Below, in pieces: positions 1-35,725 of a DNA stretch of 35,725 bases. Below the pieces are notes generated by a model. It did not search any database. It had not been told where the DNA came from and saw only the letters and a list, made by a program, of their open reading frames with translations. Each line of letters opens with the position of its first letter. The first letter of the stretch is position 1. The position numbers were made by a program, and so were the translations under genes. This DNA comes from a virus: the IMG/VR virus record IMGVR_UViG_3300030044_000049, positions 1 through 35,725 of that record; one strand, written 5' to 3'.

Positions 1-265
1 GCTGGACAATTCTACGCAGTACGCTGCGGATAACAAAGGAAAATAACAATGACTCTAACTCCGATTACCAATAGACAAACTCCAGACAACTCTATCCTAG
101 ACATCAACGGTAGACAGACATATCTAGGCAACACCTTTATTCTTCCTATTAATGGGACAGAGTTATTTGATGAAAATGAACACACACTATGCTTAATTAA
201 TAATCCTATAAACAGTGGTAAGGCATTGTTTTTATATGGAAGAAAAATAGCAAGCACAGATGTGA
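1..265. repeat. Left copy of imperfect terminal repeat (contig closure)
   Basis: Bases 1-265 are repeated at 35461-35725. Bases 139-265 equal 35599-35725 exactly (127 bp). Bases 1-138 differ from 35461-35598 at scattered, mostly third-codon positions. The first 33 bases encode the last residues (AGQFYAVRCG, then stop) of the fibre gene that ends at 35493, so the gene order wraps around. An exact 127-bp end match looks like an assembler overlap, and the diverged part looks like a sister-strain allele. A real tandem gene duplication is possible but less likely. Confidence 0.85.
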
Positions 266-960
266 CATTTGTTAGATTTTATGGAGCTCCTACTTTAATG
301 AATAATGGAGCATTGACATCTACACCGAACTTAAGACCAGGATCTTCAAATACAAGTATTTCACAGTGTTATCTCAGTCCAGTCGTTGCAAGTCCAGTAG
401 CTCAGGTTACTAAACTGGTATTCTCTCAGACAGGGACTTTTTACGATGTAGTAGGTTCAGCTAAGGCTGTGCAGCTTTTTAGTCCTACGAATGCACCTTA
501 TTACTTCTACTTCACTGTAACTGGTGGATCTAACATACAAACTGATCCTCTTTTGCCAGGAACTGGTGTTAATGTGGTTATCTCACAAGGACCCACTGCA
601 ACAGCGGCTCAGATAGCAACTGAGTTCTATACAGCTGTAGCTGCGGTTTCTACGTTATTTACAGCGACAAATACACCTGCAGGCACCGTTACGGTAACTA
701 ATGTTTCACCAGGTACTTTAGTATCTCCAGATGCAGTTACAGGAACTGCAGCAGCATTAACTGTAGTAACTCCTGGATCTAATATTGGAGTAGCTACCTA
801 CCTAGCTACCTTAGCCACTACGGTTCTTATTGAGACGGATTCTACTTTATTGACTATCCTTGATCCTGGGTACTCATTGTTAATCACAGCTCAAAGTTCT
901 GCAGCAACATCTATGGCACCTGTTGAAGTATTTCTAGAAAATGTCTGGTATGAGATCTAA
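49..960 (+). CDS. Virion-associated protein of unknown function
   Basis: A 303-residue protein with AAGGA about 9 bases before the ATG. Residues 1-75 are mixed polar sequence (INGRQTYLGNTFILPINGTE). The rest is rich in Thr, Val, Ala and Gly in short beta-like stretches, as in phage fibre, decoration or head-tail proteins. It directly follows the tail-fibre gene when the genome is circularised (the same gene starts again at 35510), and it precedes a coiled-coil membrane protein. No named family is recognised. A structural or receptor-binding accessory role is inferred from composition and position only. Confidence 0.6.
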   Translation: MTLTPITNRQTPDNSILDINGRQTYLGNTFILPINGTELFDENEHTLCLINNPINSGKALFLYGRKIASTDVTFVRFYGAPTLMNNGALTSTPNLRPGSSNTSISQCYLSPVVASPVAQVTKLVFSQTGTFYDVVGSAKAVQLFSPTNAPYYFYFTVTGGSNIQTDPLLPGTGVNVVISQGPTATAAQIATEFYTAVAAVSTLFTATNTPAGTVTVTNVSPGTLVSPDAVTGTAAALTVVTPGSNIGVATYLATLATTVLIETDSTLLTILDPGYSLLITAQSSAATSMAPVEVFLENVWYEI

Positions 961-974
961 CAAGGAGCAGCATC

Positions 975-1313
975 ATGGATGATGTTTTAAAGTACCTAGA
1001 TGAGAAGATAGACAAGCGCCTTGATAAGGTTGAAGAGAAGATAGATGTGCTCACAGATACTCTTCAGAGCATAGATAAAACACTTGCTGTTCAGGCAGCA
1101 CAGCTGACAGAACACATAAGGCGCACAGAACTTCTTGAAAAACACCAGGACAAGCAGGATGCTAGGATGGATGTTGTTGAAGAGGGAATAGATAAGCAGA
1201 AGACCATCGATGAGCATACAGCAGAGGTGTGGGATAAGCGCAAGCGAGTGTTGAAGATAGTGCTCACGATAGTTGGAGTGATAGCTTCTGTTCTAGGTTT
1301 ATGGTTTCACTGA
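975..1313 (+). CDS. Coiled-coil protein with C-terminal membrane anchor (holin-like candidate)
   Basis: A 112-residue protein with AAGGAG upstream of the ATG. Residues 1-85 are highly charged heptad-like sequence (DEKIDKRLDKVEEKID), a probable coiled coil. Residues about 93-111 form one hydrophobic segment (VLKIVLTIVGVIASVLGLW) ending at the C-terminus. This layout matches XhlA-type haemolysin/holin accessory proteins and other tail-anchored phage proteins. No endolysin lies next to it, so a lysis role is only inferred. It could instead be a membrane-anchored infection or exclusion factor. Confidence 0.6.
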   Translation: MDDVLKYLDEKIDKRLDKVEEKIDVLTDTLQSIDKTLAVQAAQLTEHIRRTELLEKHQDKQDARMDVVEEGIDKQKTIDEHTAEVWDKRKRVLKIVLTIVGVIASVLGLWFH

Positions 1314-1316
1314 AGT

Positions 1317-1469
1317 ATGAAGCATACACCTACCTGTCCTACATGCAAGGTGTACATCAGAGAGAGAACAGATAGGAAAGAATGGCACGGGTGGCTTTGG
1401 TGTTGCATCTGCGGCTACATGGAACAAGTTAAGAAAATCAGCATGATAAGCAAAAAGATGTTTAAGTAG
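1317..1469 (+). CDS. Small Cys-rich zinc-ribbon-like protein
   Basis: A 50-residue ORF that starts 3 bases after the preceding stop. It has CPTC near the N-terminus and CCICG about 20 residues later, separated by a basic segment, and ends in a Lys-rich tail. Two Cys pairs at this spacing suggest a single zinc ribbon. Its position just after the membrane protein and before the replication promoter suggests it is the last gene of its operon. Function unknown. Because it is short, it could be a chance ORF, but the paired CxxC motifs argue against that. Confidence 0.5.
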   Translation: MKHTPTCPTCKVYIRERTDRKEWHGWLWCCICGYMEQVKKISMISKKMFK

Positions 1470-1482
1470 ATACGCATGATAA

Positions 1483-1488
1483 TATAAT
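1483..1488 (+). promoter_or_regulatory. Putative sigma70 -10 box for the replication region
   Basis: A perfect TATAAT lies in the short gap before the replication initiator gene. The hexamer about 17 bases upstream (TTTAAG) is a poor -35. Transcription would start near 1495, just before the hairpin leader at 1507-1583. This is a consensus match by eye only. Confidence 0.45.
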
Positions 1489-1506
1489 CTATGTGAGACA
1501 ATCCTC

Positions 1507-1583
1507 AACCCCTCTGTTTTGGCCGGCGGTGGTTAGTTGAGCCAAACAACTAACTGCTTACGGCTACTACAAAGGGGTTTTTT
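1507..1583 (+). terminator. Structured leader with terminator-like end (attenuator or small RNA)
   Basis: AACCCC (1507-1512) can pair with GGGGTT (1574-1579), which runs into a T-tract at 1578-1583. Inside lies a perfect 7-bp hairpin, TTAGTTG (1533-1539) and CAACTAA (1547-1553), with a 7-base loop. A possible middle helix joins GCCG near 1522 with CGGC near 1561. The structure lies between the TATAAT at 1483 and the initiator start, so transcripts for the initiator must read through it. It could be an attenuator, or a stand-alone RNA of about 85-90 bases comparable in place and size to lambda oop (though here in the sense direction). Confidence 0.5.
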
Positions 1584-1607
1584 CGTATGAAGAAGGAGTG
1601 CAAAGAT

Positions 1608-2999
1608 ATGGAAGATATATATAAGATTATAGCAAAGATGAGTCTCACATCTAATGAACTAAAGGTGTTCATCGCGTGGTCTACAGACTCTAAAAACTTT
1701 AATCCTACTCATGAACTATTATCTGAACGAACAGGAATAGCAGCACCAAACATTAGTAGAGCCATAAAAGGTCTCATAACTAAAGGAGTATTATGTCAGG
1801 TACAAGGTAAAATTAAAGGTACTAAGACTGGGTACATCGTTAATCCAGACCTATCAAAAGACCTATCAAAAGACCTATCAAAAGACCTATCAAAAGACCT
1901 ATCAATATCAAAAGACCTATCAAAAGACCTATCAAAAGACCTATCAAAAGACCTATCAATATCAAAAGACCTATCAAAAGACCTATCAGCTCTGATAGGG
2001 GTTGATAGCAAAAGACCTATCAGCTCTGATAGGGCAATATCAAAAGACCTATCAAAAGACCTATCAGCTCTGATAGGGGTTGATAGCAAAAGACCTATCA
2101 GCTCTGATAGGGATACCCTACTAAGAGAGGAGAAGGAGAGGGAGGGAGAGAGAACCCCCTCCCCCTCCCCTAAATCTTTAGAGAATAGGAGTGAGAATTC
2201 TTACCCTCAGATTTCCTGGAATGATTGGGTTGAAGACAATATCTCTGAGATTCACTTAGAAACTTGGAATCTACTTACTCCTGCAAGCAAGCAGTCTCAT
2301 TTTGGAAAAGATAGGAGTGAGATGAACAGAGTGTTTCAAGACCTCAAACTTCATCTTCCTGTGAGCTTGGACGATCTTGAGGATGATCCATTTGAGAACA
2401 TGCATCCTAAAGTTGAGAAGAGTATCAAAATTGAATCTAAGAACGATACCCCTAATGCTAGTATCCCTCCCCTACCTAAAGTGTCAGAGAAGATACCTCT
2501 AAACACCTTATTCCTAGGATGGTGCCAAGGTGTTCCTGAGAAGGTGAACAAGCAGGAGCGTTTAGTTTTCATGCAGGACTTGTTCCTGATATTGAAGGAA
2601 GGTGGATTCACTCCAGATGACTTAGAGTTCACCTTTAAGAAGAAGGTGTGTGCTAAGTTTCTTCCTGTAAGTAAACCTAAGAGTATGTCTCAAGATGACT
2701 TCAATTCATGGAAGTTAAAGGTTGAAGCAGACTACGATTCCTCTTTAGCTTACATGGTTGAATCTAAGGAAGCAACTTTTGACATAGACAAGGCTTTTAC
2801 TGGTAATGGAATGTGCACAGAAGATGATTTGAACGATGTCGATTTCTATAAATCACAGAAGTCAGGTTTAACTCCTCAGCGTCCGTACCTTTTCTCAGAT
2901 GAAGTTGATCCTGAATATGATGAGAAAGATTGGCAGCGTAAGCTTGCTTTTGTTAAGAAGAACGGCTTAAACTCAGTGAAGAAAGAGAGGGGCTGCTAG
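1608..2999 (+). CDS. Phage replication initiator, winged-helix, O-like, with internal iterons
   Basis: I prefer the ATG at 1608 (463 residues) because AAGGAG sits about 9 bases upstream. An in-frame ATG at 1587 gives 470. Residues 1-75 look like a winged helix-turn-helix (LTSNELKVF, LLSERTGIAAPNISRAIKGL, a wing ending GYIVNP), as in lambda O-type and other phage initiators. Residues about 81-165 are a repeat of DLSK units, imposed by DNA iterons inside the gene. A Pro/Ser/Glu-rich linker follows. The C-terminal 170 residues (PLNTLFLGWCQGVP onward) probably contact host replication proteins such as the helicase loader or helicase. No polymerase or helicase gene is present in the window, so replication must rely on the host. 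The initiator role is inferred from the fold and the iterons. Confidence 0.7.
   Translation: MEDIYKIIAKMSLTSNELKVFIAWSTDSKNFNPTHELLSERTGIAAPNISRAIKGLITKGVLCQVQGKIKGTKTGYIVNPDLSKDLSKDLSKDLSKDLSISKDLSKDLSKDLSKDLSISKDLSKDLSALIGVDSKRPISSDRAISKDLSKDLSALIGVDSKRPISSDRDTLLREEKEREGERTPSPSPKSLENRSENSYPQISWNDWVEDNISEIHLETWNLLTPASKQSHFGKDRSEMNRVFQDLKLHLPVSLDDLEDDPFENMHPKVEKSIKIESKNDTPNASIPPLPKVSEKIPLNTLFLGWCQGVPEKVNKQERLVFMQDLFLILKEGGFTPDDLEFTFKKKVCAKFLPVSKPKSMSQDDFNSWKLKVEADYDSSLAYMVESKEATFDIDKAFTGNGMCTEDDLNDVDFYKSQKSGLTPQRPYLFSDEVDPEYDEKDWQRKLAFVKKNGLNSVKKERGC
1848..2112 (+). other. Putative replication origin: iteron array inside the initiator gene
   Basis: I count 15 direct copies of GACCTATC, mostly spaced 12 bp (AAAA between copies) with some 18-bp steps, and 4 inverted GATAGG copies. 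Each inverted copy forms a palindrome with the preceding direct copy: CCTATCAG, 2 bp, CTGATAGG. All spacings keep the reading frame. Iterons inside the initiator gene are the arrangement of lambdoid origins. Downstream (2116-2170) is a purine tract followed by a C-rich tract. Confidence 0.72.
1957..2112 (+). repeat. Perfect 78-bp tandem duplication within the iteron array
   Basis: Bases 1957-2034 and 2035-2112 read as identical. The unit is 26 codons, so the frame is kept. Each unit holds three direct iterons and two inverted ones. Perfect identity suggests a recent duplication by slippage or recombination. Confidence 0.85.
2146..2196 (+). repeat. Replication-region repeat block, copy 1
   Basis: A C-rich tract is followed by TAAATCTTTAGAG and ATAGGAGTGAGA (2185-2196). 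Almost the same block recurs at 3295-3343 in the next gene. ATAGGAGTGAGA alone recurs at 2311-2322 and 3281-3292. The 12-mer always encodes (N/D)RSE, so either DNA binding or the peptide may be conserved. Confidence 0.75.
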
Positions 3000-3000
3000 C

Positions 3001-3504
3001 ATGAGTGAAGAGGGTTTTGTTGAGAGAATTGATGATTTAAAGGGGACGACAAAAGAGAGCACAATATCGTGTAGTGATACCAACACTATCTTAATTGACA
3101 AAAATAAGCAGCTTCAGGAAGTATATGATTTTACTGATAGAATTGATGATTTTAATTTGGGGACGAACAAAGGGGACGGAGTATTAGTATTAGAGAGAGA
3201 GAGGGAGAGGGAGATAGATACCGCAGAATCCGTGTGCGTCGGAGACGCACAGCAGGCTGGTATAGAAACTTCTCTAAAGAATAGGAGTGAGATAGAGAGA
3301 AACCCCCTCCCCTCCCTTAAATCTTCAGAGAATAGGAGTGAGAGAGTTAAAGAGGAGCATATTGACTTCTCTGAACCCAACCGTGTTCCTGCATGCTTCA
3401 TGTCAACTTATAAGACACTATCTCCTGAAGAGATAAGATTTACCAGTCCTATGACTAGAATGGAACTCACCAAATTCCTGCAATCTAAGGGTAGAAACTT
3501 GTGA
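3001..3504 (+). CDS. Unknown protein sharing repeats with the initiator
   Basis: A 167-residue protein beginning just after the initiator's stop. Its middle is low-complexity (a run of alternating Glu and Arg near residue 65, then NRSE repeats). Its DNA repeats a roughly 50-bp block of the initiator gene (3295-3343 against 2146-2196). The last 35 residues (LSPEEIRFTSPMTRMELTKF) look folded. Coupling to the initiator suggests a helicase-loader or replication-accessory role, comparable in place to lambda P, but no motif supports this directly. Confidence 0.5.
   Translation: MSEEGFVERIDDLKGTTKESTISCSDTNTILIDKNKQLQEVYDFTDRIDDFNLGTNKGDGVLVLEREREREIDTAESVCVGDAQQAGIETSLKNRSEIERNPLPSLKSSENRSERVKEEHIDFSEPNRVPACFMSTYKTLSPEEIRFTSPMTRMELTKFLQSKGRNL
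3295..3343 (+). repeat. Replication-region repeat block, copy 2
   Basis: This is the second copy of the C-rich plus AAATCTT plus ATAGGAGTGAGA block (core at 3332-3343). Another core lies directly upstream at 3281-3292, and a GA-rich tract lies at about 3194-3220. See copy 1 at 2146-2196. Confidence 0.75.
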
Positions 3505-3626
3505 CTCCAGATAAGTTCAACTATGTCACTATAGAACTTCTTAGAACACTGTGCACACTAGACCTCACTCCTGATCTTACAAGTTACTATAATTCGCTCT
3601 TTGATTACTACACTTCTAAACTATAA
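3501..3626 (+). CDS. Small ORF of unknown function, GTG start
   Basis: A 41-residue ORF whose GTG overlaps the previous stop as GTGA, with AAGGG about 9 bases upstream. The product is rich in Leu, Thr and Tyr (ELLRTLCTLDLTPDLTSYY) with an amphipathic helix. The overlap and ribosome site support translation. No family is recognised. Confidence 0.45.
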   Translation: MTPDKFNYVTIELLRTLCTLDLTPDLTSYYNSLFDYYTSKL

Positions 3627-3696
3627 TCATCATCTGTTCTAATCCATACACCATCTCTCACTTCTTAGTACACTTAATTCTAAGGAGAGATGTAAG

Positions 3697-4380
3697 TTGA
3701 CAGCACCTAAGATCTACAGGAAGATACTCTGCATCCCCGATATTCACTTTCCTTATGCAAACTACGAAGCTATAAAGCAGATTTACGCATGGAAGAAGAA
3801 GCACAAACCCGACCTAGTTATATTCCTAGGTGATATAACTGACTCTAAAGCTTGGAGCAAGTACTCCAAAGATCCAGATGATGACTCTCCACAAACTGAG
3901 TTTGATAGAGCTGAAGCCGACATGAAGCAGCTTCACAAGATGTTCCCTAAAGCAATATGCCTCATCGGCAATCACGATGTAAGACCTATGTCCAAAGCTC
4001 TTGAGGCAGGACTTCCACGTCAACTCGTCAACTCCTTAGATAAGGTGTTCGCATACCCTGGATGGGAATGGCACATCTCGAATAAACCGTTCGTAGCACA
4101 TGTTCCTGATGCCAAGATCGCATTTATCCACGGTGATGAGAGTAAAGGTACGCCTGGACAGAAAGCTTCAAAATTGGGCATGTCTGTTGTTCAGGGACAC
4201 ACGCATCAGGCCAGCCTTGAGTACATCACAACGTTCAATCACAGGGTATTCGGCATAGAATGCGGTCATGTTGCCGATCTAGAGAGCAAGGGTATGAAGT
4301 ACGCAGCTAAGAACCCCACATCCTGCACAACCTGCTTTGTGTCCATCATCGACGGTATTCCACAGATCCATCCTCTCTAA
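3697..4380 (+). CDS. Calcineurin-like metallophosphoesterase
   Basis: A 227-residue protein starting at TTG, with AAGGAGAG 8 bases upstream. All the metal-binding motifs of the calcineurin-like superfamily are present in order: DIH (15-17), GDITD (45-49), GNHD (91-94), HGD (145-147) and GHTH (167-170). These bind two metal ions and hydrolyse phosphodiester or phosphomonoester bonds. The substrate cannot be read from the sequence. Phage members include Ser/Thr phosphatases, nucleases and 2',3'-cyclic phosphodiesterases. Its place after the replication genes suggests nucleic-acid or nucleotide processing. Confidence 0.88.
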   Translation: MTAPKIYRKILCIPDIHFPYANYEAIKQIYAWKKKHKPDLVIFLGDITDSKAWSKYSKDPDDDSPQTEFDRAEADMKQLHKMFPKAICLIGNHDVRPMSKALEAGLPRQLVNSLDKVFAYPGWEWHISNKPFVAHVPDAKIAFIHGDESKGTPGQKASKLGMSVVQGHTHQASLEYITTFNHRVFGIECGHVADLESKGMKYAAKNPTSCTTCFVSIIDGIPQIHPL

Positions 4381-4382
4381 GT

Positions 4383-4399
4383 GAAGTGAATCTCACTTC
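4383..4399. promoter_or_regulatory. Palindrome between operons (operator or weak terminator)
   Basis: GAAGTGA, 3 bases, TCACTTC is a perfect 7-bp inverted repeat just after the phosphoesterase stop. No T-run follows, so an operator is as likely as a terminator. A palindrome with the same AAGTGA/TCACTT halves lies at 33236-33256. Confidence 0.4.
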
Positions 4400-4498
4400 T
4401 CTCACTCAAACTGCATATGTTTAGGTAGCACGCTGTGTTAGGATAGCTATATCACCCAAACTTGCAGTAACAACCCGGAGTGATAAGGAGAATGTAAC

Positions 4499-5038
4499 AT
4501 GTCAACAGAGTTTCAAGAGATCCAGTGGACACAACAAGAACAAGCCTTCATCGATAGATTCTTAGGCAACTACCAACCAAACAACTACGATCTATATCTA
4601 GATTTGATCCAGACAGTGCTAGATCGACAGATAAACAAGGGCCTTGACCTTTGTGATCCCTCCATTAAAAGTCTCACAGACGGTATCTATCTTGCAATAT
4701 TTGACTACCGTGCAGGGCAAGCTATCGAATCCATGCTGTCTGATCCTTCTTACATCATCAAGAATCCACCCAACACACGCAGGATGAGCACTAAAGCTGA
4801 GTCTTATCAACGTTTCTTAGACGATAACGATCTTACACAGATCCACCACTGCATCCTATCAACTCTAGATGAATGCCCAGCTATGTCGCGCACTCAGATC
4901 TCCAACCATACAGGAATCAGGCTGCAAACCATCTGTGCACGAGTGAACGAACTGATAAAACTAGGTAAGATAAGAGTAGAAGGAACCATCAAAGATGGAG
5001 GATCCCACCGCAACGTTGAGACCCTTGTGAAAGCATAA
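4499..5038 (+). CDS. Winged-helix DNA-binding protein
   Basis: A 179-residue protein with AAGGAG upstream of the ATG. The C-terminal 65 residues form a winged helix-turn-helix: a helix around STLDECPAMS, recognition-type segment RTQISNHTGIRLQTICARVN, then ELIKLGKIRVEG as a likely wing. The N-terminal 110 residues are unassigned. It opens the second operon after a 118-base gap with a palindrome at 4383-4399 that it could bind. It may be a transcription regulator of the late operons, or a DNA-binding accessory of replication or packaging. Confidence 0.6.
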   Translation: MSTEFQEIQWTQQEQAFIDRFLGNYQPNNYDLYLDLIQTVLDRQINKGLDLCDPSIKSLTDGIYLAIFDYRAGQAIESMLSDPSYIIKNPPNTRRMSTKAESYQRFLDDNDLTQIHHCILSTLDECPAMSRTQISNHTGIRLQTICARVNELIKLGKIRVEGTIKDGGSHRNVETLVKA

Positions 5039-5056
5039 GTGTGTGTGTGAGCATCG

Positions 5057-5233
5057 ATGAGAGACGTATTCAATATGGCCAACTTGCTGATAGTCTTATT
5101 GGAACTAGATCTAATAGATGATGAAGAGCATACCACCATGTTGTCTCACTTGATCTCTCTGCATACTCAACTACTTATAGATAAATGTAATAAGATCATT
5201 GAAGACAGATACCAACTCAAACTTAAGGAATAA
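5057..5233 (+). CDS. Small helical protein (paralogue group)
   Basis: A 58-residue ORF filling the gap between the winged-helix gene and the next gene. Its core (LLIVLLELDLIDDEEHTTML) follows a pattern, hydrophobic helix then [LI]I[ED]xDxxxxL, also seen in the small proteins at 9837, 10029 and 10247. It is probably a two-helix protein. Function unknown. Confidence 0.55.
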   Translation: MRDVFNMANLLIVLLELDLIDDEEHTTMLSHLISLHTQLLIDKCNKIIEDRYQLKLKE

Positions 5234-5235
5234 AC

Positions 5236-5739
5236 ATGAAGAACTTCTTCTATCGAATGCTCGCTTTAGTTACCGGAAAGAACTCACATAATACTCCAGT
5301 AGACGTGATCGCAGACCAACTTACAACTCCTCGTCCTCTTCCTACAGGTATGCAGGAGTTTGAAGAGTGGAGCGATCGCATCATCTCTGGAACCCTATTG
5401 ACAGCAGATGCTGAGAGCATGAAGTTCGCTCTTGCAAATCTCATCCTTCACCTGGGGCCTACAGAGAGCCACAAACCTGATGGATACTTCATCCATTCCC
5501 TACGTAAGTATGCTTGTAACCAGATCGCTGATGCTAAACGTCAGGAAATCTCTGCAAAGGCTAAGGCACGTCTAGCAGCAGAAGAAGCTGCCAAGATTGA
5601 AGAGCAGGCACAAAAGGATGCTAGCACATTGGCTGCTGTCCAAGAATCTGCAGAGAGCACCTTAGAACGAGCTACTCTTCAAGGAATAAACAACAAGATT
5701 CAAACAGAAGATGCACCCAATGTCCAACAACCCGTATAA
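5236..5739 (+). CDS. Hypothetical protein with Ala/Glu-rich C-terminal helix
   Basis: A 167-residue protein. Residues 1-105 contain a mixed folded region (MQEFEEWSDRIISGTLLTAD and FALANLILHLGP). Residues 105-140 are an Ala/Lys/Glu-rich helix (ISAKAKARLAAEEAAKIEEQ), likely a coiled coil. The 3' end overlaps the next gene. It sits among small genes before the terminase. A conserved phage accessory role is inferred and no function can be given. Confidence 0.65.
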   Translation: MKNFFYRMLALVTGKNSHNTPVDVIADQLTTPRPLPTGMQEFEEWSDRIISGTLLTADAESMKFALANLILHLGPTESHKPDGYFIHSLRKYACNQIADAKRQEISAKAKARLAAEEAAKIEEQAQKDASTLAAVQESAESTLERATLQGINNKIQTEDAPNVQQPV

Positions 5740-6175
5740 CACGCAGGAGTTTAAGCAACTCCAGAAAGAGTGGGATGAACGCCTTCGTCTCTCTGGGTTT
5801 ATAGACATAGAGCAGACAGTGGGAGACCAACGCGTTCTATCTCAGCGTTCATCCAACTCCTACCAGCAGGATACTGAGTGGGTGATAAACAACAAGCTTG
5901 AGTATTTCCAAGCAATCACCTACTATGTTAACTTAGAAGACACTGTTTTTGATAGTGAAGTGGATAGGATGATAATGGAACGTCGTGCTGATGGTGTTTC
6001 AATCAGGAGTATATGCGAAGCACTATCTGCTGTTGCTCTCCTCACCCACAAGAGTGGATACGAGGGACAACGCTATCGTGTGCGCTTCATAATCCATAAG
6101 TACGAGCATAGATGGAACATAAAACACCATTCTTCACGTAATATGGCAGCAACCAAACATAAGAGATCTAAATGA
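5720..6175 (+). CDS. Hypothetical protein with possible helix-turn-helix
   Basis: I chose the ATG at 5720 (151 residues) over 5711 because AGAAG lies about 9 bases upstream of it. It overlaps the previous gene by 20 bases and the next by ATGA. The middle region (DRMIMERRADGVSIRSICEA) resembles the second and third helices of a resolvase- or sigma-like helix-turn-helix. The C-terminus is basic (HHSSRNMAATKHKRSK). It may be a DNA-binding regulator or a terminase-recognition factor, but this is not certain. Confidence 0.55.
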   Translation: MSNNPYNTQEFKQLQKEWDERLRLSGFIDIEQTVGDQRVLSQRSSNSYQQDTEWVINNKLEYFQAITYYVNLEDTVFDSEVDRMIMERRADGVSIRSICEALSAVALLTHKSGYEGQRYRVRFIIHKYEHRWNIKHHSSRNMAATKHKRSK

Positions 6176-6627
6176 CACAAGAAGCTACATCTCCTACCTC
6201 ATCCTACTCTATAATCTCCTATCCAGGAGCAAGTCTACCTGATACATACCACAACATGGTGCTGTCCAAATGGTTAAGATCACTACGATATGGCAACACA
6301 TACTTTAAACTTATTGATAGTAGTTGTTACTTTGCAGCATATAACAGTTATATAGAATCAGTGCTTCATAGACCTAACACCACAGTAAGACTTGCTGTCT
6401 TATCTGATGATCATGACGTTGTCTTAGGATTTTCAGTCTTAGAAGCAAATAAGATACATTTCTGTCACTGTCATAAAGATGTGCGAAATCAGGGTATTGG
6501 TACTAGCTTAATACCTAAAGAGATGTTTATCAATGATGGAGCAGGATACGAAATTACACACGTAACAACAGTGGGGTTAAGCATATGGAGTTCGAAACTA
6601 TCAAAAGCGATATTCAACCCGTTTTAA
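6172..6627 (+). CDS. GNAT-family N-acetyltransferase
   Basis: A 151-residue protein whose start overlaps the previous stop as ATGA. Residues about 72-120 hold the GNAT core: strand VRLAVLSDDHDVVLGFSVLE, then CHKDVRNQGIGTSLIP, where RNQGIGT matches the acetyl-CoA pyrophosphate-binding Q/RxxGxG/A signature. GNAT enzymes move an acetyl group from acetyl-CoA to an amine on a protein or small molecule. Similar genes occur near packaging genes in podoviruses. The target is unknown. A second GNAT gene lies at 25104. Confidence 0.72.
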   Translation: MTQEATSPTSSYSIISYPGASLPDTYHNMVLSKWLRSLRYGNTYFKLIDSSCYFAAYNSYIESVLHRPNTTVRLAVLSDDHDVVLGFSVLEANKIHFCHCHKDVRNQGIGTSLIPKEMFINDGAGYEITHVTTVGLSIWSSKLSKAIFNPF

Positions 6628-6811
6628 AGCTCTGCGGCAAAGGACTGCACTATTATACAGGTAGACGCACAGGTAGTTAGCGGTTGATCACTGTCATAAA
6701 ACTGGAGTTGTGCGTGAACTTCTTTGCACTCACTGTAACAATGATTTAGCCGTATTAGAGAATGAAACTTACATGATAAATGCCACTAATTACTTAAAGG
6801 AAACACCATGA
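6585..6811 (+). pseudogene. Endonuclease VII-like HNH gene split by a frameshift
   Basis: Frame 1 from ATG 6585 reads to TAG 6678-6680 and ends LCGKGLHYYTGRRTGS. A -1 shift just before that stop continues as LAVDHCHKTGVVRELLCTHC and ends at TGA 6809-6811, overlapping the next ATG as ATGA. The joined product (about 75 residues) matches the endonuclease VII pattern: the DHxH catalytic motif, TGxxR, then LLCxxCN. The first CxxC of the zinc site is reduced to a single Cys. The second frame has only a weak GTG start (6710). It is probably a decayed Holliday-junction nuclease gene. A sequencing indel or programmed shift is possible. Confidence 0.6.
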
Positions 6812-7146
6812 AAATCAAGCTGTTATACGCTGAATTACACAATGCCCTGTTCCTAAATGGAACCAACCTTCAACTTAAGCTAGATATTTCTAAGCGTCAA
6901 GATTTACATCTCCTCTACGACAAGGAAGAGAAAGAGCTGCTAGTCTACTACAAGGGTGCTCTAGCCATCATTCCATCCTCAAACGTATCCTCTATGACAC
7001 CAGAAGACGCTTCTATCTGTGGAGCTATCCCAGGAACACCCAAGAGCAAGGACATAGGAAAGATCACGCATATTGGTGGACCTATCAAGGCCCAAGTATC
7101 TTCTCCTATGAGTCATGTCCATGAAGGACCAGGAGCAGGGAAGTAA
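6808..7146 (+). CDS. Hypothetical protein upstream of terminase
   Basis: A 112-residue protein with AAAGGA upstream of the ATG. Residues 1-60 alternate charged and hydrophobic stretches in a likely beta/alpha fold (DLHLLYDKEEKELLVYYKGA). The C-terminal 40 residues are Gly/Pro/Ser-rich and probably disordered. It lies in the packaging operon, 3 bases before the next gene. No family function is recognised. Confidence 0.65.
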   Translation: MKIKLLYAELHNALFLNGTNLQLKLDISKRQDLHLLYDKEEKELLVYYKGALAIIPSSNVSSMTPEDASICGAIPGTPKSKDIGKITHIGGPIKAQVSSPMSHVHEGPGAGK

Positions 7147-7149
7147 CAC

Positions 7150-7575
7150 ATGCCATCAGAACTATCGTTCCTTCTAGACCTACTACTCAACCACAAACAC
7201 TCTAAACCTATAAGAGACATCATCTCCTCTAGGATCAAAGAAGTGGAAGTTTCTATGAAGATGCACCAACACCACCCTCTTCCTCCTCCAACGAGTGCTA
7301 CCCAAAGACCGTTAGAGATGATAAAGCATCAGGTAAGAGACATCAATGCTCAATCTCCCTCTACACTAGCTATTCTAGCAAAGAACCCAGACCTTATCCC
7401 TGAAGGAGAGGTGATAAGCGCAACACCTGCTCAACCACCACCTCCTCTTGTTCCTGTAGAGCAGATAGCACAGACACCAGCTGCTACTCAAGCTCTACTA
7501 CATCGTCAGCAGTCCATACAGCAAGCTAGAAGTGGACAGCCTGCACCAGGAGAGAAATCTCCTAGGAAGTTCTAA
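7150..7575 (+). CDS. Hypothetical Pro/Gln-rich protein upstream of terminase
   Basis: A 141-residue protein. Residues 1-40 are helical (LSFLLDLLLNHKHSKPIRDI). The rest is rich in Pro, Gln, Ala and His, with a short folded patch around SPSTLAILAKNPDLIPEGE, and ends in a basic KSPRKF tail. It is probably a virion or packaging accessory protein with a disordered tail. It is tightly coupled to its neighbours. Function unknown. Confidence 0.6.
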   Translation: MPSELSFLLDLLLNHKHSKPIRDIISSRIKEVEVSMKMHQHHPLPPPTSATQRPLEMIKHQVRDINAQSPSTLAILAKNPDLIPEGEVISATPAQPPPPLVPVEQIAQTPAATQALLHRQQSIQQARSGQPAPGEKSPRKF

Positions 7576-7577
7576 CT

Positions 7578-7874
7578 GTGACCACGAAAAGCCCTCATAA
7601 GATTCCTACGGTACGCTCAAGACGTCTAAGGAAGTCTAGTTTAAACAAGATACAGAACAGGCTCATCACTGTCCTAGTGAGAGAAACAGAGAGCCTCATG
7701 GACCTATCCTTCAACCATAAATTGGATAAGAACGATGCTGCTTCTTTAGTTAACTATTTAAGATTATTAAAAGAGATGCGCAAAGATGAGGAAGATAAGA
7801 ACAAGAACCTGACAGATGAGGAGCTGGAGAAGATAGCTGCGCAGGCACTACCTACCACGGGTCCCACTGTATGA
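7578..7874 (+). CDS. Probable small terminase subunit
   Basis: A 98-residue protein starting at GTG 7578, two bases after the previous stop. The N-terminus is very basic (SPHKIPTVRSRRLRKSSLNK). A helical core follows (DAASLVNYLRLLKEMRKDEE), then an acidic end (NLTDEELEKIAAQAL) of a kind common in small terminase subunits. Its size, helical design and place just before the large terminase fit a DNA-recognition subunit that assembles into a ring and loads the large subunit. There is no direct motif proof. A generic DNA-binding packaging protein is the alternative. Confidence 0.48.
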   Translation: MTTKSPHKIPTVRSRRLRKSSLNKIQNRLITVLVRETESLMDLSFNHKLDKNDAASLVNYLRLLKEMRKDEEDKNKNLTDEELEKIAAQALPTTGPTV

Positions 7875-8128
7875 CTGTGTTTGCAGCTGGATATAAGCAC
7901 GCCAACTCTATTGAGCTATACACACTCAACTTAAAGTCTATGTCTGCCATCTCTATGATGGAGAGTTTCTCTAGGAGAAAAATGCAATTAGCGTACGGGT
8001 ATGAGGAAATCATTACCTTTTTCTCATGTTCAGCATCAAAAGTAATCAGAAAACCCCCTAGAGGAAGAGACGACATCCATTCTACATCCTACCACGAGGT
8101 GCTCCTTGACACCGCAGCAAGCAGCTAG
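7871..8128 (+). CDS. Small hypothetical protein between terminase genes
   Basis: An 85-residue ORF with ATGA overlap to the previous gene and 23-base overlap with the large terminase start. It is the only sensible ORF in a roughly 230-base stretch. Features are a central Met/Ser-rich helix (KSMSAISMMESFSRRKMQLA) and a basic patch (KVIRKPPRGRDD). Function unknown. Coupling suggests co-translation with the terminase. Confidence 0.5.
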   Translation: MTVFAAGYKHANSIELYTLNLKSMSAISMMESFSRRKMQLAYGYEEIITFFSCSASKVIRKPPRGRDDIHSTSYHEVLLDTAASS

Positions 8129-9569
8129 GATACTCGCTAGCAGGAAGCTAGCATCTGTTACACCTAATGTTCTTGATGTCACCTTCCAAACACAGTGGGA
8201 TTTCATCACCCATCCTAGCAAGATGAAGGCTCTCTTTGCCACTAGACGCTTTGGTAAGTCCTATACTGCAGGTCTATACCTGATGAAGGAAGCTCTAGAG
8301 AACCCAGGATGCTCTGTCCTGTATGTAGCCTTAACTCGTGAGTCTGCCAAGGGCATCATGTGGAAGGACATACTAAAGATACTCAATACTAAGCATAAGC
8401 TCAAGATCAAGTTCAACGAAACTCTACTGACAGCTACCCTACCTAATGGCTCCATCATCTACCTGATGGGTGCTGATTCCTCTGAAGACGATAAGAACAA
8501 GCTCTTGGGACGTAAGTACAAGCTAGCCATCATAGATGAAGCTGCTTCCTTCACTATCAACATGCGAGAGCTAGTCTACGGTATACTGAAACCAGCGATG
8601 GCTGACCTAGCTGGAACTATATGCCTCATAGGAACACCGTCCAACATCACGCGTGGACTCTTCTACGATGTAACTACAGGAGCAGAGCCTGGATGGCACT
8701 TAGTCAAGGCCAACACCAAAGATAACCCTTACATGACTACTAAGTGGGCTCACGAGATAGCGGAGCTCACAGCTAATCAACCCTACATCACTGAGACTCC
8801 GATGTTCAGGCAGATGTACCTAGGTGAATGGTCTGTAGATGAGGAGAAGCTCGTCTACCGCTACAACCAAGAGCGGAACACATTCAAGGATCTACCCAAG
8901 CACCTAGATCCTACAGGGTGGTCGTACGTCCTCGGTATCGACCTAGGATGGGAAGACGACAACGGCTTCGTGCTCACAGCCTACCACATCAACGACCCTC
9001 ATCTGTACGTGCTCAAGACGTTCAAGCATAACCACCTAACGTTCGATCAAGTTATTGAAAAGACTAATGAGTTCAGAAGACACCCATACCACTCTCCACA
9101 TAGGTTCATAGTGGACGGTGCTAACAAGCAAGGTGTAGAGTCCATGCGTCAGCGCTCATCCATCCCCTTTGAGATAGCTGAGAAGAACGGGAAGGTAGAC
9201 TTCATCGAGATACTCAACTCTGACCTCATCCAAGGGAAGATACTCTTTGGTCCTGATACTCAGGACCTAACAGAGGAGATGAAGGCTCTGGTGTGGAAGA
9301 CCGTAGGAGATGCCATCAAGCTTCCTAAGGAAGAGCACTCAGCGCTGCCCAACCACCTGTGCGATGCTTTCCTCTATGCTTGGCGCTTGGGGTATCACTA
9401 TCAGTCTGCTCCTGCAGAAAAGAAACTTGTAGTAGGATCTAGGGAATGGTATGCTCAGAGTGCTGACAAGATTTGGGAGCGTGAGCGTGATATGATAGAG
9501 AGACAAGCTCGCGGTAATGATAATAGCGAGTGGGCGAGCGAAGACTTTGGAGGATGGAATGACCAGTAA
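8106..9569 (+). CDS. terL: Large terminase subunit (packaging ATPase-nuclease)
   Basis: A 487-residue protein with a TTG start and GAGG about 6 bases upstream. The N-terminal ATPase has an adenine-binding FQTQWDF (27-33), Walker A ATRRFGKS (45-52) and Walker B LAIIDEA (140-146, catalytic E145), with a coupling GTPSN motif near residue 178. The RNase H-like nuclease begins at LGIDLGWEDDN (metal-binding D279) with a second acidic site at VDGANKQG. It pumps DNA into the prohead through the portal and cuts concatemers. Length and motifs fit podovirus terminases. It is preceded by the likely small subunit. Confidence 0.95.
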   Translation: MTPQQAARILASRKLASVTPNVLDVTFQTQWDFITHPSKMKALFATRRFGKSYTAGLYLMKEALENPGCSVLYVALTRESAKGIMWKDILKILNTKHKLKIKFNETLLTATLPNGSIIYLMGADSSEDDKNKLLGRKYKLAIIDEAASFTINMRELVYGILKPAMADLAGTICLIGTPSNITRGLFYDVTTGAEPGWHLVKANTKDNPYMTTKWAHEIAELTANQPYITETPMFRQMYLGEWSVDEEKLVYRYNQERNTFKDLPKHLDPTGWSYVLGIDLGWEDDNGFVLTAYHINDPHLYVLKTFKHNHLTFDQVIEKTNEFRRHPYHSPHRFIVDGANKQGVESMRQRSSIPFEIAEKNGKVDFIEILNSDLIQGKILFGPDTQDLTEEMKALVWKTVGDAIKLPKEEHSALPNHLCDAFLYAWRLGYHYQSAPAEKKLVVGSREWYAQSADKIWERERDMIERQARGNDNSEWASEDFGGWNDQ

Positions 9570-9837
9570 GAAGAAGAAAACACTGCAAGCTAAGGCACAT
9601 ATATCTCGCATACTAGTGAAGATGGACATCTGTGAGTACAGAGAAACCTATGGGTACCCGGTATATGCAACTCCACTAAACTCTAATAATATCAATGCAC
9701 TGTTACTAGAATTGTACGCCGACATCGACATAGGTGATCTTACCTATCTTGACAACCCTCTTCTAGCTCTAATTCCTAAAGAGAATGAGGCAAGCTACCC
9801 TACGTTCAATCTACCCATCACTCTATCGAGATCTAAA
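9559..9837 (+). CDS. Small protein copying the N-terminal arm of the major capsid protein
   Basis: I chose ATG 9559 because GGAGG sits 5 bases upstream (coding region ends just before the stop that closes at 9840). The product is about 93 residues, with a Lys-rich N-terminus. From residue about 33 it reads PVYAT, NINALLLELYADID, YLDNPLLALIPKENE, PTFNLPI. The major capsid protein begins APVYANS, QIAALKELYTDDK, YSKNPLLALVPKNES, YIPVPL. The same elements appear in the same order with almost the same spacing. It therefore looks like a paralogue of the capsid N-arm that lost the rest of the fold. It may cap, regulate or compete in capsid assembly, or be a relic. Confidence 0.7.
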
Positions 9838-10013
9838 TGAAATTTCTTTATAGCATATACCGTCTAATCAGGATGTACTTCATAGAGAGAAGATGGAGGA
9901 AGACCGTAGACTCTACGTGGAAGCTATCTATATGCCTATGCAAGCTGTCTATCATAGAAGAAGATGATATAGGAGAGGCCCTATATCATCTTCAACTTCA
10001 TGTACAACACTGA
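9837..10013 (+). CDS. Small helical protein (paralogue group)
   Basis: A 58-residue ORF with ATGA overlap to the capsid-arm gene. A basic N-terminal half (FIERRWRKTV) is followed by TWKLSICLCKLSIIEEDDIG and ALYHLQLH. The core repeats the pattern of the small proteins at 5057, 10029 and 10247. It is probably a two-helix protein. Function unknown. Confidence 0.55.
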   Translation: MKFLYSIYRLIRMYFIERRWRKTVDSTWKLSICLCKLSIIEEDDIGEALYHLQLHVQH

Positions 10014-10028
10014 ATATAGGATAGAAGA

Positions 10029-10250
10029 ATGAGCATGTCTGTCCAGATGTCTAGAGACTATGTTGCTGCTGCTATACGTGCCCAGAACGAGCGCATGCTT
10101 ATGCGTAAGGCTTTAGCTTTCTTGTTAAAGATCTCTATCATAGAAGGAGATGAACACTGTATGCTGTTTGATAGATTGCTACCAAATGATAACCCCTTTG
10201 TTAAACTAATGACAAGCAGCAGCTTTAATTACGATGGTGGTCGTCGATGA
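10029..10250 (+). CDS. Small helical protein (paralogue group)
   Basis: A 73-residue protein preceded by AGGATAGAAG. An N-terminal helix (RDYVAAAIRAQNERMLMRKA) is followed by the shared core LAFLLKISIIEGDEHCMLFD. It ends with ATGA overlap to the next ORF. Together with 9837 and 10247 it forms a run of diverged copies. Function unknown. Confidence 0.58.
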   Translation: MSMSVQMSRDYVAAAIRAQNERMLMRKALAFLLKISIIEGDEHCMLFDRLLPNDNPFVKLMTSSSFNYDGGRR

Positions 10251-10414
10251 GATCTAAATCAATACTAGAGGTTGATAACGATGTCTACGCCTACCAGGTG
10301 ATGATATGGATATTCATCAAGTGCGACCTGATAGAGCGCGAAGACTGGTATGCTATATGGGATGAGAAACTTGAGTCTGACTACAGGAACCATCGTAGAC
10401 TCGCATCTACCTAA
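10247..10414 (+). CDS. Small helical protein (paralogue group)
   Basis: A 55-residue ORF with ATGA overlap. The core YQVMIWIFIKCDLIEREDWY matches the hydrophobic helix plus LIExxD pattern of its two upstream neighbours, with a Trp-rich variation. The stop is followed almost at once by the repeated motif at 10416-10429. Function unknown. Confidence 0.52.
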   Translation: MRSKSILEVDNDVYAYQVMIWIFIKCDLIEREDWYAIWDEKLESDYRNHRRLAST

Positions 10415-10415
10415 T

Positions 10416-10429
10416 ACACCATCCTATAC
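10416..10429. promoter_or_regulatory. Repeated 14-bp intergenic motif, copy 1
   Basis: ACACCATCCTATAC is found exactly here, at 25021-25034 and at 33210-33223, each time directly after a gene end and 50-70 bases before the next plus-strand start. It may be a phage-specific promoter or a regulator site. On the minus strand it contains ATGGTGT, part of an extended -10 at the third copy. Confidence 0.55.
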
Positions 10430-10478
10430 CTGAATAGTGTGTGCCACATACCTGCAATCGACGCTTAAAAGGACATAA

Positions 10479-10805
10479 ATGTCTAACATCTTGATATTAA
10501 ACCAACCTTTTGTAAACGTTGGTCTTCCCACTATGACCTATACTATTCCAACTACCGGTTTATACTCGGTCTTAGTCCAGTTGACAGAGGTTCCTGTCTC
10601 TACACTGTCAGTGGTCGTCAACCAGAACGGCAGCCCCATATTCACAGCACCAACAATCACTCCAACCCAGATAGCTCAGCAGTTTAAGATACCAGTAGTA
10701 GGAACAGCAACAGACACCATCTCCGTTGTGGTTTCCTCATCTGCAGCTACCGATAAGCAGCTTAACTCGGTGAAGACAACTATCACCATCCAACAAGGAA
10801 CCTAA
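10479..10805 (+). CDS. Small beta-sandwich virion protein (decoration-like), copy A
   Basis: A 108-residue, Thr/Val-rich all-beta protein with AAAGGA upstream. Its elements are TMTYTIPTTGLYSVLVQL, a central SVVVNQNGSPIF, and a C-terminal KTTITIQQGT. The gene at 11053 shows the same order (TASYTVGTAGTYSV, STIKLNSS, SVITIFQGQ), so the two are paralogues split by one small gene. Compact beta proteins near the portal are often capsid decoration or head-fibre proteins. That role is inferred from composition and place. Confidence 0.65.
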   Translation: MSNILILNQPFVNVGLPTMTYTIPTTGLYSVLVQLTEVPVSTLSVVVNQNGSPIFTAPTITPTQIAQQFKIPVVGTATDTISVVVSSSAATDKQLNSVKTTITIQQGT

Positions 10806-10806
10806 C

Positions 10807-11049
10807 ATGACGCTACCTTTCATGAAACGTAAAGAGGGAAGCGCATCTGCCCCTGCAGAACCTATCATGCGTGAGCACGATGAAGAGTTCGACATGCTAG
10901 ATGCCATCGCAGAAGATCTCATCATGGCAGTAGAGCGTAAGGATAAGCGCATGCTTAAGGAAGCTCTAGAAGCTCTTGTGATGCACATCCAAGAAGAAGA
11001 CGAAGAGCAAGACATCGAAGACACTAAACAGATGAAAACAGGAGCTTAA
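10807..11049 (+). CDS. Small acidic helical protein
   Basis: An 80-residue protein starting one base after the previous stop. Mostly charged helix (DAIAEDLIMAVERKDKRMLK, then EALEALVMHIQEEDEE) between disordered ends. It is a weak relative of the small helical proteins upstream. It lies between the two paralogous beta proteins. Function unknown, possibly an assembly partner. Confidence 0.6.
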   Translation: MTLPFMKRKEGSASAPAEPIMREHDEEFDMLDAIAEDLIMAVERKDKRMLKEALEALVMHIQEEDEEQDIEDTKQMKTGA

Positions 11050-11052
11050 CAT

Positions 11053-11394
11053 ATGTCAGCATCAGACGGAACCTACCAAACATTGGTATTCGACGGTTTA
11101 GGAACAGCCTCTTATACAGTAGGTACAGCAGGAACATACTCTGTTCACTCTAAAAGCTCTATTCCTACGCTTACAGCAGGTGGACTTGCATCTGGACTTG
11201 TATCTACGATCAAGCTCAATAGTTCTACGGTTCTTACTAGCGCAACAGGAGCTTCTGGCGTATCAACTAGCGGTATCGTCTGTGCTGTAGGAGACGTGCT
11301 GAGCGTTGTATACACCTCATCTGTAACTGCAGATGAGAATCCACCTAATGCTAACGTCATCAAGTCTGTCATCACTATCTTCCAGGGACAGTGA
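11053..11394 (+). CDS. Small beta-sandwich virion protein (decoration-like), copy B
   Basis: A 113-residue, Ser/Thr/Val/Gly-rich beta protein, paralogous to the product at 10479 by matching first and last strands (SYTVGTAGTYSVHSK; NVIKSVITIFQGQ). Two diverged copies suggest two binding sites on the virion or a heteromeric decoration. Function inferred from composition and location before the portal gene. Confidence 0.65.
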   Translation: MSASDGTYQTLVFDGLGTASYTVGTAGTYSVHSKSSIPTLTAGGLASGLVSTIKLNSSTVLTSATGASGVSTSGIVCAVGDVLSVVYTSSVTADENPPNANVIKSVITIFQGQ

Positions 11395-11395
11395 T

Positions 11396-12211
11396 ATGCC
11401 GTTGATGCATTCTAAGAGTAAGAAAGCCTTTACTCACAACTTAACTACTGAATATGATGAAGGAAAACCAATGAAACAGAGTTTAGCAATTGCCTACGCA
11501 CTCAAGCGTAGAGGGAAGAAGGAAGCAGAAGGCGGCGAAGTACGTCATCCTGCTATGCCAACTGATGCCACTCACGATAATGAGCAGTCTGACATGGACC
11601 TCATGGACATGCGCGAGATGTCTAAGGTTAAGAAAGCTGACATGCTATCTCGTAGAGAACGTGCTATGCGCATGGCTGAGGGTGGTTTTGTCCGTGAGGA
11701 AGAAGCTCAATATGATCCTCGTGAAGAACCAGGACGTAAGACAAACCATAGAGCTATGATGGAAGACGATAGAGATCTAGGACAGCATGGCGCAACTGAA
11801 GTAGGACCTGAAGGTGCTACGTCTGACGCTGAAGATATGGATCGCCTAGTGTCTCACGATGTTGAGAACCAGTTTGGTGCTCAAGATGAAGATGAAGATA
11901 TGGTGGGACGCATCATGAAGCAGCGCACTCAATCCTTTGCTAAGGGTGGAATGGCGCACAAGATGCCTCATCGCTACTCTGAAGGTGGACGCGTCTCTAA
12001 CCAAGATAGAGAGATCACATCTGATATGCCTAACGAGTTCGATGACTTACACTTAGACGATCACTTAGGTGATGACGGTGTTGTTGATTACACTGGAGCA
12101 AACTCTGGTGATGAGATTGGTGATGCTCAAGAAGATGCAGATCGTGAAGACATCATCGCACGCATCATGAAGTCTAGAGCTAAGAAAGATCGTTTGCCCA
12201 ACCCTCGATAA
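11396..12211 (+). CDS. Acidic virion-associated protein with repeated GG motifs
   Basis: I chose ATG 11396 (271 residues), just after the previous stop. Residues 3-35 carry a motif known from many phage proteins (KSKKAF, then EGKPMKQSLAIAYALKRR). The remainder is disordered, rich in Asp, Glu, Met and Arg, and carries four short motifs AEGGEV, AEGGFV, AKGGMA and SEGGRV. The same motif type occurs in the three internal virion proteins at 25433, 27578 and 29604. It lies directly before the portal region. A packaged or scaffold-associated adaptor role is inferred. Confidence 0.6.
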   Translation: MPLMHSKSKKAFTHNLTTEYDEGKPMKQSLAIAYALKRRGKKEAEGGEVRHPAMPTDATHDNEQSDMDLMDMREMSKVKKADMLSRRERAMRMAEGGFVREEEAQYDPREEPGRKTNHRAMMEDDRDLGQHGATEVGPEGATSDAEDMDRLVSHDVENQFGAQDEDEDMVGRIMKQRTQSFAKGGMAHKMPHRYSEGGRVSNQDREITSDMPNEFDDLHLDDHLGDDGVVDYTGANSGDEIGDAQEDADREDIIARIMKSRAKKDRLPNPR

Positions 12212-12229
12212 TTACATTGAGAGGAACCA

Positions 12230-12496
12230 ATGAACAACAAAGACCTAAAGAGTCTTCTGAAGATAATGCGCCTCAATGGCGTATTGGTTTATAAGACACA
12301 AGAACTAGAGCTACAGCTATCTCCTCTATCTTTACTGGTAGATGAGAAACCAACAAGCACCACCATTGTTCAGGATACAACTGACAATCCTTATGCTAAC
12401 TTCCCTACAGGAATGCTGTCAGATCAGGAACTAATGTTTTATAGTGCTGGTGGTGATCCTAGTGATAGATTAGAGGACGCAGATGAAGATAAGTAA
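12230..12496 (+). CDS. Conserved small protein preceding portal
   Basis: An 88-residue protein with GAGAGGA upstream. The N-terminal part (LKSLLKIMRLNGVLVYKTQE) is followed by a strand ELELQLSP, and the C-terminus has NPYANFPTGMLSDQELMFYS. It overlaps the portal start by 14 bases, so the two are translationally coupled. The sequence type is familiar next to podovirus portals, but its function is not known to me. Confidence 0.62.
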   Translation: MNNKDLKSLLKIMRLNGVLVYKTQELELQLSPLSLLVDEKPTSTTIVQDTTDNPYANFPTGMLSDQELMFYSAGGDPSDRLEDADEDK

Positions 12497-14396
12497 AGGT
12501 AAAGCAGGACCAGAGAAGATAAAGATCAAGACGACACCTCAAGGTAGTCTGTCTGACCGCGGTATGCTGCAGGAATGGTGGAAGAACGACGACGAGCGCA
12601 AGCTTGCTGAAGAACTCTGCGGTGTTGCTGCTTACTTGAAGACTCAACAAACTTATAGACTTAGACAACTAGCAACCGATGTTCGTTTATACTCAGGACT
12701 ATCCATCTACTCCTATGCAGGATCTAACGTGTCTCGCATGGATAAGACCAAGTCCTTACCTGATGATCGTCCTACATTTAACCTTATTCAATCAGCAACT
12801 GATACGTTGGTATCTCGTCTATCACAAGCTAAGCCACAACCTAAGTTCCTAACAGATAATGCAGACTACAAGCAACGCCATCTAGCGCAGAGACTAAATC
12901 AGTTTGTCCTAGGAGAGTTCTATCAGACCCATGCATATGAGAAGGCCACTAAGATTCTTAGAGACTGCATCGTCATGGGTACAGGAATACTCAAGGTGTA
13001 CGAAGGCGACAACGGGAAGGTGTGCGTAGACCGTGTACTAGAAACTGACATCTACGTAGATGAGAACGACGCTATCAACGGTGATCCTCAGCAGCTTCTA
13101 CAGCTTAAACTTGTAGATAGAGATAGACTCACTGCACGCAATATTAAAGCCAAGGCTATCATCGCAGGAACACCTCAGTCGTATCCTGACAACGCGCCAG
13201 ACTCTACTCGTACTACTGCTGATCAGGTGATGGTCGTAGAAGGATGGAAACTTGCCTCTGGTCCTGATAAGAAAGCTAAGGGATACGTTCCAGGCAGACA
13301 CACTCTAGCCACAGTGAATGGTGTGATATTCGACGAAGAATACCATAAAACTAAGTTCCCGTTCGTGTTCATGCAGTATTCAGACCCGTTCTTGGGCTTC
13401 TTTGGTCAAGGACTAGCCACTCAGCTGTTCGGTACACAGCTAACACTCAACCGTATCCTGTACACCATTGCTAGGGCAATCACCCTTGTCGGTGTTCCTA
13501 GAGTATTCATAGAGCAGTCCTCTAAGGTAGTGAAGAGCCATAACGACAACCAGATCGGCACCATCATCACCTACTCAGGAACTAAACCATCCTACGAGGT
13601 AGCTCCATGTAATGCTCCTGAGCTCTATGCTGAACGCGACAAGCTCATCCAGTATGGTTTCCAGCAATGCGGTGTATCTGCTATGCAAGCAACCTCGCAG
13701 AAGCCTGAAGGACTAAACTCTGGAGCTGCAATACGTTCCTATGATGACATCTCAACAGACCGCTTCGCTGAACTCTCTAAGAAATACGACAATGTGTTCG
13801 TTGATCTAGCTTACATGATAGCGGACACCGCTAAGGATATAGCTGAGCGCGATGGTAAGTACGAAACCGTATACCCTAACAAGAACGGAACCAAGGAGAT
13901 AGACCTTCCAGCTATGAAGTTCTTGAACGACCCATTTGTGATCCAGTGCTTCACCGAGTCTTCACTTCCTCGCACCCCAGCTGGACGCATACAAACTGTT
14001 ACAGAGCAGGTTCAAGCAGGTATGCTGTCTCTCAAGGAAGGTCGTAGACTTATGCACTTCCCTGATCTAGAGCAGAACGAGATGCTAGACAATGCCTCAG
14101 AAGAGCGTATCTATAAGATCTTAGACGATATAGTAGAGAACGGTAAGTACGAGATGCCTGATACGTTCATGGACCTACAGCTTGCTACTCAACTCACTGT
14201 ACAGTACATCAACTTATACTTAGCTGCCAACCTAGAAGAAGAGAAGGCAGACATGCTTCGTAAGTTCTTCAAGCAGACACAGACACTCGTTCAGGCTTCT
14301 ATGCCACCTCCAATGCCAGCAGCACCTACACCGCAGGCAAACCCGATGCCTACGCCAACTAGTCCTCTAGTCCCCAATGCTGCTAAAGCAGCTTAA
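12483..14396 (+). CDS. Portal protein (head-tail connector)
   Basis: A 637-residue protein whose length and sequence fit podovirus portals. It has an N-terminal region with RPTFNLIQSATDTLVSRLSQ (about 95-115), a clip/wing region with DCIVMGTGILKVYE and DPFLGFFGQGLATQLFGTQL, a long stem and crown helix region (DRFAELSKKYDNVFVDLAYM), and a Pro/Ala-rich C-terminal tail. Portals form a dodecamer at one capsid vertex, nucleate assembly and act as the DNA channel. The scaffold and capsid genes follow immediately, which supports the call. Confidence 0.9.
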   Translation: MKISKGKAGPEKIKIKTTPQGSLSDRGMLQEWWKNDDERKLAEELCGVAAYLKTQQTYRLRQLATDVRLYSGLSIYSYAGSNVSRMDKTKSLPDDRPTFNLIQSATDTLVSRLSQAKPQPKFLTDNADYKQRHLAQRLNQFVLGEFYQTHAYEKATKILRDCIVMGTGILKVYEGDNGKVCVDRVLETDIYVDENDAINGDPQQLLQLKLVDRDRLTARNIKAKAIIAGTPQSYPDNAPDSTRTTADQVMVVEGWKLASGPDKKAKGYVPGRHTLATVNGVIFDEEYHKTKFPFVFMQYSDPFLGFFGQGLATQLFGTQLTLNRILYTIARAITLVGVPRVFIEQSSKVVKSHNDNQIGTIITYSGTKPSYEVAPCNAPELYAERDKLIQYGFQQCGVSAMQATSQKPEGLNSGAAIRSYDDISTDRFAELSKKYDNVFVDLAYMIADTAKDIAERDGKYETVYPNKNGTKEIDLPAMKFLNDPFVIQCFTESSLPRTPAGRIQTVTEQVQAGMLSLKEGRRLMHFPDLEQNEMLDNASEERIYKILDDIVENGKYEMPDTFMDLQLATQLTVQYINLYLAANLEEEKADMLRKFFKQTQTLVQASMPPPMPAAPTPQANPMPTPTSPLVPNAAKAA

Positions 14397-14409
14397 ATAA
14401 TCTTTCAAC

Positions 14410-14433
14410 AGGTAGATGTAGTTATATCTACCT
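14410..14433 (+). other. Hairpin between portal and scaffold genes
   Basis: AGGTAGAT and ATCTACCT form a perfect 8-bp stem with an 8-base loop, shortly after the portal stop. Only a short pyrimidine run follows, so it is at best a weak terminator or an RNA-processing or stability element that lets capsid genes be expressed more than portal. Confidence 0.5.
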
Positions 14434-14464
14434 TTCAGTAACATCAGTAGTAACAAGGATTTAT

Positions 14465-15457
14465 ATGAAGATCGCACCGATAGCAGCTCCAAGTAACACC
14501 CAAGGACAAGCAGTAGACGTAGGGAATGGACAGGGAAACAGTCCAGATGCCTTAGCTCGTGCTAAAGCAGCATTCCAAGGTGTAACACAGACACCCTCTA
14601 CATCCTATGAGGATCCAGTAGTAACTAAGACACGTGAATCTATACGCTCTCTCAAGATGAACACCAACGCTTCTCCTGATAGGTTTGATGACCAAGGAGC
14701 TTTTGCACAAGATAACACCATAACAGACCCTTCTAGAAACACTAACGCGACAACTGAAGTTACTCAGCCGCTTAGTCCTCAGTATGCCGCGCTCGCTAAA
14801 CAGCGTCGCGCCCTCCAAGTTAAAGAGAGGGAGCTAGCAGAACGAGAGCGTTCGATGTCCTCACAGACACCTAGGACAGGTGCAGATGATGTGATAGCCC
14901 GCTTGAAATCTCAGCCTCTGAGCGTGTTGCAAGAACACGGCGTAACGTACGATCAGCTCACTGAAGCTATCCTATCGACCCAGAACTCCAATCCCGAGAT
15001 GCAAGCTCTAAGAGACGAAATCCGTGCCCTTAAAGAAGGTGTGGATAAGAACTTCACTGAGAGAGATTCCTATGCTGAACAACAAGTGTTGTCAGAGATG
15101 CGCAAGGAAGCCATAGAGCTTTCTAAGCAAGGGGATACATTCGAGATGGTGCGAGAAACTCGCAGTCTACCAGACGTGATGAGATTGATAGAGCAGACCT
15201 ACAGAACTACAGGAGAAGTCTTGGATGTTCAAGAAGCTATGCAGCTAGTAGAAGATGAACTGATGAACGAAAGCCTTAAGATTGCAAACATAAAGAAGGT
15301 GCTAGGAAGATTGAACTCTGCTCCTACACAACCTGCAGCTCAGCAGCAACAGACGAATCCTCCTATGAGGACTCTTACCAACAGAGATACAGCGAGTCCA
15401 CGTGTATCAGCTAAGGCAAGGGCAATCGCAGCGTTCTACGGCAGTAAAGTTAAGTAA
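14465..15457 (+). CDS. Probable scaffolding protein
   Basis: A 330-residue, highly charged, mostly helical protein directly before the major capsid gene. An N-terminal disordered part (1-100) is followed by a coiled coil (YAALAKQRRALQVKERELAE) and further helices. The C-terminal end is basic (RVSAKARAIAAFYGSKVK), matching the capsid-binding helix-turn-helix end of phage scaffolds. It is expected to template procapsid assembly and then exit. No protease gene is seen nearby. Confidence 0.8.
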   Translation: MKIAPIAAPSNTQGQAVDVGNGQGNSPDALARAKAAFQGVTQTPSTSYEDPVVTKTRESIRSLKMNTNASPDRFDDQGAFAQDNTITDPSRNTNATTEVTQPLSPQYAALAKQRRALQVKERELAERERSMSSQTPRTGADDVIARLKSQPLSVLQEHGVTYDQLTEAILSTQNSNPEMQALRDEIRALKEGVDKNFTERDSYAEQQVLSEMRKEAIELSKQGDTFEMVRETRSLPDVMRLIEQTYRTTGEVLDVQEAMQLVEDELMNESLKIANIKKVLGRLNSAPTQPAAQQQQTNPPMRTLTNRDTASPRVSAKARAIAAFYGSKVK

Positions 15458-15481
15458 CAAACATAAAAGGATTTAAATAAA

Positions 15482-16789
15482 ATGGCTATCGCACCTGTTT
15501 ACGCAAACTCGGCAAACCAGATCGCAGCTCTTAAAGAGCTCTACACTGATGACAAAGACTACATGAAGAACATCGTGTACTCCAAGAACCCTCTCTTAGC
15601 TCTTGTTCCTAAGAACGAAAGCCCAGATGGATTCGCTGGTAAGTACATCCCAGTTCCTCTTGAATACGGTAACCCTCAGGGTCGTGCACACGTTTTCGCT
15701 AACGCTCAGAACCAACAAACAGCTTCTGATGTTGTAAGCTTCTTCGTTTATGCAGTACAAGACTATCAATTGGTAACAATCACCAACCTGTTGATGGAAC
15801 AAACCAAGTCTAACGCAGGAGCATTCGTAGATGAAGCTTCCCGTACTCTAGACAACGGCTTCCGCAACATCTCTAACAACATGGCTTTCGAGCTATTCTC
15901 TGGCGGTACAGCTTCACGCGGTACTATCAGCGCAGCTGGTGTAACTCTTTCTGGTTCTACTCTATCCTTTGTTCTAACCAATAGCCAGTCTGTTGTTCAG
16001 TTCGAAGTAGGAATGACCATCCAAGCTTCGGCAACTGACGGTGGAGCTGCTCTGCAGAACACTCCAGGGACCATCGATGCTATCCAGATCACATCTGTAA
16101 ACCGCGGTACAGGAGCTATCTCTGGTACTGTTGTTCAAGGTGCACCTGGTTCTAGCTGGGGTGCAGGGGACTTCTTGCAGGTATTGGGCGACATCGGTAT
16201 CGGTGGAAGCTCCACGATCGCAGGCATGTTGGGTCTATCTGGCTTAGCAGCTTGGGTACCTAACGTTGATCCTCCTTCGAACGACAACTTCTGGGGTGTT
16301 AACCGCTCTGCTGACCCAACTCGTTTGGGCGGTCTGCGCTACAACGCAGGTAGTCAGTCTATCTCTGAAGGTATCACCAACGCTTTAGCTCTTGCTAACC
16401 GCGAAGGCGCAGCTCCAGACCTTATCGTTCTAGACTTCGTTTCCTATGCAACTCTTATCAATGAACTAGGAGCTAAGGTTCAATATGTTCAACTTGAGCA
16501 TGATGAAGTTGAAGTAGCATTTGAAGCAATCCATTTCCACTCGGCTTACGGCAAGATCCCAGTGTTGGCTGACCGTTCGTGCCCTGCACAAACTGCCTAT
16601 GCACTCACTATGGATACATGGAAACTGCGTACACTTGGTAAAGCTCCTCATATCCTAACCTACGGCATGGAAGGTTTGGAAGGCTTACGCGTCGGCAACG
16701 CGGACGCTTTGGAAATAAGAATTGCTTACTACGGGAACCTGATCTGTTCAGCTCCAGGTTACAATATGGTAATCGCTTTAAGCGCTTAA
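15482..16789 (+). CDS. Major capsid protein (HK97-fold expected)
   Basis: A 435-residue protein with clean, strongly coding sequence after the scaffold gene. The N-arm reads PVYANSANQIAALKELYTDD, then NPLLALVPKNES. The middle has LTNSQSVVQFEVGMTIQ and a Gly-rich insertion. The C-terminal domain has LIVLDFVSYATLINELGA and IPVLADRSCPAQTAYALTMD. This layout is typical of podovirus major capsid proteins. A strong terminator follows directly, as expected for the most highly expressed gene. A partial copy of the N-arm is encoded at 9559. Confidence 0.92.
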   Translation: MAIAPVYANSANQIAALKELYTDDKDYMKNIVYSKNPLLALVPKNESPDGFAGKYIPVPLEYGNPQGRAHVFANAQNQQTASDVVSFFVYAVQDYQLVTITNLLMEQTKSNAGAFVDEASRTLDNGFRNISNNMAFELFSGGTASRGTISAAGVTLSGSTLSFVLTNSQSVVQFEVGMTIQASATDGGAALQNTPGTIDAIQITSVNRGTGAISGTVVQGAPGSSWGAGDFLQVLGDIGIGGSSTIAGMLGLSGLAAWVPNVDPPSNDNFWGVNRSADPTRLGGLRYNAGSQSISEGITNALALANREGAAPDLIVLDFVSYATLINELGAKVQYVQLEHDEVEVAFEAIHFHSAYGKIPVLADRSCPAQTAYALTMDTWKLRTLGKAPHILTYGMEGLEGLRVGNADALEIRIAYYGNLICSAPGYNMVIALSA

Positions 16790-16816
16790 GCATAGATATA
16801 TAGATAGAAGATCGTT

Positions 16817-16843
16817 AAAGGGTATCGCAAGATACCCTTTTTT
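16817..16843 (+). terminator. Strong intrinsic terminator after the capsid gene
   Basis: AAAGGGTATC (16817-16826), a GCAA loop, then GATACCCTTT followed by more T (to 16843): a perfect 10-bp stem with a stable GNRA-type tetraloop and a T-run. It closes the head-gene transcript. Confidence 0.93.
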
Positions 16844-16887
16844 ATTTAATATATGGGAACGCCAATGGTAATGCTAATGGGAATGCG

Positions 16888-16896
16888 TGGTACAAT
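16888..16896 (+). promoter_or_regulatory. Extended -10 promoter for the GIY-YIG gene
   Basis: TGGTACAAT is an extended -10 (TGN plus a TATAAT-like hexamer) lying between the capsid terminator and the GIY-YIG gene, about 28 bases before the start codon. A GCCAATGGTAATGC stretch upstream has no clear -35. The same TGGTRYAAT style occurs before the minus-strand genes. Confidence 0.5.
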
Positions 16897-16923
16897 GATC
16901 TTAGATAACATACAGGAGGAAAC

Positions 16924-17889
16924 ATGATTATCTACAAGATCACCGACAAGACTAACGGTAAGATATACATCGGACAAACCACAAAAACTATTTCTAAAAG
17001 ATGGACTCAACATAAGCATAAAGGATTAAAATCTGGTGGGCATAAGAATCCACTCTATGCTGCCATGATGGCACACGGACTTGACAATTTCTCTATAGAA
17101 GAGATCGACAGTGCTTCCTCGATAGAAGAACTGAACAGGAAAGAGCAAGAGCATATCAGGACATCAAACTCTCAGCATCCTAATGGATACAACCTAGCAT
17201 CTGGTGGATTTTCTTCTTCTGGTACATCTGCTTGGAATAAGGGGCTTAAGACTTCTGATAAAACTAAGGAAAAGCTATCTAAGGCTCATATGGGGCAAAT
17301 TCCAGGTAATAGAAAACAGGTATTGTGTTTAAATAATAATGTTGTGTATCTGTCTCTTCATCATGCTGCAAAAGATCTGAATCTATTAATTCCTAAAATA
17401 AGTCAGGTTGCTAATGGTCAACGCAAACATACACAAGGTTTTCGATTTACCTATTCTCTTCCCCAACAACCACCTGTTCCTGCTGGTTGGCACAAACCCA
17501 CCGTTTACCTATTAGCTGGTCAATCTGGAGTAGGGAAGACGTGGGTATCTTCACAGCTTAAGGATAGGTTTGTTACGCTCAGCAACGACATGGACGGACC
17601 TGAAGAAGCCGTGAAGATGATGGTGGCAGATACCAGCAAGACGTACATCTACGAGACTCCCGTGTATGTATCTACTTTTATTAATAAAAATCAGCATCTA
17701 TTTGATATTAAGCTCGTCGTCATACTAGAGGATGAAGAGACGGTGAAAGCTAGACTATTGGCCAGAAGCGGCAGTGCATTGTCTGCTATCTCTCGTCGGC
17801 ATGCAAGGTTCAAGAGCATGGCAGATAGGTACGGTGCCGTGTTCACAGGTACTTCCCAAGAATGCTTAGAATTCCTTAAGATAGTTTAA
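16924..17889 (+). CDS. GIY-YIG homing endonuclease fused to P-loop kinase-like domain
   Basis: A 321-residue protein with AGGAGGAA upstream. Residues 1-95 are a GIY-YIG nuclease (IIYKITDKTNGKIYIGQT, catalytic-type R26, acidic E in the EELNRKEQEH helix). Residues about 98-125 match a NUMOD3-type motif (AWNKGLKTSDKTKEKLSKAH). Residues 135-180 resemble an IENR1-type DNA-binding helix-turn-helix with QVANGQRKHTQGFRF. Residues 190-321 are a P-loop NTPase (Walker A GQSGVGKT at 199-206) resembling small nucleotide or polynucleotide kinases. The gene has its own promoter and follows a terminator, so it is a moron. The fusion is unusual, and the kinase part is GC-richer than the AT-rich NUMOD part. 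Confidence 0.85.
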   Translation: MIIYKITDKTNGKIYIGQTTKTISKRWTQHKHKGLKSGGHKNPLYAAMMAHGLDNFSIEEIDSASSIEELNRKEQEHIRTSNSQHPNGYNLASGGFSSSGTSAWNKGLKTSDKTKEKLSKAHMGQIPGNRKQVLCLNNNVVYLSLHHAAKDLNLLIPKISQVANGQRKHTQGFRFTYSLPQQPPVPAGWHKPTVYLLAGQSGVGKTWVSSQLKDRFVTLSNDMDGPEEAVKMMVADTSKTYIYETPVYVSTFINKNQHLFDIKLVVILEDEETVKARLLARSGSALSAISRRHARFKSMADRYGAVFTGTSQECLEFLKIV

Positions 17890-18061
17890 ACTACACACAC
17901 ACACACCTGTTTAAAATCCATCACTTAAACCATTCTAGCTTACTACACCATTACTTACCTATCTGAAGGCACGTTAGGACTATTTCCTGGTGTCATACTG
18001 ATGTATAGGTGGTCTGGAGCCATACATAGAGAAATCTCCAGTCAATTAAAGGAACAGCTTT

Positions 18062-18781
18062 ATGTCTCAATCTCGCGGCTTCGGCCTCAACGGTAAATCT
18101 CTGTATACGAACATTACTAAACCCATGGAAGTATGGTGCAACTTCATCGTTGACTCTGCCAACGGTAATGGTTTAGGAACTAGATCATTAAAATCAAATG
18201 GTTATATTGAAAGTGTGTTCATGTACACGTCAGCTACTCCTGGTGTAGTGAGCGGCCAGACAAACCCAATCACTGTGGCTGGCGGGTACGCGCTCATCAC
18301 CTTCAAGAACAACTTCAACTACTACCTCGGTGGTTTCAATGGACAGATCGTTCCTCTAACCTCTACCTCTACGACCTCAACAACTGCTGGTCATGCCTAT
18401 GTTATCACTTCCTTAGGAACTACGACTCTAGCTCAATTTACTGCTGCAGGCGTCCCCGCTGGCTTCACCCCAGCTGTAGGACTTAGCTTTATCGCTAAAG
18501 CCACTGGAGCTATCGGTGGTACAGGAACTGTAGGTTTGCCGGGAGTTCCAGTTGCTACATCAGTAACTGTAGTAGGCGATCCTAACACTACTATCTCTAA
18601 CGCTAGTGTAGCTGCAAATGCTGGTGCTAAGATCTTAGTTCAGTTCTCTGCACCTACAAGCTCAAGCACCACTACTCTTGTATCCACTGCTCCTGCAGAC
18701 GGTACGGTGGTGAGCATGCAGTTCTGCTTTGACGGTAGCACGGTATCTATCCCTGATGCACCTGGAAGTACAGGTCTGTAA
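18062..18781 (+). CDS. Virion protein, possible head fibre or decoration protein
   Basis: A 239-residue protein with AAAGGAAC before the ATG. The N-terminus (RGFGLNGKSLYTNITKPMEV) is followed by a beta-rich body with ALITFKNNFNYYLGGFNGQI, a Ser/Thr-rich linker and Gly/Ala/Val-rich repeats ending in VVSMQFCFDGSTVSIPDA. It lies between the capsid and adaptor genes. A head-decoration or head-fibre protein is the likely role, inferred from composition and place. A palindromic stem follows its stop. Confidence 0.62.
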   Translation: MSQSRGFGLNGKSLYTNITKPMEVWCNFIVDSANGNGLGTRSLKSNGYIESVFMYTSATPGVVSGQTNPITVAGGYALITFKNNFNYYLGGFNGQIVPLTSTSTTSTTAGHAYVITSLGTTTLAQFTAAGVPAGFTPAVGLSFIAKATGAIGGTGTVGLPGVPVATSVTVVGDPNTTISNASVAANAGAKILVQFSAPTSSSTTTLVSTAPADGTVVSMQFCFDGSTVSIPDAPGSTGL

Positions 18782-18805
18782 GAGAGATATAAACGCTCTT
18801 TAAAT

Positions 18806-18842
18806 ATATGAGTAGAGCGTGAAACACTTGCTCTACTCATAT
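18806..18842 (+). terminator. Strong hairpin after the decoration-like gene
   Basis: ATATGAGTAGAGC (18806-18818) pairs perfectly with GCTCTACTCATAT (18830-18842), a 13-bp stem with an 11-base loop. The following TCTTTATA is only partly T-rich. It may be a terminator (possibly in both directions, given A-rich flanks on the left) or an RNA stability element upstream of the adaptor gene. Confidence 0.65.
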
Positions 18843-18864
18843 TCTTTATAGGAACAAAGAATCG

Positions 18865-19923
18865 ATGGCAACAGTACCCTATCAACCGCAAAATCTTAAC
18901 ACATCTCAAGCAGATGGCAACATTCTATTGACATGGAATGCATCTTTGGGTGCCACATCTTATCAGATCCAGCGCTCTACAGATGGTGTGAACTTCACAA
19001 ACCTCGCAACAGTGACATTAACACCCCAGTATATAGACACGCTCCCAGGTGTAGGACAGATGTTCTATTATCAGGTTGCAGGTGTAAACGGCAGTGGAAC
19101 TAGCCCGTACTCTTCTATTGCGCAGATGGTTGCAGCACCACCTTCAGAGATGAGCTTGTATGAGCTTAGACTTAGAGCACAGCAGACCGCAGACAGAGTG
19201 AACAGTCAGTTCGTTGTTACGACTGAGTGGAACTCTTTTCTAAATCTAGCTATGTATGAACTCTACGATCTTCTTATCACATCCTATGAAGACTACTTTG
19301 CTTCATCCTACGTGTTCATCAACACAAACGGAACCATCCAGAACTATCCGGTTCCAGACGGTGTTACCAACTACCTTGGTGGAACATTTCCCAACAGTGC
19401 AGGAGCACCAGCTCCAGCATTCTACAAGCTTGCAGGTATGGATCTAGGTATCAACACCTCTAACAATGCGTGGGTTACACTGCTCAAGTACGACTTCATC
19501 GAACGCAACAAGTACGTGTACCCCAACAGTACATCCACCATCTACGGCGTTTTTAACATGAGATACAGAATCATGGGGAATAATCTAAACATCATTCCTA
19601 CTCCTGCTGGTAACCAACAGATCAGAGTATGGTATAGTCCTAGACTTAAGCAGCTTCTATCTGATACAGATGTTACAACCATAGGATACTCAGGTTGGCT
19701 GCGATATGTTATCGCGCGAGCAGCTAAGTATGCCCTAGATAAGGAAGAAGGAACAGACACCTCTAAGCTATCTGAAGAGATTGCCTACCTAAAACTTAGA
19801 ATTGAACAAGCAGCATCTAATAGAGATACCGGTGTACCTGACACCATCTCTGAAACTAGACAAGATAGTGCTTACAGTGGAAGTTGGGGCAACAACGGCG
19901 GTGGAAGCAGCGGTGGTTGGTGA
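18865..19923 (+). CDS. Head-tail adaptor with N-terminal fibronectin III domain
   Basis: A 352-residue protein. Residues 1-90 are a fibronectin type III domain (PQNLNTSQADGNILLTWNAS, YQIQRSTDGVNF, FYYQVAGVNGSGTSPYS). Residues 95-320 match podovirus connector adaptors: TADRVNSQFVVTTEWNSFLN, ELYDLLITSYEDYF, and GWLRYVIARAAKYALDKEEG. The C-terminus is Gly/Ser-rich (WGNNGGGSSGGW). The adaptor ring joins portal and tail nozzle. The extra FN3 domain could face outward and bind the capsid or cell surface. Confidence 0.8.
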   Translation: MATVPYQPQNLNTSQADGNILLTWNASLGATSYQIQRSTDGVNFTNLATVTLTPQYIDTLPGVGQMFYYQVAGVNGSGTSPYSSIAQMVAAPPSEMSLYELRLRAQQTADRVNSQFVVTTEWNSFLNLAMYELYDLLITSYEDYFASSYVFINTNGTIQNYPVPDGVTNYLGGTFPNSAGAPAPAFYKLAGMDLGINTSNNAWVTLLKYDFIERNKYVYPNSTSTIYGVFNMRYRIMGNNLNIIPTPAGNQQIRVWYSPRLKQLLSDTDVTTIGYSGWLRYVIARAAKYALDKEEGTDTSKLSEEIAYLKLRIEQAASNRDTGVPDTISETRQDSAYSGSWGNNGGGSSGGW

Positions 19924-20219
19924 TGAATCAACTAAACCCTAAACTTGACTGGACACTAGCAAATCCACGTTGGGCTAGCACCCTAAACCCTCTGCTCGCT
20001 AATCCCATAGTTGGTGGCACCATATTACACAATATAGTGCTTAAGACAGGTGCTAACGTGATAAACCATACACTAGGACAAAAGCTGCAAGGATACATGG
20101 TTGTGTTGAACAGTGCAGCTGTTACATTCTACGATAGCCAAGCAACTAACCAGAGACCAGATCTAACATTAATACTCAATGCGTCAGGACCCACGACAGT
20201 GAGCCTGTACGTATTCTAA
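19923..20219 (+). CDS. Conserved small tail-associated protein
   Basis: I chose ATG 19923, which overlaps the adaptor stop, giving 98 residues. The N-terminus NQLNPKLDWTLANPRWASTL is followed by a beta domain (NVINHTLGQKLQGYMVVLNS, then DLTLILNASGPTTVSLYVF). This sequence type regularly sits before collar-type fibre genes in podoviruses. It is probably a minor tail or fibre-attachment protein, but its exact role is unknown. Confidence 0.65.
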   Translation: MNQLNPKLDWTLANPRWASTLNPLLANPIVGGTILHNIVLKTGANVINHTLGQKLQGYMVVLNSAAVTFYDSQATNQRPDLTLILNASGPTTVSLYVF

Positions 20220-20240
20220 AAGGAAAGTATACACGAACGT

Positions 20241-21554
20241 ATGAGCAACATAAACATCTCACCTAACATGAATCTTCCTGTTCCAGTAGTGGGACAAGAA
20301 CCTGGACCTGATTGGGCCAACGACATCAACGCATGCCTGGCTGCCATAGACCAGCACACCCATGCTGTCGGTCAAGGCATTCAAGTTACTCCTGCTGGGT
20401 TAAACATCAATGCTGATCTAGCTTTTAACTCACAGAATGCAACACTGATCAGAAGCACCAGATTTGCACCTCAAGTATCTCCCTTAGCGTTAGCTTCTGA
20501 TGTTGGATGTTTGTATGTATCTGGTGCTGACTTATATTATAATGATGTAGCTGGTAATCAGATCAGAATAACACAAAGTGGCAGTGTAACAGGAGCTACT
20601 GGTACAATAACTGGATTACCAAGTAGTCCTCCAGGAGCAGGTGCTTCTTATTCTGCTGGTACTTTTACTTTTATAAGTGCAGCTGCTACTTTAGCTACTC
20701 TATCGGTAGGACCTATCTCCATTGGTAGTACGACAGCCAGTACTAAACAGGTAACAGTAAGTGCTGGTCCCACTCAAGCAGCCAACTATAGCTTGGTTCT
20801 TCCACTGTCCCAAGGCAGTGTCGGCAGTGTTCCTGTCAATGATGGAAGCGGTAACCTATCATTTCAACCTGTTACACCGGCAAGCGCAACAAGTGTTCTG
20901 ACAAACAACGGTTCAGGAACTATTAGTTGGCAGAACGCACTTGTTGGAGCTGTTCCTGTTGGATCTGTGATCGCTACGTTTCCAAACCTTACAGGTGCCT
21001 ATTCAACAACAGCAACCACTGTTGCTGATGCGTATGGTTTTGTTCTATGCCAGGGGCAAACAATTGCAGATTCCACAAGTCCGATGAATGGACAGGTAAT
21101 TCCAAACTTAAACAGTGCAGTTTTCATTCAAGGAAATGGAACGTCAGGGACAACTGGTGGTGCAAGCTCAGTAACTCTATCTCCAGGAAACATCAACCAT
21201 ACGCACCAGATGGGTCACGTACATGCAACGCAGTATGTTGACCAAAGCACCCCTAACCATCAAGCAGCATATGTACTAACAACACAGCAAACCAACAAAA
21301 CATCTGTTTCGACATCAGATTCCCTCTATTCAGTGTCTGAGTTTGTCACTACTAGCGGTACAGATATTTCCTTGAATGCAAGATTAAGTGGCAGCAGTAC
21401 AGACCTGTATACGTCTGGGGTTGTTGCTGGAGCAGGTGGTGGTGCTGGAGACTCTGCTGAAACAAACGACATTGACGGTGCGCTTATCACTCCTGCGTCG
21501 TTTAGCATCATTCCTCCATTTATCTCTGCGGTATATTTAATGAGAATCAAATGA
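20241..21554 (+). CDS. Tail fibre with C-terminal collar-like domain
   Basis: A 437-residue protein. The conserved N-terminal attachment part reads NMNLPVPVVGQEPGPDWAND, then HTHAVGQGIQVTPAGLNINA and GCLYVSGADLYYNDVAGNQI. The shaft is Gly/Ser/Thr-rich beta sequence. The C-terminal 160 residues (VPVGSVIATFPNLTGAY, GFVLCQGQTI, IPNLNSAVFIQGNG, INHTHQMGHVHA) match the phage tail-collar domain with metal-binding HxH repeats, as in T4 gp12. It is the likely receptor-binding protein. Its stop overlaps the next start (ATGA). Confidence 0.85.
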   Translation: MSNINISPNMNLPVPVVGQEPGPDWANDINACLAAIDQHTHAVGQGIQVTPAGLNINADLAFNSQNATLIRSTRFAPQVSPLALASDVGCLYVSGADLYYNDVAGNQIRITQSGSVTGATGTITGLPSSPPGAGASYSAGTFTFISAAATLATLSVGPISIGSTTASTKQVTVSAGPTQAANYSLVLPLSQGSVGSVPVNDGSGNLSFQPVTPASATSVLTNNGSGTISWQNALVGAVPVGSVIATFPNLTGAYSTTATTVADAYGFVLCQGQTIADSTSPMNGQVIPNLNSAVFIQGNGTSGTTGGASSVTLSPGNINHTHQMGHVHATQYVDQSTPNHQAAYVLTTQQTNKTSVSTSDSLYSVSEFVTTSGTDISLNARLSGSSTDLYTSGVVAGAGGGAGDSAETNDIDGALITPASFSIIPPFISAVYLMRIK

Positions 21555-24500
21555 CTTTAATAAAACAAGGTATAGACATATCCTTTGCTCAAGGCTTAGA
21601 CACAAAAACTGATCCAAAACGTGTACAGGTTGGCAACTTCGTATCCTTAGAGAACACCATATTTGAGAAGGGTGGTCTTCTACAGAAACGTAACGGATAC
21701 GCCCAGCTTGCATCTCTTCCTAACACCTCTTCCTCATATGTCACAACACTAAATGGTGCTCTTACAGCAGTAGGAACAAACATAGCGGCGTACAATTCTA
21801 GTAACAGTGCATGGGTATCTAAGGGTAATATTCAGCCCATGTCGATAAACACTCTCCCTCTTATAAGAAATACCCTAAATCAGACAGCAGTAGACTCAGT
21901 GGTAGCGCCAAACGGACTTGTATGTACGGTGTACACTGAAACCAACGGCAGCGTTACGACCAATAAGTATGTTATCGCTTCTTCCATAACAGGACAGAAC
22001 GTAGTTGCTCCTACGGTTATCCCCGTAGCATCTGGGACAGTGTCTGGTGGAATGAGGGTGTTTGTACTGGGCAACAACTTCATACTGATGTTCACAAACA
22101 CCATATCATCGACTGCTCATCTGCAGTACATAGCAATAAGTACTGCCACGCCTACGTTGGTTGGCGCCAATACCGACATAGCTTCTGGGTATATACCTGC
22201 TTCTACGCTATCGTGGGATGCTTTTGTGGTAGATACTAATCTTTACATAGCCTACAACACAACAGCTGTTACACAGAGCATCAAGGTAGTTTACCTTACT
22301 AAAGGTCTTACTTTAGGAACCGCTAAGACTTTTGCTGGTAGAACAGCGACAATGATGTCTGTCTCTGCAGACGTCACAACACCGTCATCTCCTGTCATAT
22401 ACGTAAGTTTCTACGATAGTGCTAGTAGCACAGGATACACTCTTGCTGTTGACGCCAATCTTAACACATTGATGACACCCACTGAGATCATATCTACAGG
22501 TAGTTTTCTTAATATTGCAAGTACAGCTAAGAACGGTGTTGTACAGATATTTGCAGAAGCCGCTAACAACTACTCATTTGATTCTAGTATTCCAACACAT
22601 TTCATAGATTCTGTAACAGTTGCTTTACCTGCTACCGTTACTACAGGAACTGTCGGAAGTCCATTTGTCTCTATAAGAAGTGTGGGTCTAGCTAGTAAAG
22701 CATATCTAGTTCCATCTTTAGCTGGAACAACGACGTATCAACTATATACTTCTCTTCCTAGTGCAACAGCGGTTAAAACAGGAACATCTGTGTACGTGGC
22801 ACAGAACAACACGACGTACACCTCTAATGGGACAACCTGGATAAACGCAAACACCACGTACTTTCTAGGAACCTATCAGAGTAGTTATCAGCCTACATAC
22901 TTTCTGGTAAACGGTTCTATAAGTACATCGGCATCTCCAGTGGTGTCAGCAAAACTAGCGTACGAGAACGGTGGAGGATACCTTACCACAGGACTTCCTG
23001 GTATGACCGTAGTTGGTAACACCATCCAGTTTCCTTATCTATTTAAGGACCTAATACAGGCTGTAAACAAGAACACAAACGTTCCTGCTGGAAGTCAGGT
23101 TAACGGCATATACTCTCAGACAGGTATCACGCTCGGTACTCTACAGATAGGAACACAAGATCTTGATACTGCAGAGATAGGTGGAGATCTTCATCTGTCT
23201 GGTGGTTTCTTGTGGATGTACGACGGATACCTTCCAGTTGAGCATAACTTCTTTCTATGGCCAGACACTGATCAAGCAAACCCCACTGATACTGCCTCAT
23301 ATACAGCTTCTGCGGTTGCGCCCACTGGAACTGCATCTAATGGATCAAACTCCATAGTCGTAAGCAGTGCTACTGGTGTAGCCTTGGGTATGGTTATCTC
23401 AGACACCACCAATGCTGGTTATATTCCAGCTGGAACAACCATAACAGCAATCTCTGGTACTACGCTCACGATGAGCGCAAACACTACGCATGCCATAAGC
23501 GGTGATACATTGGCTATCTCTGGTGTTATGGCAGCTAAACCTGACAGTAGCACCAACACCAATGCCTACTTCTATCAGTTTACGTACGAATGGACAGACA
23601 ACGTAGGAAACGCCTATAGGTCTGCTCCTTCGATTCCTGTTTCTGTCACCACATCAGGTAGTGCTAGCACGGGAAGTGTGGTTCTTAACATCCCTACATT
23701 GCGTCTAACATACAAGACAGCCAATCCAGTAAAGATCGTCATATATAGATGGTCTGTTGCGCAACAGAACTACTATCAAGTAACAAGTATCACGGCCCCT
23801 CTGCTCAACAGCACAACCGTTGATTCAGTAACATTTACAGATGTTCTAAGCGATGCAGAGATATTGGGCAACAACCTCATCTATACTACTGGTGGTGTCG
23901 TAGAAGATGTGAATGCTCCGGCAAGCAACCTGATGACACTGTTTGATACCCGTTTGTGGCTTGTAGATGCAGAGGATCAGAATCTTCTGTGGTTCTCAAA
24001 GCAGGTGATAGAAGCTACCCCAGTGGAGATGTCTGACCTATTCACCATGTACATCGCTCCTACAACAGGAGCTCAAGGTAGTACAGGTCCAATAACCGCT
24101 CTATCTGTGATGGATGATAAGCTTATAATATTTAAACAGAATGCGATCTACTACGTTAATGGAACTGGACCAGACAACACTGGGGCTAATAACCAGTATT
24201 CGCAACCCATCTTTGTTACATCCACCGTAGGATGCTCCAATCAGCAGTCTATAGTGTTCATGCCTCAGGGACTTATGTTTCAGAGCGATAAGGGGATTTG
24301 GCTTCTTGATAGAAGTCTAAACACCAGCTATATCGGTGCTCCTGTGGAGAAGTTCAACACAGGAACAGTGGAGAGTGCTCAGAACATACCAGAGACCAAC
24401 CAGGTTAGGTTTATCTTGTCTACGGGCATCACACTGATGTATGACTACTTCTACTCTCAATGGGGTACCTTCAGCGGTGTTCCGGCATTAAGTAGCTGCA

Positions 24501-25021
24501 TATTTCAGGGACTTCATACGTTCATCAACCAGTACGGTCAAGCCTACCAAGAGTCTCCAGGACTATATGTTGATGGCAGCAATCCGGTATTGATGTCGTT
24601 CACCACAGGTCCACTTAGACTTGACAATCTTCAGAGCTACCAGAGAGCCTACGAGTTCTTCATCCTTGGAGACTACATCAGCCCTCATAAACTAATGGTA
24701 TCAATGTCTTATAACTACACCGGTATTCCTTCTCACAGTGTACTACTAGAACCAAGCAACTACAGTACACCATACGGATCTGGAGTGAGTCAAAGCCCAT
24801 ATGGACAGGGAAACCCATACGGTGGACAAGGAAGTATAGAGCATTATAGGGTGTTTCTGCAGCAGCAGAGATGTCAAGCTTTTGCTATCACTGTGCAAGA
24901 GATCTTTGATGCATCGTTTGGGACAGCCGCAGGCGCAGGACTTACGATAAGCGGATTGAATGTTATATGTGGATTCAAAAGCAAGTGGAGCACGATCTCC
25001 TCTACAAAATCCTACGGATAA
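21551..25021 (+). CDS. Tail nozzle / hub protein (P22 gp10 or T7 gp12-like)
   Basis: A 1156-residue protein. The N-terminus (IDISFAQGLDTKTDPKRVQV, FVSLENTIFEKGGLLQKRNG) is characteristic of podovirus tail nozzle or stabilisation proteins. Beta-propeller-like repeats follow, with a Ser/Thr/Gly-rich Ig-like insertion around residues 590-660. The C-terminal half has the LWLVDAEDQNLLWFSKQV and DDKLIIFKQNAIYYVNGTG segments typical of this family. It caps the adaptor and forms the DNA exit tube. It is the largest gene in the window and begins inside the fibre stop codon. Confidence 0.85.
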   Translation: MTLIKQGIDISFAQGLDTKTDPKRVQVGNFVSLENTIFEKGGLLQKRNGYAQLASLPNTSSSYVTTLNGALTAVGTNIAAYNSSNSAWVSKGNIQPMSINTLPLIRNTLNQTAVDSVVAPNGLVCTVYTETNGSVTTNKYVIASSITGQNVVAPTVIPVASGTVSGGMRVFVLGNNFILMFTNTISSTAHLQYIAISTATPTLVGANTDIASGYIPASTLSWDAFVVDTNLYIAYNTTAVTQSIKVVYLTKGLTLGTAKTFAGRTATMMSVSADVTTPSSPVIYVSFYDSASSTGYTLAVDANLNTLMTPTEIISTGSFLNIASTAKNGVVQIFAEAANNYSFDSSIPTHFIDSVTVALPATVTTGTVGSPFVSIRSVGLASKAYLVPSLAGTTTYQLYTSLPSATAVKTGTSVYVAQNNTTYTSNGTTWINANTTYFLGTYQSSYQPTYFLVNGSISTSASPVVSAKLAYENGGGYLTTGLPGMTVVGNTIQFPYLFKDLIQAVNKNTNVPAGSQVNGIYSQTGITLGTLQIGTQDLDTAEIGGDLHLSGGFLWMYDGYLPVEHNFFLWPDTDQANPTDTASYTASAVAPTGTASNGSNSIVVSSATGVALGMVISDTTNAGYIPAGTTITAISGTTLTMSANTTHAISGDTLAISGVMAAKPDSSTNTNAYFYQFTYEWTDNVGNAYRSAPSIPVSVTTSGSASTGSVVLNIPTLRLTYKTANPVKIVIYRWSVAQQNYYQVTSITAPLLNSTTVDSVTFTDVLSDAEILGNNLIYTTGGVVEDVNAPASNLMTLFDTRLWLVDAEDQNLLWFSKQVIEATPVEMSDLFTMYIAPTTGAQGSTGPITALSVMDDKLIIFKQNAIYYVNGTGPDNTGANNQYSQPIFVTSTVGCSNQQSIVFMPQGLMFQSDKGIWLLDRSLNTSYIGAPVEKFNTGTVESAQNIPETNQVRFILSTGITLMYDYFYSQWGTFSGVPALSSCIFQGLHTFINQYGQAYQESPGLYVDGSNPVLMSFTTGPLRLDNLQSYQRAYEFFILGDYISPHKLMVSMSYNYTGIPSHSVLLEPSNYSTPYGSGVSQSPYGQGNPYGGQGSIEHYRVFLQQQRCQAFAITVQEIFDASFGTAAGAGLTISGLNVICGFKSKWSTISSTKSYG

Positions 25022-25034
25022 CACCATCCTATAC
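25021..25034. promoter_or_regulatory. Repeated 14-bp intergenic motif, copy 2
   Basis: An exact second copy of ACACCATCCTATAC, starting on the last base of the nozzle gene. As at copy 1, CTGAAYAG follows within a few bases, so the first two copies share more than the 14-mer. Confidence 0.55.
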
Positions 25035-25082
25035 ACACCTGAACAGAACATGTCATGCTATACGCTGTGTTCCTTCAGGTGT
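25035..25082 (+). other. Hairpin leader upstream of GNAT gene
   Basis: ACACCTGAA (25035-25043) and TTCAGGTGT (25074-25082) form a 9-bp perfect stem, and inner AGAACA and TGTTCC can extend it past a mismatch. It lies between the repeated motif and the ribosome site. It may be an operator or RNA structure controlling the GNAT and internal-protein genes. Confidence 0.45.
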
Positions 25083-25103
25083 ATCACCTATCTGTGGAGA
25101 GTT

Positions 25104-25433
25104 ATGTCGCTTTACGCTTCCTATCTTAAAGAGAGAACAAGCGATAATATCGTAGAACTTCCAGAGGGTTTTGCCACTTACCGTCTATTAAACACAAATC
25201 AGTGTTATATCATCGATATATATGTTCTACCAGAGTATCGCAAATCAGGAATAGCTTCTCATCTTGCTGATACCATAGTGGCTATGGCTAAGACCCAAGG
25301 ATGTACTGAACTGCTTGGTACCGTAGTTCCATCAACAAACAGCTCAACAACAAGTTTAAAAGTATTATTGGCTTATGGTATGTCACTCCATAGTGCAGAT
25401 TCAAATCTTATAGTGTGTAAAAAGGATATATAA
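25104..25433 (+). CDS. GNAT-family acetyltransferase of the internal virion operon
   Basis: I chose ATG 25104 (109 residues) because GGAGAG lies just upstream. A longer ORF from 24960 overlaps the nozzle gene. The core CYIIDIYVLPEYRKSGIASH contains the beta4-alpha3 GNAT signature RKSGIA, followed by LADTIVAMAKTQGCTELLGT. It is short but has the acetyl-CoA site. GNAT genes beside internal virion proteins are a recurring podovirus arrangement, suggesting virion-protein acetylation or an ejected enzyme. It ends as TAATG with the next gene. Confidence 0.75.
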   Translation: MSLYASYLKERTSDNIVELPEGFATYRLLNTNQCYIIDIYVLPEYRKSGIASHLADTIVAMAKTQGCTELLGTVVPSTNSSTTSLKVLLAYGMSLHSADSNLIVCKKDI

Positions 25434-27013
25434 TGGGAGCGTTAGCAGGTACTTTAGGACTTAGTGGTGGGGCTAACGGTACTGGATACAGTGCTCCTCA
25501 GAACGCTAGCATAGCAAACAACGGTGTGAATACAGCTGGAGCTAATGCTGCTACAAGTACAGCAGTAAACTCTACAGCCTCACAGCAAGCACTCCTGCAA
25601 GCACTACAGGGACAGAACGGTCTTCAGCAGCAGAATGCCGCAGGAGTGCAGCAGCAAGCATTAGCTGGTCAACTGGCTGGTAACAACGGTGCTGCCAATC
25701 AGGCTTCAGCCTATAACCAAGCACAGCAACTAGCTTCTCTGCAAGCAGGAGCTAACGGTGTCGGTAATCAGAGTGCCACTATTGCAGCTCAACAAGGAAT
25801 TGCTAATCAATATCAGAATATAGCTAACGGTACGGGTCCTAATCCAGCTCAGGCGGCTCTTAACCAATCTACAGGACAGAACGTTGCTAATCAGGCTGCA
25901 TTGATGGCTGGACAGCGTGGCGCAGGATCTAACGTAGGACTTATCGCAAGACAGGCAGCACAACAGGGAGCAGCTACACAGCAGCAGGCTGTTGGACAAG
26001 CAGCTACACTACAAGCACAGCAACAGATCGCTGGACTTCAGGGTGCATCTTCTGCTCAAGCAAACGTTGCAAACACTGCTCAACAGCAGGTAGCAAACCA
26101 GCAAGCTCAGCAGGCAGCTCTAGCATCTCAGGCATCTAACCAAGTAGCTCAGCAGCAAGCTGCTAACAATGCAGTTGCTGGACAAGCAAACCAGGTTGCT
26201 GGACAGCAGATCGGTGCAACAACAGCGAATACTGCTGCAGCTCAGAACGAGCAAGGCATACAGACAGGTGCTGTTAACGCAGCTAACCAAGCTAATGTAA
26301 GCAATCAGGCTAGTATAAACGCAGGAAATGCTGCTCTTGCTAGTCAAACCATGCAGGGACAGCAAGGTCTTGTCGGTGGAGCATTAAACGGTGCAGGACT
26401 TGCATTAGGTGCTGCAGCACGCGGTGGTGTTGTCAAGAAACAGGTTCAGAGGTTTGCTGATGGTACTCCAGATGCAACCGTGCAACCGCTCACTACTCCT
26501 GCCGCCGCTACTCCTGCCGCACAGCCAACCGCTTCTGGTCCTCAGAGCAGCTTTGGTCAATTCTTGAAGGGATTTGGTGGCGGACAGCAAGGACAACAGG
26601 CTCAGCAGCAAGATCCTAATGCTAACGGTGCAGCTACGCAGATGGGAAGCAAACAGATCAACCAAGGTGTTTCTGCATTGGGTAAAGGAATCGGACAGTT
26701 TATAAGCAACCACTCCACTCCTAGCGGAACACCTACAGCTGGACCAGATGTAACCTCTGCAGCTGATATGACGTCCATGGTTGCAGCACGAGGTGGTGAA
26801 GCCCACAACATGAAAGCGGGTGGCAAGGTAGTTCCCAAGAACAAGAAGGAAGAGGCTAAGGTTGCTGGCAATAGTTACTCCAATGACACTGTTCCTGCTC
26901 TGTTAAGCGCTCATGAGATTGTACTACCTCGTAGTATAACACAATCGAAAGATCCAGTTAAAAACTCAGCTATATTTGTTGCTAAGGTACTAGCTAAGAA
27001 TAAGAAGAAATAA
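25433..27013 (+). CDS. Gln/Ala-rich internal virion (ejection) protein
   Basis: A 526-residue protein, TAATG-coupled to the GNAT gene. Residues 1-320 are extremely rich in Ala, Gln and Asn (AQQLASLQAGANGVGNQSAT), probably long helices or disordered. GG-type motifs occur at ARGGVV, ARGGEA and KAGGKV, plus RFADGTPDA shared with the next-but-one protein. The C-terminus (NSYSNDTVPALLSAHEIVLP, then RSITQSKDPVKNSA) is a motif known in phage internal and tape-measure-like proteins. It is likely packaged in the head and ejected to extend the tail channel across the envelope. Confidence 0.72.
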   Translation: MGALAGTLGLSGGANGTGYSAPQNASIANNGVNTAGANAATSTAVNSTASQQALLQALQGQNGLQQQNAAGVQQQALAGQLAGNNGAANQASAYNQAQQLASLQAGANGVGNQSATIAAQQGIANQYQNIANGTGPNPAQAALNQSTGQNVANQAALMAGQRGAGSNVGLIARQAAQQGAATQQQAVGQAATLQAQQQIAGLQGASSAQANVANTAQQQVANQQAQQAALASQASNQVAQQQAANNAVAGQANQVAGQQIGATTANTAAAQNEQGIQTGAVNAANQANVSNQASINAGNAALASQTMQGQQGLVGGALNGAGLALGAAARGGVVKKQVQRFADGTPDATVQPLTTPAAATPAAQPTASGPQSSFGQFLKGFGGGQQGQQAQQQDPNANGAATQMGSKQINQGVSALGKGIGQFISNHSTPSGTPTAGPDVTSAADMTSMVAARGGEAHNMKAGGKVVPKNKKEEAKVAGNSYSNDTVPALLSAHEIVLPRSITQSKDPVKNSAIFVAKVLAKNKKK

Positions 27014-27014
27014 T

Positions 27015-27578
27015 ATGAAAACTTGTAACAAGTGTAAAGAAAATAAACAGTTATCTGAATTCTATAAAGATTGCAATAAAGTTGATAAATTGCGCACTAC
27101 ATGTAAGATATGTACTGCCGCTATATGTAAGCAGTATTACAATAGTGATATAGATAAGAGTAGAGCTATACGCAAAGCATATCATGCAACTAATCGTGAT
27201 AGTGTACTTAAAAATCAAAAACAGTATCGTGAAAACAATAAAGAACGAATCAATATAATGAAGAAAAATTGGCACACTAAGAATCCTGGTAAAAAAAATG
27301 CATCTAATATGTTGTATAGGGCTCGTAAAGATAATGCTACTCCTTCCTGGCTTACAGATAAGCATATTGAAGAGATTAGAGAGTTTTATACAATCTGCAA
27401 CGAAATTCAGTGGTTATCAGAAGAACCTCTTCATGTAGATCATATTTCTCCTCTATACGGCAAGGATAAGGATGGAAACCATGTATCCTGCGGACTCCAT
27501 GTTCCATGGAACCTACAGATACTGCCATCTTCTGTTAATGAATCTAAGGGAAGCAAGGTAGAAGGATGGGAATACTAA
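27015..27578 (+). CDS. HNH endonuclease (free-standing, homing-like)
   Basis: A 187-residue protein. The N-terminal zinc site is CNKCKENKQLSEFY with a second CKIC. A basic middle of repeated Lys/Asn/Arg helices follows. The C-terminal HNH core is HVDHISPLYGKDKDGN, then GLHVPWNLQILP. The AT-rich coding sequence differs from its neighbours. It sits between two internal virion genes, with the last base of its stop being the first base of the next start, as an inserted moron would. It probably nicks or cuts DNA for homing or helps packaging. Confidence 0.85.
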   Translation: MKTCNKCKENKQLSEFYKDCNKVDKLRTTCKICTAAICKQYYNSDIDKSRAIRKAYHATNRDSVLKNQKQYRENNKERINIMKKNWHTKNPGKKNASNMLYRARKDNATPSWLTDKHIEEIREFYTICNEIQWLSEEPLHVDHISPLYGKDKDGNHVSCGLHVPWNLQILPSSVNESKGSKVEGWEY

Positions 27579-29602
27579 TGAAGGGTTTAAACTTAGACGG
27601 ATTTAAGAAGATCGCAGAAGATAAGAACAGTGCCACCTTAAGACACGCTAAGGGTCATGAGATGCGTATTGCTAAGAGTGCGCTCTCTGCACAGATGAAG
27701 AAAGAACTAGAAGCTCTACCGATCCACAAGATGGCAGATGGTGGTGACATCACTCAGCAGTATCAGCGAGAGATGGATGATGCAGCATCTAAGGGTAATG
27801 GATCTAAGACGAACGATGATCAAGGTATCGGTAAGGCTGTTCAGCAGTACTCTGATGAGCATGACTTTGAACCTAAACAAGCCATTCCTGCCGTAAACGT
27901 TGTTGGGCAATATGCTAACGGTGGAGCAGCAACCAGTGCTAATCAGTCTGGTGCCATGAAAGAAAACTACAACAAGAAGAGTGGCGTTAAGATTCGTCGC
28001 TTCGCTGACGGTACTCCAGATGCGCCTGTTACACAGGATACTCCTGATAATACTCCAGATTCAAGCGGTATGTCTCAAGATCAATTTGCTGCTGCGATGA
28101 ATAGTGGTGCTCCACAACAACCAGTTCAGGACATGGACGATGAATCTCCAGCAACAGTTTCAGATACTACTGACAACGATGAACAAGATGGCGGAGATGA
28201 AGACACTTCAGGAACAGCAGCTACTTCTGCTCCAGTCCAACAACCTACTGTTCCTGCTCAACAAGCTCAACCTCCTGTAAGTCCTTCAGTACAACCTGCC
28301 GCAAATCCACAGGAAATGGATCTGCATGACCAGCAATACGCTGCAGATCTTGCGCAAGGTCATATCACTCCGAAAACAATGCAGGATATGTTTGCAGATC
28401 CAAAAAACACCTTAGGTAAGATTGGAACCATCTTTGGACTTATAGTCGGTGGAGCAGGGGCGGGGCTCAGTCACCAACAGAACCTACTAGCTGAGATGAT
28501 GAACCAGACTATTCAGAACGACCTAGATGCTCAGAAGGCAAGTGCCTCGAATGCACTCACTATGTATAACTTACAGAACCAACACCAACTGCAACAAGCT
28601 CAGATCAAGCAAATGGGCATCCAGAATGCGTTAGCGCAAGCACAAACAGATCTAACCAATGCAAAAACACCCTTTGCTGCTAGGGAAGCACAAGCCAACA
28701 TCAATGCTCTACAAGCTCAGACAGCTAATGGATATGCCGATGCCAAGATAAAAGCTGATGCTCACACCATCAACGGTCTACGCATCAACGCACTGCAACA
28801 TCTACAGAATACAGCCGATGGATTGCCAGAGGGCCCAACAAAGTCTACCGCTCAAGGTGTTATCGACAACACTCTCACTCCTGCGATAAATCAAAAGAAC
28901 CAGCAGACTAATGCTCAAGCAGCTGCCAAGATAAATACCAAGAACGCCGCTCAAGCTCAGCAACAGTCTGCGCCTGATACAGGCGTTAACATCGGTAAGT
29001 TTCAGCAGCTTGTTCAACAAGGACGTGCTGGTGAAGCATTAGGTGTTCCTACTGGAATGCAATCTGCTGACGTAGGAGCAGCTACGCAAGAAGCCACTAA
29101 GGTTCAAGATAACAGAGCTGTGGCAGGAATATACGATAATTCGTTCAAGAAACTAAACAGCTTGTCACTTGCTGGCAATCTATCTCCAGGAGCAAGAGCA
29201 GCTGAGATCAACGCACTAGGTACTCAGGTAGCTAGAGCAACAGCAGGTAGATACAATGCAAATGAGGCTTCTGCACAGGCAGATGGTATGTTTCCACAGG
29301 TTGGTGACTGGCCAAGCACGAGAGATGAGAAGTATGCTAAGAGCATGCAATTCTTCAAGGGTCAAGAAGCAGGTACTCCTACTCTAGATAGATACCAACT
29401 TAAAACTCCTTTCCCATATCAATCACTGGGTGGAAATGCTGCAGCAACCAACAATCAAGCACTAGCATGGGCTAAAGCCAACCCTAATGATCCAAGAGCT
29501 AAGACTATAATGAGCATGTCTGCAGGACAAACGTCCGGTGCAAATAGCGGCGTTGATGTCACATTACCGAATCCACAGAATCAACCTATAAAGTATAGAT
29601 AA
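27578..29602 (+). CDS. Internal virion (ejection) protein 2
   Basis: I chose ATG 27578 (674 residues), since AGAAGGA fits it better than ATG 27566. N-terminal domain: LDGFKKIAEDKNSATLRHAK, then IAKSALSAQMKKELEAL, a motif known in phage virion proteins. GG motifs ADGGDI and ANGGAA follow, plus RFADGTPDA as in the 25433 product. A disordered Pro/Gln/Asp-rich part (150-260) leads to a membrane-like stretch (LGKIGTIFGLIVGGAGAGLS) and long Ala/Gln helices. It is likely a component of the ejected trans-envelope channel. Confidence 0.7.
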   Translation: MKGLNLDGFKKIAEDKNSATLRHAKGHEMRIAKSALSAQMKKELEALPIHKMADGGDITQQYQREMDDAASKGNGSKTNDDQGIGKAVQQYSDEHDFEPKQAIPAVNVVGQYANGGAATSANQSGAMKENYNKKSGVKIRRFADGTPDAPVTQDTPDNTPDSSGMSQDQFAAAMNSGAPQQPVQDMDDESPATVSDTTDNDEQDGGDEDTSGTAATSAPVQQPTVPAQQAQPPVSPSVQPAANPQEMDLHDQQYAADLAQGHITPKTMQDMFADPKNTLGKIGTIFGLIVGGAGAGLSHQQNLLAEMMNQTIQNDLDAQKASASNALTMYNLQNQHQLQQAQIKQMGIQNALAQAQTDLTNAKTPFAAREAQANINALQAQTANGYADAKIKADAHTINGLRINALQHLQNTADGLPEGPTKSTAQGVIDNTLTPAINQKNQQTNAQAAAKINTKNAAQAQQQSAPDTGVNIGKFQQLVQQGRAGEALGVPTGMQSADVGAATQEATKVQDNRAVAGIYDNSFKKLNSLSLAGNLSPGARAAEINALGTQVARATAGRYNANEASAQADGMFPQVGDWPSTRDEKYAKSMQFFKGQEAGTPTLDRYQLKTPFPYQSLGGNAAATNNQALAWAKANPNDPRAKTIMSMSAGQTSGANSGVDVTLPNPQNQPIKYR

Positions 29603-29603
29603 T

Positions 29604-31916
29604 ATGACCACATTTGGAACTGTCGACAAGCATCTTCCTTGCCTTAATCCTTCCTGTAAATCGCATGGTACTGCGCATCCAAACTGCAAGTGCTACGCAG
29701 GATCTCCTATGCATGTTATGGCTAAGGGTGGAAAGGTTGAATCCTTCTGCTCTAAGGATAATAAGCATAAACCTGATTGTAAGTACTATGCTGATGGCGG
29801 GGATGTAGATGTATCAGGCTTTGATCCCGATGCCTACATACAACAGAACGGTGGAGGAGGAACGTCTACGCAATCAGATACCTCTAATAATCCATCAGAC
29901 GCATCAAGTTTTGATCCAGATGAATACATCAAACAGAATGCACCAAATCCATACGCATCCACAGGATCACAGATAGGAGCTGGTTTAGAGGGTGCTGCAC
30001 AAGGGTTTGCTGGACCCCTAGCAACTGGTGTTGAACTTGGACTTTCCAAGCTCGGTGTTCCTAATCTATCAGCTGAAGATATAGCCGGCAGAGAGCAGGC
30101 GAATCCTTGGACACATGGAATAGGAGAAGCAGTTGGACTTGGAGCTGGACTATTAACGGGTACTGGTGAAGCGGGACTCGCCACCAATCTAGCAGAGCAT
30201 CTAGCTCCTACAGCTACAACTGTTGCTGGTAAGGTTGGAAGTGCTGCACTAAGTGGTTTAATATCAAATGGAATAATTCAGGGCGGTAATGAGATCTCTA
30301 AGGCAATGCTTGGGCAAGGCGATCCACAAGCTCCCGTAGCAAGCGCATTACTGGACATTGGTGCTAGCGGTTTGTTTGGTGGTGTCATAGGAGCTGTAAC
30401 AGGTATACCTTCTGCGCTAACGTCTAAACTAAGTACTGCCGCCAACTCTTGGCTTGCTGGCCTAGCATCTGCAGCAGAAGGCGGTACACCAGAGATAACT
30501 GCAGCGCAGATGGCTGCAGAACAAGCAGAAGCTACTGGAGCTTCTGCAGCTATAAATGCAAGAAAGATTGCACAACAGGCGTACGAAGCTGGTGTACCCG
30601 GACTAGGCGATATACCAGAGTCTATACCTTCTAGTGGTGGTGTTCCACAAGCATATATTGATGATTCTAAATCTTTCACAACTGGCCAAAAAGCTTATGC
30701 TTCACTGTTAAACAGTGGTGCCATTGGAAGAACTACTGCAGGAATTCGTGGTGGCGGTGTTCTTGGTGGAGCTATTGGTGGCATACGCGGTGGCAAACAA
30801 GGATATGATGAAGATGGTGTGTCTGGTGCCGTTTGGGGAGGTATCAAAGGCGCAGCTAAAGGTGCTTTTAACGGTGTTGAATTTGGTGCTGGACTGGGTT
30901 TCTTAGCTGGACCTGTAGGTAAGTTTGCTATAAAACAAGGATTAAACTTTACAAAGCAATATCACCCGGAAATTATAGCAAAACTACTAGCAGATGCCAA
31001 TACCAATCCTGAATATTGGCAACAGGGAGCAAACTATGTTGATAAGGTCAGTAGCGGTGCTGATAAATTAACGCATGCGATCAATAGTCTTTTTAATACA
31101 AGTGCTATTAGTGGTGTAGAGAACTATGCCAACACCAGAAATAAAGATAATCAGGGAAACGCTTTATCTGACAAACAGGTCGATGACTACATAGCTAATG
31201 GTGGCTATAACCAGAACATACAAGCTCAGCAGCAACAAGATGCAGTTCAACAACCACAGGTGCAAGGGTACGCTGAAGGTGGTGAGATTGTTCCTATGAA
31301 GGAACCTGCTCCAAGCAAACCAAGCATGGTTCAACCCATGCTACAAGAGAACGTAGTATCCAAGCATTTCCCAGAGCAGAACACCATGCTACAAGCTGCT
31401 AAAGGTAGGATAAGTAATTATCTTGGTAGTTTGCGCCCAACACCTTATCAATCCAAACTAGCATTCGATGATGCTCCAGATCAAACTGAGCAGAAGAAAT
31501 CATACGCTAAAGCTATAAGAATCGCCAATGATCCTATCAGCGTACTACATCATATCAAGAACGGTACCTTAGAAGCAGACCATGTTAAGCATCTCAACGC
31601 TCTATATCCTGAGGTTGCCGATCACATGAACAAAGAGATCACTCAGAAAATCAGTGAAGAGCAGCTTAAGGGCGAGGATGGAGTGAAGCCTACGTACAAG
31701 GTGAGACAAGGTTTAAGCATGCTGATGGGAACGCCGCTGAGCGGCGAGTTTAGCCAGCCAAACATAGCTGCTGCGCAAGGTGTGTTCGCTTCTAAGCAAT
31801 CTCAAACACAGTCTGCACCTGTAACGAAGAATAAGAAGAATACTAGTAGTTTAAATAAGGTAGGAGATCAGTACAAAACGGCAGATCAAGCTGCACAGAC
31901 TAGGGCACAGAGCTAA
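29604..31916 (+). CDS. Internal virion (ejection) protein 3 with Cys/His N-terminus
   Basis: A 770-residue protein. Residues 12-70 carry two Cys/His clusters (CLNPSCKSHGTAHPNCKCYA and FCSKDNKHKPDCKYYADGG), likely zinc knuckles. GG motifs are AKGGKV, ADGGDV and a late AEGGEI. Residues 120-450 are Gly/Ala-rich with several membrane-like stretches (GIGEAVGLGAGLLTGTGEAG; GLFGGVIGAVTGIPSALTS). The C-terminal 200 residues are charged and helical. It is expected to be ejected and insert in the host membrane. Its stop abuts the convergent minus-strand gene. Confidence 0.7.
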   Translation: MTTFGTVDKHLPCLNPSCKSHGTAHPNCKCYAGSPMHVMAKGGKVESFCSKDNKHKPDCKYYADGGDVDVSGFDPDAYIQQNGGGGTSTQSDTSNNPSDASSFDPDEYIKQNAPNPYASTGSQIGAGLEGAAQGFAGPLATGVELGLSKLGVPNLSAEDIAGREQANPWTHGIGEAVGLGAGLLTGTGEAGLATNLAEHLAPTATTVAGKVGSAALSGLISNGIIQGGNEISKAMLGQGDPQAPVASALLDIGASGLFGGVIGAVTGIPSALTSKLSTAANSWLAGLASAAEGGTPEITAAQMAAEQAEATGASAAINARKIAQQAYEAGVPGLGDIPESIPSSGGVPQAYIDDSKSFTTGQKAYASLLNSGAIGRTTAGIRGGGVLGGAIGGIRGGKQGYDEDGVSGAVWGGIKGAAKGAFNGVEFGAGLGFLAGPVGKFAIKQGLNFTKQYHPEIIAKLLADANTNPEYWQQGANYVDKVSSGADKLTHAINSLFNTSAISGVENYANTRNKDNQGNALSDKQVDDYIANGGYNQNIQAQQQQDAVQQPQVQGYAEGGEIVPMKEPAPSKPSMVQPMLQENVVSKHFPEQNTMLQAAKGRISNYLGSLRPTPYQSKLAFDDAPDQTEQKKSYAKAIRIANDPISVLHHIKNGTLEADHVKHLNALYPEVADHMNKEITQKISEEQLKGEDGVKPTYKVRQGLSMLMGTPLSGEFSQPNIAAAQGVFASKQSQTQSAPVTKNKKNTSSLNKVGDQYKTADQAAQTRAQS

Positions 31917-32132
31917 TCATTCTTCCATGCTCATTGTGTAACGTTCCCAAGCAAGTTCGTGCCTTGCTTCGTCCCATGCCATGTATATCTCATCACCGTA
32001 CAGTGAGTTCATCTTCTCTAGTTCTTCATCTGTCAGATCCCTTCCATCGTTGATGTCGAAGGCTGACAGGATGAAGCAGTCTTCTGGGTGTCTAGAGTAT
32101 TCCAGTGTACATTCGAAGTTTCCTAGTTTCAT
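31917..32132 (-). CDS. Small acidic protein, minus strand
   Basis: A 71-residue protein with AGGAGATATACA before the ATG, an unusually good ribosome site. It is rich in Asp, Glu and Met, with DLTDEELEKMNSLYGDEIYM in the middle and a helical end (EARHELAWERYTMSMEE). It is convergent with and immediately adjacent to the last internal virion gene, with no terminator between. Its function is unknown. Short acidic phage proteins often bind host factors. Confidence 0.65.
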   Translation of the reverse strand: MKLGNFECTLEYSRHPEDCFILSAFDINDGRDLTDEELEKMNSLYGDEIYMAWDEARHELAWERYTMSMEE

Positions 32133-32142
32133 TGTATATCTC

Positions 32143-32361
32143 CTATTTGTTTAAATTTTGTTTGTTTGCTTCTTCGCGAGCTTGCCTTGCTTTTAGTACG
32201 TTCTTTCTAACTATATCATTGATATTTTTAGAAGTGAGTGGTTTAGCGTGTCCAGGTGATTTATCTGCAAAAGAAGCAATAAATGCTAGTCCTAAGATCA
32301 TTATATCTATGCGAAAGAAAAAATACAGGGTAGTAACAAGCGCGATTAACATAAATTCCAT
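32143..32361 (-). CDS. Small membrane protein, minus strand
   Basis: A 72-residue protein with AAAGGAGATATACGTC before the ATG. Residues 1-33 are hydrophobic (MLIALVTTLYFFFRIDIMIL, GLAFIASFA), one or two membrane spans. The C-terminal half is basic (VRKNVLKARQAREEANKQNL). The design could suit a holin or a superinfection-exclusion protein. The promoter at 32401-32409 reads toward it. Confidence 0.65.
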   Translation of the reverse strand: MEFMLIALVTTLYFFFRIDIMILGLAFIASFADKSPGHAKPLTSKNINDIVRKNVLKARQAREEANKQNLNK

Positions 32362-32375
32362 GACGTATATCTCCT

Positions 32376-32711
32376 TTAAGATTGAATCTCTGATATGAAT
32401 ATTATACCATCATTCGAATCGGTGTTAGTATCTTGCAGTTTTCTCTTAGCATAGTAGGAAGCATTCCATGCCTTCACTTGTTCTGGATGCTCTTTCTTCC
32501 ATCTAGTGTTCCAGGCATTAGCTTTCTCAGGATTGTTGCGCTTCCATTTTCTAGCATACTCCAAGCTCTTATCCTTGTTGTTGGCATACCATTCAGCGTT
32601 AAGCTCTTTCCTGCATGCCTTGCACTGAACTGCTAGTTTATCAGTGGTTGTAGGATGAGCGTAGTACTCTGTGGGCTCTTTATCTTGCTGGCATCTTGGA
32701 CACGTTTTCAT
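32376..32711 (-). CDS. Zinc-binding protein related to HNH N-terminal region
   Basis: A 111-residue protein. It begins MKTCPRCQQDKEPTEYY with a second CKAC, the same start as the HNH gene at 27015 (MKTCNKCKENKQLSEFY). A basic repeated helix follows (KWKRNNPEKANAWNTRWKKE). The HNH catalytic core is absent, so it is a truncated or DNA-binding-only relative. The ATG overlaps the stop of the upstream gene at 32708. It may be a relic or a DNA-binding moron. Confidence 0.65.
   Translation of the reverse strand: MKTCPRCQQDKEPTEYYAHPTTTDKLAVQCKACRKELNAEWYANNKDKSLEYARKWKRNNPEKANAWNTRWKKEHPEQVKAWNASYYAKRKLQDTNTDSNDGIIFISEIQS
32401..32409 (-). promoter_or_regulatory. Extended -10 promoter on minus strand
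   Basis: Read on the minus strand this is TGGTATAAT, a perfect extended -10, about 40 bases before the ATG at 32361. No good -35 is seen 17 bases further upstream. It lies inside the 3' end of the zinc-protein gene. Confidence 0.6.
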
Positions 32712-32908
32712 GGATTTTCCTTTCTTGATTCTATTTTCTTTATTAATACTGATTTTTCTTCATCAGAATGATGCTTAGATTTTTTTATCATATGTATTAA
32801 ATGATTGGTTACACTTTTATTGAACTCTTCTTTATCTTGTTCAGCTGTTGTGTTGCCTAGTAACATAGGTAACACAAATATTAAGAATAATAAAATCATC
32901 CAACTCAT
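32708..32908 (-). CDS. Small signal-anchored protein, minus strand
   Basis: A 66-residue protein with AAGGAGATATTTGT before the ATG. Residues 1-17 are hydrophobic (MSWMILLFLIFVLPMLLG) as a signal peptide or anchor. The rest is a charged Lys/Glu/His helix (KKSKHHSDEEKSVLIKKIES). No lipobox Cys is seen. It may be periplasmic or envelope-attached, with a spanin or exclusion role possible but unproven. It is coupled to the zinc-protein gene by ATGA. Confidence 0.6.
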   Translation of the reverse strand: MSWMILLFLIFVLPMLLGNTTAEQDKEEFNKSVTNHLIHMIKKSKHHSDEEKSVLIKKIESRKENP

Positions 32909-32944
32909 ACAAATATCTCCTTAGATCTGTTTCTCTCTAAGGGT

Positions 32945-32953
32945 ATTATACCA
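32945..32953 (-). promoter_or_regulatory. Extended -10 promoter on minus strand
   Basis: On the minus strand this is TGGTATAAT, preceded by TA. It lies 37 bases before the ATG at 32908 and directly downstream of the stop of the 33185 gene. It matches the one at 32401-32409. Confidence 0.6.
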
Positions 32954-32963
32954 TACAGATGAA

Positions 32964-33185
32964 TTAGGTAGTAGCATCAAGTTCTGCAAGAATGTCATTT
33001 AGAATGCTGTCATGATGCCACCTGCTAGTGCTTTCCACTGTTACTGTAAATTTATTCTGCTCATTGATACTGTTTAGGTGCTTGATCCTCCAGAGCCTCT
33101 TGTATTCTCTCACCTTTGTCCTGTTCTGTTCACGCCATTTCTTATGGTATTCTCTGTGATATTCGGGGTTTGAAGTATTATTCAA
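32964..33185 (-). CDS. Small basic protein with TTG start, minus strand
   Basis: A 73-residue protein starting at TTG, with AAGGAG 8 bases upstream. It has basic Tyr/Trp-rich helices (YHREYHKKWREQNRTKVREY, then KRLWRIKHL) resembling the middle of the HNH and zinc proteins at 27015 and 32376. It lacks the zinc and HNH motifs. It is probably a decayed or nucleic-acid-binding fragment of that group. Confidence 0.55.
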   Translation of the reverse strand: MNNTSNPEYHREYHKKWREQNRTKVREYKRLWRIKHLNSINEQNKFTVTVESTSRWHHDSILNDILAELDATT

Positions 33186-33206
33186 CCGTGTCTCTCCTTA
33201 GTTTAT

Positions 33207-33223
33207 ATTACACCATCCTATAC
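33207..33223 (-). promoter_or_regulatory. Extended -10 promoter overlapping 14-bp motif copy 3
   Basis: On the minus strand this gives TGGTGTAAT, an extended -10 about 20-30 bases before the TTG at 33185. The motif ACACCATCCTATAC (33210-33223) overlaps it and is also upstream of the plus-strand gene at 33273, so it may serve both directions. Confidence 0.5.
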
Positions 33224-33235
33224 AGTAATAATACA

Positions 33236-33256
33236 TAAGTGATAGATCATCACTTA
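33236..33256. promoter_or_regulatory. Palindrome in the divergent intergenic region
   Basis: TAAGTGAT, 5 bases, ATCACTTA: a perfect 8-bp inverted repeat just before the plus-strand ribosome site. It shares AAGTGA/TCACTT halves with the palindrome at 4383-4399. It may be an operator, or a hairpin in the leader of the 33273 gene. Confidence 0.45.
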
Positions 33257-33272
33257 ATACACTGGAGATCCC

Positions 33273-33689
33273 ATGAGTACTAGAACTGGCCTACACCCGC
33301 AGATAGTTATCCCAAGTCCACAAGGTAGTCCAGCAAACGGAGCCTCTATGGCTGCCAACATCACTAGTGCTCCTACGATTCTTCAATCATTAACAGGTAT
33401 TAGCTATAGTCTGTCATGGACTGGCTCAAGTCCTGTTGGTACAGCCTCTGTGCAGGTGTCTAATGACTTCAGTCTCAATCCTAACGGCACTGTTAATAAT
33501 GCTGGTACTTGGACTACGCTCGAACTCCAAGTGAACGGTTCTCCAGTGAGCTCTATTCCAGTATCAGGAAACACCGGTACTGCCTTCATTGACATACAGA
33601 AAACGATGGCCTATGCAATACAACTGGTATATACTGCTGCTTCTGGAACTGGTACTCTACAAGCTATCTGTGTAGCGAAGGTGGCATAA
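33273..33689 (+). CDS. Conserved virion protein, beta-rich
   Basis: A 138-residue protein with GGAG before the ATG. It is beta-rich with ILQSLTGISYSLSWTGSSPV, TASVQVSNDFSLNPNGTVNN and GTAFIDIQKTMAYAIQLVYT. This sequence type is often seen beside fibre genes in podoviruses and resembles small structural or fibre-associated proteins. It is expected to be in the virion. Exact role unknown. Confidence 0.68.
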   Translation: MSTRTGLHPQIVIPSPQGSPANGASMAANITSAPTILQSLTGISYSLSWTGSSPVGTASVQVSNDFSLNPNGTVNNAGTWTTLELQVNGSPVSSIPVSGNTGTAFIDIQKTMAYAIQLVYTAASGTGTLQAICVAKVA

Positions 33690-33690
33690 T

Positions 33691-35493
33691 ATGTCAGGAG
33701 TATATGCTAGTTATCCTTTAAGTGGTGGAAGTAGTGGTACACCTATCATAGAGTATGCAAACTTCGCTGCTTTTCCTAGTGCAGTAGCTGCAGGTAATGG
33801 AGCTTTAGCTCTAGCCTTAGATACAGGAATTCTATATGAATCTAATGGCACAGTGTGGCGAGCAATAGGTGGTCCAGGAACAGCACTTTCTATCGGTACC
33901 ATAGATTCAGGCACACCTAGTGCAAACGGTGCTCATATAGACTCTAATGCACTTATAATGCAGAGTGCGTCAGCGACTGTACCTGGACTTGTCAACGATG
34001 CTGCTCAGACCTTTGCAGGACCAAAAACCTTTAATACTGCTCCCATATTGAACAGCTTAACAGCTTCTCTTCCTTTACAGCTAGATGCTTCCAAGAACAT
34101 CGTGTCTGCAGCCATAGATCTCTCAGGAGCAGAAGCGACGGGTGTTCTAGCTGCAGCTAGATTTCCAGCTCTTACTGGAGATGTCACTACATCTGCTAGC
34201 TCTTTAGCTACCTCCCTAGTTGCTACCTCAAATGCTACACTCACTACTCTATCTGCTCTCACCACTGCTAGTTCTCTAGCAAGCGTTGGAACAATCACTT
34301 CAGGTACATGGAACGCTACCACCATTGCAATAGCTCACGGTGGAACAGGGCAAGTGACAGCTAACGCTGCCTTTGATGCTCTATCTCCTATGACCACTGC
34401 AGGAGACATCGTATACGAAAATGCTACTCCTACGGCTGCACGTTTAGGAATCGGTTCGGCAGGTCAAGTATTAACGGTAGTATCTGGACTTCCTGCATGG
34501 GCAGCACCAGCTACGTCAGGCACGGTGACAAGCGTAGGTATGACAGTGCCAACTTTTCTGTCTGTATCTCCTTCCACCATCACTAGTTCAGGTACCTTCA
34601 GCGTATCTCTGTCAGGAACAGCCTTGCCAGTAGCTAACGGTGGTACAGGACAGACAACTGCAGCTGCTGCCTTCAACGCTCTCAATCCTATGACCACTGC
34701 AGGAGACATCATATACGAAAGCGGGACTGGAAGCTCTTCTAGACTTGCAATTGGTTCTTCAAATCAAGTACTTACGGTAGTATCTGGACTTCCTGTATGG
34801 GCAGCCGCTACTGGCGGTATCACCTCTTTAACTGGAGCTGTCACTGGTTCTGGCTCTGGTGCCGTAGCTACCTCCCTAGTTGCTACCTCAAATGCTACAC
34901 TCACTACTCTATCTGCTCTCACCACTGCTAGTTCCTTAGCTACTGTAGGAACGATCGGAACAGGTGTATGGGCAGGAACAACTGTAGCTGTCGCTCACGG
35001 TGGAACAGGAGTTACTGGAGTAGCTGTTCCAGGAACAAGCGCAGGGATCATTCCCTCCAACGGACTTCCTGGTAATATTACAGGATCTGCCGTACCTGCT
35101 GGAACTATAGGAGAGCTGATAAGATCTACATGGTCAGGAAGTTCCCCTATTTCTTCTGGTGGTATCGCAAACGTAGCTACGATGTCACTTACTCAAGGAA
35201 TTTGGCAGATATTTCAATGCGTTAATATTCAATCAAGTGTTGCAGGAGATTTAACTGCCGTAACTACTAGTATATCTTTTTCTAACGGTGTACAAAATTC
35301 AATGAATCAGTTTCAACATGCAGCAGCTTCTTTTACTGAAATTGCTGGTACTTCTGTTGGTTATGCAGTAATTGGAGCTTCACCAGCTTCGCCAAACGTA
35401 TGGCTTGTAGCCACAGTAACAACTTCAGCTTCCACTTGGATCTTTAACGGTTCAAGCGTTGCTGGGCAATTTTACGCAGTACGCTGCGGATAA
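33691..35493 (+). CDS. Repeat-containing tail fibre
   Basis: A 600-residue protein. The N-terminus has GTPIIEYANFAAFPSAVAAG and a SNGTVWRAIGG attachment-type part. A long Ala/Ser/Thr/Gly shaft follows, with three (A/V)(A/N)HGGTG-like turns and two copies of a module ending LTVVSGLP(A/V)WAA. DNA repeats support this: 34205-34274 equals 34865-34934, and 34387-34500 resembles 34687-34800. The C-terminal 130 residues (TWSGSSPISSGGIANVATMS onward) are likely the receptor-binding tip and end in QFYAVRCG. A variant of this end is present at 1-33. Confidence 0.78.
   Translation: MSGVYASYPLSGGSSGTPIIEYANFAAFPSAVAAGNGALALALDTGILYESNGTVWRAIGGPGTALSIGTIDSGTPSANGAHIDSNALIMQSASATVPGLVNDAAQTFAGPKTFNTAPILNSLTASLPLQLDASKNIVSAAIDLSGAEATGVLAAARFPALTGDVTTSASSLATSLVATSNATLTTLSALTTASSLASVGTITSGTWNATTIAIAHGGTGQVTANAAFDALSPMTTAGDIVYENATPTAARLGIGSAGQVLTVVSGLPAWAAPATSGTVTSVGMTVPTFLSVSPSTITSSGTFSVSLSGTALPVANGGTGQTTAAAAFNALNPMTTAGDIIYESGTGSSSRLAIGSSNQVLTVVSGLPVWAAATGGITSLTGAVTGSGSGAVATSLVATSNATLTTLSALTTASSLATVGTIGTGVWAGTTVAVAHGGTGVTGVAVPGTSAGIIPSNGLPGNITGSAVPAGTIGELIRSTWSGSSPISSGGIANVATMSLTQGIWQIFQCVNIQSSVAGDLTAVTTSISFSNGVQNSMNQFQHAAASFTEIAGTSVGYAVIGASPASPNVWLVATVTTSASTWIFNGSSVAGQFYAVRCG
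34205..34934 (+). repeat. Direct repeats inside the tail-fibre gene
   Basis: A 70-bp exact repeat (34205-34274 and 34865-34934, 660 bp apart) encodes ATSLVATSNATLTTLSALTT. A second pair (from about 34387 and 34687, 300 bp apart) encodes MTTAGDI(V/I)YE and GQVLTVVSGLP-like segments. All shifts keep the frame, so recombination could change shaft length. Confidence 0.85.
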
Positions 35494-35725
35494 CAAAGGA
35501 AAATAACAATGACTCTAACTCCGATTACCAATAGACAAACTCCTAATGATTCTATACTAGACATCAACGGTAGGCAGACATACCTAGGAAATACGTTCAT
35601 TCTTCCTATTAATGGGACAGAGTTATTTGATGAAAATGAACACACACTATGCTTAATTAATAATCCTATAAACAGTGGTAAGGCATTGTTTTTATATGGA
35701 AGAAAAATAGCAAGCACAGATGTGA
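35461..35725. repeat. Right copy of imperfect terminal repeat (contig closure)
   Basis: This is the partner of 1-265. It holds the end of the tail-fibre gene and the first 72 codons of the gene that is complete at 49-960. The encoded residues are almost the same (PDNS against PNDS is the only change noticed), while the DNA differs at many silent sites before the 127-bp exact match. Confidence 0.85.
35510..35725 (+). CDS. Partial copy of the virion-associated protein gene (5' end)
   Basis: The first 72 codons of the same gene as 49-960, cut by the contig end. The ribosome site and start match. It differs at silent positions in the first 30 codons and is identical from 35599. In a circular genome it would join to position 266, so this and the gene at 49 are one gene. 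Confidence 0.75.

Follow-up and report, generated by a model that had tools for sequence, protein, structure and literature searches.

What might a small phage protein do that carries the beginning of a capsid protein and nothing of its core? The question is raised by an open reading frame in the window, the stretch of 35,725 nucleotides analysed here (positions 1 to 35,725 of the IMG/VR virus record IMGVR_UViG_3300030044_000049). The gene for this arm-bearing mini-protein lies at 9559..9840 on the + strand (coordinates including the stop codon), starts with ATG and encodes 93 residues. A GGAGG ribosome-binding site can be read from the sequence at 9549..9553 (+ strand), 5 nt upstream of the ATG at 9559, which bears out the strong ribosome site of its own that the sequence-only reading had given the gene. 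The large terminase subunit gene, terL (8106..9569, + strand; phrog_2 at E 7e-37, Terminase_6N; start codon uncertain), lies immediately upstream and shares its last 11 nt with the mini-protein ORF (9559..9569, + strand). Of the coupling to the terminase that had been claimed, the overlap is observed, and translational coupling is what this arrangement suggests. An ATGA junction couples the mini-protein ORF in turn to the following ORF at 9837, which belongs to three small downstream ORFs (9837-10013, 10029-10250 and 10247-10414, + strand) in a variable block that extends from terL to 10479. These three ORFs are present in near-identical contigs only. The same contig encodes terminase, portal, capsid and a putative scaffold gene. 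An Rfam search around the mini-protein ORF for remnants of introns or other RNAs gave nothing above chance.

Some further features of this region are recorded here in their own right. The small ORFs beside the mini-protein (window 9837-10414) have a short motif in common, LxKxSIIExDE, with weak pairwise significance (best p 0.008). Small ORFs at L152:2220-3363 contain a counterpart, LLxKLGLxSADP, and the motif is similar to the N-terminal portion of that record's arm protein as well. An arm in the neighbouring ORF at 10029 ("DNPFVKLM") was dismissed as not significant (E 0.29). Two similar-looking small ORFs with NQNGSPIFTAP-type repeats are found at 10479-10805 and 11053-11394 of the window, and ORFs of this type recur, often paired, between terL and the portal gene in most relatives.

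Residues 34-89 of the mini-protein (9658..9825, + strand) form its capsid-arm module and align to residues 5-60 of the capsid protein with 42% identity (BLASTP, E 5e-8). The Smith-Waterman score of the pair is 80, a value reached by none of 2000 shuffled sequences (mean 26.9, sd 5.1, maximum 58), and the resemblance proposed from the sequence thus lies well beyond that of shuffled sequence. When the whole record is searched with the mini-protein, the start of the capsid gene is the only match besides itself (E 9.5e-6), with no resemblance to the putative scaffold. Scored with a profile that was made from capsid arms and nothing else, the mini-protein reaches 23.5 bits; the best score in sets of 38,443 reversed ORFs and 38,443 shuffled ones is 8.6 bits. 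The motifs said to be shared in order (PVYA, NxIxALxxELYxD and NPLLAL(I/V)PK) hold as a sign of homology but are not all identical: the middle one reads NxIxALxxELYxD in the mini-protein and NxIxALxELYxD in the capsid protein, an offset of one residue relative to ELY that leaves the conclusion of homology unchanged. The alignment stops at about capsid residue 60, and the mini-protein lacks a complete E-loop, the P-domain with its spine helix and the A-domain, in line with the claim that nothing of the capsid core is present. On these comparisons, the mini-protein is confirmed as a genuine arm-only homologue of the capsid protein. The curated capsid_maj_Podo model (NF033394) does not match it, and none of the family libraries scanned gave it a name. 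The structural model of the mini-protein is poor (pLDDT 55), and the arm may not fold by itself.

The major capsid protein is encoded at 15482..16789 (+ strand) and belongs to the HK97 fold (NF033394 capsid_maj_Podo, 87.7 bits, cut-off 80). Its AlphaFold2 model (pLDDT 78) finds its best structural match in 7f38 of cyanophage A-1(L) (Z 20.3), and HK97 Prohead II is matched with Z 16.7. The part common to the mini-protein, residues 1-60 (15482..15661, + strand), comprises the N-arm and the first E-loop strand; in the model this region consists of helices 11-22, 25-33 and 37-41 followed by a strand at 56-62, which from its position in the fold is probably the first E-loop strand. As modelled, the piece covered by the mini-protein is a structural unit of the capsid protein. 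Relatives were collected as 78 capsid loci from IMG/VR, with further loci from later scans. Among 50,697 cultured phages, none encodes a capsid protein of this type at E 1e-5 and no meaningful relative of the mini-proteins or of the capsid protein was found; one MAG fragment bears a capsid protein that is 39% identical.

Insertions of a few hundred bases split the capsid gene in many relatives, for the most part inside the stretch that codes for the arm or immediately behind it (L040:9194-10100, and L035, L037, L038, L039, L041, L043, L046, L062, L063, L065, L067, L068, L071, L075, L081 and L207). The insertion in L040, located between GFAG and KYIPVPL, contains an ORF that looks HNH/endonuclease-VII-like by eye. 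Searched against Rfam, the insertions of L040 and L062 gave no intron family, and a lenient threshold did not change this. In the window, the ORF directly downstream of the capsid gene (16924-17889) appears by eye to be a fusion of a GIY-YIG endonuclease-like N-terminus and a P-loop kinase-like C-terminus.

The similarity between the mini-protein and the capsid arm does not look recent. The window's arm and the arm of its own capsid protein agree at 25 of 53 aligned residues, with a nucleotide identity of 0.50; matching codons number 8, as against 8.2 expected under random synonymous choice; the L028 arm and its own capsid show a similar pattern. Saturated synonymous sites combined with 25 of 53 matching residues imply that the similarity either is old and maintained at the protein level or stems from capture from a distant capsid lineage, whereas a recent duplication of the phage's own capsid gene is ruled out by the nucleotide identity of about 0.50 and the randomised synonymous codons. 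At columns that are at least 90% conserved in capsids, 67% of the cells of the arm proteins agree with the capsid consensus, as against 27% at variable columns. This retention of invariant residues, taken with the saturation, could also mean that the arm was captured from a capsid lineage not yet sampled, in which case constraint since the capture would be weaker than supposed. The loop between NP and the PxP strand has 16 residues in six of the nine arm proteins that can be scored, the window's included. The long-loop pattern is found in 112 of the 114 capsid ORFs of the group (19 residues from NP to PxP in two measured examples), and in the six short-loop arms the loop falls three residues short of that in the capsid proteins of their own phages. 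As proof of an origin in another lineage the short loop was rejected: a single further capsid with the same spacing, L252, was seen, and the arms of core NF033394 capsids are too divergent for the comparison.

Similarity to the phage's own capsid was also ranked among 108 capsids. The window arm ranks its own capsid 20 of 108; the ranks are 6-11 of 108 for four other arms and 56-95 for five, and two arm proteins are unranked because their capsid genes are interrupted. Given these mixed ranks, the description of the mini-protein as homologous to the capsid arm is right and that as a copy of the phage's own arm, made in the sequence-only reading, is wrong: rank 20 of 108, randomised synonymous codons and a short loop absent from 112 of 114 capsid ORFs all speak against it. 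That arms aim at foreign capsids was likewise set aside as a general rule, the ranks being split between 6-20 in five and 56-95 in five.

The mini-protein is one of 12 non-capsid arm proteins found by arm-profile searches of ORFs and then of records (about 154 IMG/VR records, which are uncultured contigs, many of them partial). They are those of the window, L037 (G069), L028 (G060), L098 (G015), G032, G027, G055, G038, G099, G080, G123 and G124, and all score 16-46 bits with a profile made from capsid arms only, in which no mini-protein is included. By a count from the profile-search outputs, 9 of the 56 records of at least 30 kb contain an arm protein. The arm is C-terminal in nearly all of these proteins, as against N-terminal in capsids, and is preceded by at least seven unrelated kinds of N-terminus. 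L037 and G123 have a twin-arginine leader plus arm in common and are 54% identical, and their phages belong to different capsid groups (the TAT_signal model gives L250 25.1 bits, above cut-off); G099 and G080 share a second N-terminus plus arm. The L028 version consists of the arm only (60 residues) and has no passenger; the arm of G055 is internal, in the middle of a 300-residue protein. Arm genes are located directly downstream of terL in the window and L037, and also in G123, there in inverted orientation; just upstream of terL in G124 and G099; and directly upstream of the portal gene in L028. The remaining ones lie in accessory or early regions, and that of G038 adjoins an HNH-like gene. 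The sequence-only reading would have been refuted by absence of the ORF from close relatives, and on this point the outcome is mixed. The window's ORF itself is found in the near-identical contigs L003 and L005 only, with no intermediate relatives, but other arm proteins are present in relatives; one of them is in L006/G038, the record whose capsid (93% identical) is the nearest distinct relative.

Two ORFs of this kind deserve separate mention. The arm ORF at L037:4528-4823 overlaps a tRNA-Asn gene (4748-4823) with its 3' end, so that its last codons lie inside the tRNA. An ORF at L158:1611-1988 in the L070 record ("KELYKD...NPLLDLV") contains KELYKDQDYSWMGFNPLLDLV, followed by a zinc-finger-like tail; it is a possible further arm protein and was excluded from the 12 as weak (E 0.001).

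The contacts of coat arms in other phages indicate where a free arm might bind. In phage 80alpha, the C-terminal helix-and-hook of the scaffold touches the coat, especially its N-arm, and the SaPI1 protein CpmB vies with the scaffold for the coat binding site (PMC5644958). In P22, acidic residues of the coat N-arm are contacted by the scaffold hook (PMC12005531), and a study of the D3 capsid proposes scaffold-N-arm contacts as a common feature (PMC12749128). The putative scaffolding protein of the window (14465..15457, + strand) is named by its position before the capsid gene only and gave no convincing family match. Its conserved basic C-terminus (15359-15454, + strand) is the proposed partner of the arm: in 62 relatives the last 32 residues of this protein have a mean net charge of +5.2, as against -1.3 for the whole protein. 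The leading helix region of the arm is net negative in 9 of the 11 arm proteins examined. With a basic scaffold end and a negative arm helix, a free arm could bind to the scaffold hook or lie in the groove that receives a neighbour's arm.

The explanation ranked first, though tentatively, is that the mini-protein is an accessory protein whose C-terminal arm module takes the coat-arm binding site, thereby tuning or blocking the assembly of procapsids. The module would fold onto the site normally used by the coat N-arm, a candidate being the scaffold hook and/or, on a neighbouring subunit, the inner P-domain and E-loop. Since no coat core is attached to it, the bound arm would compete with coat-scaffold or coat-coat contacts, and procapsid assembly would be tuned or blocked; an accessory role might be exerted on co-infecting related phages or satellites. 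Modulation of assembly is placed first because the genes are sporadic, turn over quickly and look accessory-like, a distribution that fits an accessory role better than a core structural one. Counting against it, several arm proteins are located in early or accessory regions and not in late operons. The decoy or assembly regulator of the sequence-only reading remains a plausible candidate. It is also possible, with somewhat less confidence, that the arm is a shufflable module grafted onto accessory proteins and engaging the coat-arm site of their own or of another phage; on that view, the shortened loop, together with the weak likeness between several arms and the capsid of their own phage, would mean that these arms aim at a different capsid lineage.

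The C-terminal position of the arm and the variety of its N-termini place second a docking function, in which the arm would bring varied N-terminal passengers, a twin-arginine/membrane leader for instance, to the procapsid or scaffold, co-assembled or tethered. The twin-arginine fusion in two phages of different capsid groups and the second fusion common to G099 and G080 agree with such a role, which is nonetheless rather doubtful: no function is assigned to any passenger, none exists in L028, and the arm of G055 is not terminal. The same two recurrent fusions in distant phages weigh against a more sceptical explanation, that pieces of capsid genes were spread by recombination or homing endonucleases as non-functional ORFs. 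The interruption of relatives' capsid genes in or right behind the arm-coding stretch, with an endonuclease-bearing insertion in L040, would suit such debris, as would the HNH-like neighbour of the G038 arm protein and the great rarity of orthologues. However, the frames are open, several have coupled starts, residues are conserved despite saturated synonymous sites, and positions invariant in capsids are preferentially retained, which makes gene debris unlikely. Least probable of all is that the arm serves as a decoy for immunity, occupying a host sensor of the capsid protein without activating it. Capsid-sensing immunity exists, as described for CapRel (PMC9712102), and a location among accessory genes suits anti-defence, but no sensor is linked to the arm.

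Among known systems, several come close to the proposed modulation of assembly. Ccm of SaPIbov5 is likewise a second capsid-protein homologue that acts on assembly, and is said to have been acquired horizontally from a phage (PMC8569155). It is a complete HK97-fold protein, becomes part of the shell and is encoded by a satellite, whereas the mini-protein is an arm only, with the arm at its C-terminus, and is encoded by a phage. CpmB of SaPI1, Rcm of SaPIpT1028 and Sid of P4 are small capsid-assembly proteins (PMC5644958, PMC12409344, PMC7552001). CpmB works at the coat-scaffold contact beside the coat N-arm; it and Rcm are competitors on the scaffold side, whereas the mini-protein reproduces the coat's own arm. 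The likeness to the coat-binding end of a scaffold that marks CpmB is missing from the mini-protein, which in its own record matched the capsid gene and not the putative scaffold. Of the satellite capsid redirectors Ccm, CpmB and Rcm, none consists of an arm alone and none is a phage protein whose N-terminus varies. Tab, a prophage tail-assembly blocker, is phage-encoded and stops the virion assembly of another phage, but it targets the tail and not the head, and its abstract mentions no capsid mimicry (PMC10884400). NF033394 and HK97-fold capsids themselves are homologous to the arm module over the N-arm and first E-loop strand; lacking P-domain, A-domain and spine helix, the module cannot form a shell. 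As for docking, the arm resembles a cargo tag in that it recurs as a module at the C-terminal end of proteins that are otherwise unrelated. Encapsulin cargo-loading peptides are C-terminal tags that dock unrelated proteins inside HK97-fold shells. These tags are short and unrelated to the shell protein, whereas the arm module is a coat-arm homologue for which loading is only hypothesised. No arm-only class came up in searches of open-access papers, and together with the family libraries this agrees with the statement that no such family has been described.

The occurrence of a capsid arm on the ends of different small proteins suggests, at the level of sequence, that small proteins are plugged into capsid building in a way not described before. 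Should the arms bind in the proposed manner, the assembly handle of the coat has repeatedly been made a separable module on accessory proteins. This would represent a new means of conflict between phages or of loading proteins into capsids, and would provide a natural set of inhibitors for probing coat-arm/scaffold recognition. An arm without a core is also a search signature that annotation pipelines miss, since no family library named the protein of the window.
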